From positions 227,484-291,483 of the forward strand of contig JAUNTX010000001.1 in NCBI GenBank assembly GCA_030538475.1: a stretch of DNA of 64,000 nt, read 5' to 3'. The notes beneath the pieces were generated by a model that was not told where the DNA came from, searched no databases, and saw nothing but the letters and a program-made list of their open reading frames with translations. Shown here piece after piece: positions 1-64,000 of the stretch. This DNA is from Dermabacter sp. Lineage in GTDB: Bacteria; Actinomycetota; Actinomycetes; Actinomycetales; Dermabacteraceae. The position numbers were made by a program, and so were the translations under genes. Every line of letters begins with the position of its first letter. The stretch's first letter is position 1.

Positions 1-233
1 TGCTTCACGAAGGCCGGATCGGCGGCGACCTCGGCGTAGCGGGCCGAGGAGACGAGGCCGAGGGCGGCAATCGGGTTGCGGTTCGCGGCCTCAAAGGCGT
101 CCTTGTCGAGGGCCTCGAACAGATCGACGGTGCTGGCGTTCCAGCTCCAGCGGAGGTTCATGGCGAGGGTGCGCAGGCCTGCGAGCTCGGCGGGGAGTTC
201 GGAGGTCACGGTCAGTGTGCGAAGTGGCTTCAT
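1..233 (-). CDS. glgP: alpha-glucan (glycogen) phosphorylase, N-terminal part only
   Basis: Only the first 77 or so codons lie in the window; the rest is off the left edge. The protein begins MKPLRTLTVTSELPAELAGL and continues with an LRWSWN...DLFE...NPIAALG pattern, which is the DUF3417 N-terminal region typical of actinobacterial alpha-glucan phosphorylases. These enzymes release glucose-1-phosphate from glycogen or maltodextrins in the cytosol using pyridoxal phosphate; the catalytic part is not visible here. The ATG at 233 has no ribosome binding site, but a TATTTT box lies at 240-245, exactly six bases upstream, so a leaderless transcript is likely. A different DUF3417 protein cannot be excluded. 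Confidence 0.8.
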   Translation of the reverse strand, partial: MKPLRTLTVTSELPAELAGLRTLAMNLRWSWNASTVDLFEALDKDAFEAANRNPIAALGLVSSARYAEVAADPAFVK

Positions 234-475
234 GGTCCCAAAATAGCCGAGCGTCCAGGGATTGAGAAACCCGCGCAGGCCCACTTTCCGCCCCCGGTTC
301 TTGCGGCCTCTTTCAGGCGCACGGGCAGGCCGCAAATGCCCAGGTCCAGGCCAAACACGACGGTGTGGGCCACGGACGGCACCGGGTTGGCACCAGATTC
401 TTGCAAGAACTTGCCGACGGTTTGGTCACTCTTCGTGACCACGGTCCCGCTTTTCGTCGGCCCCGAAACGCCAAA
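234..475. other. intergenic region upstream of glgP with two inverted repeats
   Basis: No convincing gene is seen here. The region holds a perfect 12-bp palindrome TTCTTGCAAGAA at 398-409 and an inverted repeat GGTCAC-N5-GTGACC at 424-440. Both lie 165-210 bases upstream of the glgP start, and either could be a regulator binding site. Short open frames on the minus strand in this stretch resemble no family I know. Confidence 0.35.
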
Positions 476-506
476 CGGCCCAGCGGGGGCATCCCCGGCT
501 GGGCCG
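476..506 (-). terminator. hairpin after ettA
   Basis: A nine-base-pair stem (476-484 with 498-506) lies downstream of the ettA stop. On the minus strand it is followed by a T-containing tail (GTTTGGCGTTT). A second GC-rich hairpin at 514-536 sits between it and the stop codon. The pair probably ends ettA transcription. Confidence 0.5.
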
Positions 507-560
507 TCGGCACGCCCCCACGGTGAGCGTGGGGGCCAGAGCGCGTCTCGCGCGAACTCT

Positions 561-2243
561 TTAGTCGCGCGTGAGCCTGCGGTGCGTCACGCGGTGCGGG
601 CGCGCCGCATCCTCGCCCAGGCGCTCGATCTTGTTCTTTTCGTACGCCTCGAAGTTGCCCTCGAACCAGTGCCAGTTCGACGGGTTCTCCTCGGTACCCT
701 CGTAGGCGAGGATGTGCGTGGCCACGCGGTCCAGGAACCAGCGATCGTGCGAGACCACCACGGCGCAGCCGGGGAAGTTCAAGAGCGCGTTCTCGAGCGA
801 GCTGAGGGTCTGCACGTCGAGGTCGTTCGTGGGCTCATCGAGCAGGAGCAGGTTGCCGCCCTGCTTGAGGGTCAGGGCCAGGTTGAGCCGGTTGCGCTCA
901 CCGCCGGAGAGCACGCCCGCCTTCTTCTGCTGGTCCGGGCCCTTGAAGCCGAACTGCGACACGTAGGCGCGCGAGGGGATCTCCACCTTGCCCACCTGGA
1001 TGAAGTCGAGGCCGTCGCTCACCACTTCCCACAGCGTCTTGTTCGGATCGATGTTCTCGCGGTTCTGATCCACGTAGCTGATCTGGACCGTCTCGCCGAT
1101 CTTGAGATCGCCCGCATCGAGCGGTTCGAGGCCCACGAGGGTCTTGAACAGGGTGGTCTTACCCACGCCGTTCGGGCCGATCACGCCGACGATGCCGTTC
1201 GGCGGCAGCGAGAAGCTGAGGCCGTCGATGAGCACGCGATCCCCGAAGCCCTTCTTGAGGTTCTTCGCATCGATCACCACGTTGCCGAGCCGCGGGCCGG
1301 GCGGGATGGTGATTTCCTCGAAGTCGAGCTTGCGCATCGACTCCGCTTCCTTCGCCATCTCCTCGTAGCGCGCGAGCCTGGCCTTCGACTTCGCCTGGCG
1401 GCCCTTCGCGTTCGAGCGCACCCATTCGAGTTCGTCCTTGAGGCGTTTTTGCAGCTTCTGGTCCTTCTTGCCCTGGACCGAGAGCCGCTCCTGCTTCTTC
1501 TCCAGGTAGGTGGAGTAGTTGCCCTCGTAGGGGTAGAGGTGGCCGCGGTCCACTTCGGCGATCCACTGGGCCACGTGGTCCAGGAAGTAGCGATCGTGGG
1601 TGATCGCGATGACGGCGCCTTCGTAGCTCTGCAGGTGCTTCTCGAGCCACAGCACGCTTTCGGCATCCAGGTGGTTCGTGGGCTCGTCCAGCAGCAGCAG
1701 GTCGGGCTTTTGCAGCAGGAGCTTGCACAGGGCCACGCGGCGACGCTCGCCACCGGAAAGGTGGGTCACGGGCTCGTCGCCCGGCGGGCAGCGCAGGGCG
1801 TCCATCGCCTGCTCGAGCTGGCTATCGAGGTCCCAGCCGTTCGCGGCGTCGATCTCCCCCTGGAGCGTGCCCATTTCCGCCATGAGGGCATCGAAGTCGG
1901 CGTCGGGCTGGCCCATTTCTTCGCCGATCTCGTTGAAGCGCTGCACCTTCTGGTACAGCTCCCCCATGCCTTCCTGCACGTTTTCCAGGACGGTCTTGTC
2001 TTCGCTCAGCGGCGGCTCCTGCAAGAGGATGCCCACGGAGTAGCCGGGGCTCAGGCGCGCTTCGCCGTTGCTTGGCTCATCGAGGCCGGCCATGATCTTG
2101 AGGATCGTGGACTTGCCCGCGCCGTTCGGGCCCACCATGCCGATCTTGGCGCCGGGGTAGAAGCTCATGGTGACGTCGTCAAGGATGAGCTTGTCGCCCA
2201 CCTGCTTGCGCGCCTTGTACATGGTGTAAATAAACTCTGCCAA
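561..2243 (-). CDS. ettA: energy-dependent translational throttle protein EttA (ABC-F ATPase)
   Basis: This 560-residue soluble ABC-F protein has two ATPase cassettes and no membrane domain. Cassette 1 shows GPNGAGKST, LSGGERRRVAL and LLLLDEPTNHLD; cassette 2 shows GPNGVGKTT, LSGGERNRLNL and LLLLDEPTNDLD. The opening AEFIYTMYKARK and the length match EttA, which binds the ribosomal E site and gates entry into elongation according to the ATP/ADP ratio. The frame stays open to 2306, but the conserved N terminus starts at the TTG at 2243, preceded by GGAGAG. It stands alone, with terminator hairpins downstream. Confidence 0.93.
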   Translation of the reverse strand: MAEFIYTMYKARKQVGDKLILDDVTMSFYPGAKIGMVGPNGAGKSTILKIMAGLDEPSNGEARLSPGYSVGILLQEPPLSEDKTVLENVQEGMGELYQKVQRFNEIGEEMGQPDADFDALMAEMGTLQGEIDAANGWDLDSQLEQAMDALRCPPGDEPVTHLSGGERRRVALCKLLLQKPDLLLLDEPTNHLDAESVLWLEKHLQSYEGAVIAITHDRYFLDHVAQWIAEVDRGHLYPYEGNYSTYLEKKQERLSVQGKKDQKLQKRLKDELEWVRSNAKGRQAKSKARLARYEEMAKEAESMRKLDFEEITIPPGPRLGNVVIDAKNLKKGFGDRVLIDGLSFSLPPNGIVGVIGPNGVGKTTLFKTLVGLEPLDAGDLKIGETVQISYVDQNRENIDPNKTLWEVVSDGLDFIQVGKVEIPSRAYVSQFGFKGPDQQKKAGVLSGGERNRLNLALTLKQGGNLLLLDEPTNDLDVQTLSSLENALLNFPGCAVVVSHDRWFLDRVATHILAYEGTEENPSNWHWFEGNFEAYEKNKIERLGEDAARPHRVTHRRLTRD

Positions 2244-2338
2244 CGTCTCTCCAAAACTTGGGGTGTGCGGTGCGGGGGTGCCGGGGCCGCGGGGCGCCCG
2301 GCACAACGCGCCTCAGTCTAGCCGCCGGTCCTTCGCGG

Positions 2339-3031
2339 CTACTCCATGGGGATCGAGCGTGCGGAGAGGATCTCGCGGGCCAGCTCCCAGCCGCTCTCGC
2401 CGTCGGGCGCCTCGTCGCCGTTGCGAGGCCACAGGTGGGCGTCGATCCCGATCTCGCGGGCGGCCTCGACGTTGTCGATCCGGTCGTCGAAGAAGATGAC
2501 CTTGGAAGGCCGGGCCACTCCCCCGGTCTCGTGGGCGACGGCCTCGAGCACGATCTCGTAGATTTCGCGCGACGGCTTCGTGACATGCTCTTCGCCGCTG
2601 ATGACGGCGAGGGCGAAGGCCTCGAACCAATCCTGGGTCCGCACATAGGCACCGAAAGCCGCGGGGGCGTTGCTGAGCAGCACGAGGCGCACCCCGTTGC
2701 GGGCGAGGTCGTGAATGAGGGCCCGGGCGCCCGGGGCCAGGGTGCCCCAGTAGTGGTTGTCCACGCCCTGCAGATGCTCGATTTCCTCAACGCTCGGCTC
2801 GTCGTTGCGGGCCGCGGCCAGCACCGAGATCCAGTAGTCGAGGGTGCTGAGCTCGCCGAGGTCGAAGGCCGGTCGGGCCGTCCAGTACGCCTCGCGCAGG
2901 GCCTCGAGGTCGCCGCCCACCTCCCGGTGCAGATCCGGGATCGGGTCGTGCCCGCCCGAGAGGACGCCGCCGTGATCGAACACCACCGTGAGTTGCTTGA
3001 CGGGGTTGGCGGAGGATCGTTTGCGGGCCAT
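2339..3031 (-). CDS. HAD-superfamily hydrolase (subfamily IA, YihX-like phosphatase)
   Basis: The 230-residue protein carries the HAD nucleophile motif FDHGGVL near residue 18, a lysine-containing region HVTKPSREIYEI and the acidic motif VIFFDDRIDNVEAA. The FDxGG form of motif I and the DDRxxNxxAA form of motif IV resemble YihX, which dephosphorylates sugar phosphates such as glucose-1-phosphate. The true substrate is unknown. The ATG at 3031 has a good AAGGAG site. The gene lies between the PDZ-Lon protease gene and ettA on the same strand, with short gaps. Confidence 0.8.
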   Translation of the reverse strand: MARKRSSANPVKQLTVVFDHGGVLSGGHDPIPDLHREVGGDLEALREAYWTARPAFDLGELSTLDYWISVLAAARNDEPSVEEIEHLQGVDNHYWGTLAPGARALIHDLARNGVRLVLLSNAPAAFGAYVRTQDWFEAFALAVISGEEHVTKPSREIYEIVLEAVAHETGGVARPSKVIFFDDRIDNVEAAREIGIDAHLWPRNGDEAPDGESGWELAREILSARSIPME

Positions 3032-3087
3032 GAGGCGAGGCTCCTTGTGGTGACGAGGCGGCGATTCGGTGGGTGTGGGCGGCGTTC

Positions 3088-4143
3088 TTACTGCGTGCAG
3101 GTGGTCAGGTACGGAAGCTCTTCCTGGCCGGCGATGGTCTCCACGGCCAACGTCGCTTCCTCGAAGGTGCTCACCGAGTAGACCGTGAGGCCGTCGGGCA
3201 CATAACCCACGACCTCGGGGCAGTTGTCGGCGGGCGCGAGGAAGTAGTCGGCGCCGTCGTCCCGCGCTCCCACGAGTTTCTGGCGAATCCCCCCGATGGG
3301 CCCGACGGTGCCGTGCTCGTCGATCGTGCCGGTCCCGGCAATCTTCTGGCCGCCCGTGAGGTCCCCGGGCGTCATCTCGTCGTAGATGCCGAGCGCGAAG
3401 ATGAGGCCGGCGCTCGGGCCGCCGATGGATTCGAGCGCGAAGTTCACTTGGACGGGGAAGTCGAAGCCCTGGGACAGCACCACGCCCATGCGGGTGCGGC
3501 CGTCCTCCTGGACGGTCGGCACCGCGAGGGTGAGGTCCTCACTTCCGCGGCGCACGCTCATCTGCACGTCATTTTCCGCGGGCGCGGAGGCCACGAGGTC
3601 CACGTAGCCCTCAACCGAATCGGCGGTGCTGCCGTTGACGCCGGTGATGACATCGCCCGCCTCCAGGATCCCGTTCGCGGGCCCATCGGTGCGCACGCCC
3701 GCGATGATGACGGTCGTGGAATACGGAATCGACTGGGCCTCAAGCGCCGCAGCAATCGCCTCTTGCTGCGAGGAGTTCATCTGCACCGTGTTCATGAGCC
3801 GCGTGCCCACGGCATCGGACGTGTCCGGGTACAGCGCCTCAACCGGCACGATGGCCTGAGTGCGATCAAAAAACGCCATGAACACGGCCGGAAGCTGCAC
3901 CGAGTTCCCGGGCGAGCCCTGCACCGCCACGGTCGTCAGCCGCAGCTGGCCGTCGGTCGTTTCGGGGGCGCGGCCCTCGACGCTGATCACGGGGGCGCCA
4001 TCGATCTCGCCCAGCACATCGACCGTCGGCCCCACGGACTGCACCACGTAGGGGGCGGGCACAATCGAGGCCACGAAGGTCATGATAGACAAGACGACGA
4101 GGCTGATGCTCGCGACCGCGGCGCGGCTTCGGGAAATACTCAC
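3088..4143 (-). CDS. membrane-anchored PDZ-domain Lon-like (S16) protease
   Basis: A 351-residue protein with one N-terminal membrane segment (VASISLVVLSIMTFVASIV), a central PDZ domain (GDVITGVNGSTADS) and a C-terminal Lon proteolytic domain. The Ser-Lys dyad is visible as GGPSAGL and GIRQKLVGA. This family (M. tuberculosis Rv3194c is my remembered relative) has its protease domain outside the membrane. The GTG at 4143 is chosen because a GACAAT box ends six bases upstream, implying a leaderless message; longer frames upstream lack the membrane-first layout. It is divergent from the zinc peptidase gene, as in other actinobacteria. Confidence 0.85.
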   Translation of the reverse strand: MSISRSRAAVASISLVVLSIMTFVASIVPAPYVVQSVGPTVDVLGEIDGAPVISVEGRAPETTDGQLRLTTVAVQGSPGNSVQLPAVFMAFFDRTQAIVPVEALYPDTSDAVGTRLMNTVQMNSSQQEAIAAALEAQSIPYSTTVIIAGVRTDGPANGILEAGDVITGVNGSTADSVEGYVDLVASAPAENDVQMSVRRGSEDLTLAVPTVQEDGRTRMGVVLSQGFDFPVQVNFALESIGGPSAGLIFALGIYDEMTPGDLTGGQKIAGTGTIDEHGTVGPIGGIRQKLVGARDDGADYFLAPADNCPEVVGYVPDGLTVYSVSTFEEATLAVETIAGQEELPYLTTCTQ

Positions 4144-4246
4144 CGGCCCATTGTCGCAAACAGCCCAGAGCGAAATTACCAGCCTGCCTCGGCTCGCCCT
4201 CGCTACCCTGGGAGGCATCCACCCACCACACCCAAGGGGGCCCACC
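4144..4246. promoter_or_regulatory. divergent promoters between the PDZ-Lon protease and zinc peptidase genes
   Basis: On the minus strand GACAAT at 4150-4155 is six bases from the protease GTG. On the plus strand TACCCT at 4204-4209 is a plausible -10 for the zinc peptidase, leaving a leader of about 30 bases that includes an AAGGGGG ribosome site. Neither -35 box is clear. Confidence 0.4.
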
Positions 4247-5815
4247 GTGAACGGTTCGTCCGACGAAGACAACCTGCGCAAGTTCCTCGAAGAGATCTTT
4301 CAGGGGCAGCTGCCGCCCGGCGCGCTCGATGGCATGGACCTCAGCGAGCTTGCCCAGTCCACCGGCCTGCCGTCGGATCCCGCGATGCTGCGCATGGCGG
4401 CGATGCAGATGCAGTCGCTGTTCGCCGCGGGCGGGGACGGGCCCGTGAACTGGAAGATCGGCCACGATCTGGCCCGCCAGGTAGCCTCCGGCACCGTCAC
4501 GATGGTGCCGGGAAAGGCGCTGCCGCAGCACGGCGGCACCTCGATCGGCACCGAGGGCGATCCGGCCGTGAGCCCCGAGACGGAGCGCGCGCTCAGGGAG
4601 GCGGGCAATGTTGCGGCCATGTGGCTCGCCGAATCCACGGACTTTGACGTGGTGAGCGAAGCCGTCTCCACGTGGAGCCGCGGCACGTGGGTGAACCGCA
4701 CCCTGCCGCGCTGGCAGAAGATCGTGGAGCCGGTGGCCCTCTACATGGCCGACGCGATCGGGGATGCGATGGCCAAGCAACTCGGGCAGCTCGGGGACGT
4801 TCCCGGCCTCGACGCCGCTGGCGGAGCCGCGGGCATGCTGGGCGATCCGCGCGAAATGATGAAGAAAATGGGCGGCACCATGTTTGGCCTGCAGTTTGGC
4901 CACGCAATCGGTTCGTTCGCCCGCGAGTCGCTCGGGGTCACGGACCTCTCCCTGCCCCTGTGGACCTTCTACGCGCCGGTCATGGTGCCCGCGAACCTCG
5001 ACGATCTGCTCCAGGGCACGGATCTGGACACGAACGCCGCCCACATTTTCTTCGTGGCGCGCGAGATCGCCCACCAGAGCCTCTTCCGGGCGGCCCCGTG
5101 GCTTCCCGAGCACCTCATGACCGCCATCGAGGGCTACGCCCGCGGCATCACCCTGGATCTTGGTTCGCTCGAGGAAAAGATGCGCGACATCGACATGAGC
5201 GACCCGTCGGCCATGAGCGCGATCAGCCCCGGCGACATGTTCACCTTCACGCGCGACGCCTCCCAAGAGCGCGCCCTCACCGAACTGACCACCACGCTCG
5301 CGCTCATCGAGGCGTGGGTGGATCTCGTGGTCACGCGCGCGCTCGAAGACAAGCTGCCGCGCGTGCAGGCCATGCGCGAGCTGGTGCGGCGACGCCGCGC
5401 CACGGGCGGACAGGCCGAAGACATGCTGACGAACCTCGTGGGCATTGAGCTGCGTCCCCGCAGCGTCCAGCAGGCGTACGACTGGTGGGAGGCCGTACTC
5501 GCGACCGAGGGCATGGCCGGGCGCGAGCGCGTGTGGGCCCACCCCGACCTTCTGCCCTCGCCCGAGGTGCTCAGCGGGCGCCCGCAAGCGCCGAGGCCCG
5601 GCGGCGAAGCGGAAGATGCCGACGGCGACGGTCTCCCGGACCTGCCCGCCTTCGGCGCTCTCAACGCCGCCTCCCCCGACTTCGACGAGGAATTGCGCCG
5701 CCTGCTGGATGGCGAGCTGGGCTCGGCACCCGAGGACGCGGACGACCCCGACAGTTCTGGCGATGGTGACGACAATCCGGGCGAGGCCGACGGCGATGCG
5801 GGCGGGGCCCGGTGA
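4247..5815 (+). CDS. zinc-dependent metalloprotease (DUF2342/Zincin-like)
   Basis: A 522-residue protein of the actinobacterial zincin-like family, often annotated as zinc-dependent metalloprotease or coenzyme F420 biosynthesis-associated. The EIAHQSLFRAAPWL segment near residues 270-284 contains the ExxH-type helix expected at the metal site. The C-terminal 70 residues are acidic and low-complexity (EDADGDGLPDLP, DADDPDSSGDGDD). The GTG at 4247 follows AAGGGGG and gives the usual N terminus (VNGSSDEDNLRKFLEEIFQG). Its stop overlaps the Nudix start by four bases. Substrate is unknown; pairing with the PDZ-Lon gene is widely conserved. Confidence 0.82.
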   Translation: MNGSSDEDNLRKFLEEIFQGQLPPGALDGMDLSELAQSTGLPSDPAMLRMAAMQMQSLFAAGGDGPVNWKIGHDLARQVASGTVTMVPGKALPQHGGTSIGTEGDPAVSPETERALREAGNVAAMWLAESTDFDVVSEAVSTWSRGTWVNRTLPRWQKIVEPVALYMADAIGDAMAKQLGQLGDVPGLDAAGGAAGMLGDPREMMKKMGGTMFGLQFGHAIGSFARESLGVTDLSLPLWTFYAPVMVPANLDDLLQGTDLDTNAAHIFFVAREIAHQSLFRAAPWLPEHLMTAIEGYARGITLDLGSLEEKMRDIDMSDPSAMSAISPGDMFTFTRDASQERALTELTTTLALIEAWVDLVVTRALEDKLPRVQAMRELVRRRRATGGQAEDMLTNLVGIELRPRSVQQAYDWWEAVLATEGMAGRERVWAHPDLLPSPEVLSGRPQAPRPGGEAEDADGDGLPDLPAFGALNAASPDFDEELRRLLDGELGSAPEDADDPDSSGDGDDNPGEADGDAGGAR

Positions 5816-6369
5816 CGGCACTGCCCGACGCGCCCACGTTTGCGCTTGAGCTGCGCAGCGCCGCCGATCACGACGGGCTGCGGGAACGTTTTCTTGAGCG
5901 AAGCACCGATCCAGCGTTCTTTCTCAAGGCCGATACCCCCGAGCATTTCACAGCCAGCGGCATCGTGGTGGATGCCTCCGGCACCTTCGTGGCCCTGCAC
6001 TTTCACCGCAAGGTGGGGGCCTGGCTCCAGTTCGGCGGGCACCTCGAGCCCGGCGAACGAAGCTTCGAGCAGGCGGCCCTGCGAGAGGTGCGGGAGGAAT
6101 CCGGGCTTGCCGACCTCACGCGCATGGGGCCGGGCCCCGTCGTGCTCCACCCCCGCGCGCTCGGCTCCGGTTTCGCCGTGTGCCGCGAGCACTGGGACGT
6201 GCAGTATCTTTTTCGCGCCTCGCTCACGCCCCGCCACGCGACCGACGGGCTGCGCCTGAGCAGCGAAAGCAGCGACCTCGCGTGGTTCCCCCTCGATGCG
6301 CTCCCGGGCGATCTCATCGCCGATCTACGCCCCACTCTGGCCGGACCGGTGCGGGCACTGCTGGCCTGA
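5812..6369 (+). CDS. Nudix hydrolase
   Basis: A 185-residue Nudix-fold pyrophosphohydrolase. The Nudix box is GHLEPGERSFEQAALREVREESGL, here split for length as GHLEPGE plus REVREESGL, and has one residue more than the classic GX5EX7REUXEEXGU spacing, as in some Nudix subgroups. The catalytic REVREE glutamates are present. The GTG start overlaps the stop of the preceding peptidase gene (GTGA), so they are translationally coupled. The substrate cannot be told from sequence. Confidence 0.8.
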   Translation: MTALPDAPTFALELRSAADHDGLRERFLERSTDPAFFLKADTPEHFTASGIVVDASGTFVALHFHRKVGAWLQFGGHLEPGERSFEQAALREVREESGLADLTRMGPGPVVLHPRALGSGFAVCREHWDVQYLFRASLTPRHATDGLRLSSESSDLAWFPLDALPGDLIADLRPTLAGPVRALLA

Positions 6370-6376
6370 GCGCCCG

Positions 6377-6931
6377 CTAGGCGCGATGCTGCTGGGCGAA
6401 GCTCACCCCGTCCAAAAACGCCTTCGCCCGTTCGGCGTGCGGATAGGCCGACGCGATGGCGCGAAACCCGGGGCCGTGGTCCGGGTGAACGAGGTGGGCG
6501 AGCTCGTGCACGAGCACGGAGTCCACGACGTAGGCGGGCATCTGCTCGAGGGCGCGCGAGAGCCGAATCTCGCCACTGGCCGACGAGCACGAGCCCCAGC
6601 GGGTGCGCTGATTGCTCACCCAGCGCACGCTGCTCGGCCGCACGCCGGGCGGGAGGTAGGTGGCGGCGAGGGTGAGGGCGCGGGCCATGAGGTCCTCGTC
6701 GCTTGCTCGCGCCGCTCGTTCGGGATCGCGAGTGCCGTACTTCGCGTGCATGTCCCTGGCCCACTTCTCTTCCTCGCGGCGCGAGAGCCGGGCCGGCACG
6801 AGGAGTTCGAACACGCCGTCGCGCCGACGCGCGGCAATGGTCTTCTGGCGCCGAGTGGAGGAGACGATCCTGATGGGCTCGTCGATCCCCGTGAGCGTGA
6901 GCAGGCGGCTGCTGCGGGCGGGTGAGGGCAT
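6377..6931 (-). CDS. YgjP-like zinc metallopeptidase (DUF45)
   Basis: The 184-residue protein has the YgjP/DUF45 signature: RWGSCSSASGEIRLSRAL followed by the zinc motif HELAHLVHPDHG (HExxH plus a third histidine) near residues 141-152. The family is a putative gluzincin-type peptidase of unknown substrate. The ATG at 6931 is supported by a TACACT box at 6938-6943, six bases upstream, arguing for a leaderless transcript; the frame is open further upstream without family similarity. It ends seven bases from the convergent Nudix gene. Confidence 0.85.
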   Translation of the reverse strand: MPSPARSSRLLTLTGIDEPIRIVSSTRRQKTIAARRRDGVFELLVPARLSRREEEKWARDMHAKYGTRDPERAARASDEDLMARALTLAATYLPPGVRPSSVRWVSNQRTRWGSCSSASGEIRLSRALEQMPAYVVDSVLVHELAHLVHPDHGPGFRAIASAYPHAERAKAFLDGVSFAQQHRA

Positions 6932-7593
6932 GGCACCAGTGTAGGAACCCTGCCGCGCCACTGCGCGCGCCCCTGGTCCGATCAGCGACGACGCCTGCTG
7001 CCGCCCCGCACGCTCCTGGTGGGTCCGGCTCCGCCCGCCCGCATCACGTAGCGTCGGCCAACCGGGCGGCTTGCTGCTTGTGGAAAAGTTGGCCACACCT
7101 CTCCCGTGACGCCCGTGTCTCGGTTCTCGAAAGAACACGCCCGCCCCGAGTAAAATCTTGGAATCCCCAAGCCACTCGCCCATACCCGCAGGTCAGCGGC
7201 CCTTTTCTCGCGTCCCGGGCGTGTCGTACACACAGCATCCACACACCTATCCCGGATGCACACAGGCGATGCGGAGTTATCCACAGCGTTTCCCCACCCG
7301 CTCCTTTGACGGGGCGCACGAGCGGGGTTAGATTCGTTGAGCAGTGAGCCCCCGGGATAACGAGTAGGACGCACACGGGGAAGGTGCGCGTGGTACTGAG
7401 CGCCCCCGGGGGCCTCACGTCTCACAGGTGACACCCGCCCGGCGGCCTCGAGCACTTCCTTTGCTCCATTCCCGAAGCTCAAGGCCCCCGGCGCGGCGCC
7501 TCCTTCCTCCGGTGTGTTGATTCGCCCCAGGTGTGGTGCGGGCTATACAGTGGCGTAGACCGAACTGTACGTTCGCACAATAAGGAGCAAAGA
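6932..7593. other. 660-bp intergenic region with DnaA-box-like sites
   Basis: No gene is supported. A perfect DnaA box TTATCCACA is at 7277-7285 and a TTTTCCACA box is on the minus strand at 7079-7087. Two weaker copies (GCATCCACA at 7235-7243; GGATGCACA just before 7262) lie between them. Small inverted repeats occur at 7157-7171 (CTTGG-N5-CCAAG). The segment 7330-7500 is GC-rich with several possible hairpins, but I could not match it to a known RNA family. It is not oriC, since dnaA and dnaN are absent. Confidence 0.4.
7521..7549 (+). promoter_or_regulatory. candidate promoter of the DUF5679 gene
   Basis: A TATACA -10 box lies at 7544-7549 and a weak TTCGCC -35 is at 7521-7526, 17 bases away. 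A 15-bp inverted repeat CGAAC-TGTAC-GTTCG at 7561-7575 sits just downstream at the expected transcription start, where a repressor could act. Confidence 0.4.
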
Positions 7594-7755
7594 ATGGCTG
7601 ACGAAACTTACACTGGCGAGTTCTACTGCGTGAAGTGCCGCGAGAAGCGCGAAGCTACGGGCCGCATTGAGGTCAACGAGAAGGGCCGCCGCGCTGCGAA
7701 GGCCGACTGCCCCGTTTGCGGCACGAAGCTCAACCGCTTCCTCCCCAGCAAGTGA
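7594..7755 (+). CDS. DUF5679 small zinc-ribbon protein
   Basis: A 53-residue protein with two CxxC knuckles, CVKC (12-15) and CPVC (39-42), that should bind one zinc ion. The core (EFYCVKCREKRE...GRRAAKADCPVCGTKLNRFLP) matches the actinobacterial DUF5679 family; the basic GRRAAK segment before the second knuckle suggests nucleic-acid or ribosome contact, but no function is established. The ATG follows AAGGAG with good spacing. A strong terminator follows, so the gene is monocistronic. Confidence 0.85.
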   Translation: MADETYTGEFYCVKCREKREATGRIEVNEKGRRAAKADCPVCGTKLNRFLPSK

Positions 7756-7779
7756 TCCTCGCCTAGCGAAATCTTGTCA

Positions 7780-7812
7780 GGGCCGACACCCATCGGGTGT
7801 CGGCCCTTTCTC
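7780..7812 (+). terminator. strong rho-independent terminator
   Basis: A perfect 12-bp stem (7780-7791 with 7795-7806), a three-base loop and TTTCTC follow the DUF5679 gene. It lies nine bases from the convergent whiB7 stop and may serve both genes. Confidence 0.85.
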
Positions 7813-7820
7813 ATGCCGCT

Positions 7821-8102
7821 TTAGGCGGCGGACTGCTTGCGCGGGCGGCCCCGCGAGCGCTTCTGGGCCACGACGCTGCCCGCCACCAAGATCTGGCCGC
7901 CCCACACGCCCCACGGTTCTTCGCGCGCGAGGGCGCCATCGAGGCATTCGCGTTGGAAGGGGCAGGCGGCGCACAGGGACTTGGCGAGGTCGAGGTCGGG
8001 GGCGTGCTCGGAGAAGAAGAGGTCGGCCGCCTCGGGCTCCTGGCAGGGGAACGAGCTGACGAGGCGCGCGGGGGCGTCGTCGCGAGTAAGAGCGAGAGTC
8101 AT
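7821..8102 (-). CDS. whiB7: WhiB7-family Fe-S transcriptional regulator
   Basis: A 93-residue WhiB protein with the four cluster cysteines C20, C44, C47 and C53 (CAACPFQREC), the GVWGGQ turn and a C-terminal AT-hook, RGRPRK, which marks WhiB7 among the WhiB paralogues. WhiB7 binds the housekeeping sigma factor and, through the AT-hook, AT-rich DNA upstream of -35 boxes to switch on resistance genes after ribosome-targeting antibiotics. The location directly after uvrD2 is the conserved one. An attenuator-type leader precedes it. The ATG at 8102 follows TAGGACC. Confidence 0.93.
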   Translation of the reverse strand: MTLALTRDDAPARLVSSFPCQEPEAADLFFSEHAPDLDLAKSLCAACPFQRECLDGALAREEPWGVWGGQILVAGSVVAQKRSRGRPRKQSAA

Positions 8103-8148
8103 GAGTTGAGTGGTCCTAGAAATACGACGTCATCGCGCCGCTGGGGTG

Positions 8149-8201
8149 AGAAAAAGGGGAGGCTAAAGACGGGGATCAGCGTGTGCTCGATCCGTCTAGC
8201 C
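8149..8201 (-). terminator. attenuator hairpin in the whiB7 leader
   Basis: On the minus strand a long, nearly complete stem (8161-8201, outer arms GGCTA-GACGG and CCGTC-TT-TAGCC, inner GATC/AGC arms, ACAC loop) is followed by CCCCTTTTTCTC at 8149-8160. It lies between the leader peptide stop and whiB7, so it would end transcription before whiB7 unless an alternative fold forms. Confidence 0.8.
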
Positions 8202-8212
8202 CTGGAGCGGTG

Positions 8213-8287
8213 TTAGTGCCGCACGCTCCGCGGGCGCATCGTGATCGAGACGCCGATCTTGCCGATGGGGCCGTACTTCGTTACCAC
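8213..8287 (-). CDS. whiB7 leader peptide (uORF, 24 residues)
   Basis: A GTG-started frame of 24 codons plus stop on the whiB7 leader, preceded by AAAGGGG at suitable spacing. It begins VVTKYGPIGKIGV and ends RPRSVRH before TAA. Its last codons contain GGAGCG, which can pair with CGCTCC just after the stop, giving a possible alternative to the terminator fold. Mycobacterial and Streptomyces whiB7 genes are known to have a uORF-coupled attenuator that senses ribosome stalling; this has the same layout, but the peptide sequence itself is not one I recognise. Confidence 0.7.
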   Translation of the reverse strand: MVTKYGPIGKIGVSITMRPRSVRH

Positions 8288-8353
8288 GCTGCACCCCTTT
8301 CTTTTCTCGTGCGCTCGAATGTTCTTCGGCGCAGACCACTGTGAACGCCCACG

Positions 8354-8395
8354 AGCCTACACGAGAGGAGTGGGCATCGCGCAATTATTTTTTGA
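8354..8395 (-). promoter_or_regulatory. whiB7 promoter with WhiB7-type AT-rich element
   Basis: On the minus strand an AT-rich run (TCAAAAAATAA, 8385-8395) touches a TTGCGC -35 (8379-8384), with TAGGCT as the -10 (8354-8359). WhiB7-dependent promoters carry an AT-rich patch immediately upstream of -35, so this is consistent with autoregulation. The spacer to TAGGCT is 19 bases; TGTAGG would give 17. Confidence 0.7.
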
Positions 8396-8404
8396 CCTGG
8401 GGTT

Positions 8405-10492
8405 TTACCCCTGCTGGGCGGCGATGATGCCGAGCACCTGGTCGCCGTAGTTCTCGAGCTTGGACGGCCCGATCCCCGGCACTGCGGCCAGTTCCGCCCG
8501 GGTCGCGGGGGCTCTGTCCGAGAGGGCGAGCAGGGTCTGATCGGTGAAGACCGCGTAGGCCGGGATCTTCTTGTCCTTCGCGACCTCGAGGCGCCATCGG
8601 CGCAGTTCGCCGAAGAGGGCGGCGCTCTGTTCGCCCCCGCAGTCGCGGTGGCGGCCGATCTTCTGCTCCGCCGGGGTGGTGAGCGCGTCGCCGCACGTGC
8701 GGCACACCGTGTAGATCGTGGCCGAACGCCGCCCCGTGGTGCGCGCGGCAGCCTTGGCGCCCATCCCGGAATCCTTGCGATCAAACGCCCCCGCGATGAA
8801 GCGCGAGGCGTTGCGGGAGGCACGGGCGCCCTCGCTGCGGGCCTGAGACCACGTGACCGTGAGCAGGTCCCGCGCGCGCGTGAGCGCCACGTAGAACAGG
8901 CGCCTCTCCTCCTCGATGGCCTCGTCCGTCTTCGCCATCGAGATGGGGATGAGCCCCTCGCTCGCCCCGACCACGAACACTGCGGGCCATTCGAGCCCCT
9001 TCGCCGTGTGGATCGACGCAAGAGTCACGCCCTCGACCGTCGGCGCGCTCTGTGCTTCCGCCCGCTCGTCGAGTTCCGCCACGAGGTCGGCGAGCGTCGC
9101 GCCCTCGCGCTCGGCCACCGTCTCGGCGAGCGTCACGAGGGCGTTGAGCGCATCCCAGCGCTCGCGAATCGCTCCCGTCCCCTCGGGCGCGTTCGGGCTC
9201 CACCCCTGGGAGCCGAGCACGTCGCGCGTCACCTTCGCCACGTCGTGCCCCGCATCCACGACGTTCAGGGCGGCGCGCAGCGCGCTCATCGCCACGCGCA
9301 CGTCCTGCCGCTGGAAGAACTTCTCTCCCCCGCGCACGAGGTAGGGGACGCCGACGCGGCCCAGCTGGTCCTCGAAGTTCTCGCTCTGGGCGTTCGTGCG
9401 GAACAGGATCGCGATGTCGCTCGCGGGCGTGCCCGCGTCGATGAGGCTGCGGATCGAGGCGGCCACTTCGCGCGCCTCCGTGACATCGTCGCTGTAGCCG
9501 ATGACGAGCGGGCGCGGGCCCGGCTCCCGCTGGGCCCGCAGCGTCAGGCGCGCCTCGGCGCCCGGCTGCGAGGCCCGCGCCTGACCGAGGACGGCGTTGG
9601 CGGCATCAACCACTTGCGGCGTCGAGCGATAGTTGCGTTCAAGCTTGATGACCTGGGCTCGGGGGAAATGCTCGCGGAACTTCAGGAGGTAGTTCGCATC
9701 GGCGCCCGCGAACGTGTAGATGGTCTGCGCGGCGTCGCCCACGACGCACACGTCGGAGGAATTGCCGAGCCACGCCCGCAGCAACCGGTACTGCAGCGGC
9801 GAAACGTCCTGAAACTCGTCCACCACGAGGTGTCGGTACTGGGAGCGCACCTGCTGCGCCATCTGCGGGTGCTCCTCGAGCAGTGAGCCCGTCAGCACCA
9901 GAACATCGTTGAAGTCGATCACCCCGAGATCACTCTTGACGTCCTCGTAGCGGCTCATGATCCGGGCAATCGTGCGGAACTCGAAACCGCTCACGCCCTG
10001 GCGGCCCAGCTTCGCCGCCGCCACCGGGTACTGCTCCGGCACGATCATGGACACCCGCGCCCACTCGATCTCGCTCGTGATGTCCCGCAGCGCCGCCCGA
10101 TCCAGGCTCAGGTGCAACTGGCTGACGGCGTTCGCCACGAGGCCGATCTTTTGCGGGGCCAGCTCGGGCATGGGGCCGCCCACGGTGAGCGGCCAAAAAT
10201 AGCGCAGCTGGCGCAGCGCCGCCGCGTGAAACGTGCGGGCCTGCACCGCCGGGGCGCCCAGGTCGCGCAGCCGCGAACGCATTTCCGCCGCGGCCTTCGA
10301 GGTGAACGTCACCGCGAGTACGTGGCGCGGATCGTAGGCACCCGTTGCCGCCGCGTACGCGATCCGGTGCGTGATCGCGCGGGTCTTGCCCGTGCCCGCA
10401 CCCGCGAGGACGCACAGGGGCGCGCCCACGTTCGTGGCCACCTCGCGCTGCTCGGGATCGAGCCCTTCCAGGATCCGCTCGGCAGCGGTCAC
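8405..10492 (-). CDS. uvrD2: ATP-dependent DNA helicase UvrD2
   Basis: A 695-residue superfamily 1A helicase with Walker A GAGTGKT, VDEFQD, GDAAQTIYTF, IHTAKGLEWPAV and YVALTRAR motifs. After the motor comes a zinc-finger-like linker (CRTC...HRDC) and a C-terminal HRDC domain, the UvrD2 arrangement. UvrD2 is a 3'-5' helicase tied to DNA repair and is essential in mycobacteria. The second half of the linker has His where relatives have Cys (HRDC). The GTG start overlaps the nudC stop by four bases, so the two are coupled; the whiB7 leader starts right after its stop. Confidence 0.93.
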   Translation of the reverse strand: MTAAERILEGLDPEQREVATNVGAPLCVLAGAGTGKTRAITHRIAYAAATGAYDPRHVLAVTFTSKAAAEMRSRLRDLGAPAVQARTFHAAALRQLRYFWPLTVGGPMPELAPQKIGLVANAVSQLHLSLDRAALRDITSEIEWARVSMIVPEQYPVAAAKLGRQGVSGFEFRTIARIMSRYEDVKSDLGVIDFNDVLVLTGSLLEEHPQMAQQVRSQYRHLVVDEFQDVSPLQYRLLRAWLGNSSDVCVVGDAAQTIYTFAGADANYLLKFREHFPRAQVIKLERNYRSTPQVVDAANAVLGQARASQPGAEARLTLRAQREPGPRPLVIGYSDDVTEAREVAASIRSLIDAGTPASDIAILFRTNAQSENFEDQLGRVGVPYLVRGGEKFFQRQDVRVAMSALRAALNVVDAGHDVAKVTRDVLGSQGWSPNAPEGTGAIRERWDALNALVTLAETVAEREGATLADLVAELDERAEAQSAPTVEGVTLASIHTAKGLEWPAVFVVGASEGLIPISMAKTDEAIEEERRLFYVALTRARDLLTVTWSQARSEGARASRNASRFIAGAFDRKDSGMGAKAAARTTGRRSATIYTVCRTCGDALTTPAEQKIGRHRDCGGEQSAALFGELRRWRLEVAKDKKIPAYAVFTDQTLLALSDRAPATRAELAAVPGIGPSKLENYGDQVLGIIAAQQG

Positions 10493-11433
10493 TGGCCCGC
10501 CTCCGCCTCGGCATCGGGGCTGAAACCCGCCCCGGCCACCGGGGCGGCGCGCTCACCATCGGCCGCATCCCATTCGTCGATGAGGGCGCGAGCGATCGAT
10601 GCGGGATCGGGGATCACGAGGCTGCCGTCGGCCCTCGCCGCCCGGAACTGAGAGCGCGTGTACCAGCGCGCGCTCGTGATCTCTTCGGCCTGCAGCACGA
10701 GGGCGTCGGCATCGACGCCGGGCGCGACGCGGGCGCGAAAACCCACCATGATCGAGCGGGGGAACGGCCACGGCTGCGAGCCCCGATACTCGGGATCCGT
10801 CACGACAAGGCCCACCTCCTCGAACACTTCGCGCACGAGGGCGGACTCGAAGTCCTCCCCCGGCTCAACGAAGCCCGCGAGGACCGAGACCATCGCGGTG
10901 TGTGAACGCCGATTATGGGCCAGGAGCAGGCGGTCGTCCGCATCGGTGATCGCCACGATCACCGCGGGGTCGGTACGGGGAAACTGCAGGTGGCCCGCGG
11001 TGCAGCGCAGCACCCAGCCGTCCTTTTCGGGTGCCAGCGGCGCCGCGCACGCGGGGCAGTGCCGGTAGTCGCGGTGCCACGCGGCCATGCCGACGGCGGC
11101 CAGCGCCAGATTCGCCTCCCGCTCGCTCAGCAGCGGGCCCGCGGTCCGCGCGGGAAGCAACTGAACATCCGCGGGGGCGCTGTCGGGGTTCTCGAGGGCC
11201 CAGATGCTCTGCCCGTCGGCGCTTTCGCCCAGGTACACGCTGCCCGGCTCCGGGATCGGCACGAGCGCGAGGCGGAGGCGCTCGCCGTCGGCCCGCACCC
11301 CCACCGCGGCCCCGTCCACGAGGACCGCGGCGTTCGCGCCATCGAGCGCGCCGACGGGCGTGGTGCGCTGATCGATGCCCGCCTGGACGCGCGAGGTGAG
11401 GTAGGTGTGAGGAAAGTTCGGTCCGCAAGGCAT
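10489..11433 (-). CDS. nudC: NADH pyrophosphatase / NAD-capped RNA decapping Nudix enzyme
   Basis: A 314-residue NudC. The zinc-ribbon CPAC...C lies near the middle, followed by FPRTDPAVIVAI, the Nudix box region GFVEPGEDFESALVREVFEE and the NudC-specific SQPWPFPRSIM motif, which binds the nicotinamide half. It splits NAD(H) into NMN(H) and AMP and can remove NAD caps from RNA. The fourth zinc ligand position reads CTAGH, so histidine may replace cysteine. The ATG at 11433 is chosen because TAGGGT at 11441-11446 ends seven bases upstream, a leaderless arrangement; a GTG at 11442 is the alternative. Confidence 0.92.
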   Translation of the reverse strand: MPCGPNFPHTYLTSRVQAGIDQRTTPVGALDGANAAVLVDGAAVGVRADGERLRLALVPIPEPGSVYLGESADGQSIWALENPDSAPADVQLLPARTAGPLLSEREANLALAAVGMAAWHRDYRHCPACAAPLAPEKDGWVLRCTAGHLQFPRTDPAVIVAITDADDRLLLAHNRRSHTAMVSVLAGFVEPGEDFESALVREVFEEVGLVVTDPEYRGSQPWPFPRSIMVGFRARVAPGVDADALVLQAEEITSARWYTRSQFRAARADGSLVIPDPASIARALIDEWDAADGERAAPVAGAGFSPDAEAEAGQ

Positions 11434-11478
11434 GTGTCCCACCCTAGCGTTTGGCTCGCAGGTGGGTACGGTGGGTAT

Positions 11479-12552
11479 GTGCGACGAAACTCCTATGCCC
11501 TAGCAGCCCTCGCCACCGCGGGTATCCCCGGGGTGATCCCCGTGGCCACCTCGCTCACCACCGCGCCCGGTGACGACATCGACAGCGCCCTCATCCGCGA
11601 CACCGACGACCGCCTGTGGGTGGTCACCGCCCCAACGGGCGCCCCGTCCGGCGCGCGCGTGGCGAAGGAGATCGAGGTGCTCGAGGCGCTCGCGCGCACC
11701 GAACTGGCCCCCATCATCCAGTCCCCGCAGGGCTTTGCCGCGATCCCCGAAGGGGGCCGCGCCGTCGTCGCCCTCGCGCTCGAGGGGGCGCCCCTCGATG
11801 TCGAGGCCGCGTCTGCCTCGGGAGATCTCGCGAGCGATCTGGGCCGCACCCTCGCGATGATTCACAACACCCCCGGTTATGCCACGGACGATGCCGGGGT
11901 GGAGGAGTTCACCCCCACGGCGATCCGTGAACGGCACCTCGCGAACATTGCCCGCGCGAGCGCCGTGCACGACATTCCCGCCGCGGTGGCGCAGCGCTGG
12001 AAGCTCATGCTCGCGCGCGATGATCTATGGGCCTTCACTCCCCGTTTCATTCACGGCTCCCTGGGAGACGAACGCCTCCTCACCGTGGGCGAGAGCGTCT
12101 CCGGAATCCTCGCCTGGGAGAACGCCGCCATCGCCGATCCGGCCGTGGATCTGGCGTGGGTGCTCTCGGGGCTCGAGCCGGAAGCGTTCGACACGATGTA
12201 TACCGCCTACGCCGCTCACCTCGACGTGCAACCGGATCCGCACCTGCTCGAGCGCACGCAGCTCGTGGGCGAGTTCGCCGTGCTCGAATGGCTGCTCGCG
12301 GGCATGGACACGAACAACGAGGAGATCGTGCGCGAGGCGCTCGACATGCTCGCCGACGTGGACGAGGACCTGGCCGAACTGGCCCGCCAGGAGGCGGAGC
12401 ACGAGTTCGATGACCTCGCCGACGGCGACGCTCCCGCCGCAGGCCCTTCCGCCGCCGAGGCTCCCGCGGCGGCTGAGGCGTCCGAAGCGCCTGGGGTGCC
12501 TGGGGCGTCCGGGCGTGCCGATCCCGCCGACGGGCCCGACCAGCGAGCCTAA
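11479..12552 (+). CDS. aminoglycoside phosphotransferase-fold protein, probably catalytically degenerate
   Basis: A 357-residue protein of the phosphotransferase family commonly found beside nudC/adnAB in actinobacteria. The kinase-like C-lobe motifs are present but altered: HGS at 192-194 replaces the catalytic HGD, the following Asn is Glu, and the metal-binding IDW motif reads LAWENAAIADPAVDLAW. The last 70 residues are Ala/Pro/Glu-rich and disordered-looking. TACGGT at 11467-11472 lies six bases before the GTG, so the message is probably leaderless. It is divergent from nudC, and its stop overlaps the convergent adnB stop. No substrate can be named. Confidence 0.65.
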   Translation: MRRNSYALAALATAGIPGVIPVATSLTTAPGDDIDSALIRDTDDRLWVVTAPTGAPSGARVAKEIEVLEALARTELAPIIQSPQGFAAIPEGGRAVVALALEGAPLDVEAASASGDLASDLGRTLAMIHNTPGYATDDAGVEEFTPTAIRERHLANIARASAVHDIPAAVAQRWKLMLARDDLWAFTPRFIHGSLGDERLLTVGESVSGILAWENAAIADPAVDLAWVLSGLEPEAFDTMYTAYAAHLDVQPDPHLLERTQLVGEFAVLEWLLAGMDTNNEEIVREALDMLADVDEDLAELARQEAEHEFDDLADGDAPAAGPSAAEAPAAAEASEAPGVPGASGRADPADGPDQRA

Positions 12553-15500
12553 ACCGCGCCCGAGCGCCCCGTCCCTGCGCCTGAAGGACCTTGCTCGGTG
12601 CCGAGACCGGCGAGCATCGCCTCGAGTTCCTCGACCGGCGTGTGCCGCGTGATCTCGACCGTGCGTTCGGCGGCGACGTAGTGGAACATCGTGCGAATCT
12701 TCTCCAGCGGCGTCCCCATGCTCTGCTGCCACGCAAGGCGATACACCGACAGCTGAAGGGCTTTACGCTCGAGCTCCGCGCCGTGCGGCACCCGCCCGGT
12801 CTTCCAGTCCACGATCCACACCCCGTCGGGGTCCTCGGGGTCCTCGTAGACGGCGTCGATAATTCCCGGCATGTACGCGCCGGACAGGGTGAGGGCCACG
12901 GGATGCTCCACCGCGATGGGCGTCATGCTCGCGAACGGGGAGCGTTCGAACTTGTCGCGCAGTTCGGCGAGCGAGGAGTCCCCAGCCTCGTCGGCGTCGG
13001 CCACGAGGTCGAACTCGTCGATGTCCACGAGCGAGGGCGCCGACGTGGAGGCTTCGAGCCACGAGTGGAAGCGGGTGCCGAGGGCGGCGTGCGGGGAGGG
13101 GCGCCGGGGCATGGGCCGCACGATATCGAGGAGGCGCTGGGTGTCGTCACCGTCGAGGGCCACGAGGTCCGACGGGCTCAGGCGCAGCGGGAGCCGCACT
13201 TCGCGCTCTGCCGCGCCCGCGCGGTGGGCGGCGATGACGTGCCGGGTGGCGAGCGCCAGGGGGGCGCCTGCCTCGGGAACCTCCGCCGCCCCCTCGTTGC
13301 GCAGGGCACTGACGGCGCGCCGGGCCTCGGTGACCACTCGTTCGCGCGGGTTCGCGGGCGTGGGCCACGGCGCCGTGGGCGGGGAGCTCTGCAGGGGGTT
13401 CTCCTCCGGGACCTCGCCCACTTCGATGCTTTCCACGCCGGGCAGGGAGGCGATGCCCGCAAGGAAGCGCGAGGCGATGCCCGCCGTGCCGGAGCCGAGC
13501 CGCCAGGGTGCCCAGCTGAGGTGAAGGCGCGCGCGGGCACGGGTGGCGGCCACGTACATGAGCCGCGTCTCCTCGCGGAGCTTTTCGGCGCCGTTCGCGA
13601 GGCGTGCCTCATCCAGCAGGGCCTCGAGGTCCACGAGGGTGTCGGCTTCCGCCCAGCGCAGGTCCTCGAGGATGTCGGCATCCCCTCGCAGCTCTGTCGG
13701 GATCGAGGCGAGGGCCACGTCGGCGAGCCACCCGGATTCGCGCGGCAGTGCCTCGCCACCATCCTCCGGGGCCACGGCGCTGCGGCGCGTGTAGGAGGGG
13801 AAGGTGCCGTCGGAGAGCGAGGCGATGGCCACGATGTCCCATTCCAGGCCCTTGGCGGCGTGCATCGTGGAGATGAGCACGGCGCCGTCTGGGACTTCGG
13901 CGCTGTCCACGGCCGCGAGCCCGGCCTCGCGCTCAATCGTGATGTCGAGGAACGCGAGGAAGGCGCTGAGTCCCGCGTGGGGGACGTTCGCGGCGTAGGC
14001 CGCGGCGTGGGAGCGCAGTTCCTCGAGGTTCGCGAGCGCCCGGGATTCCTGTCGGCCGATGTCTGAACGCACCGCGACATCGACGCCGAGCACGCGGGCC
14101 GCGAACGCTACCAGGTCGGGCAGCTCGAGCGCGCTGTGGGAGCGCACGGCGCGCAGGCACGCGCGCAGGTCAGCGATTCGGGCCCGGCCCACCTCGCTGA
14201 GGCTCCTGCCCGAGGAGTCCACGTAGGTGGGTGGCGGTGGGGATTCGATCGCATCGGCGAGCCCCACGAGGGCCTCGGCGTCTTCGCGTTCGCGCGCGCG
14301 AGGATTGAGGCGCTGCAGCTGGGAGCGCCACTGCCCGAGCACCGCGATATCGCGCTGGCCCAGGTGGAAGCGGGGACCCTCCAGCAGACGCATGAGGCTG
14401 TCGCCGCGGTCGGAGGAATCGGCGACCTCGAGCAGCGCGCGGACGTCGGCGACCTCGCTCTCGTGCAGGAGCCCCCCGCCGCCCACCACGTGATAGGCGA
14501 GGCCGCGCGCTTCGAGAGCCTCGGTCAAGAGCCCCAGTTGGCTACGCGTGCGCATAAGGATCGCTGCCGACGGCAGCGGGGCATCCACGAGCCCTTCGGC
14601 GGCCTCGCGGGCGCGCTCCTGCTCCCCCGCGATCCACTGGGCGATCCCGGCCGCCTCCGCGCGCGCGTCGGCGTAGCGCACGATCTGTACCTCGCCGGGG
14701 CCCGCGCCCGGGCGGGAGGTCAGCCGCGGCAGTTCGACGCCGTGCGCGGCATCCGCGAGGCGCTCGCCAATCCGGTTGGCCACGTCGAGGATCAGCTGGT
14801 CGTTGCGCCACGAGGTGCTGAGGGTGAACTGCCGCACCGGCGTCGCCGGGCCCGCGAAGGCGCGCAAGAACGTGCTGAGGGAGCCCGCGGACGCGCCGCG
14901 CCAGCCGTAGATCGCCTGGTTCGGGTCACCGACGGCGCTCGTGACATGCCCGCCGCCGAAGAGGTGTTCGAGGAGGACGAGCTGGGCCACGGACGTGTCC
15001 TGGAACTCATCGAGCAGCACGACTCGGTAGTGCGAGCGCACGAGGTCCACCGCGTCCGGGGAGGTGGCGGCGATGCGCGCGGCGAGCGAGACCTGGTCGG
15101 CGAAGTCGATGGCCCCCATCTGGCGCTTGCGCTCGGCGAATGCTTCGAGCATGGGCACAAGGGCTCGGCGCTGGTCGAGCCTTTCCCACAGCTTCTTGAC
15201 CTCGGCGGGGGGCTGACGCCTGCGCCCGCCCTCGCCCTGGAGGGGCAAATCCTGCGTGCCGGCCTCGATCTGGCGCAGGTGTTCGTCGAGGTCGGCGGGG
15301 CCGACGAGGTGATCGGCGAGCGAGCCGCTGAGCGAGACGATGGCCGAGGCCACGCTCGCGCTGGACTGGGAAAAGGGCAGCGGCCCGGGCCACGTGTCCA
15401 CGATGTCGTAGGCCAGCTGCCAGGCGGCGGCGGGCGTGAGCACGGTGGCGTCCGGGTCCACGCCCACGCGCAGCGCGTGTTCCTTCACCACGTCGAGGGA

Positions 15501-15989
15501 GAACCCGTTGTAGGTGTGCACGAGCACCTGCTGGCCCACGAGCGCGGTGGGGGCGTCGCGCAGCGCGGGCGGGAGCGGGATGTCGGCCTCGCGCATCGCG
15601 GTGGTGAGGCCGCCGAGCCGTTCGGTGATGCGTTCGTGCAGTTCGGCCGCGGCCTTGCGCGTGAACGTGAGACCCAGAATGTGGCGGGGCTCGACGAGTC
15701 CGTTGGCCACGAGCCAGACCACGCGCGCCGACATGGTTTCGGTCTTGCCGCTGCCCGCCCCGGCCACGACGAGGGCGGGTTCGAGCGGCGCCTCGATCAC
15801 GGCCACCTGTTCCGGGGTGGGTTCGGGGCGGCCGAGCAGGCGCGCGATTTCGACGGCCCGCAGCCGCACGTTCACCCCGCGGGCGGCAGCGGCCTCGGTG
15901 GCGGTCTCGGCGCCCGTGCCGGTGCCGGTGCCGGTGCCCGTGCCGATGTTGTTGTCGGTGGGGGCAGGGTGGGTGTTCTCGCGGCTCAT
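12549..15989 (-). CDS. adnB: AdnB helicase-nuclease subunit
   Basis: A 1146-residue UvrD-like motor fused to a C-terminal PD-(D/E)XK nuclease. Walker A is GAGSGKT (residues about 77-83), motif II LLDEFQD, motif III GDPNQAIYGWRG, motif V MHAAKGLEWD and motif VI YVAATRARARL; the nuclease core shows TRFHSWLEA and WIVDWKTGR. In mycobacteria AdnA-AdnB is the end-resecting motor-nuclease of double-strand break repair, with AdnB the driving motor. The start overlaps the adnA stop by four bases (ATGA). The N terminus has a Gly-Thr repeat from a 6-bp tandem array. Confidence 0.92.
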   Translation of the reverse strand: MSRENTHPAPTDNNIGTGTGTGTGTGAETATEAAAARGVNVRLRAVEIARLLGRPEPTPEQVAVIEAPLEPALVVAGAGSGKTETMSARVVWLVANGLVEPRHILGLTFTRKAAAELHERITERLGGLTTAMREADIPLPPALRDAPTALVGQQVLVHTYNGFSLDVVKEHALRVGVDPDATVLTPAAAWQLAYDIVDTWPGPLPFSQSSASVASAIVSLSGSLADHLVGPADLDEHLRQIEAGTQDLPLQGEGGRRRQPPAEVKKLWERLDQRRALVPMLEAFAERKRQMGAIDFADQVSLAARIAATSPDAVDLVRSHYRVVLLDEFQDTSVAQLVLLEHLFGGGHVTSAVGDPNQAIYGWRGASAGSLSTFLRAFAGPATPVRQFTLSTSWRNDQLILDVANRIGERLADAAHGVELPRLTSRPGAGPGEVQIVRYADARAEAAGIAQWIAGEQERAREAAEGLVDAPLPSAAILMRTRSQLGLLTEALEARGLAYHVVGGGGLLHESEVADVRALLEVADSSDRGDSLMRLLEGPRFHLGQRDIAVLGQWRSQLQRLNPRAREREDAEALVGLADAIESPPPPTYVDSSGRSLSEVGRARIADLRACLRAVRSHSALELPDLVAFAARVLGVDVAVRSDIGRQESRALANLEELRSHAAAYAANVPHAGLSAFLAFLDITIEREAGLAAVDSAEVPDGAVLISTMHAAKGLEWDIVAIASLSDGTFPSYTRRSAVAPEDGGEALPRESGWLADVALASIPTELRGDADILEDLRWAEADTLVDLEALLDEARLANGAEKLREETRLMYVAATRARARLHLSWAPWRLGSGTAGIASRFLAGIASLPGVESIEVGEVPEENPLQSSPPTAPWPTPANPRERVVTEARRAVSALRNEGAAEVPEAGAPLALATRHVIAAHRAGAAEREVRLPLRLSPSDLVALDGDDTQRLLDIVRPMPRRPSPHAALGTRFHSWLEASTSAPSLVDIDEFDLVADADEAGDSSLAELRDKFERSPFASMTPIAVEHPVALTLSGAYMPGIIDAVYEDPEDPDGVWIVDWKTGRVPHGAELERKALQLSVYRLAWQQSMGTPLEKIRTMFHYVAAERTVEITRHTPVEELEAMLAGLGTEQGPSGAGTGRSGAV
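15915..15944. repeat. 6-bp tandem repeat in adnB
   Basis: Five copies of a (G/C)GTGCC unit encode five Gly-Thr pairs near the AdnB N terminus, before the conserved motor. Copy number can change without breaking the frame. Confidence 0.85.
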
Positions 15990-18900
15990 AGCTGGGCGCC
16001 TTCCGCATACAGGGGGCAGGAGGTCTTGACCGCGCAGACGCCGCAGTGCGGGTTCGGGGTCAGGGTGATGGAGGCGGCGCGTAGCGAGGAATCAATCTGC
16101 TGCACCGCGTTCTCGAACCAGGCCGGGTCCGCGGTGTCTTCGGGCGGGCTCTGGTGGCGCACCGAGGCGCTCTTCGTGGAGGTCCCGACGTACACGAGGC
16201 TCGCCCCGGTCACGGGCGGGGACTCGGGGTCCTCGCTCAGGGCCCGCTGGTAGGCGCCGAGCTGGAGGTTCGACTGTGCCGCGTCGGCGCTCACGGCGGT
16301 CTTCGCGGTCTTGTAGTCCACGACCCTTACCCCGGCGCCGTCCTCTTCCACGCGGTCGATTGTTCCGCGCAGGCGCACGCTGCCCAGATCGAGCGCGAAG
16401 GGACGCTCGACCGCGACGACATCCGGGTGGGCCTCCTGGTAGGCGCCGAGCTTTTCCAAGATGCTGAGCTTTCGCTCCCATTCGGCGCGCTCACGCCACG
16501 TGGCGGCCTCCCCCGGCTCTCCCTCCTCGGCGACGAGGGCGGCGATGAGGGCGGTGGCGCCCGCGCTCGGGTGCTGTTCGGCGAGCCGGTGGATGAGCGT
16601 GCCGAGGGACTGCGCGGCCCCGGGTGCCCCCTGTCCACCCGCCCGCTCGAGCAGGAAAGCCCTCGGGCACTGTTCGGCCAGTTCGAGGGCCGACGGGCTG
16701 AGGCCCAGCACCGCGTCTTCGTCCACGAGCGGCGCGCGCGTGCTCACCTCCTGGTGGTACCAGGTGGCGGGGTCCGCCACCTCGATCCCTTCGTCCACGA
16801 GCTGAGCGAGGAGCGCGTGGACATCCGATCCACCCGGAGACGGCGCCTCCGATTCGAGCGCGCGACGAAGGCTTCCCACGAGCTGGCGCGCATCGGGGTA
16901 GGGGCCGGGCGCGGCGGCCGACAGCGGAGCGTCCGACCATGCGTCCCGATCACCCGCGGCGCGCCGGGCCGCGTCCTGGATTCGAGAGAAAAGGGCCGAG
17001 GGGCGGGACTCGCCGCTTGCGACCGCGGTGACGAGTACGCGCGAGCGCGCCCGGCTCAGGGCGGCGACGGCGAGGCGCACTTCGTCGGCGATGACCGCTT
17101 CGCGCTGGATTGCCCGCACCAGCTGCGGATCCGTGGCCGTCTCGGGATGGTCGTGAAACAGCGCGAGATCCGCCGCCCCGAGCAGGCTCGAGCGAATGCG
17201 GGCGTTCGGCCAGGCGCCCTCCTGCAGCCCGGCGAGGATGACCGTATCGACGCTCTGGCCCGCAATCGCGGCGGGGGTCATCACCCGGATCGTGCCGCTC
17301 ACGCGAGCGCGGGGGCTGAGGGAGTCTTCGGGGATCGCGCCCGCGCGCACGTTCGCCATGAACACGGCAATGTCCTGGCCGCCCGCGCGTTCCTCGTAGC
17401 GGTCCGCGGCGTCCATGAGGGTGGTGAGGGCATCGATCCGACGGTTCATGACGCGGGCGCGGGCCCGCTCGCTCACGTGCCGATCCGCGAGCGCGGCCGC
17501 CTGCCAGGAGGGGGCGCGTCCGGAGGCTTCCCATGCCGCCCACAGGATCGCCTGGAGCCCGCTCCCGCGGGCCTCGTGGATCGCGGCACGCATCCGCCGA
17601 AGGCGTTCGAGGGGCGCGAGGGCGCCGCGCGCGAACTCGACGCGGGAGGCGGGAAGATCGGCGGACAGATCGAGCGGCTGATCCGAGGTCACCGCTTCCA
17701 CGAGAAGCGCGCCGGAGCGGGCGGAGGGATCGGCTTCGATGAGGAGGCGGCGGATGGTGCGCACCGCCATGTCGTCGGCATCGCCGAACGGGCCGCGCAG
17801 CAGCCGCACCACGGCGTCTTCGTGCATGCTCTGGTAGCCGAGGGCCCAGTCCAGGAGTAGGAACAGATCGTGGATCACCGGTTCGTCCCGCAGCGCGCGG
17901 GCGATAGCGGTGGTGTCCACGGCGATGTCCTGCCTGCTGAGGCGGTCCGCGAGATCGTGGGCGGCGCCGGTCGAGCGGCACACGATCGCGAGATCGTCGG
18001 CGGAGACTCGCTGTTCGCTCATGAGGGCGCGCACGGCGGTGGCGATGGCCCGCGCTTCGTCGTCCTCGCTGGCCGCCACGAGGGTGCCGACGGCGGCTAC
18101 TGCCTCGCTCGCGCGTGCGCCGTCCGGAGCGCCCTGCGGTGCCCGCGAGCGCGCGGGCGCGCCGGCGAGCGGCACTAGGGTGCGCACGTCCTCCGTGACC
18201 CGGGCGATGTCGTCGGTTGTGCCGAGTGGGGTGGCCAGCGTGACGTGCGTGAGGCGGCGCGCGGCCCCATGGGCGGCCCGGGTAGCGCCGCCCGGATGTT
18301 CGAGGTGGCGGGCGATGCGACTGGCCGCATCGGCCAGCCCCCCGCGGAAGCCTTCGACGGCCTCATCGGGTGAGGAGAGCACGAGGGTGCGCGTGGCGCG
18401 TTCGGCGAGGGCGCTCGCGAGGCGCACCCCGGCGGCGGTGAGGTCCTGAGCATCGTCGATGATGAGCAGGGCGAGGGGATCGCCGAGCGCGGCCTCCGCC
18501 ACGGCGGCATCGATGAGCTGCCCGCCATCGAGCCGGGAGCCCGCTTCGAGCGCGGTGGCCGAGCTGAGGGTCAGCACCTGGAGGTATTCGGCGTAGAGAT
18601 CGGCGAGGGGCGCCCACACGGGATTCTCGCGATCAACGGCCGCCGCCCGCAGCGCGGCGGGGTCCAGACCGCGCTCGGTGCAGCGGCTGAGAATATCGCG
18701 CACCTCGGTGCGAAAGCCTGGCAGGGTGAGGGCTTCGCGGCGCAGATAGGGATCGAACGATTCTTCGCGCCCCTGAAGGATCGTGGCGATGAGCGCGTCC
18801 TGATCGGCGCCCGTGACGAGTGAGGGCGTGGGCCGCCCGGCTTTTGCCTCTCGGGCACGCACGTACGCGAAAGCGAGGGCGGTGGGCGTGGCGACGGTGG

Positions 18901-19372
18901 GCACGCGGTGCGGCGCCTGGCCTGCCGCCACGAGCGCGAGCGCTTCGGCGGTGAGCGCGTCGCGCAGCTGCGCGGCCCTCGTGCGCGTGGGCGCGAGCAG
19001 AACCACGCGCGCCGGGTCCTCGTCGCGGGCCATCGCTTCGGCAGCGGCGCTCAGGGCAAGGGTGGTGGCGCCAGCGCGGGGCGCTGCCCACACGAGCACG
19101 GCGTCGGAGCCATCCAGCGCCTCGAGGACCCGGCCCTGCGCGGGCGTGAGCGCGTCTCGGGCGCGCACGGCGCTTGCCCGTTGACCGCGAGAAGCAACCG
19201 CCCGAAACCGCGGCCCTGCCGATTCCGGGTGCCGCGCGCCTCGGTGCTGCATTCCTGGCTCCACGTCGCTCACCTTTCTGGCCGCCGTTTCGGGGCGGCC
19301 ACTGTGCGCGCCGCGAGCTGCCCTCGGCGCGTCCACCTCATGATCCATGATCCCATCACGGGGGTGAGACAT
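15986..19372 (-). CDS. adnA: AdnA helicase-nuclease subunit with a degenerate motor
   Basis: A 1128-residue partner of AdnB. The C-terminal nuclease is intact-looking: ALIHRLAEQH, LRGTIDRVEE, VVDYKTAK, plus cysteines EQC and CGVC...TSC that could hold an Fe-S cluster as in AddB-type nucleases. The N-terminal motor is worn: the P-loop position reads APRAGATT (97-104) with Ala in place of the essential Lys, and motif III reads SSPDEAVEGFRG instead of a GDPDQ form. Motif II IIDDAQD remains. Start is uncertain; the ATG at 19372 has no clear ribosome site, and the conserved part begins near residue 70. Confidence 0.9.
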   Translation of the reverse strand: MSHPRDGIMDHEVDAPRAARGAHSGRPETAARKVSDVEPGMQHRGARHPESAGPRFRAVASRGQRASAVRARDALTPAQGRVLEALDGSDAVLVWAAPRAGATTLALSAAAEAMARDEDPARVVLLAPTRTRAAQLRDALTAEALALVAAGQAPHRVPTVATPTALAFAYVRAREAKAGRPTPSLVTGADQDALIATILQGREESFDPYLRREALTLPGFRTEVRDILSRCTERGLDPAALRAAAVDRENPVWAPLADLYAEYLQVLTLSSATALEAGSRLDGGQLIDAAVAEAALGDPLALLIIDDAQDLTAAGVRLASALAERATRTLVLSSPDEAVEGFRGGLADAASRIARHLEHPGGATRAAHGAARRLTHVTLATPLGTTDDIARVTEDVRTLVPLAGAPARSRAPQGAPDGARASEAVAAVGTLVAASEDDEARAIATAVRALMSEQRVSADDLAIVCRSTGAAHDLADRLSRQDIAVDTTAIARALRDEPVIHDLFLLLDWALGYQSMHEDAVVRLLRGPFGDADDMAVRTIRRLLIEADPSARSGALLVEAVTSDQPLDLSADLPASRVEFARGALAPLERLRRMRAAIHEARGSGLQAILWAAWEASGRAPSWQAAALADRHVSERARARVMNRRIDALTTLMDAADRYEERAGGQDIAVFMANVRAGAIPEDSLSPRARVSGTIRVMTPAAIAGQSVDTVILAGLQEGAWPNARIRSSLLGAADLALFHDHPETATDPQLVRAIQREAVIADEVRLAVAALSRARSRVLVTAVASGESRPSALFSRIQDAARRAAGDRDAWSDAPLSAAAPGPYPDARQLVGSLRRALESEAPSPGGSDVHALLAQLVDEGIEVADPATWYHQEVSTRAPLVDEDAVLGLSPSALELAEQCPRAFLLERAGGQGAPGAAQSLGTLIHRLAEQHPSAGATALIAALVAEEGEPGEAATWRERAEWERKLSILEKLGAYQEAHPDVVAVERPFALDLGSVRLRGTIDRVEEDGAGVRVVDYKTAKTAVSADAAQSNLQLGAYQRALSEDPESPPVTGASLVYVGTSTKSASVRHQSPPEDTADPAWFENAVQQIDSSLRAASITLTPNPHCGVCAVKTSCPLYAEGAQL

Positions 19373-19390
19373 TTAACGTGAGAGGGTGGT

Positions 19391-19406
19391 GACGTGCGGT
19401 AACGTC
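19391..19406. promoter_or_regulatory. inverted repeat between adnA and tetR
   Basis: GACGT-N6-ACGTC lies in the 98-bp gap between the divergent adnA and TetR-family genes. Such a site could be the operator of the adjacent TetR regulator, but the arms are short. Confidence 0.3.
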
Positions 19407-19470
19407 GCGTACCCCGCCACACATCGCCCCCGGCCAGGCCGTCGACGCCTCGCCCAGTTCAGGAGAGCCC

Positions 19471-20097
19471 ATGGATGACTGCCTCCCCCACGCCGGACGC
19501 CGCGGCCAACTCCCCCGCGCTGAGCGCCGCGCCCAGCTCCTCGAGATTGCCACCGTGAAGTTCGGCGAGCGCGGCTACCACGCGACGAGCATGGCGGAGA
19601 TCGCGCTCGCGTCCGGCGTCACGAAGCCCGTTTTGTACCAGCACTTTGCCTCGAAGGAAGACCTCTACGTGGCGGTGATCGACGAGATCGGGACCGGGCT
19701 CGAGGCGGGCATCGCCGATCTGGTCCACGAACACGCGACGACCCCGGAACGGATTCGCGCGGGCATCGGCATCTTCTTCGACCTGCTCACCACCCAGTCC
19801 AGCACGCTGCGGCTCTTTTTCGGCGCGGAGTTCGTCTCGGAGAAGGTGCAGGCGGAGGTGAGGGACGTGGTGGATCGAGCCGCGCGGTCGGTGGGTGATG
19901 TCCTCGTCCACACCCGCCAGCTCAGCGACGCCGACGCCCTGCTCATCGGTCACGCGTGCACGGCGGCCGTCCAGGCCGCCGCCAAGCAGGCCCACGAGGC
20001 CACGCCTCACGAGCGCGACCACATCCTCGAATCGCTCACCACGCTGCTCACGCACGGCCTGGAATCCTTCGCCGCCTCTCCCCCGCGCGAGCCCTGA
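19471..20097 (+). CDS. TetR-family transcriptional regulator
   Basis: A 208-residue regulator with an N-terminal TetR helix-turn-helix (RRAQLLEIATVKFGERGYHA then MAEIALASGVTKPVLYQHFASKEDLY) and an all-helical ligand domain. ATG follows AGGAGA. It is the TetR gene conserved between adnA and DUF3107 in actinobacteria (Rv3208-like by position). Ligand and targets are unknown; its divergent neighbour adnA or itself are the obvious candidates. Confidence 0.85.
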   Translation: MDDCLPHAGRRGQLPRAERRAQLLEIATVKFGERGYHATSMAEIALASGVTKPVLYQHFASKEDLYVAVIDEIGTGLEAGIADLVHEHATTPERIRAGIGIFFDLLTTQSSTLRLFFGAEFVSEKVQAEVRDVVDRAARSVGDVLVHTRQLSDADALLIGHACTAAVQAAAKQAHEATPHERDHILESLTTLLTHGLESFAASPPREP

Positions 20098-20337
20098 TCC
20101 CCCGCACTCCTCTGGGCCCGCGCCACGCTCTCGGCGAAACCCCTACCGCCCATCCAGGGCCCCGCGGGTAGACTGGCCGTGGCTTTGTCGTGCCGCCGCG
20201 CCCCGTGCGCGCCACGGTAGCCACGCTCTCGCCCTCGTTCGCATCAGCGCCATGCGGCGGCGAAGCGCCGCGAGCGCCATCCGCGCCCGCCGGAGATACA
20301 CGGTGCGCCAGCGGCGCACATGAGATAAGGACACCCC
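20098..20337. other. 240-bp gap before DUF3107
   Basis: No gene seen. A TAGACT box at 20169-20174 is a plausible -10 for the DUF3107 gene and would give a leader of about 160 bases; no clear leader structure was recognised in it. Confidence 0.3.
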
Positions 20338-20559
20338 ATGGAAATCCGCATTGGCGTGCAGCACTCCCCCCGCGAACTCACCCTCACCACTGACCTCAGC
20401 CCCGAAGAACTGTCGGCCAAGGTGGCTTCGGCCATCGCGGACGGCAGCCTGTTGAGCCTCACAGATGTTAAGTCTCGCTCCGTGCTCGTGCCCGGCGAGC
20501 GCATCTCCTACGTGGAATATTCCACCGAGGAGCCGCGCCGCGTGGGATTCCTCGGCTGA
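20338..20559 (+). CDS. DUF3107 family protein
   Basis: A 73-residue protein, MEIRIGVQHSPRELTLTTD onward, with the DUF3107 pattern of a beta strand opening, SPEELSAKVASAIADG helix and a closing VEYSTEEPRRVGF. It resembles the small ATP-binding-like actinobacterial proteins (TB9.4/Rv3208A). Function is unknown. Ribosome site AAGGACA. It lies 19 bases before the DEAD-box helicase gene, which is the conserved order. Confidence 0.88.
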   Translation: MEIRIGVQHSPRELTLTTDLSPEELSAKVASAIADGSLLSLTDVKSRSVLVPGERISYVEYSTEEPRRVGFLG

Positions 20560-20578
20560 TCAGAAAGCAGATTTTTAC

Positions 20579-22165
20579 GTGAGTGACACGCAGACGTTCG
20601 CGGACTTCGGAGTCCGCGACGACATCGTCCAGTCCCTGGCCGATCAGGGCATTACCGCCCCCTTCCCCATTCAGTCCATGACCCTTCCCGTGGCCCTGCG
20701 CGGCCGCGACATCATCGGGCAGGCGAAGACCGGCACGGGCAAGACCCTCGGTTTTGGCATCCCCGCGCTCGAAGCCGTCGTGCATCCCGACGAAGAAGGC
20801 TATGACGCGGCGGGCAAGCCGCAGGCCCTCGTCGTGGTTCCCACGCGCGAGCTGGCCGTGCAGGTCAGCGGCGATCTTCAGGCCGCCTCGAAGCGCCGCG
20901 GCACCCGCATTCTCACCGTCTACGGTGGGCGCGCGTACGAGCCGCAGATCGAGGCCCTCACGCGGGGCGTCGAAGTGGTGGTGGGCACCCCCGGGCGCCT
21001 CATTGACCTCATGCGCCAGAAGTACCTGGACCTCTCGCGGGTGCGGGTCGCGGTGCTTGACGAAGCCGACGAGATGCTCGATCTGGGCTTCCTCGAGGAT
21101 GTCGAGAAGATCCTCAAGGCTGTCTCCGGCACGCGCCAGACCATGCTGTTTTCGGCCACGATGCCGGCGCAGATCATGGCGCTCGCTCGCCGCTTCATGA
21201 GCCAGCCCACGCACATTCGCGCCCATGACCCGGGTGATACGGCCCGCACGAAGGCCGACATCGCGCAGTTCGTGTACCGCGCGCACCAGCTCGACAAGAT
21301 CGAGGTGCTCGCCCGGATCCTCCAGGCGGAGGGCCGCGGCCTCACCATCGTGTTCACCCGCACGAAGCGCGAGGCCGACCGCACGGCGGGCGATCTTCAG
21401 GGGCGTGGTTTCGCCGCGGCTCCCCTGCACGGGGACCTGGGCCAGGGTGCCCGCGAGCAGGCCCTGCGCGCCTTCCGCTCCGGCAAGATCGACGTGCTCA
21501 TCGCGACCGATGTCGCGGCGCGCGGCATCGACGTGGACGACGTCACGCACGTCATCAACTTCACCGCGCCGGAGGACGACAAGACGTTCCTGCACCGCAC
21601 CGGCCGCACCGGCCGCGCGGGCAAGCGCGGCACGGCGATCACGTTCGTGGACTGGGAAGACCTCGCGCGCTGGGGCCTCATCGCCCGCCAGCTGGGCCTC
21701 GAGTCCACGGAAGCGCTCGAAACCTACTCCTCCTCCCCGCACCTGTACTCCGACCTGAACATTCCGACGAGCGCGAAAGGCACCCTCCCGCGGGATCAGC
21801 GCACGCGCGAGGGACTGGACGCGGAGGAGATGGAGGACCTCGGCGGTCCGGATTCGCGGTCGCGTTCACCCCGCTCCGGGGGCCGACAGGGCTCGTCACG
21901 TGGAGATTCCGACCGCGGGGGCCGCTCGCGCGGCGGTCGCGGCGGTCGAGACGGTGGCCGCGATAGCGGTGGTCGTGACAGCGGCAGCCGTGACAAGGGC
22001 GAGCGCGACGGCGGACGCAGCCGCGGACGCAGGGACGGCGACGAGCGCTCGACCGGCGCCTCGGGCACCTCTGCCGAGTCGGGCTCGAAGGGCCGCGCTC
22101 GCAAGCGCACGCGGACCCGCCGCGTCAACGGCGAGGTCGTGACGAAGGAAACCTCCGGCGAGTAA
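20579..22165 (+). CDS. DEAD-box RNA helicase (RhlE-like)
   Basis: A 528-residue DEAD-box helicase with Q motif (FPIQSMTLP), Walker A QAKTGTGKT, PTRELA, VLDEADEMLD, SATMP, the ARGIDVDDV motif and HRTGRTGRAGKRG. The C-terminal 110 residues are rich in Arg, Gly, Ser and Asp (GGRSRGGRGGRDGG) and end in a KRTRTRR basic patch, typical of RNA-annealing tails. It should remodel rRNA or mRNA structure. The GTG at 20579 gives the usual short N terminus; upstream frame is out-of-family. Confidence 0.92.
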   Translation: MSDTQTFADFGVRDDIVQSLADQGITAPFPIQSMTLPVALRGRDIIGQAKTGTGKTLGFGIPALEAVVHPDEEGYDAAGKPQALVVVPTRELAVQVSGDLQAASKRRGTRILTVYGGRAYEPQIEALTRGVEVVVGTPGRLIDLMRQKYLDLSRVRVAVLDEADEMLDLGFLEDVEKILKAVSGTRQTMLFSATMPAQIMALARRFMSQPTHIRAHDPGDTARTKADIAQFVYRAHQLDKIEVLARILQAEGRGLTIVFTRTKREADRTAGDLQGRGFAAAPLHGDLGQGAREQALRAFRSGKIDVLIATDVAARGIDVDDVTHVINFTAPEDDKTFLHRTGRTGRAGKRGTAITFVDWEDLARWGLIARQLGLESTEALETYSSSPHLYSDLNIPTSAKGTLPRDQRTREGLDAEEMEDLGGPDSRSRSPRSGGRQGSSRGDSDRGGRSRGGRGGRDGGRDSGGRDSGSRDKGERDGGRSRGRRDGDERSTGASGTSAESGSKGRARKRTRTRRVNGEVVTKETSGE

Positions 22166-22178
22166 TCGCCGCTCGCGC

Positions 22179-22814
22179 CTACTGCGTGGCCGCGACCAGT
22201 CCCCAGTCGATGAACACCTGGTGGAAGCCATCGAGCATCATCTGGACACTGATCGCGGCCAGCAGGACACCCGCGATGCGGGTCACGAGGGTCACGCCGC
22301 CCTGCCCGATGAGGCGGGAAATGACAGAGCTGAACCTCATGAAGAGGAACATCATGAGGGCAATCGCGAGCAGCGCGATGGTGAGGCTCGCGAGCTTCGG
22401 GGTATTGCCGTCGGCCTGCTGAACGAACAGCATGACCGCGACGATCGCGCCGGGACCACCGAGCAGCGGGGTGCCGAGCGGGACGAGCGCGACATTGACG
22501 CCGTCGGCCGCCGCCATCTCATCTTCCTTCCCCGTGAGGAGTTGGAGGGCAATGATGAGCAGGAGCAGGCCGCCCGAGATGCGAAGCGCGTCGAGCGAGA
22601 TGTGCATGTAGCTGAGGATGAACTGCCCGAACAGGGCGAACAGCACGATGATGAGCATGGCGACGCCCACCGCGGTCCAGGCGGCGCGCGTGCGCTGCTT
22701 CTGGGTCATCGAGTTGGTGAGCGCCATGAAGATCGGGATGGTGCCCGGCGGGTCCACGATGACGAACAGGGTCACGAAGACGCTGAGGAAAAACGGGATG
22801 TCAAGAAGATCCAC
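22179..22814 (-). CDS. marC: MarC-family integral membrane protein
   Basis: A 211-residue protein with about six membrane helices and the family opening FFLSVFVTLFVIVDPPGTIPIF, in which PPGTIPIF is the MarC hallmark. E. coli MarC was once linked to multiple antibiotic resistance but its function is unknown. It starts six bases after the stop of the PHP gene and is probably co-transcribed with it. Confidence 0.88.
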   Translation of the reverse strand: MDLLDIPFFLSVFVTLFVIVDPPGTIPIFMALTNSMTQKQRTRAAWTAVGVAMLIIVLFALFGQFILSYMHISLDALRISGGLLLLIIALQLLTGKEDEMAAADGVNVALVPLGTPLLGGPGAIVAVMLFVQQADGNTPKLASLTIALLAIALMMFLFMRFSSVISRLIGQGGVTLVTRIAGVLLAAISVQMMLDGFHQVFIDWGLVAATQ

Positions 22815-22820
22815 GAACGC

Positions 22821-23711
22821 TCACTTTGGGGCCTGAACACGCCTCATGAGCGCGTCGAACTGGTCCGGCGCGGTGAGGTTCTCTCCGAGCCGATTGGGCT
22901 TTCCGCTGCCATGGTAGTCGCTCCCGCCCGTGCGGATGAGCCCGAGGCGCTCGGCGAGCAGGCGCAGGCGATCACGCTGCGCCTCGGTGTGTTCGCGGTG
23001 GTCGATTTCGATGCCGTCCATGCCGAGTTCGGCGAGCTCGCACACCTGGGAGTCCTGGACGCGGCGGCGGCCTCGGCCCTCGCTCAGCATATGTGCGGCG
23101 ATGGCCACTCCCCCGGCCTCGTGCACGGCGGCAATCGCCGTGGCGGTCTCGATCCCCTCGTAGCGGACGTAATAGGGCGAGGCGCCGGAGAGGACTCCCT
23201 CGAAGGCGGCGGCGCGGTGCGGGACCACGCGGGCGGCCACGAGGGCATCGGCGATGTGCGGGCGGCCAATGGAGCCGGCGGCCACGCCGTGACTTTCGGC
23301 CACCTCGATCACGGCGCTCCACGTGATCGGGTAGTCGGCGCCGATGCGTTCGACCATGCGCTCCGCTCGCGTGAGCCGCGAATCGCGGACCCTCACCAGG
23401 CGGCGGGCCAGGTCCGTCGCAGGCGACGGGTCGATCCCGTAGGCGAGCAGGTGGACGCTGAGCCCCTCGTGGCGGGTCGAGATCTCGATGCCCGGCACCA
23501 CCGTGAGCGACGTGCCGCGCGCCGCGGTCAGAGCCTCGTCCCACCCCGCCACGGTGTCGTGATCGGTCAGGGCCACCACGTCGAGCCCCGCGGCGAGTGC
23601 GCTGCGCACCAGCTCGGCGGGCGATTCGGTGCCGTCGGAGACCGCCGAATGGGCGTGCAGATCGATTGTTCGGCCGCCGTCGGCCCCCGTGTCCTCGCGC
23701 ATCGTCACCAT
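22821..23711 (-). CDS. PHP-domain phosphoesterase (TrpH/RnaAM-like)
   Basis: A 296-residue PHP-domain protein with metal-binding DLHAHSAVSDG, ALTDHD, EIST, IGRPHIADAL and IEIDHREHT, and the late GSDYHG. These are the residues of the three-metal site of PHP phosphatases; E. coli relative RnaAM (TrpH) hydrolyses 3',5'-nucleotide bisphosphates and short RNA. The ATG follows GAAAGGGG. It heads a two-gene unit with marC. Confidence 0.85.
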   Translation of the reverse strand: MVTMREDTGADGGRTIDLHAHSAVSDGTESPAELVRSALAAGLDVVALTDHDTVAGWDEALTAARGTSLTVVPGIEISTRHEGLSVHLLAYGIDPSPATDLARRLVRVRDSRLTRAERMVERIGADYPITWSAVIEVAESHGVAAGSIGRPHIADALVAARVVPHRAAAFEGVLSGASPYYVRYEGIETATAIAAVHEAGGVAIAAHMLSEGRGRRRVQDSQVCELAELGMDGIEIDHREHTEAQRDRLRLLAERLGLIRTGGSDYHGSGKPNRLGENLTAPDQFDALMRRVQAPK

Positions 23712-23830
23712 CGTGCCCCTTTCCGTGTGTGGTTCTCTCTCCTCACCTTAGCGACCTGGAGGAGAGGAGGCGGGCGCGCCGGGCGCCCGGTTCCCTGTGA
23801 CCTCCCGGGGCCTCATGAGAATATCGACGG

Positions 23831-25378
23831 GTGAGTGAAAAGACGACGCCCCAGAGTACTGACACGACCACGAGCGCCCCCGAGGACCAGCAGGATCTGG
23901 CCTCGCGCGTCAACAACCGCAGCCAGCGCCCCACCAATGCGGCGTTTCGCGAGTTCATCGCCCAGGGCTGGAACGACGAGGTGCCTGCGGCCGAGCGCCG
24001 CGAGGTAGCCGACGCCACCCCGGCCCGCCGCGATGCGCTGGTCGGCGCCCTGCCCGCGACGCGCATGGTGCTGCCCGCGGGCGTGTTCAAGGTCCGCTCG
24101 AACGACACGGACTACCAGTTTCGCCCCCACACCTCTTTCGCCTACTACTCGGGCCTCGGCACGGACGAAGAACCGGACTCGGTGTTCGTCGTCGAGCCGT
24201 CGGCCGACGATCCTGCGGTGAGCGAGGCCACCTATTTCTTCAAGCCCCGCTCGGGCCGCGACACGTCGGAGTTTTACGCGGACGCCCGCTACGGCGAACT
24301 GTGGGTGGGTCGGCGCCCCACGCTTGAGGAGGTCGAGGCGCAGATCGGCGTGCCGTGCCGCCACATCGATGAACTGCGCGATGCACTCGCGAAGGACGTG
24401 GGCCCGGACCTGAACCTCGCGGTGGTCGAGGGCGTGGACCCGTCGGTCGATCAGCTCGTGCGTGAGATTCGGGAACAGAACGGCCTCGGCGTCGATGAGG
24501 AAGCGAGCGAGGTGCACGCGCTGCTGCAGCAGACGGCGTCCGAATCGCGCCTGGTCAAGGACGATTTCGAAATCTCGCAGATGCGGCTCGCGGTGGATAC
24601 CACCATCCGCGGCTTCCACGAGGTCGTCAAGAACTTCCCCGAAGCCGTCGCGCACGAGCGCGGCGAGCGCGTGGTCGAGACCGTGTTCAACCGCACCGCG
24701 AGGGCCGACGGCAACGGGGTGGGCTACGACACCATCGCCGCGGCGGGCCCGCACGCGTGCACCCTGCACTGGATCCGCAACGACGGCCCCGTGAAGGACG
24801 GAGACCTCATCCTCATCGACGCGGGCGTCGAGGTGGATTCGCTCTACACCGCGGACGTAACCCGCACCCTGCCGGTGAACGGAAAGTTCAGCGACGCGCA
24901 GCGCGAGGTGTACCAGGCGGTGCTCGATGCGGCCGATGCCGCATTCGCGTTCGCGAAGCCGGGCGTCAAGTTCCGCGACGTGCACGCGGCGGCCATGGAG
25001 GTCATCGCGGCGCGGCTCGAAGGCTGGGGGATGCTGCCCGGCACCGCGGCCGAATCGCTCGCGCCGGACGGTCAGTTCCACCGCCGGTGGATGGTGCACG
25101 GCACGAGCCACCACCTCGGCATGGACGTGCACGACTGCGCTCAGGCGCGGCGAGACATGTACCTCGATGCGGAACTCGAACCCGGCATGGTCTTCACGAT
25201 TGAGCCCGGCCTGTACTTCATGGAGAACGATCTGCTGGTGCCCGAGCGCTTCCGCGGGATCGGCGTACGCATCGAAGACGACATCCTCGTCACGACGGAC
25301 GGCGTGGAGAACCTGTCGAAGGCACTGCCGCGCGAGATCGATGCGATTGAGGCGTGGATGGCGAGGGTGCTCGCGTGA
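23831..25378 (+). CDS. aminopeptidase P family (X-Pro aminopeptidase)
   Basis: A 515-residue M24 peptidase of the PepP type, with an N-terminal creatinase-like domain and a C-terminal pita-bread fold. Metal ligands are seen in DAGVEVDSLYTADVTRT, HGTSHHLGMDVHD, FTIEPGLYF and GIGVRIEDDILVT. It removes N-terminal residues that precede proline. GTG at 23831; a GAATAT stretch six bases upstream may be a leaderless -10. Its stop overlaps the next start by four bases (GTGA). Confidence 0.92.
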   Translation: MSEKTTPQSTDTTTSAPEDQQDLASRVNNRSQRPTNAAFREFIAQGWNDEVPAAERREVADATPARRDALVGALPATRMVLPAGVFKVRSNDTDYQFRPHTSFAYYSGLGTDEEPDSVFVVEPSADDPAVSEATYFFKPRSGRDTSEFYADARYGELWVGRRPTLEEVEAQIGVPCRHIDELRDALAKDVGPDLNLAVVEGVDPSVDQLVREIREQNGLGVDEEASEVHALLQQTASESRLVKDDFEISQMRLAVDTTIRGFHEVVKNFPEAVAHERGERVVETVFNRTARADGNGVGYDTIAAAGPHACTLHWIRNDGPVKDGDLILIDAGVEVDSLYTADVTRTLPVNGKFSDAQREVYQAVLDAADAAFAFAKPGVKFRDVHAAAMEVIAARLEGWGMLPGTAAESLAPDGQFHRRWMVHGTSHHLGMDVHDCAQARRDMYLDAELEPGMVFTIEPGLYFMENDLLVPERFRGIGVRIEDDILVTTDGVENLSKALPREIDAIEAWMARVLA

Positions 25379-26694
25379 GTGGGCCGCACACCCGTTTCTA
25401 CGTGGCCCGGCTCGCGGGAACGAGCCTGTTCGATCCCATCGGGGATCGGATCGGGAAGATCCGCGACGTGGTCCTCGTGCCGCAGCAGGGGCGGGCCGCG
25501 CGCGCCGTCGGCTTCGTGGTCGAGGTCCCGGGCAAGAAGCGTATTTTCCTGCCCACTACGAAGGTCACGTCGATTTCGACGGGGCAGGTCATTACCGACG
25601 GCGCCCTGAACCTGCGGCGTTTCGAGATGCGCAAGAGCGAGATGCTCGCCATCGGCGATCTGCTCGAGCGCACGGTGACGCTCAACGACGGCACGGGCAC
25701 CGCGACGGTCGAGGACATCGCGCTCGAGTTGCAGCCGCGCACGAAGGAATGGGAGATCACCCGCCTGCACGTGCGCCGCACTAAGGGAGGTGGCGCGCTG
25801 TCCAAGCTCGTGGCGCGCTCCGAAACCCTCACGGTCAACGTGCAGGACGTGTCGGGCCTGTTCGGCACGCAGGCCCAGCAGTCGGCGCAGCTGCTCCTGG
25901 CCTCCTATTCCGATCTGAAGCCCGCGGACCTGGCGGAGATCATTCAGGAGATGGAGCCGAAGCGGCGCGTGGACCTCGTGCGCGAGCTGTCCAACGAACG
26001 CCTCGCGTGGGTGCTCGAGGAACTGCCCGAAGACACGCGCGTCGAGGTCATGCAGGCCATCGAGTCGGAGCGGGCCGCCGATGTCCTGGACGTCATGGAC
26101 CCGGACGATGCCGCGGACCTGCTGCAAGAGCTGCCGGAGACGGTGGGCCAGGACCTCCTGGAGCGGATGGAGCCGGAGGAGGCGGCCGACGTGCGCCGCC
26201 TGCTCGCCTACGACGAATACACGGCCGGTGGCCTCATGACCACCGAGCCGATCATCGTCGCGCCGGAAACGCCCGTGGCGCACTGCCTGGCCCTCGTGTC
26301 CCGCCAGGAGCTCTCGCCCGCGCTCGCCTCGACCGTGTACGTGTGCCGCCAGCCGCTCGAGACGCCGACGGGCCGACTGCTCGGCGGCGTACACTTCCAG
26401 CGGCTCCTGCGCGAGCGCCCCGACCGGGCCGTCGGCGAGGTGATCGACTCGGACCAGGTGACGCTCACCCCGAACACGCACCTGCACACGGTGACCCGCG
26501 AGATGGCGACCTACAATCTGGTGTCGATCCCCGTCGTGGATCACGACTCCCACCTGCTCGGCGCCGTGACCGTGGACGACGTGCTCGACCACGTGCTCCC
26601 GGAGGACTGGCGCGAGCAGGACGAGCCGGTCGCGGCCACGACCGGTCAGATTGATCTATCCGATATCGCGCGCGCGGTCCGAGACGGGAGGTAG
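25375..26694 (+). CDS. MgtE-N/CBS-domain protein lacking a channel domain
   Basis: A 439-residue soluble protein. Residues 1-75 look like a PRC-barrel (FYVARLAGTSLFDPIGDRIG), followed by a second similar stretch, then the superhelical MgtE N-domain (LAEIIQEMEPKRRVDLVREL...VMDPDDAADLL) and a CBS pair (MTTEPIIV...IPVVDHDSHLLGAVTVDDVLDH). These are the cytosolic magnesium-sensing parts of MgtE, but the membrane pore is absent. The next gene encodes a membrane DUF1003 protein that might be its partner. Overlap with the peptidase gene by four bases fixes the GTG. Confidence 0.85.
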   Translation: MSGPHTRFYVARLAGTSLFDPIGDRIGKIRDVVLVPQQGRAARAVGFVVEVPGKKRIFLPTTKVTSISTGQVITDGALNLRRFEMRKSEMLAIGDLLERTVTLNDGTGTATVEDIALELQPRTKEWEITRLHVRRTKGGGALSKLVARSETLTVNVQDVSGLFGTQAQQSAQLLLASYSDLKPADLAEIIQEMEPKRRVDLVRELSNERLAWVLEELPEDTRVEVMQAIESERAADVLDVMDPDDAADLLQELPETVGQDLLERMEPEEAADVRRLLAYDEYTAGGLMTTEPIIVAPETPVAHCLALVSRQELSPALASTVYVCRQPLETPTGRLLGGVHFQRLLRERPDRAVGEVIDSDQVTLTPNTHLHTVTREMATYNLVSIPVVDHDSHLLGAVTVDDVLDHVLPEDWREQDEPVAATTGQIDLSDIARAVRDGR

Positions 26695-26697
26695 CCC

Positions 26698-27468
26698 ATG
26701 GCAGAGCGCAAGAAGCGCCCGCAGCTGGACGATCCCGGCACGAAGCGGCGCCGCTTCCGCCTGCCCCGGTTCGGGGGGCGTTCCGAAGATAAGGACGCGT
26801 TCGGGCGGTTTGCGGAGCGCATCGCCCGCGTGATGGGCACGCCCGGCTTCCTGCTGGGCATGACCGTGTTTTGTGCGGTGTGGCTCGGCTGGAACACGCT
26901 CATGCCCGAAAGCGCGCAGTTCGATCCCCGCGCCCTCAACTACACGCTGCTCACCCTGATCCTGTCGCTCCAGGCCTCCTACGCCGCCCCGCTGCTGCTG
27001 CTCGCCCAGAACCGGCAGGACGACCGCGACCGCGTGCAGGCGGAGTCGGATCGCCAGTCGAACGAGCGGGCGCACGCCACGACGGACTTCATCACCCGCG
27101 AGATCGCCTCGCTGCGCCTCGCCGTGAACGACGTAGCCACGCGCGATTACGTGCGCGGGGAACTGCGCGATCTGCTCGATGAGCTTCAGCAGGCCGACGC
27201 GGAAGAGCCCGACGGCGCATCGGCGCCTCCCGCCTCTGGGGCCTCGACAGGCGCTGGGTCCTCGGCATCGCCCTCCCCGCTCGTGGATCACACGCCCGGG
27301 GCCGCCCACCTGCGCGACCTCGTGCGCGAGGACGTGCGGGCGGTGCTGCGCGAAGAACTGGCCGCCCTGGCCCGGCCCGCCGCGTCCGGCATTTCCGCGG
27401 CCTCCGGCTCTGCGTCGCCACCCGGAGCCGCTCACACCCCGGGCCCTACCGCGAGCGAGCAGCCGTGA
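26698..27468 (+). CDS. DUF1003 membrane protein
   Basis: A 256-residue protein with a basic N terminus, two membrane helices around residues 50-100 (GFLLGMTVFCAVWLGWN and LNYTLLTLILSLQASYAAPLLL) and the DUF1003 core ending LLLAQNRQDDRDR. A long cytosolic helical and then Ala/Ser/Pro-rich tail follows. Function is unknown. It sits three bases after the MgtE-N/CBS gene and overlaps mrp by four bases, so the three are made together. Confidence 0.87.
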   Translation: MAERKKRPQLDDPGTKRRRFRLPRFGGRSEDKDAFGRFAERIARVMGTPGFLLGMTVFCAVWLGWNTLMPESAQFDPRALNYTLLTLILSLQASYAAPLLLLAQNRQDDRDRVQAESDRQSNERAHATTDFITREIASLRLAVNDVATRDYVRGELRDLLDELQQADAEEPDGASAPPASGASTGAGSSASPSPLVDHTPGAAHLRDLVREDVRAVLREELAALARPAASGISAASGSASPPGAAHTPGPTASEQP

Positions 27469-28583
27469 CGCATCCCCTTCTGGGCGACGTGCAGCGCGCG
27501 CTCGCGCGCGTGATCGACCCGGAGATCGGCCGCCCCATCACCGAGGTGGGCATGGTCGAGGCCGTGCGCGTAGACGAGGAGGGGATCGCGCACGTGGACC
27601 TCCTCATGACAATTGCCGGGTGCCCCATGCGCCAGCGGATCGAGAAGGACGCGGCCGAGGCCGTGGCCACGGTCGAGGGCCTGAGCGAGGTCCGGGTGAA
27701 CTCCGGGACCATGAGCGCCGAGCAGCGTGCCGCCCTCATCGAACGCTTGCGTTCGGAGCGCCGCGAGAACCCGTTCGCGCGCGCGGGCTCCCTCACGCGC
27801 GTCCTCGCCATTTCTTCGGGCAAGGGCGGGGTGGGCAAGTCCACCGTGACGGCGAACCTGGCCGCCGCCCTCGCGCGCCTCGGCTACAGCGTGGGCGTGC
27901 TCGATGCGGACATTCACGGCTTCTCGATGCCGGGCATGTTCGGCATCACCGACCAACCCACCAAGGTCAACGACCTGCTCATGCCGCCCGCGGCCCACGG
28001 GGTCAAGGTGGTCTCGATCGGCATGTTCGTGCCCGACGGCCAGGCCGTCGTGTGGCGCGGTCCGAAGATGCACCGCACTATCGAACAGTTCGCGACCGAC
28101 GTGTTCTGGGGCGACCTCGATATGCTCCTGCTCGACCTGCCGCCCGGGACCGGCGACGTGGCCATCTCCGTGGCCCAGGTGCTGCCCACAGCCGAACTCG
28201 TCGTGGTCACGACCCCTAATTCTTCGGCCTCCGACGTGGCGCTGCGCATCGGCTCGCTCGCCCGCTCGACCCGGCAGTCCATCATCGGCGTGGTCGAGAA
28301 CATGAGCTGGCTCGACATGCCCGGTGGCGAGCGCGTGGAAGTGTTCGGTCACGGCGGCGGCGAGCGCGTCGCCGAGCGCCTGAGCACCGAGCAGGGGCGG
28401 GAAGTGCCGCTACTCGGTCAGGTCCCGCTCGAGATGGAGGTGCGGGAGGGGGCCGACGGCGGCGTGCCCATCGTTGTTTCGGATCCCGAGTCGCCTGCGG
28501 CGAGGGAACTGATGAGGATCGCCTCGGCGCTCGCGGCGCCGCGAGGTCTTGCAGGCAGGAAGCTCCCCCTCAGCCTCGCGTGA
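27465..28583 (+). CDS. mrp: Mrp/ApbC Fe-S cluster carrier ATPase
   Basis: A 372-residue protein: N-terminal MIP18 (DUF59) domain with TIAGCPM, then a deviant Walker A SSGKGGVGKS near residue 115, DADIHGFS and LLLDLPPGTGD. Mrp proteins bind and pass on 4Fe-4S clusters. The usual CxxC after VENMS is missing; the segment reads VENMSWLDMPGGERVEVFG, so cluster binding, if any, must use other ligands such as the Cys in TIAGCPM. The GTG overlaps the DUF1003 stop. It ends three bases from the convergent tatB. Confidence 0.88.
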   Translation: MTHPLLGDVQRALARVIDPEIGRPITEVGMVEAVRVDEEGIAHVDLLMTIAGCPMRQRIEKDAAEAVATVEGLSEVRVNSGTMSAEQRAALIERLRSERRENPFARAGSLTRVLAISSGKGGVGKSTVTANLAAALARLGYSVGVLDADIHGFSMPGMFGITDQPTKVNDLLMPPAAHGVKVVSIGMFVPDGQAVVWRGPKMHRTIEQFATDVFWGDLDMLLLDLPPGTGDVAISVAQVLPTAELVVVTTPNSSASDVALRIGSLARSTRQSIIGVVENMSWLDMPGGERVEVFGHGGGERVAERLSTEQGREVPLLGQVPLEMEVREGADGGVPIVVSDPESPAARELMRIASALAAPRGLAGRKLPLSLA

Positions 28584-28586
28584 AGC

Positions 28587-28991
28587 TCAGGTGGCTTCGG
28601 GATCGAACGGGGTCGACTTCGCGCTGTCGCTGCCCGAGGAGGCGCTCGCGGCCGCGCCCACGGCGGCGGCACCGGTCACGGCGCTCGCTGTCGCCGAAGT
28701 CGAGGACTTCACCACGTCGCCGAAGTCGCGGATGTCCTCTTCGAGGCCCGTGGAATCCCACGCCTCGCGGATGATTTTGCGCGGATCGTACTGGCGCGGA
28801 TCGTACTTCTTGAGGTCATCAACGGCGATGCCCATTTCGTCTTCGATGGTGGCCTTCGACTGATCCGCCCACCGGCGCACGTCGCGGATCCAGCCCATCG
28901 CGCGCTGGGTGTACTCGGGCAGCCGCTGCGGGCCGATCAGGACGACGAAGAGGAGCACGATGATGACGAATTCCCATCCGCCGATCCCCAT
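28587..28991 (-). CDS. tatB: Sec-independent (Tat) translocase subunit TatB
   Basis: A 134-residue protein with one N-terminal membrane helix (WEFVIIVLLFVVLIGPQRLPEY), the GPxRLPE hinge and an amphipathic helix, then a Ser/Ala-rich tail. With TatA and TatC it moves folded twin-arginine proteins across the membrane. The ATG at 28991 puts the glycine-rich MGIGGWEF start right at the helix; a GTG at 29009 with AGGTGG in front is a reasonable alternative adding six residues. Divergent from the O-methyltransferase gene. Confidence 0.87.
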   Translation of the reverse strand: MGIGGWEFVIIVLLFVVLIGPQRLPEYTQRAMGWIRDVRRWADQSKATIEDEMGIAVDDLKKYDPRQYDPRKIIREAWDSTGLEEDIRDFGDVVKSSTSATASAVTGAAAVGAAASASSGSDSAKSTPFDPEAT

Positions 28992-29155
28992 GAAAGTTCC
29001 GCCGGTCACGCATCCACCTGAGTCTCGAGTACCGATATAGCCCCGCCATTATTGCACGCTCGCATGGGAGGGATCGGGCCCCCAGATCGGGCCCCGCGAG
29101 GACGCGCGCGGCGGTGGTTTACGCTGGTGGCCACACCAGGAAAGGGGGCCGAACG

Positions 29156-29812
29156 ATGGCTTCAGGCAAGATCGCGAGCTGGGCTTTTGGCGAGGAGTTC
29201 CCAGGCGAACTGCCCGCGACCGACGGCCCCGATGCGGTTGAGCGCGCCCGCGAGCGCGGCAGCGCCCTCGGCGTCGCCCCCCTGCTCCCTGGAGCGGCCA
29301 CGCACCTGCGCACGAGCGCAGCGATGCTGAACGCCTCGAGCGTGGTGGAAGTGGGGACGGGCACCGGGGTGGGCTCCCTGCACCTGCTGAGCGGCATGGC
29401 CCCGGACGGGGTGCTGACCACGATCGATCCCGAGCCGGAGAATCACCGCGTGGCGCGGCTCGCCTTCGCCGAGGCGCGGGTGGCGCCCGGGCGGGTGCGC
29501 ACCATCGGGGGCCGGCCCAGCGCGGTCCTGGCCCGGCTCACGCCCGGGGCGTACGACATGGTGGTGCTGTGGGCGGCGCATCCCGAGATCGAGACCCTGA
29601 CGGAACTCGCGCGGAGGCTGCTGCGCCCCGGAGGCGTCCTCATCATCCTCAACGTGCTCCACCACGACCGGGTGGCCGATCCGACCCGCCGCGATGAGAC
29701 GACCGCGCGGGTGCGGGCGCTGCTGCGCTCGCTCGCGAGCGACGAATCGCTCGTGGCCTCGCTGTCTCCCGCGGGCGACGGGATCCTCACCGCGGTCACG
29801 GCCCGCCGCTGA
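29156..29812 (+). CDS. O-methyltransferase (class I, family 3)
   Basis: A 218-residue SAM-dependent methyltransferase with motif I VVEVGTGTGVGSLHLL near residue 62, an acidic TTIDPEPENHRVA strand end and GAYDMVVLWAAHPE. It resembles the actinobacterial O-methyltransferase Rv1220c, also near tatB. Substrate unknown. ATG after AAAGGGGG. Confidence 0.82.
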   Translation: MASGKIASWAFGEEFPGELPATDGPDAVERARERGSALGVAPLLPGAATHLRTSAAMLNASSVVEVGTGTGVGSLHLLSGMAPDGVLTTIDPEPENHRVARLAFAEARVAPGRVRTIGGRPSAVLARLTPGAYDMVVLWAAHPEIETLTELARRLLRPGGVLIILNVLHHDRVADPTRRDETTARVRALLRSLASDESLVASLSPAGDGILTAVTARR

Positions 29813-29853
29813 CGAGGGCGCACGGCATGAGACACACAGCGCACAGCGCTAGG

Positions 29854-29900
29854 TGCCCTGCACCAGGGCAGAGATAAGGCCGGGCACGAGGCCCGGCCTT
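29854..29900. terminator. paired hairpins between convergent genes
   Basis: A 7-bp hairpin (29854-29870) and a 10-bp hairpin (AAGGCCGGGC, loop ACGAG, GCCCGGCCTT; 29876-29900) lie between the O-methyltransferase and DUF3117 stops. The second is symmetric and should work in both directions, though the T-run is weak. Confidence 0.65.
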
Positions 29901-29919
29901 GTCTGCCGTCGGGGAGGTG

Positions 29920-30090
29920 TCAGTCCTTCACGACTCCGGAGAGCGCGTCCCTGAGAGCCTTCGCTTCGTCGGCGGTGATCTCTACGACCAAGCGGCCACC
30001 TCCTTCAAGTGGAACCCGCATGATCAGGCTGCGCGACTCTTCGGTGACTTCCAGTGGACCGTCGCCGGTGCGTGGTTTCATTGCCGCCAT
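29920..30090 (-). CDS. DUF3117 family protein
   Basis: A 56-residue protein starting MAAMKPRTGDGPLEVT and ending in an EAKALRDAL helix, nearly the whole DUF3117 consensus. Highly conserved across actinobacteria (Rv1211-like) with no known function. The ATG at 30090 follows GAGAGGGG. It lies 82 bases downstream of the LOG gene stop's far side on the same strand, with its own upstream gap, so it may have its own promoter. Confidence 0.9.
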   Translation of the reverse strand: MAAMKPRTGDGPLEVTEESRSLIMRVPLEGGGRLVVEITADEAKALRDALSGVVKD

Positions 30091-30172
30091 TGGTCTGTGC
30101 CCCTCTCGTGGCAATTAATCGAACTCCCCCAGTATTTCACCTTTTCGTCCCGATTGCTAAGATTCGCGCACA

Positions 30173-30943
30173 TCACGCCGTCGGGGCGCCCTCCGGCCGC
30201 TGGAAAACCTCGCACGTGTCCCGCAGGACCGCGAGGGCATCCTCGGCGGTATCGACCAGGTGGATGAGGTCGGTGTCGCCCGCGGAAATGTAGCCGTAGT
30301 CGGCGACCGTGCCTTCGAGCCAGTCCAGGAGGCCGCGCCAGTAGTCGGAGCCCACGAGGATGAGGGGGAACTTCTTGATCTTGTGGGTCTGGATGAGGCA
30401 CAGCGCCTCGAACAGTTCATCGAACGTGCCGAAGCCGCCCGGAAGCACCACGAAGGCCTGGGAATATTTGACGAAGACGGTCTTGCGGGCGAAGAAATAG
30501 CGGAAGTTGACGCCGAGTTCCACGAACTCGTTCATGCCCTGTTCGAAGGGCAGTTCGATGCCAAGGCCCACGCTCGTGGTGCCCGACTCGACCGCGCCGC
30601 GGTTGCCGGCCTCCATGATGCCGGGGCCGCCACCCGTGATGACCGCGAGGCCCATCTCCCCGATCCCCTTGGCCAGCTGCCGTGCGAGCTCGTAGTGCGG
30701 GTGGTCCTTCGGGGTGCGAGCCGATCCGAACAGGGCCACCGCGGGGCCGAGTTCGGCGAGCGCGCCAAAGCCCTCCACGAACTCCGATTGAATGCGCATC
30801 ACGCGCCACGGGTCCGTGTGGACCCAGTCGCCCTTGCTCGGCGATTCGAGCAGGCGCTGATCGGTGGTGTCGCTGGGCAGTTCTTTGCCGCGCAGGACCA
30901 CGGGGCCTTTGCGGTAGTCACGGTCGTTGATGGGTGTGTTCAT
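30173..30943 (-). CDS. LOG family protein (cytokinin riboside 5'-monophosphate phosphoribohydrolase-like)
   Basis: A 256-residue Rossmann-like LOG protein with GGGPGIMEAGNRGA and PGGFGTFDELFEAL, the two loops forming the nucleotide site. Family members cleave the N-glycosidic bond of nucleoside monophosphates; the mycobacterial relative Rv1205 releases cytokinins. A TACGCT box at 30951-30956, seven bases upstream of the ATG, suggests a leaderless transcript. It lies downstream of dapE on the same strand. Confidence 0.88.
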   Translation of the reverse strand: MNTPINDRDYRKGPVVLRGKELPSDTTDQRLLESPSKGDWVHTDPWRVMRIQSEFVEGFGALAELGPAVALFGSARTPKDHPHYELARQLAKGIGEMGLAVITGGGPGIMEAGNRGAVESGTTSVGLGIELPFEQGMNEFVELGVNFRYFFARKTVFVKYSQAFVVLPGGFGTFDELFEALCLIQTHKIKKFPLILVGSDYWRGLLDWLEGTVADYGYISAGDTDLIHLVDTAEDALAVLRDTCEVFQRPEGAPTA

Positions 30944-31003
30944 GCCGAGAAGCGTACGCGGCCCAGGTGAAGCGCAGGTGAAGGCACATGCGGGCCGCCC
31001 TCC

Positions 31004-32209
31004 CTAAGCGCTGAGGAATCGCTCGAGGGCGTCGTAGCAGGTGTCCAGGTCGCTCACCGGGATGTGTTCGTCGTCCGTGTGGGCGAGGAGCGGGTCGCCG
31101 GGGCCGAAGTTGACGGCGGGGGTGCCGAGCGCGGAGAACCGCGCGACATCGGTCCAGCCCTGCTTCGCGCTGACCGTCACGGTGTCGCCGAGAACCGACA
31201 GGAGGTCGCGCGCGGGCGCGCTGTGCAGGCCGGGCAGCGCCCCTTCGGCCACGTCGGTCACGCGAATGTCGAGGTCGAGCCCGTCGAAGACGTCGCGGAC
31301 GTGGGCCTCGGCCTCGGCGGCGGAGGTGTCGGGGGCGAAGCGGTAATTGACGCTCATGTGGGCCGCATCGGGGATGACGTTGCCCGCGATGCCGCCGCCG
31401 ATAGCTACGGCGTTGAGGCATTCGCGGAACTCCAGCCCGTCGATCACGGCCGTGCGCGGCTCGTAGACCGCGAGGCGCGTGAGCGCGTCGGCGAGGCCGT
31501 GGACCGCGTTCTTGCCCACCCAGGCGCGGGCGGAGTGCGCGGCCACGCCCGAGGCGCGCACGTCGAGGCGCATGGTGCCCTTGCAGCCGCCTTCGATCCC
31601 CGCGGAGGTGGGTTCGCCGAGGATCGCGAAATCGGCGGCAAGGTACTCGGGCTTCTCGCGGGCGATGCGCGTGAGGGAGTTGAGTTCGCTCGCCACTTCC
31701 TCGTGGTCGTAGAAGATCCACGTGAGGTCGTGGCGGGGCTCATCGAGGGCCAGGGCGAGGCTCAGCAGGACGGCCACGCCGCCCTTCATGTCGCACGTGC
31801 CGCGGCCGACGAGTTCCTGCACGCCGTCGCGCTCGCGCAGCGTGCTCGGCAGGTTATCCGCGACGGGCACCGTGTCAAGGTGACCTGCGAGCAGGACTCG
31901 GCTCTCGTGCCCGAGGTGTGTGCGGGCGATGACCGTATCGCCGTCGCGCACCACGTCGAGGTGCGGCGCTGTGCGCAACGTCGCCTCCACGGCGTCCGCG
32001 AGCCGCTTTTCGTTGCCGGAGACCGATTCGATGTCGACGATCTGGCGGGTGAGGGCTAGGAGCCCCGCGGCGGCATCGAGTGGGGTGGTCTCCGGCTCCG
32101 CAGCGCTCATGTGCTCCGCGGCGCTCTCCGGCTGCGCAGGGCTCACCGGCTCCGCGGCGCTCACGGGACGCAGAAGGGTGGGGGCGTTGTCTACCTCGGG
32201 ATCGCTCAT
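31004..32209 (-). CDS. dapE: succinyl-diaminopimelate desuccinylase
   Basis: A 401-residue M20 zinc enzyme that hydrolyses N-succinyl-diaminopimelate in lysine and cell-wall synthesis. Zinc and catalytic motifs: LLAGHLDTVPV, GRGTCDMKGG, IFYDHEEVASELN and the final HTDDEHIP. The first 45 residues are an Ala/Glu/Pro-rich extension ([PH]xSAAE-type repeats) from an 18-bp DNA repeat; the normal enzyme begins around LDAAAGLLALTRQIVDIESVSG. TAGACT at 32216-32221, six bases upstream of the ATG, supports this start, so the extension is probably made. Confidence 0.92.
   Translation of the reverse strand: MSDPEVDNAPTLLRPVSAAEPVSPAQPESAAEHMSAAEPETTPLDAAAGLLALTRQIVDIESVSGNEKRLADAVEATLRTAPHLDVVRDGDTVIARTHLGHESRVLLAGHLDTVPVADNLPSTLRERDGVQELVGRGTCDMKGGVAVLLSLALALDEPRHDLTWIFYDHEEVASELNSLTRIAREKPEYLAADFAILGEPTSAGIEGGCKGTMRLDVRASGVAAHSARAWVGKNAVHGLADALTRLAVYEPRTAVIDGLEFRECLNAVAIGGGIAGNVIPDAAHMSVNYRFAPDTSAAEAEAHVRDVFDGLDLDIRVTDVAEGALPGLHSAPARDLLSVLGDTVTVSAKQGWTDVARFSALGTPAVNFGPGDPLLAHTDDEHIPVSDLDTCYDALERFLSA
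32097..32168. repeat. four imperfect 18-bp tandem repeats in dapE
   Basis: Units at 32097-32114, 32115-32132, 32133-32150 and 32151-32168 (TCCGCGGCGCTCWCSGGM-like) encode six-residue steps such as PVSAAE and HMSAAE. A related 18-mer (TGCGCGGTGCTCACGGGG) lies near 32360 in the neighbouring gene. Confidence 0.75.
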
Positions 32210-32218
32210 GCCACCAGT

Positions 32219-34105
32219 CTACGAGGGGCCCGCTCCCGCGCCTGAGCCCGACCGCGAGGCGAGGTGTCCGTGCACGCCGAGCGCCTCGCGCGCGGCCCGC
32301 TCCGCGAGGATGAGCAGGGGCGCGGCCGTGCCCGGTTCGGCCGTGATCGCGCTGCCCGGCTGCGCGGTGCTCACGGGGACGCCAAGGAACAGGCGCGTCG
32401 TGAAGACCCGGCCGTCGCGCGCGACGGGAAACAGGGTGTCGGCCACGTCGATGCTGCCGGTCGCGGGCCCTTCCTCGCCGTCGCTCGGCCCGAACGCCGC
32501 CGTCTCTCCGCCGAGCCGCGCCTCGCGGACCTCCCCGCGCTCCGCGAGGGCCCGCACGAGGGGGCTCTGGCACGCGGTGAGATCCACGGAGGGCAGGTGG
32601 GCGGCGAAGAACGCGTCGGCCATCCGGGGCGGGGCGTCGCCTCCGCCACGCACCGTGAAGAGGCCGTCGGCATCGTCACCGTGCACACTCATGCCGGGCC
32701 CCGTGAACTCCACGAGTCCCGCCTCGGCGAGCGCGAGCAGTTGCCGCGCGCGCAGCAGCGGCGGCCCCGACACCCACGAGGCGAAGCAGTTTTGCCCAAA
32801 GCCGAGCCATTCGCGAAGGAACGACCCGGGCGTGAGGGCGCCGCGGCTCACGAGGAGGTTGACCTGGCGCCGCACGGCGGTGAGGACCCGGTACACGAGG
32901 AGCGCTCGCTCGTCGGCGGGCGCCGACGCCTCCTGGACGCTGAGCCGCAACTGATCGAGGGTGCGCTCATGTGCCCTCGCGGCCTCGTTCGCACGCCTGC
33001 CAAGCGGGAACAGGCGCTCGCCAATCGCGGAGTCCTCGGCGTCCTCCACGAACCCCGCGTCGGTGAGCGCGAGGGCGAGTTCGGCCCTGATGAGCGGCAC
33101 GATATCGGCCTCGTACTCGACCCCGCCGCGCCGGCGCACGCACGCGGCCACGGCCTCGTCGCTCAGAACGCGCGGCACGTACGGCGCGGGCGTGTCATCG
33201 CCAAGATCGGGCTTCGGGCGGTACAGCATCCCGGAGCGCGAGCCCACGATCAGCGTCGCCTCGCGGCCCGACGCCCGGTAGGCGAGCCCCTCGGGCGTCT
33301 CCTCGAACCTGCCGCCCCACAGGTCCACGAACATGCCGAGGGCATCGAAGAAGTTCAACCCCATGCCCTCGACCGCGATGCGCGTGGATCCGGAAAACTG
33401 CGCGTAGTCCACGTCGAGCGGATTGTTCGGCATGGCCGACGGGAGGCCGTGCCTGAGCGCAAAGTCCACGAGCGCCCCGAGCCGAGCGTTCGGCATGGTC
33501 GGGAGGTGCCCGAGCGAGAGGATCGCGACATCGACCTCGATGGTGCGCACGTCCACGTCGGTCACGGCACCGTGGGCCCCAGCGCCTCCGTCCCCTTCGC
33601 CGCCCGCCCGGCGCACCGTGAGCACCTGCGGGCCCTCGGTGCCGCCGTGCACGTCGATCACCTCGCCGCTATGGCGCACGATACTCACGCGCGAGGCATC
33701 GGAGCGCGCCTCGGCGTCCTCGAGCACGTGCGCGAGGTAGCGGCCGTGCTCGCGGCGTGGCGCGAAGTCCGTCGGCCCATATCCCCGTCCGGCGAGGAAA
33801 GCATCGAACGTGGGCGCCTCCCCCAGGCCGGGGCCGAGCGTCGCGGCGGTCGTGGCATCGGGATACATCGTGGTCTGGCACGTGTGGGTGTTCATGAGCA
33901 GCACCTCGGACTGGTCCTCGCGCCACACCGATCCGCCCCGCCCCACGTGCGGGTCGATGACGTGGATGCTCACGTGCCCGCGCCAGTCGGGTAGCAGGCT
34001 CGCGGCCACGAGCCGTTCCACGACCGCCGTGCCGCGCGGCCCCATTCCCACCACGGCGATGTGCGTGCGCGGGCCATCGGACGTGGGGGAATTGTCGGTG
34101 CTCAT
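32219..34105 (-). CDS. FAD/NAD(P)-binding protein
   Basis: A 628-residue protein of the FAD-NAD(P)-binding family (pfam13454-like). It opens with a dinucleotide loop, HIAVVGMGPRGTAVVERL, followed by HVIDPHVGRGGSVWRE and NTHTCQTTMY; a second region ILSLGHLPTMPNA and the GSRSGMLYRPKPD loop are also typical. The reaction is unknown; relatives are often annotated as hydroxylase/adenylyltransferase. ATG at 34105 is chosen because TACAAT at 34113-34118 ends seven bases upstream. It is transcribed away from dapD and sits between dapE and dapD. Confidence 0.8.
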   Translation of the reverse strand: MSTDNSPTSDGPRTHIAVVGMGPRGTAVVERLVAASLLPDWRGHVSIHVIDPHVGRGGSVWREDQSEVLLMNTHTCQTTMYPDATTAATLGPGLGEAPTFDAFLAGRGYGPTDFAPRREHGRYLAHVLEDAEARSDASRVSIVRHSGEVIDVHGGTEGPQVLTVRRAGGEGDGGAGAHGAVTDVDVRTIEVDVAILSLGHLPTMPNARLGALVDFALRHGLPSAMPNNPLDVDYAQFSGSTRIAVEGMGLNFFDALGMFVDLWGGRFEETPEGLAYRASGREATLIVGSRSGMLYRPKPDLGDDTPAPYVPRVLSDEAVAACVRRRGGVEYEADIVPLIRAELALALTDAGFVEDAEDSAIGERLFPLGRRANEAARAHERTLDQLRLSVQEASAPADERALLVYRVLTAVRRQVNLLVSRGALTPGSFLREWLGFGQNCFASWVSGPPLLRARQLLALAEAGLVEFTGPGMSVHGDDADGLFTVRGGGDAPPRMADAFFAAHLPSVDLTACQSPLVRALAERGEVREARLGGETAAFGPSDGEEGPATGSIDVADTLFPVARDGRVFTTRLFLGVPVSTAQPGSAITAEPGTAAPLLILAERAAREALGVHGHLASRSGSGAGAGPS

Positions 34106-34284
34106 GCAGGTCATTGTAGGAAACGCGCCCGAGCACAGGCCGGGATCACCTGCCCGTCGGGGCTCCCCCGCGTGCATTCCCGTCGGCCCTTCGCGCCGCC
34201 TCGCCCGCGCGGCATCGCTCACACCCGCGCTACCCGCCCCCTGGGACGGCGGATTCCCCAAGGCTTCCTCGCTAGGGTGAGCGC

Positions 34285-35235
34285 ATGACTGAGAACACCC
34301 ACGCCTGGGGCATCGGCCTGGCCACCCTCGCCGCCGACGGCTCCACCCTGGACACCTGGTACCCCGCGCCCGCGCTCGGTGAAGCGCCGACGGACGCCGC
34401 CTCCGATCCCCTGCACGCCCGGCTGGAGGCCGCCGCGTTCACCGACGAGGCCCGCGGCACGACGCAGAAGGTCGTGGTGCGCGAGATCGCGCTCGCCGAC
34501 GCCCCCGCCGACGCCTCCGATGCCTACCTGCGCCTGCACCTGCTCTCGCACCGCCTCGTGGCACCGAACGGGCAGAACCTCGACGGGCTCTTCGGCGCGC
34601 TCACGAACGTCGTGTGGACCTCCGAGGGGCCGTGCGCGGTCGATGGCTTCGAGGACACCCGCCTCGCGCTCATCGCCGCGGGCCGCCGCCCCACCGTGTT
34701 CAGCGTGGACAAGTTCCCGCGCATGGTGGACTACGTGGTGCCGCGCGGCGTGCGGATCGGCGACGGGGACCGGCTGCGGCTCGGCGCCCACCTGGCCGAC
34801 GGCACCACAGTCATGCACGAAGGCTTCGTCAACTTCAACGCGGGCACGCTCGGCACGTCCATGGTCGAGGGCCGCATCTCCCAGGGTGTCGTGGTCGAGG
34901 ACGGCTCCGACATCGGCGGCGGCGCCTCCACGATGGGCACCCTGTCCGGCGGCGGCACCGAGCGCGTGCGCGTGGGCCAGCGATCGCTCGTGGGCGCCGA
35001 GGCGGGCGTGGGGATCGCGCTCGGCGACGACTGCATCGTCGAGGCCGGCCTCTACGTCACCGCCGGGACGAAGCTCACCCTCATCAGCGGCGAGGAGCGC
35101 ACCACGGTCAAGGCCCGCGAGCTGTCCGGTGTGGACAACCTGCTGTTCCGCCGCAATTCCCTCACGGGCGCCGTCGAGGCCCTTTCCCGCACCGGGAAGC
35201 GGGTGGAGCTCAATAGCGCCCTGCACGCCAACTAG
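34285..35235 (+). CDS. dapD: 2,3,4,5-tetrahydropyridine-2,6-dicarboxylate N-succinyltransferase
   Basis: A 316-residue DapD of the actinobacterial class. The C-terminal half is a left-handed beta helix of hexapeptide repeats ([18 protein letters not shown]). It adds succinate to tetrahydrodipicolinate, the step before DapC and DapE, whose genes are both in this window. TAGGGT at 34273-34278 is six bases from the ATG, with no ribosome site, so the transcript is probably leaderless. Confidence 0.93.
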
Positions 35236-35256
35236 CGCCCGCACGCAAGGAGTCTC

Positions 35257-36210
35257 ATGGCCCGCGCCCACCCTCACCGCGCGTCAGCGCCGCGGCGGCT
35301 GACCGCGTTCCTCATCCCGCTCGCCCTCATCGCGACGTTCGCGCTCGTGGCGGGCGGGGCGTACTACGCGCTCACGGCGTTCGATTCGGGGCTGCGCACC
35401 GGCACGTGTTCGGCCAGCGGGCTCGATACCTCCCACACGTACTCGACCGAGCAGACCCGCAACGCGGCGATCATCAGCGCCGTCGGCGTGGATCGCCAGC
35501 TGCCGCCGCGCGCCGCCTCGATCGCTCTCGCGACCGCGTATCAGGAATCCAAGCTCGAGAACATCGACTACGGGGACCGCGACTCGGTGGGCCTTTTCCA
35601 GCAGCGGCCCTCGCAGGGCTGGGGCAGCGTCGAGGAGATCATGGACCCCGTGTACGCCTCCACGAAGTTCTACGAGGCGCTCGAGAAGATCGACGGCTAC
35701 GAGAACATGGAGATCACGGTGGCGGCGCAGAAGGTGCAGCGCTCCGCCTATCCCGACGCCTACGCGGATCACGAAGTGGAGGGCCGCCTATTCGCTTCCG
35801 CCCTCACGGGGCAGAGCGCGGGCGAGCTCCAGTGCGATCTGGTGCCCGCGGGCGGCCCCGGCAACCCGGCCGATGTGCAGGCGCTCATCGCCTCCCAGTA
35901 CGCCCGGTTGAGCGAGAGCGGGCGCGTATCGACCGCGCTCGGCTCCGCCGGGGCAGGGGCGCCGGAGGGCGCCGGTGCCACCACCCTCGTCGTCACCGCG
36001 AACGACTCCCCCGAACTGGGGTGGTCGCTCGCGAACTGGGCCGTGGCGCAAGCCGCCGAGCACCACATCGTGGGCGTGGACTACCAGGGGCAGCGGTGGG
36101 ATCGTGCGCGCCAGGCCTCGAACGACGCGACCCAGTGGGCGGGCGACGCGACCGGCGGGGCCGACGCCCAGAGCGACGTCGTGGTCATCTACTTCGCGGG
36201 CACGCAGTAG
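35257..36210 (+). CDS. membrane-anchored lysozyme-like/transglycosylase-fold protein
   Basis: A 317-residue protein with an N-terminal signal anchor (LTAFLIPLALIATFALVAGGAYYAL) and an extracellular domain containing ALATAYQESKLENIDYGDRD followed by SVGLFQQRPSQGWG. The E-S-K-L...GLFQQRP pattern is that of lytic-transglycosylase-like domains, with Glu as the likely catalytic acid. The C-terminal third is different and unrecognised. It follows dapD by 21 bases, SD AAGGAG, and may form an operon. Homologues are often misnamed heavy-metal transporter; cell-wall hydrolysis is inference. Confidence 0.68.
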   Translation: MARAHPHRASAPRRLTAFLIPLALIATFALVAGGAYYALTAFDSGLRTGTCSASGLDTSHTYSTEQTRNAAIISAVGVDRQLPPRAASIALATAYQESKLENIDYGDRDSVGLFQQRPSQGWGSVEEIMDPVYASTKFYEALEKIDGYENMEITVAAQKVQRSAYPDAYADHEVEGRLFASALTGQSAGELQCDLVPAGGPGNPADVQALIASQYARLSESGRVSTALGSAGAGAPEGAGATTLVVTANDSPELGWSLANWAVAQAAEHHIVGVDYQGQRWDRARQASNDATQWAGDATGGADAQSDVVVIYFAGTQ

Positions 36211-36283
36211 CCGCGAGGGGCCCCGTAGGCACGTGCGCACGCGGGCCGGGACGCACTGCCCCGGACCCGTCGGCCAATGGGAC

Positions 36284-37627
36284 CTATTCGCCGCGGCGCG
36301 CCTTGAGTTCTTCGTGCAGGTCCCGCAGCAGGAACTCAGAGGTTCCCGTGCGCTCCGCGAGGCTCACGTAGTCGCGCTGCTCGGCGCCCGTGTAGATCTG
36401 GCGCGGGCGGCCGATCTTCGTCTCGGGATCCTGAATCATCTCGTTCCACTGGGCGATCCAGCCGGGCAGGCGCCCGAGGGCGAACAGCACGGTGAACATC
36501 TTCGTCGGGAACCCGATGGCCTTGTAAATGATGCCCGTGTAGAAATCGACGTTCGGGTAGAGCTTGCGCTCGATGAAGTAATCGTCCTTGAGGGCGATCT
36601 CTTCGAGCCGCATCGCCAGTTCGAGGCGCTCGTCGTGCACGCCGAGCCGCTCGAGCACGGAATCGGCGATCTTCTTGACGAACACGGCGCGCGGATCGTA
36701 GTTCTTATACACGCGGTGGCCGAAGCCCATGAGGCGGATGCCGTCCTCGCGGTTCTTCACCTTTTCCATGAACACGCGCGGGTCGATGTTCTCATCCCGA
36801 ATGTGGTCCAGCATCTCCATGACCGCGGCGTTCGCGCCGCCGTGCGCGGGGCCGCTGAGGGCGCCGACGCCCGCGGAGACCGAGGTGAAAAGGTCCGCCT
36901 GGGCGGAGCCGACGAGCCGCACGGCCGTCGCGGAGCAGTTCTGTTCGTGGTCCGCGTGGATGATGAGCAGCTGTTCGAGGGCTCGCACGATCACCGGGTC
37001 CGCGATGAAGTCCTCCACCGGGAACGCGAACATGAGCCGCAGGAAGTTCTGCACGAGGCTCAGCGAGTTGTCGGGGTACATGAGCGGCTGCCCGTTGGCC
37101 ACCCGGTACGCGTAGGCCGCCATCGTGGGCATCTTGGCCAGGAGCCGCGCCGTGGAAATGCGCACGTGCTCGGGATTGTAGGGGTCCAGATTGTCCTGGT
37201 AGAAGGTGCTGAGCGCGCTCACGCTGCCCTGCAGGACCGCCATCGGGTGCGCGTCGCGCGGGAAGCCGTCGAAGAAACGCTTGAAGTTCTCATCGAGCAG
37301 GGTGCGCCGCTCAACCGAGTTCACGAACTGATCCAGCTGCCCCTTCGTGGGCAGCTCGCCGTGAATGAGCAGGTAGGCCACCTCGAGGTAGCTGGAGTGC
37401 TCCGCGAGCTGCTCGATGGGGTAGCCGCGGTGGCGCAGGATGCCCTTGTCGCCGTCGATGTAGGTGATCGCGGACTTCGTGCTCGCCGTGTTCATGAAGC
37501 CGGGGTCGTAGGTGACCGCGCCGGTTTCCTTGCGCAGCGGCGCAATGTTGATGCCGGGGTTGCCCTCGACCGCCTGCTCCACGGGGAACTCCAGGGCGTG
37601 ATCGCCGTAGGTGAGGTGTGCAGACAT
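36284..37627 (-). CDS. gltA: citrate synthase
   Basis: A 447-residue type I citrate synthase. Catalytic His are in GALSGPAHGGANAAV and GFGHRVYKNYDPRA, and the catalytic Asp in YPNVDFYTG. It condenses acetyl-CoA with oxaloacetate at the entry of the TCA cycle. ATG at 37627 after AAAGGA; a frame open to 37783 is not family-like. A TACAGT -10 at 37737-37742 would give a leader of about 100 bases. Confidence 0.96.
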   Translation of the reverse strand: MSAHLTYGDHALEFPVEQAVEGNPGINIAPLRKETGAVTYDPGFMNTASTKSAITYIDGDKGILRHRGYPIEQLAEHSSYLEVAYLLIHGELPTKGQLDQFVNSVERRTLLDENFKRFFDGFPRDAHPMAVLQGSVSALSTFYQDNLDPYNPEHVRISTARLLAKMPTMAAYAYRVANGQPLMYPDNSLSLVQNFLRLMFAFPVEDFIADPVIVRALEQLLIIHADHEQNCSATAVRLVGSAQADLFTSVSAGVGALSGPAHGGANAAVMEMLDHIRDENIDPRVFMEKVKNREDGIRLMGFGHRVYKNYDPRAVFVKKIADSVLERLGVHDERLELAMRLEEIALKDDYFIERKLYPNVDFYTGIIYKAIGFPTKMFTVLFALGRLPGWIAQWNEMIQDPETKIGRPRQIYTGAEQRDYVSLAERTGTSEFLLRDLHEELKARRGE

Positions 37628-37736
37628 CGTTGTCCTTTCAACAGGCCCGATCCACGGGGACGGGCACGAGTAAAACGGGGCGTGGCCGGGTGGCGCGGCG
37701 GCCCGCGGGGGCCGGGTGGTGCGCTCACCGGGGAAC

Positions 37737-37742
37737 ACTGTA
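37737..37742 (-). promoter_or_regulatory. candidate -10 box of gltA
   Basis: On the minus strand TACAGTGTTC occurs about 110 bases before the gltA ATG. The same ten bases occur upstream of typA at 41973-41982, and a similar TATACAGTG precedes the DUF5679 gene. No good -35 was found. Confidence 0.35.
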
Positions 37743-37879
37743 GCCGACGGCACTGAGCCACCGCCGATCATGGCCTCCGTCACACCCGGAAGCAGGATCG
37801 GCCACGAGGGCGGCGGGACGAGCGGGTCTGGTGGGGTGGGGCGGTCGAGGGGCGCCGTGGTGATCGAGGGCGCGAGGGA

Positions 37880-39031
37880 TCAGCGAGCGGCGTGCAGGCG
37901 GGCGGCCGCGGCGGCGATCCGCTCGTCGGACTCCGTGAGAGCCACGCGCACGTGCGCGCGCCCGGCCTCGCCGTAGAACCGGCCGGGAGCCACGAGGATC
38001 CCGAGGTCCGCGAGAGACTCGACGCTGCGATCCCCGTCCTCGCCGAACGTTGTCCACAGGTAGAGCCCCGCGTCCGACTGCTCGATCCTGCCGCCCGCGG
38101 CCTCGAGCGCGGGCGCGAGCAGGGCGCGCCGGGCGCGATAGACCTCGCGCTGATCAGCCACGGCGTCCATGTGCCCGAGCGCGACACTCATCGCGTGCTG
38201 GATGGGTCCCGGCAGCATGAGCCCGGCCTGCTTGCGGATCGCGGTCAGCTCGCCGATCAGGCGCGCGCACCCGGCCACGAACGCCGCACGGTAGCCCGCG
38301 AGGTTCGACTGCTTGGACAGCGAGTACACGCACAAGAGGTCCGTGAGGTCCCCCCCGTTGACGCGGGGCTCGAGGATCGACGGCACCTCGCGAACGCTCC
38401 ACGGCAGCAGGGCGTAGCACTCGTCGCTCGCGACGATGATGCCCCGCTCGCGCGCCCACGCCACGACGGCGGCCATCTGGTCGGCGCCGAGGACCGCGCC
38501 CGTGGGGTTCGAGGGCGAGTTCAGCCACAGAAGGCGCACGCGGGCGATCACGCCCGGATCGGCGAAGGCCGCATCGCCCACCTCGGCGATGCGTGCGATG
38601 TGCACGGGCACGGGATCGGCGCCCACGAACAGCGCCCCCATCTCGTACGTGGGGTAGGCGATATGGGGGAAGGCGACGGCATCGCCGGGCCCGATCCCGA
38701 GCTGGAACGGGAGGTGGGCCACGAGTTCCTTGGAGCCCACCGTTGGCAGCACGTGGCTGGTATCGAGGGTCTCGGGTGCGCCGCGGTGCTCGCGGGCAAA
38801 CGCCACGAGCGCCTCGCGCAGCTCATCGGTGCCGACGGTCGTGGGGTAGCCGTGGGCATCGGCCGCGTCCGCGAGCGCGCGCTGGATGGGCGCGGGCGTG
38901 GGATCGACGGGGGTGCCGACGGAGAGGTTGACGAGGCCGTCCGGGTGCGCGCTCGCGCGCTGTTTCGCGGTGGCGAGGGAGTCCCACGGGAAGTCGGGCA
39001 GGCGGTCGGCGAGGGGGCGGCGAGAAGTCAC
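37880..39031 (-). CDS. dapC: succinyldiaminopimelate transaminase
   Basis: A 383-residue fold-type I aminotransferase. PLP-site motifs are LWLNSPSNPTGAV, ASDECYALLPW and the Schiff-base lysine in YSLSKQSNLAGYR. Position next to the ferredoxin gene is the conserved actinobacterial dapC locus (Rv1178-Rv1177 order). It transfers the amino group to N-succinyl-2-amino-6-ketopimelate, between DapD and DapE. GTG at 39031 is supported by TAGACT at 39038-39043, six bases upstream (leaderless). Confidence 0.9.
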   Translation of the reverse strand: MTSRRPLADRLPDFPWDSLATAKQRASAHPDGLVNLSVGTPVDPTPAPIQRALADAADAHGYPTTVGTDELREALVAFAREHRGAPETLDTSHVLPTVGSKELVAHLPFQLGIGPGDAVAFPHIAYPTYEMGALFVGADPVPVHIARIAEVGDAAFADPGVIARVRLLWLNSPSNPTGAVLGADQMAAVVAWARERGIIVASDECYALLPWSVREVPSILEPRVNGGDLTDLLCVYSLSKQSNLAGYRAAFVAGCARLIGELTAIRKQAGLMLPGPIQHAMSVALGHMDAVADQREVYRARRALLAPALEAAGGRIEQSDAGLYLWTTFGEDGDRSVESLADLGILVAPGRFYGEAGRAHVRVALTESDERIAAAAARLHAAR

Positions 39032-39109
39032 CGGCCCAGTCTACGGCGCGCTCGCGTGCGTGTGGCGGCCCTGCTCAGAAGGGGCGGCACCGGTCAGTAG
39101 TGGCGCAGA

Positions 39110-39442
39110 TCAGTCGTCGAGCGGGTTCGGCTGCGGGGGCAGCGCGGCGACGACCTCGTGGTCGGTGGGCAGGGCGCCCAGCTTCGCGGCGCCGCCGGGG
39201 CTGCCCAGATCGTCAAAGAACTCGACGTTCGCGCGGTAGTACTCGGACCACTGATCCGGCAGGTCGTCCTCGTAGTAGATCGCTTCGACCGGGCACACGG
39301 GCTCGCACGCGCCGCAATCCACGCACTCATCCGGCTGGATGTAGAGCATGCGGTCGCCTTCGTAAATACAGTCGACCGGGCACTCGTCGACGCAAGCGCG
39401 GTCCTTCACATCAACGCACGGCAGGGCGATGACGTAGGTCAT
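39110..39442 (-). CDS. fdxA: 7Fe ferredoxin
   Basis: A 110-residue bacterial ferredoxin with the 3Fe-4S/4Fe-4S cysteine pattern: [17 protein letters not shown] near the start and [12 protein letters not shown] around residues 40-52. The length and C-terminal tail ([12 protein letters not shown]) match actinobacterial FdxA/FdxC. It carries low-potential electrons. ATG after AAGGA. It is upstream of dapC on the same strand, but dapC has its own start box. Confidence 0.93.
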
Positions 39443-39532
39443 GGGTGAGTCCTTCCGGTGGACACGAGGGAAGTTCTGGCATCTATTGTGTCACCCGGCC
39501 CGGCGGCCGGGTCCAGCGAGGGTACGCGAGCA

Positions 39533-39969
39533 TTACCGCCCGCGCCCGCGCGCGAGGGCGCGGATCTGCCGGGCCCACACGAGGGCAATCGCGAGGCACG
39601 GGATCAGAACGCCCATGATCTGCACGGCCCATCCCTGCCACTGCGCGACGCCCGCGATCTCGCCCGGCATGAGCACGCCGCCGCCCGCGGACGTGCCCGC
39701 GAACAGCATCGACATCGCCGCGAACACGAGCGCGAACACGGCGAGCGGGAGCTTGCGGCCGCTCAGGGCGATGAGCAGCACGCACCCGACGATCTGGAAC
39801 ACGGCGCCGAACAGGAGCCCCCACGGCAGCTCAACGCCGCCGAGGCTCACGCTCATGCGGTGCACCCCGACGAGCACGAAGCCGGAGAGAACGCCGAGGC
39901 CCGCCCCCGAAACCACTTCGACGACGCGCGAGCGTGCCGACGACCGCTCGGGCGCGGGGCTCACGGCAC

Positions 39970-39973
<4 letters not shown>
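39533..39973 (-). CDS. small integral membrane protein downstream of typA
   Basis: A 146-residue protein with four predicted membrane helices (VVSGAGLGVLSGFVLVGVH; LLFGAVFQIVGCVLLIAL; LAVFALVFAAMSMLFAG; VQIMGVLIPCLAIALVWA). I do not recognise a function. Its GTG overlaps the typA stop by four bases (GTGA), so it is translated with typA, and the start is well fixed. Similar short membrane proteins follow typA in some actinobacteria. Confidence 0.7.
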
Positions 39974-41886
<1,913 letters not shown>

Positions 41887-41976
41887 AAGAATGGGGCCTC
41901 ACTGTGGCGGTACGTGTCATGTGCTGTGCCGCCGCCGGGCGCGGCACGCGGACGTGCCAAAAGCGCGCCGCAGAAC

Positions 41977-41982
41977 ACTGTA
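41977..41982 (-). promoter_or_regulatory. candidate -10 box of typA
   Basis: TACAGT within TACAGTGTTC on the minus strand, the same decamer as upstream of gltA. A -35 is not obvious. Confidence 0.35.
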
Positions 41983-42149
41983 TCGCGGCGCCCCAGCTGA
42001 GGGCGGGCCGCGGGGTGTGAGAGTGGCGACTGCCCGCTGGCGACGGGAACGGGAGGTGAGGGCGCGCGCCCCGGGGCTTGGGGGCCGACGGTTCACGCGG
42101 GGGCGTCTCGCGAGGGACGGTTGGCGTGGCCGCGCGCAGGAAAGCACGC

Positions 42150-42155
42150 CACAAT
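42150..42155 (+). promoter_or_regulatory. candidate -10 box for leaderless pgi
   Basis: CACAAT lies six bases before the pgi ATG, at the -12 to -7 position if transcription begins at the start codon. It differs from the TANNNT boxes used by other genes here, so support is weaker. Confidence 0.35.
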
Positions 42156-42161
42156 AGAGGC

Positions 42162-43859
42162 ATGACTGCACATGAGGATGTCACCACTGCCCCGGGCCCG
42201 ATCGATCCCACGACCACCGAGGCGTGGTCGGCCCTCGAGTCTCACGACGCGACCCTTGGCCACACGCTGCGCGAGATGTTCGACGCGCACCCCGGCCGCG
42301 CCGCGGCGCTGAGCTACACGGCGGGCGATCTGTTCGTGGATCTCTCGAAGAACCTCATCGATGAGGAGACCGTGACGCACCTGCTGGATCTGGCGCGTCA
42401 GACCGGCGTGCTGGAGCGCCGCGATGCCATGTTTGCCGGGGCGCACATCAACACCACGGAGGATCGCGCCGTGCTCCACACGGCCCTGCGCCGCCCCGCC
42501 GGTCAGGAGAGCCCGCTCGTGGTCGATGGGCAGAATGTCGATGAGGACGTGCACGAGGTGCTGGGCCGCGTCTACGACTTCGCGACCAAGGTGCGCAGCG
42601 GCCAGTGGCGCGGCGTCACCGGCAAGAAGATCACGACCGTGGTCAACATCGGCATCGGCGGTTCGGACCTGGGCCCCGTCATGATCTACGAGGCCCTGCG
42701 GCCGCTCGCGGACGCGGGCATCGAGGCGCGGTTCATCTCCAACATCGATCCCACCGACGTGGGCGAAACGGTGCGCGACCTCGATCCCGAGACCACGCTC
42801 GTCATCGTCGCCTCGAAGACCTTCACGACCCTGGAGACCATCACGAACGCGCGCCTCGTGCGCGCCTGGCTGCTCGAAGGGTTGCACGCCGCGGGCCTCA
42901 GTGAGTCCGAGGATGCCGAAGCCGTGGCGAAGCACTTCGTCGCGGTGTCCACGGCGCTCGACAAGGTGGCCGAATTCGGGATCGATCCGGACAACGCGTT
43001 CGGGTTCTGGAACTGGGTGGGCGGGCGCTACTCGGTCGATTCGTCGATCGGCACCGCGCTCGCCGTCGCGCTCGGCCCCGAGGTCTTCGCCGAGCTCCTG
43101 GCCGGTTTTCACACGATGGACGAACACTTCCGCACCGCGGAGCCCGAGGCGAACGTTCCGCTCATCATGGGCCTGCTCAACGTGTGGAACGTGAACTTCC
43201 TCGGCGCCGAGACCCATGCGGTCCTGCCCTACAGCCAGTTCCTGCACCGCTTCCCCGCCTACCTCCAGCAGCTCACGATGGAATCCAACGGGAAGTCGGT
43301 GCGCTACGACGGCACCCCCGTCACCACGGATACCGGCGAGATCTTCTGGGGCGAGCCCGGCACGAACGGCCAGCACGCCTTCTACCAGCTCATCCACCAG
43401 GGCACGCGCCTCATCCCGGCGGACTTTATCGCCTTCGCGAACCCCACGTACGCGCTCAAGGACGGCGAGGTGGACGTGCACGAACTGTTCCTCGCGAACT
43501 TCTTCGCCCAGACGAAGGCCCTCGCGTTCGGTAAGACCGCCGAGGAAGTCATCGCCGAAGGCACGACCGGCGCCCTCGTGGCCGCCCGCGTGTTCGAGGG
43601 CGACCGGCCCACCACCTCGATCATGGCGCCCGAACTGACCGCCCACGTGCTCGGCCAGCTCATCTCCCTGTACGAACACATCACGTTCGTTCAGGGCGCC
43701 GTGTGGGGCATCAACAGCTTCGACCAGTGGGGCGTCGAGCTCGGCAAGCAGCTGGCGAAGAAGCTCGAGCCCGCCGTTGCCGGTGACGCCTCCGCCCTCG
43801 CGGGCGAGGATCCCTCCACGACCCAGCTCATCGAGTACTACCGCGCCCACCGCCGCTGA
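42162..43859 (+). CDS. pgi: glucose-6-phosphate isomerase
   Basis: A 565-residue enzyme that interconverts glucose-6-phosphate and fructose-6-phosphate. Signature segments: [42 protein letters not shown] and the C-terminal [14 protein letters not shown]. The ATG at 42162 gives a family-like N terminus. The next gene is phosphofructokinase, the next glycolytic enzyme, with a 92-base gap. Confidence 0.96.
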
Positions 43860-43951
43860 CCCTGCCCACCCCGTCGGCGGGCGATCCCCGTCGGCCCCTG
43901 CTCTGCATCGCGCCCCGCGGGACGCACCCACGCAATCGAAAGTGATGTGAC

Positions 43952-44986
43952 ATGAAGGTTGGAATCCTCACCTCTGGCGGCGACTGCCCGGGCCTGAACG
44001 CGGTGATCCGCGGGGCGGTGCTCAAGGGCGACGGCACGTACGAAGACGAATTCGTGGGCTACCTGGACGGCTGGAAGGGTGTGCGCGATAACGAGTTCAT
44101 CCCGATCCCCCGCCGCCTCGTGCGCGGGATCGGCCGTCAGGGCGGCACCATCCTCGGCACCTCCCGGGTGAACCCCTTCCACGCCGACGGCGGTGGGGCC
44201 GAACGCGTGCGCGACGTCATGCAGGACCACGATGTCGATGCCCTTATCGCCATCGGCGGCGACGGCACGCTGTTCACCGCGAATCGCCTGTACGAGGCGG
44301 GCATTCCGGTGGTGGGCGTGCCAAAAACCGTGGACAACGACCTGGATGCCACGGACTATACGTTCGGTTTCAACACCGCGGTCGAGGTGGCCACGGAGAA
44401 CCTGGACCGCCTGCGCATGACCGGCAACAGCCACCATCGGTGCATGGTCGCTGAAGTGATGGGCCGCAGCGTGGGGTGGATCGCCCTGCATTCGGGAATC
44501 GCGGCGGGCGCGCACGTCATCTGCATCCCCGAATACCCGCTGACCATCGACGAGATCTGCGACTACGTGGCGCAGCGCGCCGCCCGCTCGCGCCGCCGCT
44601 CCCCGCTTGTCGTCGTGGCCGAGGGCTACATCCCGAAGGATGCCCCGGCGGACTTCATGGACTACGAGATGGACGAGTTCGGCCGCCCGCGCCTCGGCGG
44701 CGTGGCCCAGCGCCTCGCGCCGTACATCGAGAAGGCCACGGGCATCGAGACCCGCGCGACCGTGCTCGGCCACATTCAGCGCGGCGGCGAACCGACGGCC
44801 TACGACCGCATCCTCGCCACCCGTTTCGGCCTCGCAGCCATCGACCTCATCCACCAGGGCGGGTTTGGCCGCATGGTGTCGCTGCGCGGTACAGACATCG
44901 TCAATGTGCCGCTCACCGAGGCCATCGACAGCGTCAAGAAGGTGCCCGAGTCGCGGTGGGATGAAGTGCGAGTGCTGTTTGGCTGA
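43952..44986 (+). CDS. pfkA: 6-phosphofructokinase
   Basis: A 344-residue group III phosphofructokinase. GILTSGGDCPGLNA binds the nucleotide, AIGGDGTLFTA has Gly at the position where PPi enzymes carry Asp, and PKTVDNDLDATDYTFGF has the Lys found in long-form actinobacterial enzymes. The Gly plus Lys pair suggests ATP as donor. The catalytic TVDND Asp and MVAEVMGR substrate motif are present. It follows pgi in the same direction. Confidence 0.94.
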   Translation: MKVGILTSGGDCPGLNAVIRGAVLKGDGTYEDEFVGYLDGWKGVRDNEFIPIPRRLVRGIGRQGGTILGTSRVNPFHADGGGAERVRDVMQDHDVDALIAIGGDGTLFTANRLYEAGIPVVGVPKTVDNDLDATDYTFGFNTAVEVATENLDRLRMTGNSHHRCMVAEVMGRSVGWIALHSGIAAGAHVICIPEYPLTIDEICDYVAQRAARSRRRSPLVVVAEGYIPKDAPADFMDYEMDEFGRPRLGGVAQRLAPYIEKATGIETRATVLGHIQRGGEPTAYDRILATRFGLAAIDLIHQGGFGRMVSLRGTDIVNVPLTEAIDSVKKVPESRWDEVRVLFG

Positions 44987-45007
44987 TCCGGCCCGGGTGG
45001 GGCGCGC

Positions 45008-45817
45008 GTGATCGCGGCCCTCACCCTCACGCTCGTTGCGGGCCTCGCGACGGCGCTCGGTGGCGCGCTCGGGATCGTGGGCCGCGGCAATAATCCGCGC
45101 GTGCTCGCGGCGGCGCTCGCGCTGGCCGCGGGGGTCATGCTCACGGTCTCCGGGCTCGAGGTGCTGCCCGCCGCGATCCAGGACGCGGGCCTCGTCGGGC
45201 CCGTCCTCGCGGCGGCCTCGGGCGCGGCGCTCGTACTCGGGGCCGACGCCCTGGCCTCGTGGGCAATTCGTCGGCGCTCGCGCAGGCGGGCGCTCGCGGC
45301 CACGGCGGTCACGGAGCCCAGTGCCGATTCGCCGCTCATCGGCAGTGCCGCGGTGCCGCACCGCTCCCACGTGGCCAAGACGGGGATCCTCGCGGCCGTC
45401 GTGCTGGCCGCCCACAACGCCCCCGAGGGATTCGTGACATTCGTGAGCGCGCTCGAGGATCCCGTACTCGCCCTGCCGATCGTGGCGGCCATTGCCATCC
45501 ACAACGTCCCCGAGGGGCTCGCCGTGGCGGTGCCGATCTATCACGCAACCCGCTCCCGCGCGAAGGCGATGGCGGCGGCCACGGCCGCGGGCATGGCCGA
45601 ACCGCTCGGCGCGCTGGGCCTGTACGGGCTGCTCGGGGCGGCCGATCTGCTGCACGAACTCGCGCTCGTCAACGCGGCCGTGGCGGGCATCATGATCACG
45701 ATCAGCGTGCACGCGCTGCTGCCGCTCGCCGTCCGCCTGCAGGGGTGGCGGCTCGCGGCGCTATGGCTCGTGGCGGGCGGTCTCGTGATGGGGATCAGCC
45801 TCTGGGCACTCGGCTAA
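45008..45817 (+). CDS. ZIP-family divalent metal transporter
   Basis: A 269-residue protein with eight likely membrane helices and the two ZIP metal-site motifs HNAPEGFVTFVSAL and HNVPEGLAVAVPIY, as in ZupT. It should import zinc, iron or manganese. A loop between helices 3 and 4 is hydrophilic and basic. GTG at 45008, 21 bases after pfkA, suggests the same transcript. Confidence 0.87.
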   Translation: MIAALTLTLVAGLATALGGALGIVGRGNNPRVLAAALALAAGVMLTVSGLEVLPAAIQDAGLVGPVLAAASGAALVLGADALASWAIRRRSRRRALAATAVTEPSADSPLIGSAAVPHRSHVAKTGILAAVVLAAHNAPEGFVTFVSALEDPVLALPIVAAIAIHNVPEGLAVAVPIYHATRSRAKAMAAATAAGMAEPLGALGLYGLLGAADLLHELALVNAAVAGIMITISVHALLPLAVRLQGWRLAALWLVAGGLVMGISLWALG

Positions 45818-45852
45818 ACCACACCCGTGGCTGGTATCTTTCGAGGGACACT

Positions 45853-48125
<2,273 letters not shown>

Positions 48126-48148
48126 TCACCCGCACCTGATCGCCCGCA

Positions 48149-48186
48149 CGAAGGGGCGCCGCGCCATTCAGGCCGGCGCCCCTTCG
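48149..48186. terminator. symmetrical hairpin between icd and DUF488 genes
   Basis: A 13-bp perfect stem (48149-48161 with 48174-48186, 12-base loop) lies between the convergent genes and overlaps the last codons of the DUF488 gene. There is no T-run on either side, so it may act as a roadblock or mRNA end rather than a classic terminator. Confidence 0.55.
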
Positions 48187-48581
48187 CATGCGAGGAGGTA
48201 GTCGCAAAGGACCACGGCGTTGTTGTGCTCCGTGTCCCGCGCGGAATACAGGAGGTCGAGCGTGCGGGCTCCGGCGGCCCGGGCACGCTCGGCGAGCGCT
48301 TCGGCGCGGCCGTGGGCAGCGAGCTCCTCGCGATACCGCGCGGCGAAATCGGCAAAGCTGAGGCGCCCGTGGTGGAAGTCTTCGCGCAGGTCGGCGCTCG
48401 GCGCCACGTCTTTGGCCCACTCGTCGAAATCGAGATCCTTCTTCGCGACCCCGCGGGGCCACAGGGCATCCACGAGGGCGCGGTAGTGGCCCGCTCCCTC
48501 GTTCACGTCACGCACGTCGTAGCTGCGCACGCACGCGATGTGGAGGACGGCCTCGGGATTCTGGCTGCTCACGTCCGTCAT
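48168..48581 (-). CDS. DUF488 family protein
   Basis: A 137-residue protein with the DUF488 core ALWPRGVAKKDLDFDEWAKD followed by VAPSADLREDFHHGRLSF and a LLYSARDTEHNNAVVL ending. Function unknown; the family is a single small alpha/beta domain. It starts 37 bases after tpx on the same strand, so the two are likely co-transcribed. Confidence 0.85.
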   Translation of the reverse strand: MTDVSSQNPEAVLHIACVRSYDVRDVNEGAGHYRALVDALWPRGVAKKDLDFDEWAKDVAPSADLREDFHHGRLSFADFAARYREELAAHGRAEALAERARAAGARTLDLLYSARDTEHNNAVVLCDYLLACEGAPA

Positions 48582-48618
48582 CGCGCGGGCCTGCCCTCGC
48601 GGGTCATGCCGGCAACTC

Positions 48619-49119
48619 TCAGGCGTCCAGCGCCGCGAGCGCCGCCTCGTAATCGGGCTCCTGGCCCACCTCGGGCACGAGCTCGGAATAGACCACGCGG
48701 CCGTCGGCGTCTGTCACGATCACGGCGCGCGCGAGGAGGCCGCGCAGCGGCCCGTCGGTCATGGTGACCCCGAAGGCGTCGCCGAAGTCGGAGCGGAACG
48801 CCGAGTAGGTGGCGACGTTCTCGATGCCTTCGGCGCCGCAGAAGCGGGCCTGCGCGAAGGGGAGATCCTTGGACACGCCGATCACGGTGGTGTTGTCGAG
48901 CCCCGCGGCGGCCTTGTTGAACGCCCGCAGCTGGGAGGCGCACACGCCCGTATCGACCGACGGGAAGATGTTGAGCACCAGGCGCGAGCCCGCGAGGTCG
49001 GCAAGGGCCACGTCGTCGAGGTCGTTCGTGGTGACGGTGACGGACGGCAGGGACTGTCCGACGGCGGGAAGGGAGCCGCTGAGGGTGACGGTGTCGCCGT
49101 GCACGGTGATGGTGGTCAT
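48619..49119 (-). CDS. tpx: thiol peroxidase (Tpx)
   Basis: A 166-residue peroxiredoxin of the Tpx type. The peroxidatic cysteine is in NIFPSVDTGVCASQLRAFN and the resolving cysteine in LPFAQARFCGAEG, the typical Tpx pair. It reduces hydrogen and alkyl peroxides at the expense of thioredoxin. ATG at 49119 after an AAAGAGGA site. The DUF488 gene follows. Confidence 0.94.
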   Translation of the reverse strand: MTTITVHGDTVTLSGSLPAVGQSLPSVTVTTNDLDDVALADLAGSRLVLNIFPSVDTGVCASQLRAFNKAAAGLDNTTVIGVSKDLPFAQARFCGAEGIENVATYSAFRSDFGDAFGVTMTDGPLRGLLARAVIVTDADGRVVYSELVPEVGQEPDYEAALAALDA

Positions 49120-49289
49120 GGGGTGATCCTCTTTCCGGTGGGGTGATGCCGGAGCGGGTGCCTCGTGCTCCGGGCCCTGTCAGGGTACGGAGCGCACCTG
49201 GGCTTTCCCCGGAGCCTGACATCGGGACCGGGAGGGCCCGACACTGGTCCCTGCTCCCGCCCCAATCCCGTGACCTCGGCCCTCAGCCG

Positions 49290-50555
49290 TCACCCGAGCG
49301 AGGAGCGGCGGTGCTGCAGGAGGATGAAGCGGGCGATGATGAGCACGGAGACGAGCATCGCTGCCGCGGACACGGCAATGGCGGCGTGCAGGCCCGCGGA
49401 GTCGACGATGAGGCCGCCGATGATCGCGCCGCCGCCGATCGAGATGTTGTAGGCGGCGGAGTTCAGCGCAGTGCCCGCCTCCATGCGGTCGCCCGATTCG
49501 GCGTTGACCATCGCCTGAATGGAGACGGACGCCATGCCGCCGAACAGGCCCCAGATGCACACGATGATGAGGGCGCTGAGCGGGGAGTGCATGGCGACGC
49601 CCACGAGCACGAGGCCGAGCGAGGTGCCGACCGCGAGGACGAGGACGGCGAAAGACGCGGAGCGCTTGATGAGCGGGCCTGCCGCGAAGTTGCCGACGAT
49701 ACCGAGCACGCCGTAGGCGAGCAGGTAGGCGCTGACCTGCTCGACGGGCACGCCGCCGAGGTCTTGAAGGATCGGGCTGACGTAGCTGTAGGAGATGAAC
49801 TGGGCGGTGATGATGATGAGGGTCAGCGTGAACGCGTAGCGGACGCCGCGGATCTTGGCGGCGCCGAGGGTCGAACGGATCGTTTCGACCGCGAGGGAGC
49901 GGACCGGGGTCACGAGGATCAGAGCGACGATACCGGTGACGAGTGCGAGGGCGCCGGTGGCGGCGAAGGAGCCGCGCCAGCCGACGAGGGAGCCGAGCCA
50001 GGTGGCGAGCGGCAGGCCGAGCACGAGGGCGCTGCCGACGCCCGCGTAGGCGATGGTGAGGGCGGTGGTGCGGTCGCTCGCGCGCACCTGCGCGGTCGCG
50101 AGCAGGGGCAGCACCGGCCAGTACATGCCGATGGCCACGCCGGTAAAGATGCGGGAGGCGAGGAGGATCTCGAAACTGGGGGCGAGCGCGGAGATCGCGC
50201 ACGAGACGACGACGGCGGCGAGCGCCCACATGAGCACGGTCTTGCGGTTGAGCGCCCGGGTCACGGCGGGCACGAGGATCGCGACGATGCCGGCGAGGAC
50301 ACCGGGCAGGGTCACGGCGAGGCCGATGGTGCCGCGGCTGACGCCCAGATCGTCGCTCATGAGGGTGAGCACGCCGATCGGGAGTTCTTCAACCGTGACG
50401 AGGGTGAAGATGCCGAGGGCGAGGGCCACGACGGCCACCCACTTCGACTTTTCTGGCTCCGGGGCGCTGAGCGAGGCCGGATCGGGGAGGCTTTTCTCCG
50501 GGTCGGCGGAGACGACGGGGATGGAGCCGGTGATGCTCGGGGGGACGGCCGACAC
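49290..50555 (-). CDS. MFS transporter (DHA1/AraJ-like exporter)
   Basis: A 421-residue protein with a 40-residue soluble N terminus and 12 membrane helices. MFS features are an ALNRKTVLMWALA loop after helix 2 and SRIFTGVAIGMYWPVLP in helix 4, as in AraJ/sugar-efflux-type DHA1 carriers. Substrate unknown; drug or sugar export is plausible. GTG at 50555 after AAGGAG. Confidence 0.82.
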   Translation of the reverse strand: MSAVPPSITGSIPVVSADPEKSLPDPASLSAPEPEKSKWVAVVALALGIFTLVTVEELPIGVLTLMSDDLGVSRGTIGLAVTLPGVLAGIVAILVPAVTRALNRKTVLMWALAAVVVSCAISALAPSFEILLASRIFTGVAIGMYWPVLPLLATAQVRASDRTTALTIAYAGVGSALVLGLPLATWLGSLVGWRGSFAATGALALVTGIVALILVTPVRSLAVETIRSTLGAAKIRGVRYAFTLTLIIITAQFISYSYVSPILQDLGGVPVEQVSAYLLAYGVLGIVGNFAAGPLIKRSASFAVLVLAVGTSLGLVLVGVAMHSPLSALIIVCIWGLFGGMASVSIQAMVNAESGDRMEAGTALNSAAYNISIGGGAIIGGLIVDSAGLHAAIAVSAAAMLVSVLIIARFILLQHRRSSLG

Positions 50556-50639
50556 AGGCGGTCTCCTTCAACAAACGAACGGTAGCGGGCGCGAGCGCCC
50601 GGCTAGGCTCGCGGGATGCACGTCCCCGGGAGCCTCACC

Positions 50640-50669
50640 ACTCTAGGAAGCGCCTGGGAGTTTCGGCAA
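50640..50669 (-). promoter_or_regulatory. candidate promoter of the DHA1 MFS gene
   Basis: TTGCCG (50664-50669), an 18-base spacer and TAGAGT (50640-50645) on the minus strand, about 85 bases from the GTG. Confidence 0.45.
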
Positions 50670-50733
50670 TGGGCGGTGGCGACTATCACCGCCCTCGTGC
50701 CGCGGCCAGAGTGAAAGGCAATGTTTCGGGGCG

Positions 50734-50739
50734 CCTATG
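50734..50739 (+). promoter_or_regulatory. candidate -10 box of the DUF808 gene
   Basis: TATGAT on the plus strand, about 105 bases upstream of the DUF808 start. A -35 is not clear. Confidence 0.35.
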
Positions 50740-50845
50740 ATGTGCTGAGCGAGGGCGTCTGCGGCCTGTGCGGCCGCGCCTCGCCCCGCGTGCCCCGCTC
50801 GTGCCTCACGCCGCTGCGGGTTCCTTGGACTGATGAGGTGACGTG

Positions 50846-51775
50846 ATGGCCGGTGGACTCGCCGCCCTGCTCGATGATGTTGCGGCGCTCGCGCGCCTGG
50901 CCGCGGCGAACGCTGACGATATTGCGGCCGCGTCGATGAAGGCGAGCGCGAAGGCCGCGGGCGTGGTCGTAGACGATGCCGCCGTCACCCCGCAGTACGT
51001 GCAGGGCGTGAAGCCGAATCGAGAACTGCCGATCATCTGGAAGATCGCGAAGGGATCGCTGGTCAACAAGGCGATCATCATCGTGTTCGCGCTCCTGCTC
51101 AGTCAGTTCGTGCCGTGGCTGCTCACGCCCCTGCTCATGCTCGGCGGCACCTACCTGTGCTTCGAGGGTGCCCACAAGATCTGGGAGCTCGTGCGCGGGG
51201 CGAAGAAGGACGATACGGAGCCCGCGCTCGTGCAGGGGCCCGACGCGGAAAAGCGCGTCGTCTCGGGCGCGGTGCGCACGGACTTCATTCTCAGCGCGGA
51301 GATCATGGTTATCTCCCTCAACGAGGTCGCGAGCGAGCCGCTCGTGAACCGTGCCCTCATCCTCGTCGTGGTGGCCGTGCTCATCACGGCCGTGGTGTAC
51401 GGGGCGGTGGGCCTGCTCGTGAAGATGGACGACATCGGGCTCGCGATGACGAAGAAGGGATCCCCGCGCTCCCAGCGTTTCGGCTACGCGCTCGTGCAGG
51501 CTATGCCGACGGTCATGACCGTCATCAGCTACGTGGGCATGTTTGCGATGCTGTGGGTGGGCGGGCACATCATGCTCGTGGGCGCCGACGAACTCGGATT
51601 CCACGCCCCCTACGCCCTCGTACACGCGCTCGAGGACCCGATTCACCACGTGGCCACGGTGGGTCCGCTCCTCGCGTGGTGCGTCAACACCCTGTGCTCG
51701 CTCATCCTCGGGCTCATCTGGGGCACGCTCATCATGGGCGCGTGGTCGCTGACCCCGTGGGGCAAGCACCACTGA
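50846..51775 (+). CDS. DUF808 (YedI-like) membrane protein
   Basis: A 309-residue membrane protein with the DUF808 opening AGGLAALLDDVAALARLAAAN, a conserved hydrophilic N domain, and several membrane helices (IIIVFALLLSQFVPWLLTPLL, LGGTYLCFEGAHKI). Family function is unknown. The ATG at 50846 follows GAGGTG; a GTG three bases earlier is equivalent. Confidence 0.85.
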   Translation: MAGGLAALLDDVAALARLAAANADDIAAASMKASAKAAGVVVDDAAVTPQYVQGVKPNRELPIIWKIAKGSLVNKAIIIVFALLLSQFVPWLLTPLLMLGGTYLCFEGAHKIWELVRGAKKDDTEPALVQGPDAEKRVVSGAVRTDFILSAEIMVISLNEVASEPLVNRALILVVVAVLITAVVYGAVGLLVKMDDIGLAMTKKGSPRSQRFGYALVQAMPTVMTVISYVGMFAMLWVGGHIMLVGADELGFHAPYALVHALEDPIHHVATVGPLLAWCVNTLCSLILGLIWGTLIMGAWSLTPWGKHH

Positions 51776-51804
51776 GCGCTCGCGCAGCTTCGTGCGCATG
51801 AAGA

Positions 51805-51837
51805 AGGGGCCGACGTCCGCGAGGATCGTCGGCCCCT
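51805..51837. terminator. bidirectional terminator
   Basis: A 10-bp perfect stem AGGGGCCGAC / GTCGGCCCCT with a 13-base loop lies between the convergent DUF808 and phosphoribosyltransferase genes, flanked by T-rich tracts on both strands. Confidence 0.8.
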
Positions 51838-51850
51838 CCTCTGTTCGTTC

Positions 51851-52360
51851 TTAGGAGGCGGGCGTCACGGGAGGTTCGGCCGACCACGGGAAGACGATCC
51901 ATTCGTCGGTGCGCTTCCACACGTAGTCGGGGTCCACGACGGAGGCGGACTTCGCGTACAGCACCGCCGAGCGGGCCTCGGCGCCCTGGGCTTCGAGGAT
52001 CTCGAGCACGAGGGCGAGCGTGCGGCCGGAATCGGCCACATCATCGACCACGAGCAGGCGCTTGCCGCGGATCGCGTTGACATCCAGCAGCGGTTCGAGC
52101 AGCACCGGGTCGGGAAGCGTTTCGTGAACGTCGGTGTAGAACTCGACGTTGATCGCGTCGGCCAGCTTGAGGCCCAGCGCGTAGGCGAGGGACCCGGCGG
52201 GGAGCAGTCCGCCGCGCGCCACCGCGATGACGATTTCGGGGTTGTAGCTCGAATCGGCGATCTGCTGGGCAAGCTCGCGGCTCGCCGTCCCGAAGAGATC
52301 CCACGTGAGAACCTCCTTGGTCACGAGGTCGGCGGAATCTGCGTGGTAGGCCTGGGTCAC
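51851..52360 (-). CDS. purine-type phosphoribosyltransferase
   Basis: A 169-residue type I phosphoribosyltransferase. The PRPP loop is LLVVDDVADSGRTL near residue 110, and IVIAVARGGLLPAG is the upstream substrate loop. It resembles xanthine or hypoxanthine-guanine phosphoribosyltransferases (gpt-like), joining a base to PRPP, but the base cannot be told. GTG at 52360 after GAGAG. Confidence 0.83.
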   Translation of the reverse strand: MTQAYHADSADLVTKEVLTWDLFGTASRELAQQIADSSYNPEIVIAVARGGLLPAGSLAYALGLKLADAINVEFYTDVHETLPDPVLLEPLLDVNAIRGKRLLVVDDVADSGRTLALVLEILEAQGAEARSAVLYAKSASVVDPDYVWKRTDEWIVFPWSAEPPVTPAS

Positions 52361-52524
52361 GGGCTCTCTCTTCTCAACGGTGGACGGGGCGTCGGGGTGC
52401 CTGGCCAGTCTACCGCCGTGTCGGGACACCCCGACTGCCTCGGGATGCCCGAGCACACGATCCACGATCACGCGGTCCCCGAGTGCTCGATCCCGGAGCG
52501 TTCGATCTCGGCGGGGCCGACGGC

Positions 52525-53061
52525 TCATGCGCCGGGTACCCTGATACCCGCCCGCGTGCTGCGGCGTTCCAACAGCGCGTTGTCGCGCCAGCCCCGATAC
52601 GGACCGTGCTCCATGTACCCCATGTGGCGGTGGATCCCCACCAGGCGGAATCCGTGGCGTTCGTGGAGGCGAATCGAGCCGTCGTTTTCGGGAAAGATAC
52701 GGGCGGTGAGGCTCCACACGCCCGTGGCTTCGCTGCGCTCGATGAGGTGGGCGAGCAGGGCGCTGCCCACGCCGCGGCCGCGTGCGCGCTCGGAGACGTA
52801 GAGGGAGATTTCCACGACCCCGCCGAAGACGGCCCAGTCGGAGATGGGGCTGCACGCGATCCAGCCGAGGATCGGGGCCGGATCCCCCGCGGCTTCGTCG
52901 ACGGCCACGAAGCGCAGGTCGGGCCGCTTCGAGGCATCGAACTGCGCCCAGCTAGGGGGAGCACTCGCGAAGCTCGCGTTGCCACCCGCGATGCCGTCGG
53001 CATAAATGGAATGGACCTGGGGCCAGTCGTCTGGCCCCAGGTCCCGGAGGGTGATGCTCAT
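52525..53061 (-). CDS. GNAT N-acetyltransferase (phosphinothricin acetyltransferase-like)
   Basis: A 178-residue acetyltransferase. The acetyl-CoA loop is RARGRGVGSALLAHLI and the C-terminal RLHERHGFRLVGIHRHMGYM is characteristic of the PAT/YncA group, which acetylates phosphinothricin, methionine derivatives or related amines. It follows the RraB-like gene by 17 bases on the same strand. Confidence 0.82.
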   Translation of the reverse strand: MSITLRDLGPDDWPQVHSIYADGIAGGNASFASAPPSWAQFDASKRPDLRFVAVDEAAGDPAPILGWIACSPISDWAVFGGVVEISLYVSERARGRGVGSALLAHLIERSEATGVWSLTARIFPENDGSIRLHERHGFRLVGIHRHMGYMEHGPYRGWRDNALLERRSTRAGIRVPGA

Positions 53062-53078
53062 GGGTTCGCGGTGGTTTC

Positions 53079-53423
53079 TTAGGAATCCAGCGCCGCGCCC
53101 CAGCCGTCAAATTCGGCGTCGTGTTCGGCCGCGAGCGTGAGGAAGCCGAAGGTCACTCGGTCCACGAGCTCGGGGGTCACCGAGTCGAATCGCTTCCCGC
53201 CTTCCACGGCGAACATGGTGGTCTTCGTGAAGATGCCGCGGCTGAAGGTGGAGATGCGGGGGTTCCAGTCGGTCTTTTCGAGCGTGGCCGCGATGGCGTT
53301 CGCCGCGTCCTCGGATTCCGAGGTGAAGAAGACGTCGATGCTCAGCGGATCGCCGGCGGTGAAGCCCTTGGCGGCAAGGGCGTCGAGATTCTGAAGGTTC
53401 TTTCCGTGCTGCTGTTCGTTCAT
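53079..53423 (-). CDS. RraB-domain protein (ribonuclease E inhibitor-like)
   Basis: A 114-residue protein with the RraB pattern: an initial helix (KNLQNLDALAAKGF), DPLSIDVFFTSESEDAANAIAATLEKT and a C-terminal TPELVDRVTFGFLTLAAEHDAEFDGW. In E. coli RraB binds and inhibits RNase E; in actinobacteria the role is not established. The start at 53423 has GGAGG very close, so a few residues either way is possible. Confidence 0.7.
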   Translation of the reverse strand: MNEQQHGKNLQNLDALAAKGFTAGDPLSIDVFFTSESEDAANAIAATLEKTDWNPRISTFSRGIFTKTTMFAVEGGKRFDSVTPELVDRVTFGFLTLAAEHDAEFDGWGAALDS

Positions 53424-53525
53424 ACCTCCATTGTGCCCGAGTCTGCCCGGATTCGGCAGGGGCACGGCCGAATGTTCACGAAGAACGGACATACCCCCAC
53501 ATTTCCTTCACGTCGAGCACCCCGA

Positions 53526-55112
53526 TCAGTGGGCGGCGCCCTCCAACGTGGTGCCGCGCGGCACAGTGAGGAAGACGGCGAGGGCCACCACGAGCATGAT
53601 GGCGCCGCCGATCACCCCGGCCACCTGGAGAGAGTCGGTGAACGATTCGGCAGCCGCCGCGGCGAACTGCGGCGAGGAGGACGCCTCCGCGATGGCGACC
53701 GCCGCCCCGAGCGATTCCTCGGCCCCGGCGGCGAGTCCCGCGTCGGCCCCGCTGAGCGCCGCGTAGGCGTCCGAGGCGCGCAGGTCCAGGCGATACACGA
53801 GGGCGGAGATGGAGCCGAGGATCGCGACGCCGAGCACCGCGCCCAGTTCGTAGCTCGTCTCCTCGAGGGCGCCCGCGTTGCCCGCCTTGTCCTCGGGCGA
53901 GCCGAGCATGATCATCGCGGAGGCGATGGCGAGGGCTCCCGTACCCGCACCCACGAGCGTGAGCGCGAAGGCGACGAGCGGGTAGCTGAGCTGATCGCCG
54001 CCGAGCGCGATGGAGGCGAGGCCCGCACCCGCGACGGCGAGCGCCCCGGCGAGGACCCCGCGCGGGCTGAAGCGGGCCGCGAGCGGCGGTGCGGCGAGGC
54101 TCGCGAGCGCCCCCGCGGCGGCGATGGGCATGAGCTTGATGCCCGCCTCAATCGGGGTTGCCCCTTCCACGAGCTGCAGCCACTGGGCAAGGAGCAGGAG
54201 CGCGGCGATCATCGAGAAGGTCGAGCCGAGCGCCGCCACGATCCCGGCGCTCAGGGTGCGCGAGGAAAACAGGCGCAGGTCCACGAGCGGGGCAGACGAG
54301 GTGAGGCTGCGGCGCACGAACCAGCCGAGCGTGACGGCCGCGAGCCCGAACGCGAGCCACGCCTCGGGCACCGCGAGCGACGCCTCCTTGCCGAACGTCT
54401 TGATCGACCACACGAGGGCGACCATGCCGACCAGGGCGAGGGCGGCGCCGAGCACGTCCCAGCGTCCGGGGTTCTTCACGCGCGATTCCGGCACGAAGAG
54501 GACGGCGCCGATGATCGCGGCCACCATGAGCGGAATGTTGACGAGGAAGGCCGCGTGCCAGTCGAAGTACTGCAAGAGCAGGCCGCCCACGAGGGGGCCG
54601 ACGGCCGCACCGAGCCCGGAAACCGCCGCCCAGATGCTGAGGGCGGTGGCCCGCTCGCGCGGGTTGGTGAAGATGATCCGGATGAGGGAGAGCGTGTTCG
54701 GCATGATCATGGCGCCGCCGATGCCGAGCAGGGCGCGGATCGCGATGACCGCTTCGGCGCTGTCGGCCACAAGTACGAGCAGGGAGGCGAGCGCGAAGAT
54801 CGCGTAGCCGGTGACGAGGAGGCGTCGGCGTCCCACGCGGTCGGCGAGCGCGGCCCACGGAATGAGCAGGCCCGCGAGCACGAGCGAGTAGATGTCCACA
54901 ATCCAGAGCTGCTGGGCGGACGTGGGACGCAGTTCGGCGGCCATCTCGGGCAGCGCGATGTTGAGGATCGTCATGTCCATGGTCAGCACGAGCAGGCTCG
55001 CGCTGAGCACGGCGGTCGCGGCCCAGCGGCGACGCTTCGAGAGTGGGCCGCCGGAGCGGATGGTGCCACCCGCGCTCTGGGTGGGTGTGGCGGGTGTGAG
55101 ATCGGTGGTCAC
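53526..55112 (-). CDS. MFS multidrug exporter (DHA2 family)
   Basis: A 528-residue 14-helix DHA2 exporter. Motif A-like LADRVGRRRLLVTG and motif C-like GLGAAVGPLVGGLLL are present, and the opening helix reads VLTMDMTILNIALPEM. It probably exports drugs by proton exchange. GTG at 55112 overlaps the TetR stop by four bases and follows AGGAGGAT inside the TetR gene's end, so regulator and pump form one operon. Confidence 0.9.
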   Translation of the reverse strand: MTTDLTPATPTQSAGGTIRSGGPLSKRRRWAATAVLSASLLVLTMDMTILNIALPEMAAELRPTSAQQLWIVDIYSLVLAGLLIPWAALADRVGRRRLLVTGYAIFALASLLVLVADSAEAVIAIRALLGIGGAMIMPNTLSLIRIIFTNPRERATALSIWAAVSGLGAAVGPLVGGLLLQYFDWHAAFLVNIPLMVAAIIGAVLFVPESRVKNPGRWDVLGAALALVGMVALVWSIKTFGKEASLAVPEAWLAFGLAAVTLGWFVRRSLTSSAPLVDLRLFSSRTLSAGIVAALGSTFSMIAALLLLAQWLQLVEGATPIEAGIKLMPIAAAGALASLAAPPLAARFSPRGVLAGALAVAGAGLASIALGGDQLSYPLVAFALTLVGAGTGALAIASAMIMLGSPEDKAGNAGALEETSYELGAVLGVAILGSISALVYRLDLRASDAYAALSGADAGLAAGAEESLGAAVAIAEASSSPQFAAAAAESFTDSLQVAGVIGGAIMLVVALAVFLTVPRGTTLEGAAH

Positions 55113-55750
55113 CGGGGATCCTCCTGAGTATCCATCGTGGTGGTGGGTGCCGTGGTAGTAGGCGGTGTGGCGGGCGCGGGTTCGCCGAAGGCGGCGAGGA
55201 GCGCGCGGATCGCCCGTTCGGTGTGCTCGGGGCTGAGCGGCGCGCGGTTTAGCGCGGTCGAGTTCAGGGCGGTCGAGATGGTGGCGCCGTCGATATACAT
55301 GGCGATGGCTTCGGCGGCGTGGGGGCCGATGAGGGGGCCCACGCGGTCGATGAACGCATCGTTCCAGGCGGCCGCGAGCGCCACCATCTCCGTGCCGGGG
55401 CTCCCTGCCCCGGCAGCGATGAGCGACATTTCGAGCGCGACGAGGTGCGGATCCTCGAGGTAGGCGCTCATGTACGCGGCGACGGTGGCCGCGTGGTCTT
55501 CGCTCTCGCGCAGGGCAGCGGCGAGCTGGTCGACGTCGGCGTGGATGTGCCGGGCGCAATCGTCGAGGGCGGCGCGCCGCAGGTCCTCAATCGAGGCGAA
55601 GTACTTGGTGGTGGAGCCGACGGAGACTCCCGCGCGCGCGGCGATGGTGCGGTGGGTGAGCGCCGAGGGCCCGTTCTCCACGACCAGTTCGGCGGCCGCG
55701 GCGATGATGGCGGCACGCGTCTGTTCGGCGCGAGTGGATGAGGCGGTCAT
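55109..55750 (-). CDS. TetR-family regulator of the DHA2 exporter
   Basis: A 213-residue TetR regulator: AAAAELVVENGPSALTHRTIAARAGVSVGSTTKYFASIEDLRRAA at the N terminus (helix-turn-helix), a helical ligand domain and a Thr/Pro-rich tail. It precedes the exporter in the same transcript. A palindrome and direct repeat at 55773-55795 upstream are its likely operator. ATG after GGGGAGT. Confidence 0.88.
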   Translation of the reverse strand: MTASSTRAEQTRAAIIAAAAELVVENGPSALTHRTIAARAGVSVGSTTKYFASIEDLRRAALDDCARHIHADVDQLAAALRESEDHAATVAAYMSAYLEDPHLVALEMSLIAAGAGSPGTEMVALAAAWNDAFIDRVGPLIGPHAAEAIAMYIDGATISTALNSTALNRAPLSPEHTERAIRALLAAFGEPAPATPPTTTAPTTTMDTQEDPR

Positions 55751-55772
55751 GACTCCCCTTTTACGTGGTGGA

Positions 55773-55795
55773 CATTTGTACGCGTACATTTGTAC
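55773..55795. promoter_or_regulatory. TetR operator candidate
   Basis: Two direct CATTTGTAC copies (55773-55781, 55787-55795), 14 bases apart, overlap a perfect 12-bp palindrome TGTACGCGTACA (55777-55788). It lies 23-45 bases upstream of the regulator ATG. Confidence 0.65.
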
Positions 55796-55945
55796 ACCCT
55801 GGATCCTTGCTCGCGCACGCCCCGGCTCCCCCTCGTGGGAGGAAGACCACACGGAGCCTTTCGCCCGCACTACACTGGCGAGCATCACCCCCGCGCTCCC
55901 CCATCGCGGCCGTGACTGAATCACACCCTTAACCCCACCTCACCC

Positions 55946-57202
55946 ATGACGCAGCGAGGCCCCATGCCCCCAGCAAACACCCCTCCCGCAACCCCGGTTA
56001 CCCCCACCAGGACGGTCGCCGCCGCGCGTATCCCGCTGCTTGCCATCACTCTGGGCGCCGCCGCGGGCGCGCTCACCGCCCTCGTGCTGTGGCTCATGCA
56101 GGCGCTCTCCGCTGTGCTGTGGTCACACTCAGGTGCCTGGTGGTCCACGTTTCTCACGATCATGGTCGGCGGCGTTCTCCTGGTCCTGCTTCACCATCTC
56201 TCTCGCCGCACGAGCGTTGACGAGAGCCTCGGCGAACAGATCGCCGAGACCCGAGACCAGCTGGGCACCTACCGCTCAGCCGCGCTCATCACCGCCGCCT
56301 CCGCCATCGTCGCCGTCGGCTTCGGTGGCGCGATCGGGCCCGAGGCGGGCATCATCGCCGTCGTCGGCCAGCTGGGCGCCCTCGTGAGCTATCGCCTGGC
56401 ACGCTCCCGCGCCGAGGCGCGCCTGCTGTCCGACATCGGCACGGCCGGGGCCCTCGGCGGGCTCTACGGCTCGCCCCCGGGCGGGGCGGTGGCGGCCGAC
56501 GAGGCCGAGGCCACGCCCCGGTGGCAGCTCTTCCTCGCGGGGCTCGCGGGCCTCATCGGGTTTGCCGCGACGGCGGGAGTGATCCTTCCGGGTCACGGCC
56601 TGCGACTCCCCCTGCCCGAGGTGACGCCGAGCGGCCGCGCTACCGACATCCTTGCGGCCACGCTTCCCGCGCTGCTGGGCGCGCTCGCGGGGCTCGCCTT
56701 CACCGCGCTCTTGCCGCTCGTGCAGGCCGCGCTCAGCCGAATCGGCGGCGCCAGCGTTCAGATCCTCCTCGGCACCTCTCTCTTCGCGCTCCTCGCTTCT
56801 GCGTGGCCCATCCTGCGTTTCTCCGGGCACCACGAGCTGCAGGATCTTGCTCAGTTTGCCGCCGACGTGGGGCCGTGGGCCCTTCTTGGCGTGGCTGGCC
56901 TCAAGATTCTCGCTCTGTGCCTGTGCCTGGCCTCGGGCTGGAAGGGCGGCGCGGCCTTTCCCCTGCTGTTCATAGGGGCCGCCATTGGCCTCGCCGTCCA
57001 CCTTGTGCTCCCCGGCATCTCCCCCACCGTGGCCCTCGTGGCGGCGATGAGCGCGGCCCTGACGGCGGGCATTGGCAAGCCGCTCGCGGGCGCTCTCGTC
57101 TCGGCGCTCATCCTGGGCCTGCCCGCCGTCGGCCCCCTCTGCCTCGGGATTGCCGCGGGTTGGGGCGCCTCGAAGCTCGCGCCGTCGAACTCGTTGCACT
57201 GA
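55946..57202 (+). CDS. ClC-family chloride channel/transporter
   Basis: A 418-residue ClC protein with about ten membrane helices. GFGGAIGPEAGI corresponds to the GREGP loop with its gating Glu, and SGWKGGAAFPLLFIGA to the GxFxP loop. The usual short Gly-Ser-Gly-Ile-Pro loop is not obvious, so ion choice is uncertain (Cl- or possibly F-). ATG at 55946; an in-frame ATG at 55964 is the alternative. TACACT at 55871-55876 could be its -10. Confidence 0.85.
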   Translation: MTQRGPMPPANTPPATPVTPTRTVAAARIPLLAITLGAAAGALTALVLWLMQALSAVLWSHSGAWWSTFLTIMVGGVLLVLLHHLSRRTSVDESLGEQIAETRDQLGTYRSAALITAASAIVAVGFGGAIGPEAGIIAVVGQLGALVSYRLARSRAEARLLSDIGTAGALGGLYGSPPGGAVAADEAEATPRWQLFLAGLAGLIGFAATAGVILPGHGLRLPLPEVTPSGRATDILAATLPALLGALAGLAFTALLPLVQAALSRIGGASVQILLGTSLFALLASAWPILRFSGHHELQDLAQFAADVGPWALLGVAGLKILALCLCLASGWKGGAAFPLLFIGAAIGLAVHLVLPGISPTVALVAAMSAALTAGIGKPLAGALVSALILGLPAVGPLCLGIAAGWGASKLAPSNSLH

Positions 57203-57294
57203 GCGGGGTGCTGCCACGCCCACACGGCGCCGCCGGGCACTGGCCGCGCGTCTACGTACGGCGCCTCCACCCGCGCGACCAGGTACGATAGATT

Positions 57295-57312
57295 TATCTT
57301 GACGTCAAGATA
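57295..57312. promoter_or_regulatory. perfect 18-bp palindrome upstream of an MFS gene
   Basis: TATCTTGACGTCAAGATA, fully symmetric, starts five bases after a TACGAT -10 box (57284-57289) and ends 16 bases before the MFS start, so it covers the expected transcription start. It is nearly the same as the site before icd. Confidence 0.7.
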
Positions 57313-57328
57313 CTTTGAGGGAGGGTGC

Positions 57329-58528
57329 GTGTACCGACTGCTGCTGTGGCCCGTCCTCGCCCCCAGCTTCCTGTTCGGCGTCGGCATCGGCGCCGTCATG
57401 CCCGTCATGGTCGTCGCCGCTATCGAGGTGGGGGCCTCGAAGGCCCTCGCCTCGGCGATCATTGCCCTCGCGGGCGCGGCCGCGCTCGTCTCGACGGTGC
57501 CCGTCGGCACCCTCATCGACCGCGTGGGCGACAAGCGCTCGATGGCGCTGGCCACCCTGCTGGCCGCCGTCACGCTCGGGATCAGCGTGTACGCCCTCGC
57601 CATCCCCACCACCCTTTCGCTCGCCCTGTTTATCGGCGCGGCGCTGCTACGTGCGCCCGCCATGGTCGCGTGGAACCTCGCCCGCCAGGCCGTCGTGGCC
57701 GATACCGTGCCGCCCACCCAGCGCGGGCGGGCGATGACCGCGCTGGGTGGAACGATGCGGGCCGGCAACCTCGTCGGCCCCCTCCTCGGGTCCCTGCTCC
57801 TGCTGGTGTTTCCGCTGTGGTCCGTGTTCGCATTCTGCAGCCTGACCGCACTCGTGGCCACCGGCCTGCTTTTCGTCAAGCGCCTCAATCGGGACTTCGA
57901 CTCCCTCACCACGCGCAACCGCGAGGCGATCACGGAGGACGAGGAGGCGGTCGGGGTGCGGTGGACGGCCGTGACGCTCGCCGGTATCGCCGTGGCGACA
58001 CTGGGCGTCGCGCGGGTGGGCCAACCCATCTTGCTCGCGCTCTGGGGGTTGCACCTGGGGTGGAGCGCCGCCCAGATTTCGTTCCTGGTCGCGGTGGGCG
58101 CAGCGATCGAGCTGTGCCTCATGATCCCCGGCGGCTACCTCAAGGATCGCCTGGGCCGCACGCCCGTCCTGGCCACGTGCCTCGCGATCTACGGCGCCGG
58201 GTTCGTGCTCATTGCCCTGTGGCCCACCTCCATCGGGTTCATCGTCGCGGTGAGCATCATGAGCATCGGCAACGGCTTTGGCGCGGGGATTTTCATGACC
58301 ATCGGGGCCGACCTCTCCCCCGCGCGCGGCCGCGCCCGCTTCCTGTCCATCTGGTCGCTGTATTCGCAGGGCGGGACCCTGGGCGGCCCGCTCGCCATCT
58401 CGGGCCTGCTGCTCGTGGCGTCCCTGCCCGTGGCCGTCGTGGCCGTGGGGGCCACCGCGATGGCGGGGGCCCTGTGGAGCATTGCGGTCGCGCCGATCAC
58501 TCGGCTACCGGGACGCGTGCCCCGATAG
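57329..58528 (+). CDS. MFS transporter
   Basis: A 399-residue 12-helix MFS carrier with an IDRVGDKRSMALATLL loop after helix 2 and LKDRLGRTPVLATCL in the second half, so it resembles DHA1 exporters. GTG at 57329 after GAGGGAGGG; the frame opens earlier but through the operator. Expression is likely repressed by whatever binds the palindrome at 57295-57312. Substrate unknown. Confidence 0.8.
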   Translation: MYRLLLWPVLAPSFLFGVGIGAVMPVMVVAAIEVGASKALASAIIALAGAAALVSTVPVGTLIDRVGDKRSMALATLLAAVTLGISVYALAIPTTLSLALFIGAALLRAPAMVAWNLARQAVVADTVPPTQRGRAMTALGGTMRAGNLVGPLLGSLLLLVFPLWSVFAFCSLTALVATGLLFVKRLNRDFDSLTTRNREAITEDEEAVGVRWTAVTLAGIAVATLGVARVGQPILLALWGLHLGWSAAQISFLVAVGAAIELCLMIPGGYLKDRLGRTPVLATCLAIYGAGFVLIALWPTSIGFIVAVSIMSIGNGFGAGIFMTIGADLSPARGRARFLSIWSLYSQGGTLGGPLAISGLLLVASLPVAVVAVGATAMAGALWSIAVAPITRLPGRVPR

Positions 58529-58535
58529 CCGAGTG
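58498..58535. terminator. hairpin overlapping the MFS stop codon
   Basis: A 10-bp stem (CACTCGGCTA at 58498-58507 with TAGCCGAGTG at 58526-58535) contains the TAG stop in its right arm. It lies between convergent genes; there is no clear T-run. Confidence 0.5.
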
Positions 58536-58563
58536 CAGACTGGGTCCCGAAGGTCCGATGTTT

Positions 58564-58881
58564 CTATAGTCCGGCGATCTTCTGCAGTGCGGCCAGGTGC
58601 CGGGTCCAGCGCGCATAGCCGTCACGCGTGAGCTTCAGACTGGTCCGCGGGCGCTTGCCCACGAAGCCCTTCGAGACGGCCACGAATCCGGCCGATTCAA
58701 GCTCCGAGATCTGTTTCGACAGGACCGAATCGGACACCCCGAGCTGATCGCGAAGCTCCCCGAAGACGAGGCTTTCAACCGCCGCAAGCGCGGCCACGAT
58801 GGAGAATCTGACGGGGTGGGCGAGCGTGGATTCAAGCTCGAATCGCGGGTGCTTCTGCGCCGGGCGCTCATCGATACTCAT
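58564..58881 (-). CDS. winged-helix transcriptional regulator
   Basis: A 105-residue regulator with a MarR/ArsR-like winged helix: HPVRFSIVAALAAVESLVFGELRDQLGVSDSVLSKQISELESAGFV. It belongs to the small HTH_27-type group usually paired with a membrane protein gene. Its ATG overlaps the stop of the membrane protein gene by four bases (ATGA), so the two are one operon. Likely an autorepressor. Confidence 0.8.
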   Translation of the reverse strand: MSIDERPAQKHPRFELESTLAHPVRFSIVAALAAVESLVFGELRDQLGVSDSVLSKQISELESAGFVAVSKGFVGKRPRTSLKLTRDGYARWTRHLAALQKIAGL

Positions 58882-59363
58882 GCGAGCGCCCCCACGCGGC
58901 GACCCTTCTGCACTTCAATGGTGAACGCCACCGCAAAGAGGACGAGGAACAGCGGGGCAATGGCGAGCGCGATCCAGGAATCAGAGGTGAACGTGCCCGC
59001 GAACCACAGGAGGGCCCAGGTTCCCATGTACGCCACCCACCGACGGCCGGTGCCGCGACGCCACGCACCACTCGCCACGGTGACGGGGAGGATGGCGACG
59101 GCGACGCAGATGAGTGACGCGAGCGTGACGAAGGTGTTCGGCGACACAGGCAGGTCCCACTGCGCGTCCTGAGCGAGGACGAGGCCGATGCTCCCGAGCA
59201 CGCCAACGACGCACAGCATCCCGAGCGTAATAAAGGCGCTCGGCAGGACCGCGGGGATGCGACGGGCCGACAGCTCGGCGCCGTACACCATGTCGCGCGC
59301 CTCTTCTGGGGAGATCTCAGGGAAAGTTTCGGGGGTGGATTGACGGGTGGTGTGCTGGTTCAT
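58878..59363 (-). CDS. membrane protein cotranscribed with a winged-helix regulator
   Basis: A 161-residue protein with a hydrophilic N terminus and four membrane helices (AFITLGMLCVVGVLGSIGLVL; FVTLASLICVAVAILPVTV; YMGTWALLWFAGTF; IALAIAPLFLVLFAVAF). Family not recognised; pairing with a small winged-helix gene is typical of a sensor-type or self-regulated unit. ATG at 59363 after AAGGAG. A TTGACG at 59467-59472 may be its -35, overlapping direct repeats CACTTTCC/TACTTTCT. Confidence 0.7.
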   Translation of the reverse strand: MNQHTTRQSTPETFPEISPEEARDMVYGAELSARRIPAVLPSAFITLGMLCVVGVLGSIGLVLAQDAQWDLPVSPNTFVTLASLICVAVAILPVTVASGAWRRGTGRRWVAYMGTWALLWFAGTFTSDSWIALAIAPLFLVLFAVAFTIEVQKGRRVGALA

Positions 59364-59596
59364 GGCTACTCCTTGGGTAACGGTGGCGGTCCGACTCCGT
59401 GTGTGGAGTGCGGCTTCATCGGTCGCTCGATGCGACAATTCAAGGATTGCACAGCACTTTCCATTTCGTCAAGTACTTTCTTGGGCTGAGTTTCTGTCGG
59501 TCGTCGAAAGTCGAGGCCGCGGCGCGGACGGCCGCTCACACACGCACGATGAAGGCGCTGCACCTCAGCCGGAGTGACGAGCCCCGCCGCCGCCCG

Positions 59597-59695
59597 CTAC
59601 CGCTTGCCTCGCAGGATCTTGATGGCCCAGACGGCAGCGCCGATGATGGCTGCGGCGGTGCCGAAAAAGGTGAGGATCAGGATGAGCGGGTCCAC
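59597..59695 (-). CDS. 32-residue single-pass membrane protein
   Basis: A short gene, GTG at 59695, stop TAG at 59597. The peptide starts VDPLILILTFFGTAAAIIG and ends in IKILRGKR: one membrane helix with a positively charged tail. AGGAG stands five bases before the GTG, and the frame begins 14 bases after the CPBP protease stop, so it is likely translated from the same transcript. No family is known to me. It could be a partner or substrate of the protease. Confidence 0.6.
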   Translation of the reverse strand: MDPLILILTFFGTAAAIIGAAVWAIKILRGKR

Positions 59696-59709
59696 GGTGA
59701 CTCCTATAC

Positions 59710-60591
59710 CTATACCGTCGCGGTGCGGGCGGGTGCGATGCTTGCGTCGTTATCGGACTTGTCGAACACGCCGCCGAGCATCACGGACACCACGATAGCG
59801 ATGATGCCGCCCGCGGCGGGGAGAGACCAGACCCACCACGCGAGGTTCCCCATGGCGGCCAGCGCCCCGTAGAGGGTGAGGATGTTGTTGACGGCGTGCG
59901 CCACGACCGCGCCCGTGAGCGAGCTCGTGGTCAGGTACGCGAGGGTGAAGAAGACCGCGAGCACAACGAGCAGGAAAGCGTTCGCGGCACCTCCGCCATG
60001 CACGCTCACGAAGGCTAGCGAGCTGAGGACAAAGGCAACGATGGTCGCCACCAGCACGCGCGTGGAACCCACGGCGGCGCCGCCCGAGAAGCCGTCACGC
60101 AGGGGGCGAAAAATCCCGGCGCGGAAATAGACTTCCTCGCACACCGGGGCAATGAGCGCGATGCTCAACAGAAGAAAGATCGTGGCAGACACGTCCGTGC
60201 CCACGCCACCCTCGCGCAGCAGGCTGGCCGTGCCGCCCTCCCCGGTCTTCAGCAGGCGCTGGACGATCCCCACGAAGATCCAACAGGCGAGGCCGTACGC
60301 GGCACCGATGAGGAGGGTGCGGCCGAGCCGCCTTCCACCCAGAGCGATCCACCCGAGGGGGCGGGAGAGCTTCCGCCCGAAGATGAGCAGAACGATGGGA
60401 AGGGCCAGGAAGTAGCCCACCATTTGGCTTTGGGCACCGATCCAGTGCAGGCCGGGAACCAAGCCGCCGTAGGAAAGCACGGTCGTGATCACCATGGCGA
60501 CGACGTAGACGGCGATGGCCCACCACCACCGCATCGGTGAGACGGCAAGGCGGTCGAACATAAAGGACTTCTGGCGCGGGGGTGTGGTCAT
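59710..60591 (-). CDS. CPBP-family intramembrane metalloprotease
   Basis: A 293-residue multi-spanning protein of the CPBP (Abi/Rce1-like) family with motifs CEEVYFRAGIF (EExxxR), FVSVHGGG and VVAHAVNNILTLY (HxxxN), which together make the zinc site within the membrane. Such proteases cleave within membranes, but bacterial substrates are mostly unknown. ATG at 60591 after AGGAGAT; a short frame extends upstream to 60648. A small membrane protein gene follows. Confidence 0.87.
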   Translation of the reverse strand: MTTPPRQKSFMFDRLAVSPMRWWWAIAVYVVAMVITTVLSYGGLVPGLHWIGAQSQMVGYFLALPIVLLIFGRKLSRPLGWIALGGRRLGRTLLIGAAYGLACWIFVGIVQRLLKTGEGGTASLLREGGVGTDVSATIFLLLSIALIAPVCEEVYFRAGIFRPLRDGFSGGAAVGSTRVLVATIVAFVLSSLAFVSVHGGGAANAFLLVVLAVFFTLAYLTTSSLTGAVVAHAVNNILTLYGALAAMGNLAWWVWSLPAAGGIIAIVVSVMLGGVFDKSDNDASIAPARTATV

Positions 60592-60750
60592 GTCGTCACG
60601 ATCTCCTGCTATCGGTGGGGGCGTCACCACAATGTTATGCGCCGTCATGGGCGGCAGGCACCAACGCCGTCGGCGCCGCCACGGACAGACCCGCCGCTAC
60701 ATCGGCCTTCTGCCAGGCGCCGCGCAGCCCTCCCGCCTACCGTGAGCGTC

Positions 60751-61140
60751 ATGGCACAGCACTACGAACTCAACTACGGATGGTCAACGCTCGGCCCGAC
60801 CCAGTGGACCGAGCGCAGCATCGTGACCCTGCAGGCGGATTTTCACTCCTACGACGCCGGGGACGCCGTCTATGCCGCGATCGCCGACTGGTGGGAATCG
60901 ATGGACCACGGCGAAGACCGCGACCTCTTCCCCGACGGCGAGGTGATCGCCTACGAGGGCGGCTGCCGATTCCCCGCACCCGTGCGAGTAAACCGCGAAC
61001 ACACGACGGCGTGGCTCGTCTCGACCGGAGAAGACGCCTTCGATTCCATCGCCCACTACGCCAACGTTCTGCGCGCAGTGGCCGAAAAGGCCGACGCCGA
61101 CGTGGAGGCTACGTGGACGGAGCTCCCCCACCGCGCGTGA
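60751..61140 (+). CDS. hypothetical protein
   Basis: A 129-residue soluble, acidic protein (MAQHYELNYGWSTLGPTQW onward) that I do not recognise. TACCGT at 60738-60743 lies seven bases before the ATG, with no ribosome site, suggesting a leaderless gene; a GTG nine bases upstream is an alternative. Its 3' end overlaps the convergent K+ channel gene by 32 bases. Confidence 0.6.
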   Translation: MAQHYELNYGWSTLGPTQWTERSIVTLQADFHSYDAGDAVYAAIADWWESMDHGEDRDLFPDGEVIAYEGGCRFPAPVRVNREHTTAWLVSTGEDAFDSIAHYANVLRAVAEKADADVEATWTELPHRA

Positions 61141-61609
61141 GGCGGCTGCCAATCGTGTGCACGAGCGCGGCGATGAACCCGACCTGAAAGACGATGGTGC
61201 CGATCACGAGGGCGCGGGCGAGCTGCCCCGTCGGGTGAATGTCCCCGTAACCAATCGTGGTCATCGTGACGAGCGTGAAGTACAGAGCGTCGGTGCGGGT
61301 GGTCAGACCCGTGAACTGGCCGGGCATCGACGCCGTGCTGTAGAAGCCGAGCGCGAGGGTGGCAACCGCCGCCACGAGGATGAGCACGAGGCGAGCCACC
61401 GGATCGCTCCCCCGGCGCACGTGCCGGGTAATGACCACCGCGAGCACCGTCAATGCGAGCCCTGTGAGGGCAATGCGCATGCCAAAGCCTCGATGCGTAC
61501 TCATCGGTACCACGTAATAGACCGCGATGATGGCGGATGCCCCCACGAGAACGCGGAGCAGCCCCGAGGTGCGCCGCACGCCATTCGCCTCCGGCGATGT
61601 TTCTTCCAT
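61109..61609 (-). CDS. two-helix potassium channel
   Basis: A 166-residue protein with N-terminal helices followed by the pore region LYFTLVTMTTIGYGDIHPTG; TIGYGD is the K+ selectivity filter, then the inner helix VIGTIVFQVGFIAALVHTI. No cytoplasmic regulatory domain is attached. TAGAGT at 61617-61622, seven bases before the ATG, suggests leaderless expression. Convergent with and overlapping the neighbouring hypothetical gene. Confidence 0.88.
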   Translation of the reverse strand: MEETSPEANGVRRTSGLLRVLVGASAIIAVYYVVPMSTHRGFGMRIALTGLALTVLAVVITRHVRRGSDPVARLVLILVAAVATLALGFYSTASMPGQFTGLTTRTDALYFTLVTMTTIGYGDIHPTGQLARALVIGTIVFQVGFIAALVHTIGSRLTRGGGAPST

Positions 61610-61658
61610 GGGACGGACTCTACTGGGCGGCGCGAAGCAGCAGGGGCCGACGGGCCTC

Positions 61659-62177
61659 TTACAGCGGCTTCACCATGATGAGGCGCGGCGAGTCCTCGCC
61701 CCACAGATCCGTCTCTTCGAGGGGCAAGAACCCCATCGACTCGTAGAAGTGGCGGGTGCGGGCATAGCCCTCATCCGGGTGGGAGGCCCCGAGCGTCTTC
61801 ACTTCGAGAAGTCGCACTCCGCGCTCGCGCGCGTCGGCATCGATGGCACGCATCATCGCCGTTCCCACGCCCTGCCCGTGGCGCGCGCGGTCCACGACCG
61901 TCAGATACACCTCGGCCACGTGAGGGAAATGCCGGTCCATGAGCGTCACGCCCACCACCGTGCCGTCCTCGTCGCGCACGGTCCACGTTTCCTTCGTTTC
62001 CGCGGCCTCAACGTATTCGGCGGTGGCCTCGTCGATGCCGAACCATTCGGGAACGGTCGCCAGGAGTCGGGCCACGTCGGCCCTGACCTGGGTATCTGGC
62101 GTGGCGACCCACCGACGTGGGGCGGGGGTCGCGGTTGCGGGGGCAGCGGTTTCGGGATGAGGCGAGGTGTGTGTCAA
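61659..62177 (-). CDS. GNAT N-acetyltransferase
   Basis: A 172-residue GNAT protein with an acetyl-CoA binding region RARHGQGVGTAMMRAIDADA and ending RTRHFYESMGFLPLEET. The N-terminal 25 residues are low-complexity. The TTG at 62177 after AGGAG is the likely start. Substrate unknown. Confidence 0.8.
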   Translation of the reverse strand: MTHTSPHPETAAPATATPAPRRWVATPDTQVRADVARLLATVPEWFGIDEATAEYVEAAETKETWTVRDEDGTVVGVTLMDRHFPHVAEVYLTVVDRARHGQGVGTAMMRAIDADARERGVRLLEVKTLGASHPDEGYARTRHFYESMGFLPLEETDLWGEDSPRLIMVKPL

Positions 62178-62354
62178 CGATGCTCCTTGGGCGGTGTCGT
62201 GCCCTCACCCTAGAAACACCACTGCCGTGCCGCCACCTATTTTCGCGGGGGACTTCCGTCGGCCACGGCTCACGTGCCCTCCCGTCTCACGTGTGCTCTC
62301 GGCACACTCTCGCTCCGGGCTCATGTGCCCGCTGTGCTCACGCGCCTTCCACGC

Positions 62355-62711
62355 TCACGCCTTCGCGCTCTCCCTCGAGGCGAGGACCAGCCGCTCGATG
62401 AGCGGGAGGGGAATCGGCGTGCGCGGCGTGAACGTGATGCCGGTCTTCGTGGCCTTAAAGCCCGCGGCCGCAATCTCGTCGCCGTAGCGGGCAATGGCCT
62501 CCGGCTGAAGGTAGAGGCCGCACTGCCTGCTGAAGGCGGCGTAGCTCGCGACGACCACGCCGTTCACAGTGAAGCCCGGCATGTTGTAGGCGATGATCTC
62601 TTCCGCGTCCGGCAGCACGGCAGCCAGGTGCGCGCGCAGGTCCGCGAGGGACGCGCGAAACTTCTCCGGGGCCGCGGCGATGTAGGCGTCGTGGTCAGCG
62701 GCGGGGGTCAT
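62355..62711 (-). CDS. DUF1801 (YdhG-like) protein
   Basis: A 118-residue protein with the DUF1801 core: LAAVLPDAEEIIAYNMPGFTV and SRQCGLYLQPEAIARYGDEI, ending in FTPRTPIPLPLIERLV. Family members are sometimes called iron chaperones (Fra/YdhG), but function is not firm. It overlaps the 3' end of the PAP2 gene by 17 bases, so both are on one transcript. Confidence 0.82.
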   Translation of the reverse strand: MTPAADHDAYIAAAPEKFRASLADLRAHLAAVLPDAEEIIAYNMPGFTVNGVVVASYAAFSRQCGLYLQPEAIARYGDEIAAAGFKATKTGITFTPRTPIPLPLIERLVLASRESAKA

Positions 62712-63474
62712 GGGGATCTCCTTCGGCGGGCATGGGCGCGTGGTGAAAAACTACCGCGCCCACCCCAATGAGCGGGCAAAAAACCATCACCGTCCCCGCA
62801 CCGATGAGCCACCCGGCGAGCACGTCCGTCGGCCAGTGGACCCCGAAGTAGACGCGCGAGACACCGACGAGGATGGCGCCGGAGATCGCCACGACCCACG
62901 CGATCACCGTGACTGCTCGTGCGCGGCGGGCGCCACCCCCGACGCCTGACCGGTCGCTGGCGTTCGCGGCGCGGGAGACGAGCACGGCGATGCTGAGCAG
63001 GAGCGCGGCGGCGCACGTGGCGTGGCCCGAGGGGAAGCTGAGGGTGGTTTCGTTGACGAGGTGGTGGGTGAGGGTGGGGCGCGGGCGCTCGACGACGGCT
63101 TTGGCAAGGTGGCTGATCGCGGCGGAGACGGCCACGCTCAGGGCGAGGAACGCGAACGGGCGCCACGAGCGCGAGCGCCAGGCCGCCACGGAGCCGAGAA
63201 TCGCGGAGAGCGGGACGGCCCAGGCCACGGTGAACGGGATATGCAGCGTGGGAATGATCAGGGAGGTCAGGGCCGGTGAGCGCGCGTGCCCGAGGGCACG
63301 GACGCCGAAGGCATCCGCGGTGTGGACCGCGGGGAGGGAGGTCACGAAGGCGATGCAGAGCCCGGCAATGATGGCGCACAGGCCGACGGTGATCGCCACG
63401 GTCGTGGCCCGGGCCCCGGCAAGACGGGGGTGGGTGGGGCCCGTCGGTGCCGGGGCTTCCGCTGTTTCCGTCAT
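62695..63474 (-). CDS. PAP2-family membrane phosphatase
   Basis: A 259-residue membrane protein of the type-2 phosphatidic acid phosphatase family: KAVVERPRP, PSGHA and SRVYFGVHWPTDVLAG give the three catalytic motifs. It may dephosphorylate undecaprenyl pyrophosphate or lipid phosphates at the outer membrane face. ATG at 63474 has no clear ribosome site; a GTG at 63495 would add seven residues. Confidence 0.85.
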   Translation of the reverse strand: MTETAEAPAPTGPTHPRLAGARATTVAITVGLCAIIAGLCIAFVTSLPAVHTADAFGVRALGHARSPALTSLIIPTLHIPFTVAWAVPLSAILGSVAAWRSRSWRPFAFLALSVAVSAAISHLAKAVVERPRPTLTHHLVNETTLSFPSGHATCAAALLLSIAVLVSRAANASDRSGVGGGARRARAVTVIAWVVAISGAILVGVSRVYFGVHWPTDVLAGWLIGAGTVMVFCPLIGVGAVVFHHAPMPAEGDPHDPRR

Positions 63475-63700
63475 GCGCGGGACCGGCAGATCCACCGGGC
63501 CGCCCCGTGGCAGGCGAGGGATGCGAGCAGCAGCGCGGGCCCTCTGGTCCTCATTTCTCGCCTTCTTTCGCCTCGAGTTGCCGCCCCTGCCGCTTTCTTC
63601 GTGACCCCCGCGGCTCGCGCACGTCGTGCGGCGAGGAACAGCCGTGGCGGCGCGGACGCCGACAATTCAAGGATAGCGAGGCGCCGGATAGCCTGGCCGC

Positions 63701-64000
63701 ATGACCTTCGACGATGCGCGCCTCGCCGCTTTCTACGATGCCGACAATCCGGATGGGCCCGACCACGATTTCTTCCGTGCCTTCGTCGAGGAATCGGGCA
63801 CGAGCGTAGTGACGGACCTGGGCTGCGGGACCGGCATTCTCACCGTGACGCTCACCGGGCCGGGGCGGGGCGGGAAGTCATCGGTATCGATCCGGCGCGG
63901 GCCATGCTCGACTACGCCGCGGCCCGACCGGGCGGCGACGCCGTGCAGTGGCGCCTCGGCACGAGCGAACAGATCGCGCCCCACTCCACCGATGTAGTCA
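63701..64000 (+). pseudogene. SAM-dependent methyltransferase, frameshifted and cut by the window edge
   Basis: The frame starts MTFDDARLAAFYDADNPDG and reaches the SAM loop TDLGCGTGILTVTL, then loses similarity. Another frame continues it as EVIGIDPARAMLDYAA and DAVQWRLGTSEQI. Between them GGGGC occurs twice (63862-63871); removing one copy restores a normal LTGPGREVIGIDP reading. The gene is therefore either broken by a 5-bp duplication or contains a sequencing error in a G-rich stretch. A TAGCCT box six bases before the ATG suggests a leaderless start. The 3' end is off the window. Confidence 0.7.

Follow-up and report, generated by a model that had tools for sequence, protein, structure and literature searches.

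The whiB7 locus and its leader

The window, a 64,000-nucleotide stretch of a 2.53-Mb Dermabacter sp. genome, carries whiB7 on the minus strand (8102–7821), between a uvrD-like helicase gene and a DUF5679 gene and behind a leader of ~245 nt (leader locus 8399–8102, minus strand). In actinobacteria, whiB7 is a master gene of intrinsic resistance to many drugs that target the ribosome. The copy found here encodes 93 aa, including GVWGGQ and the AT-hook RGRPRK. A PDB search returned Mtb WhiB7 (7kif, E 8.3e-24) as its best match, with the other WhiB proteins in the PDB scoring far below, and a Pfam search identified Whib (PF02467); an NCBIfam search gave no match for this protein. Orthologues from Brachybacterium, which we take to be a sister genus within the same family (Dermabacteraceae), are 55–68% identical to it. 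Judged by its sequence, the gene downstream of the leader is a bona fide and intact whiB7.

The uvrD-like gene stops at 8405 (minus strand) and the AT-rich promoter element of whiB7 follows directly. No terminator is apparent in between (8405–8399), so the leader hairpin described below may also end uvrD-like transcripts. An Rfam search at E up to 1 left the leader without any match and gave two sub-threshold matches outside it. Inside the DUF5679 gene, on the plus strand at 7606–7702, a sub-threshold Rfam match to c-di-GMP-I-GGC scored 26 bits (gathering 59) and is most likely due to chance.

The promoter opens with an AT-rich WhiB7-type element, CAGGTCAAAAAATAA (8399–8385, minus strand, as are all leader features below), recognizable from its sequence and its conservation. 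A −35-like TTGCGC (8384–8379) and a −10 TAGGCT (8359–8354), both assigned by sequence, are separated by a 19-nt spacer. The position of the −10 puts the predicted transcription start near 8347; a start at 8354 was modelled and then dropped, since it falls inside the −10. A sigma-70 consensus scan found no match at this promoter. Across the whole genome a strict promoter pattern occurs twice, once at whiB7. Nearly all whiB7 leaders of the family keep the AT-rich element as (C)AGGTCAAAAAAT, and CAGGTCAAAAAAT, a putative WhiB7 binding element, is conserved among them; Brachybacterium leaders also keep TGTAG.CT in the −10 region. Searching for a WhiB7 regulon through promoter patterns recovered only whiB7 itself and one doubtful site.

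Downstream, a Shine–Dalgarno (SD) sequence AAAGGGG (8300–8294), assigned by sequence and by the SD-led uORFs that relatives carry at an equal distance from the promoter, precedes a predicted 24-codon uORF (8287–8213) that starts with GTG, translates as MVTKYGPIGKIGVSITMRPRSVRH and stops with TAA. It is followed by a hairpin (8202–8160; −19.5 kcal/mol), a CCCC spacer (8159–8156) and the T-run TTTTT (8155–8151). Between this putative terminator and whiB7 lies a five-codon frame, ATGACGTCGTATTTCTAG (8133–8116), which is in another frame than whiB7 and overlaps its SD region. The earlier note had read the locus in this order, from AT-rich promoter, SD and 24-codon GTG uORF to hairpin, T-run and whiB7, and each of these elements is present on the minus strand. 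Fold prediction, which the same note had suggested as a check, gave a leader structure more stable than chance (z = −5.2 against dinucleotide shuffles, with 0 of 200 as good).

Competing helices and ribosome position

The uORF contributes one strand of a helix that overlaps the terminator. The 5′ strand of this antiterminator, GATCGGCGTCTCGATC (8258–8243), lies in uORF codons 10–15, and its 3′ strand, GATCGAGCACACGCTGATC (8192–8174), is the upper arm and loop of the terminator. The helix comprises 16 bp with a 3-nt bulge and is predicted at −22.4 kcal/mol versus −19.5 kcal/mol for the terminator. With a simple helix score, pairing as good as this arose in 2 of 1,500 dinucleotide shuffles of the uORF, in 4 of 1,500 random window segments and in 69 of 1,500 synonymous recodings. 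The antiterminator is therefore rare for its composition and only modestly rare given the peptide and its codon usage. A different alternative stem had been proposed at the outset, GGAGCG (8229–8224) with CGCTCC (8209–8204). That hairpin is present and does span the uORF stop, but it ends before the terminator begins and does not overlap it, which rules it out as the antiterminator; it forms an inner hairpin within the 16-bp helix, and it is the latter that competes with the terminator.

To model ribosome position, a footprint was masked at each uORF codon in turn and the RNA was folded as far as the T-run; the calculation describes equilibrium and not kinetics. With no ribosome, the antiterminator reached 0.98 and the terminator stayed below 0.01; with the P-site at codons 1–3, the antiterminator remained at 0.93–0.98. 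Ribosomes on codons 4–13 gave mixed outcomes, mostly terminator, that varied with the assumed footprint. On codons 14–23 the terminator prevailed at 0.69–0.86, and at codons 24–25, including the stop codon, the outcome was again mixed or dependent on footprint. We repeated the folding with starts at 8347 or 8340 and footprints of 12–16 / 15–18 nt. Once the T-run is transcribed, the pattern of ON with an early or no ribosome and OFF at codons 14–22 holds in most settings; with the T-run left out of the transcript, neither structure forms cleanly at most positions in the middle of the uORF. The same procedure applied as a control to another leader of the family (G006) produced the terminator at every position and no switch, so masked folding does not build switches in. 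Within this model, antiterminator and terminator are mutually exclusive and the choice between them depends on where the ribosome stands.

From these pairings we infer that the leader is probably a uORF-coupled transcription attenuator of an autoregulated whiB7. RNA polymerase would start near 8347 at the WhiB7-type promoter. Ribosomes translating the uORF at normal speed would keep codons 10–15 out of the antiterminator helix, the terminator hairpin would fold and transcription would stop near 8150. A ribosome inhibitor, or a general shortage of translation, would block initiation or the first few codons, and codons 10–15 would then pair with the terminator arm. Formation of the antiterminator would preclude the terminator and allow whiB7 to be transcribed, after which WhiB7 would amplify its own promoter. 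The default state without a ribosome would be ON.

This scheme has close precedents. PMC11550727, PMC9618640 and PMC13393426 (original work: Lee, Lee and Roe 2022, doi 10.1111/mmi.14834) describe uORF attenuation of whiB7/wblC as established in Mycobacterium and Streptomyces, with translation of the uORF leading to the terminator and lack of translation to the antiterminator; early RNA evidence for a whiB7 leader is given in PMC4128351. The Dermabacter leader has in common with these systems a downstream whiB7, an AT-rich promoter of the autoregulatory type, a uORF and, in silico, competition between terminator and antiterminator with the former favoured by uORF translation. It differs in its unrelated 24-codon peptide, in placing the antiterminator strand in codons 10–15, in the CCCC before its T-run and in its length (~245 nt, whereas those of M. 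bovis and M. marinum run to ~350 nt; PMC4128351). Streptomyces leaders of the ARE-ABCF genes tiaA and are5sc are likewise actinobacterial uORFs coupled to a terminator and antiterminator, and they are induced when ribosomes stall at the uORF start, which parallels our model for codons 1–3; unlike the Dermabacter leader, they control an ABCF gene and their uORFs have 3–9 codons (PMC12421871). Our literature search found no report of this whiB7 leader in Dermabacteraceae. The attenuation proposed by the earlier note thus agrees with the anatomy, the masked folding and the published whiB7/wblC scheme, even though the antiterminator stem it named was the wrong one, and on this modelling the Dermabacter leader probably joins the whiB7/wblC uORF attenuators already known.

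The uORF peptide

The encoded peptide, VVTKYGPIGKIGVSITMRPRSVRH, contains no run of regulatory codons for a single amino acid of the kind that characterizes trp/ilv-type attenuators. Codons 18–20 (8236–8228) spell R-P-R, a +X+ motif, and +X+ motifs are the main ketolide stall site and one of the macrolide stall sites (PMC8298421). The uORF could on this ground be a peptide-specific sensor, with induction triggered by macrolide- or ketolide-dependent arrest at R-P-R. Ribosome stalling inside the whiB7 uORF was untested as of 2025 (PMC12121999). Across the family, [RK]x[RK] occurs in 16 of the 17 distinct uORF peptides against 5.1 predicted from composition; these peptides are, however, related by descent, and the window peptide taken singly would be expected to contain the motif by chance (0.65). 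In Brachybacterium both Arg codons of the motif are invariant, but the second is part of an RNA hairpin, and 17 related uORFs give a pN/pS of 0.90; the peptide is thus not strongly conserved there, and the motif may reflect constraint on the RNA. A ribosome at codon 19 is, moreover, modelled as favouring the terminator (0.83), which is the OFF state. We consider induction by arrest at the motif very improbable and retain attenuation governed by whether translation of the uORF takes place and how far it proceeds.

The peptide does differ from the others, as had been pointed out, but this novelty is ordinary, since uORF peptides vary widely across the family and all members differ. The further suggestion that an unusual peptide implies a different range of sensed antibiotics is unsupported: the predicted switch depends on the extent of translation, and no sequence evidence bears on the range.

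Terminator output across the Dermabacteraceae

The initial reading of a strong terminator hairpin and T-run is borne out by the stem and not by the tail. A hairpin of −19.5 kcal/mol and a T5 are present, as in a Rho-independent terminator, but the tail score of 0.52 is the lowest among 26 whiB7 leaders with T-runs (the other 25 score 1.3–5.4), and a consensus terminator scan of the leader called no terminator. The four Cs between stem and T-run make this terminator non-canonical. Mycobacterial RNA polymerase requires a U-tract, as a 2014 paper by Czyz states in its title (reference in PMC8060035).

A weak U-tract is what one would see if the uORF and the competing helices were real and the hairpin at 8202–8160 did not terminate on its own. 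The output would then come from Rho-dependent termination or from control of whiB7 translation, a possibility for Brachybacterium too. We examined 34 distinct Brachybacterium leaders (L002–L024, L026, L028, L111–L113 and L123–L129, with L016 and L025 excluded). All 34, together with the other whiB7-bearing genera, G004 and G008, keep the promoter and an SD-led uORF at equal distance, with other peptides, and a U-tract terminator was found in none of these; within the family it occurs only in the window genome and G006. The Brachybacterium leaders also resemble the Dermabacter leader in gene order (uvrD-like, whiB7, DUF5679) and differ in the length of their uORFs (28–46 codons). At the uORF stop, most of them have a covarying hairpin (95% of cells paired, 47–57% when slid, 3 double-changed cells), and the second hairpin that follows it is 87% paired with 29 double-changed cells. 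In most, an invariant non-SD sequence, GCAGCGAG, lies before the whiB7 ATG and is complementary to CTCGCTGC, which is found close to the uORF stop (90% paired, no double change). These features look like translational attenuation.

Modelled ribosome-site accessibility speaks against translational control in both genera. Masked folding of the 34 Brachybacterium leaders gave nearly flat values (0.29 with no ribosome, 0.28 with a ribosome at the start codon and 0.27 near the stop). In the window, the whiB7 SD is unpaired at 0.40 in all 26 ribosome states with the start at 8347, and neither SD nor ATG accessibility changes with ribosome position as it would in erm-type translational attenuation; accessibility of the ribosome site is constant with the start at 8340 as well. 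This constancy makes termination the likelier output. The 5′ end of the leader (8340–8333, AGTGGTCT) could form 8 bp with the SD region of whiB7 (8117–8109, AGGACCACT), at −11.6 kcal/mol; since this pairing is independent of ribosome position, it was ruled out as a means of controlling whiB7 translation in the window. We regard an output through Rho or translation as unlikely and favour attenuation at the hairpin.

Three congeners (L131, L132 and L133, from G003, G001 and G002, respectively) lack whiB7 and its entire leader; in these genomes the uvrD-like gene borders on the DUF5679 gene, a terminator being all that separates the two. As Brachybacterium shares the order uvrD-like, whiB7, DUF5679 with the window, the gene arrangement is most simply read as a loss of whiB7 in the three congeners. 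Such loss, and the weak terminator tail, would fit a leader in decay, its uORF and helices being leftovers and whiB7 being controlled at the promoter only. The SD, the open frame, the promoter, the strong competing helices and the whiB7 gene are nevertheless all intact in the window, and we hold decay to be very improbable; a working attenuator remains our preferred account.

With its compact 24-codon uORF and one dominant antiterminator helix, the Dermabacter leader offers a simple model for toeprinting and could separate the effect of fewer ribosomes from that of a ribosome stalled at a motif. Its main interest lies in the comparison within the family and in the weak terminator tail. We tentatively raise the possibility that the output of the whiB7 switch has changed in Dermabacteraceae, the promoter and uORF having been kept and the U-tract terminator being either missing (Brachybacterium, G004 and G008) or weak (the window genome); control would then be exerted by something other than a textbook intrinsic terminator, with uORFs tending to carry +X+ macrolide-stall motifs. 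The comparison with Brachybacterium leaders points to an output layer that evolves fast in a switch whose promoter and uORF placement are kept.
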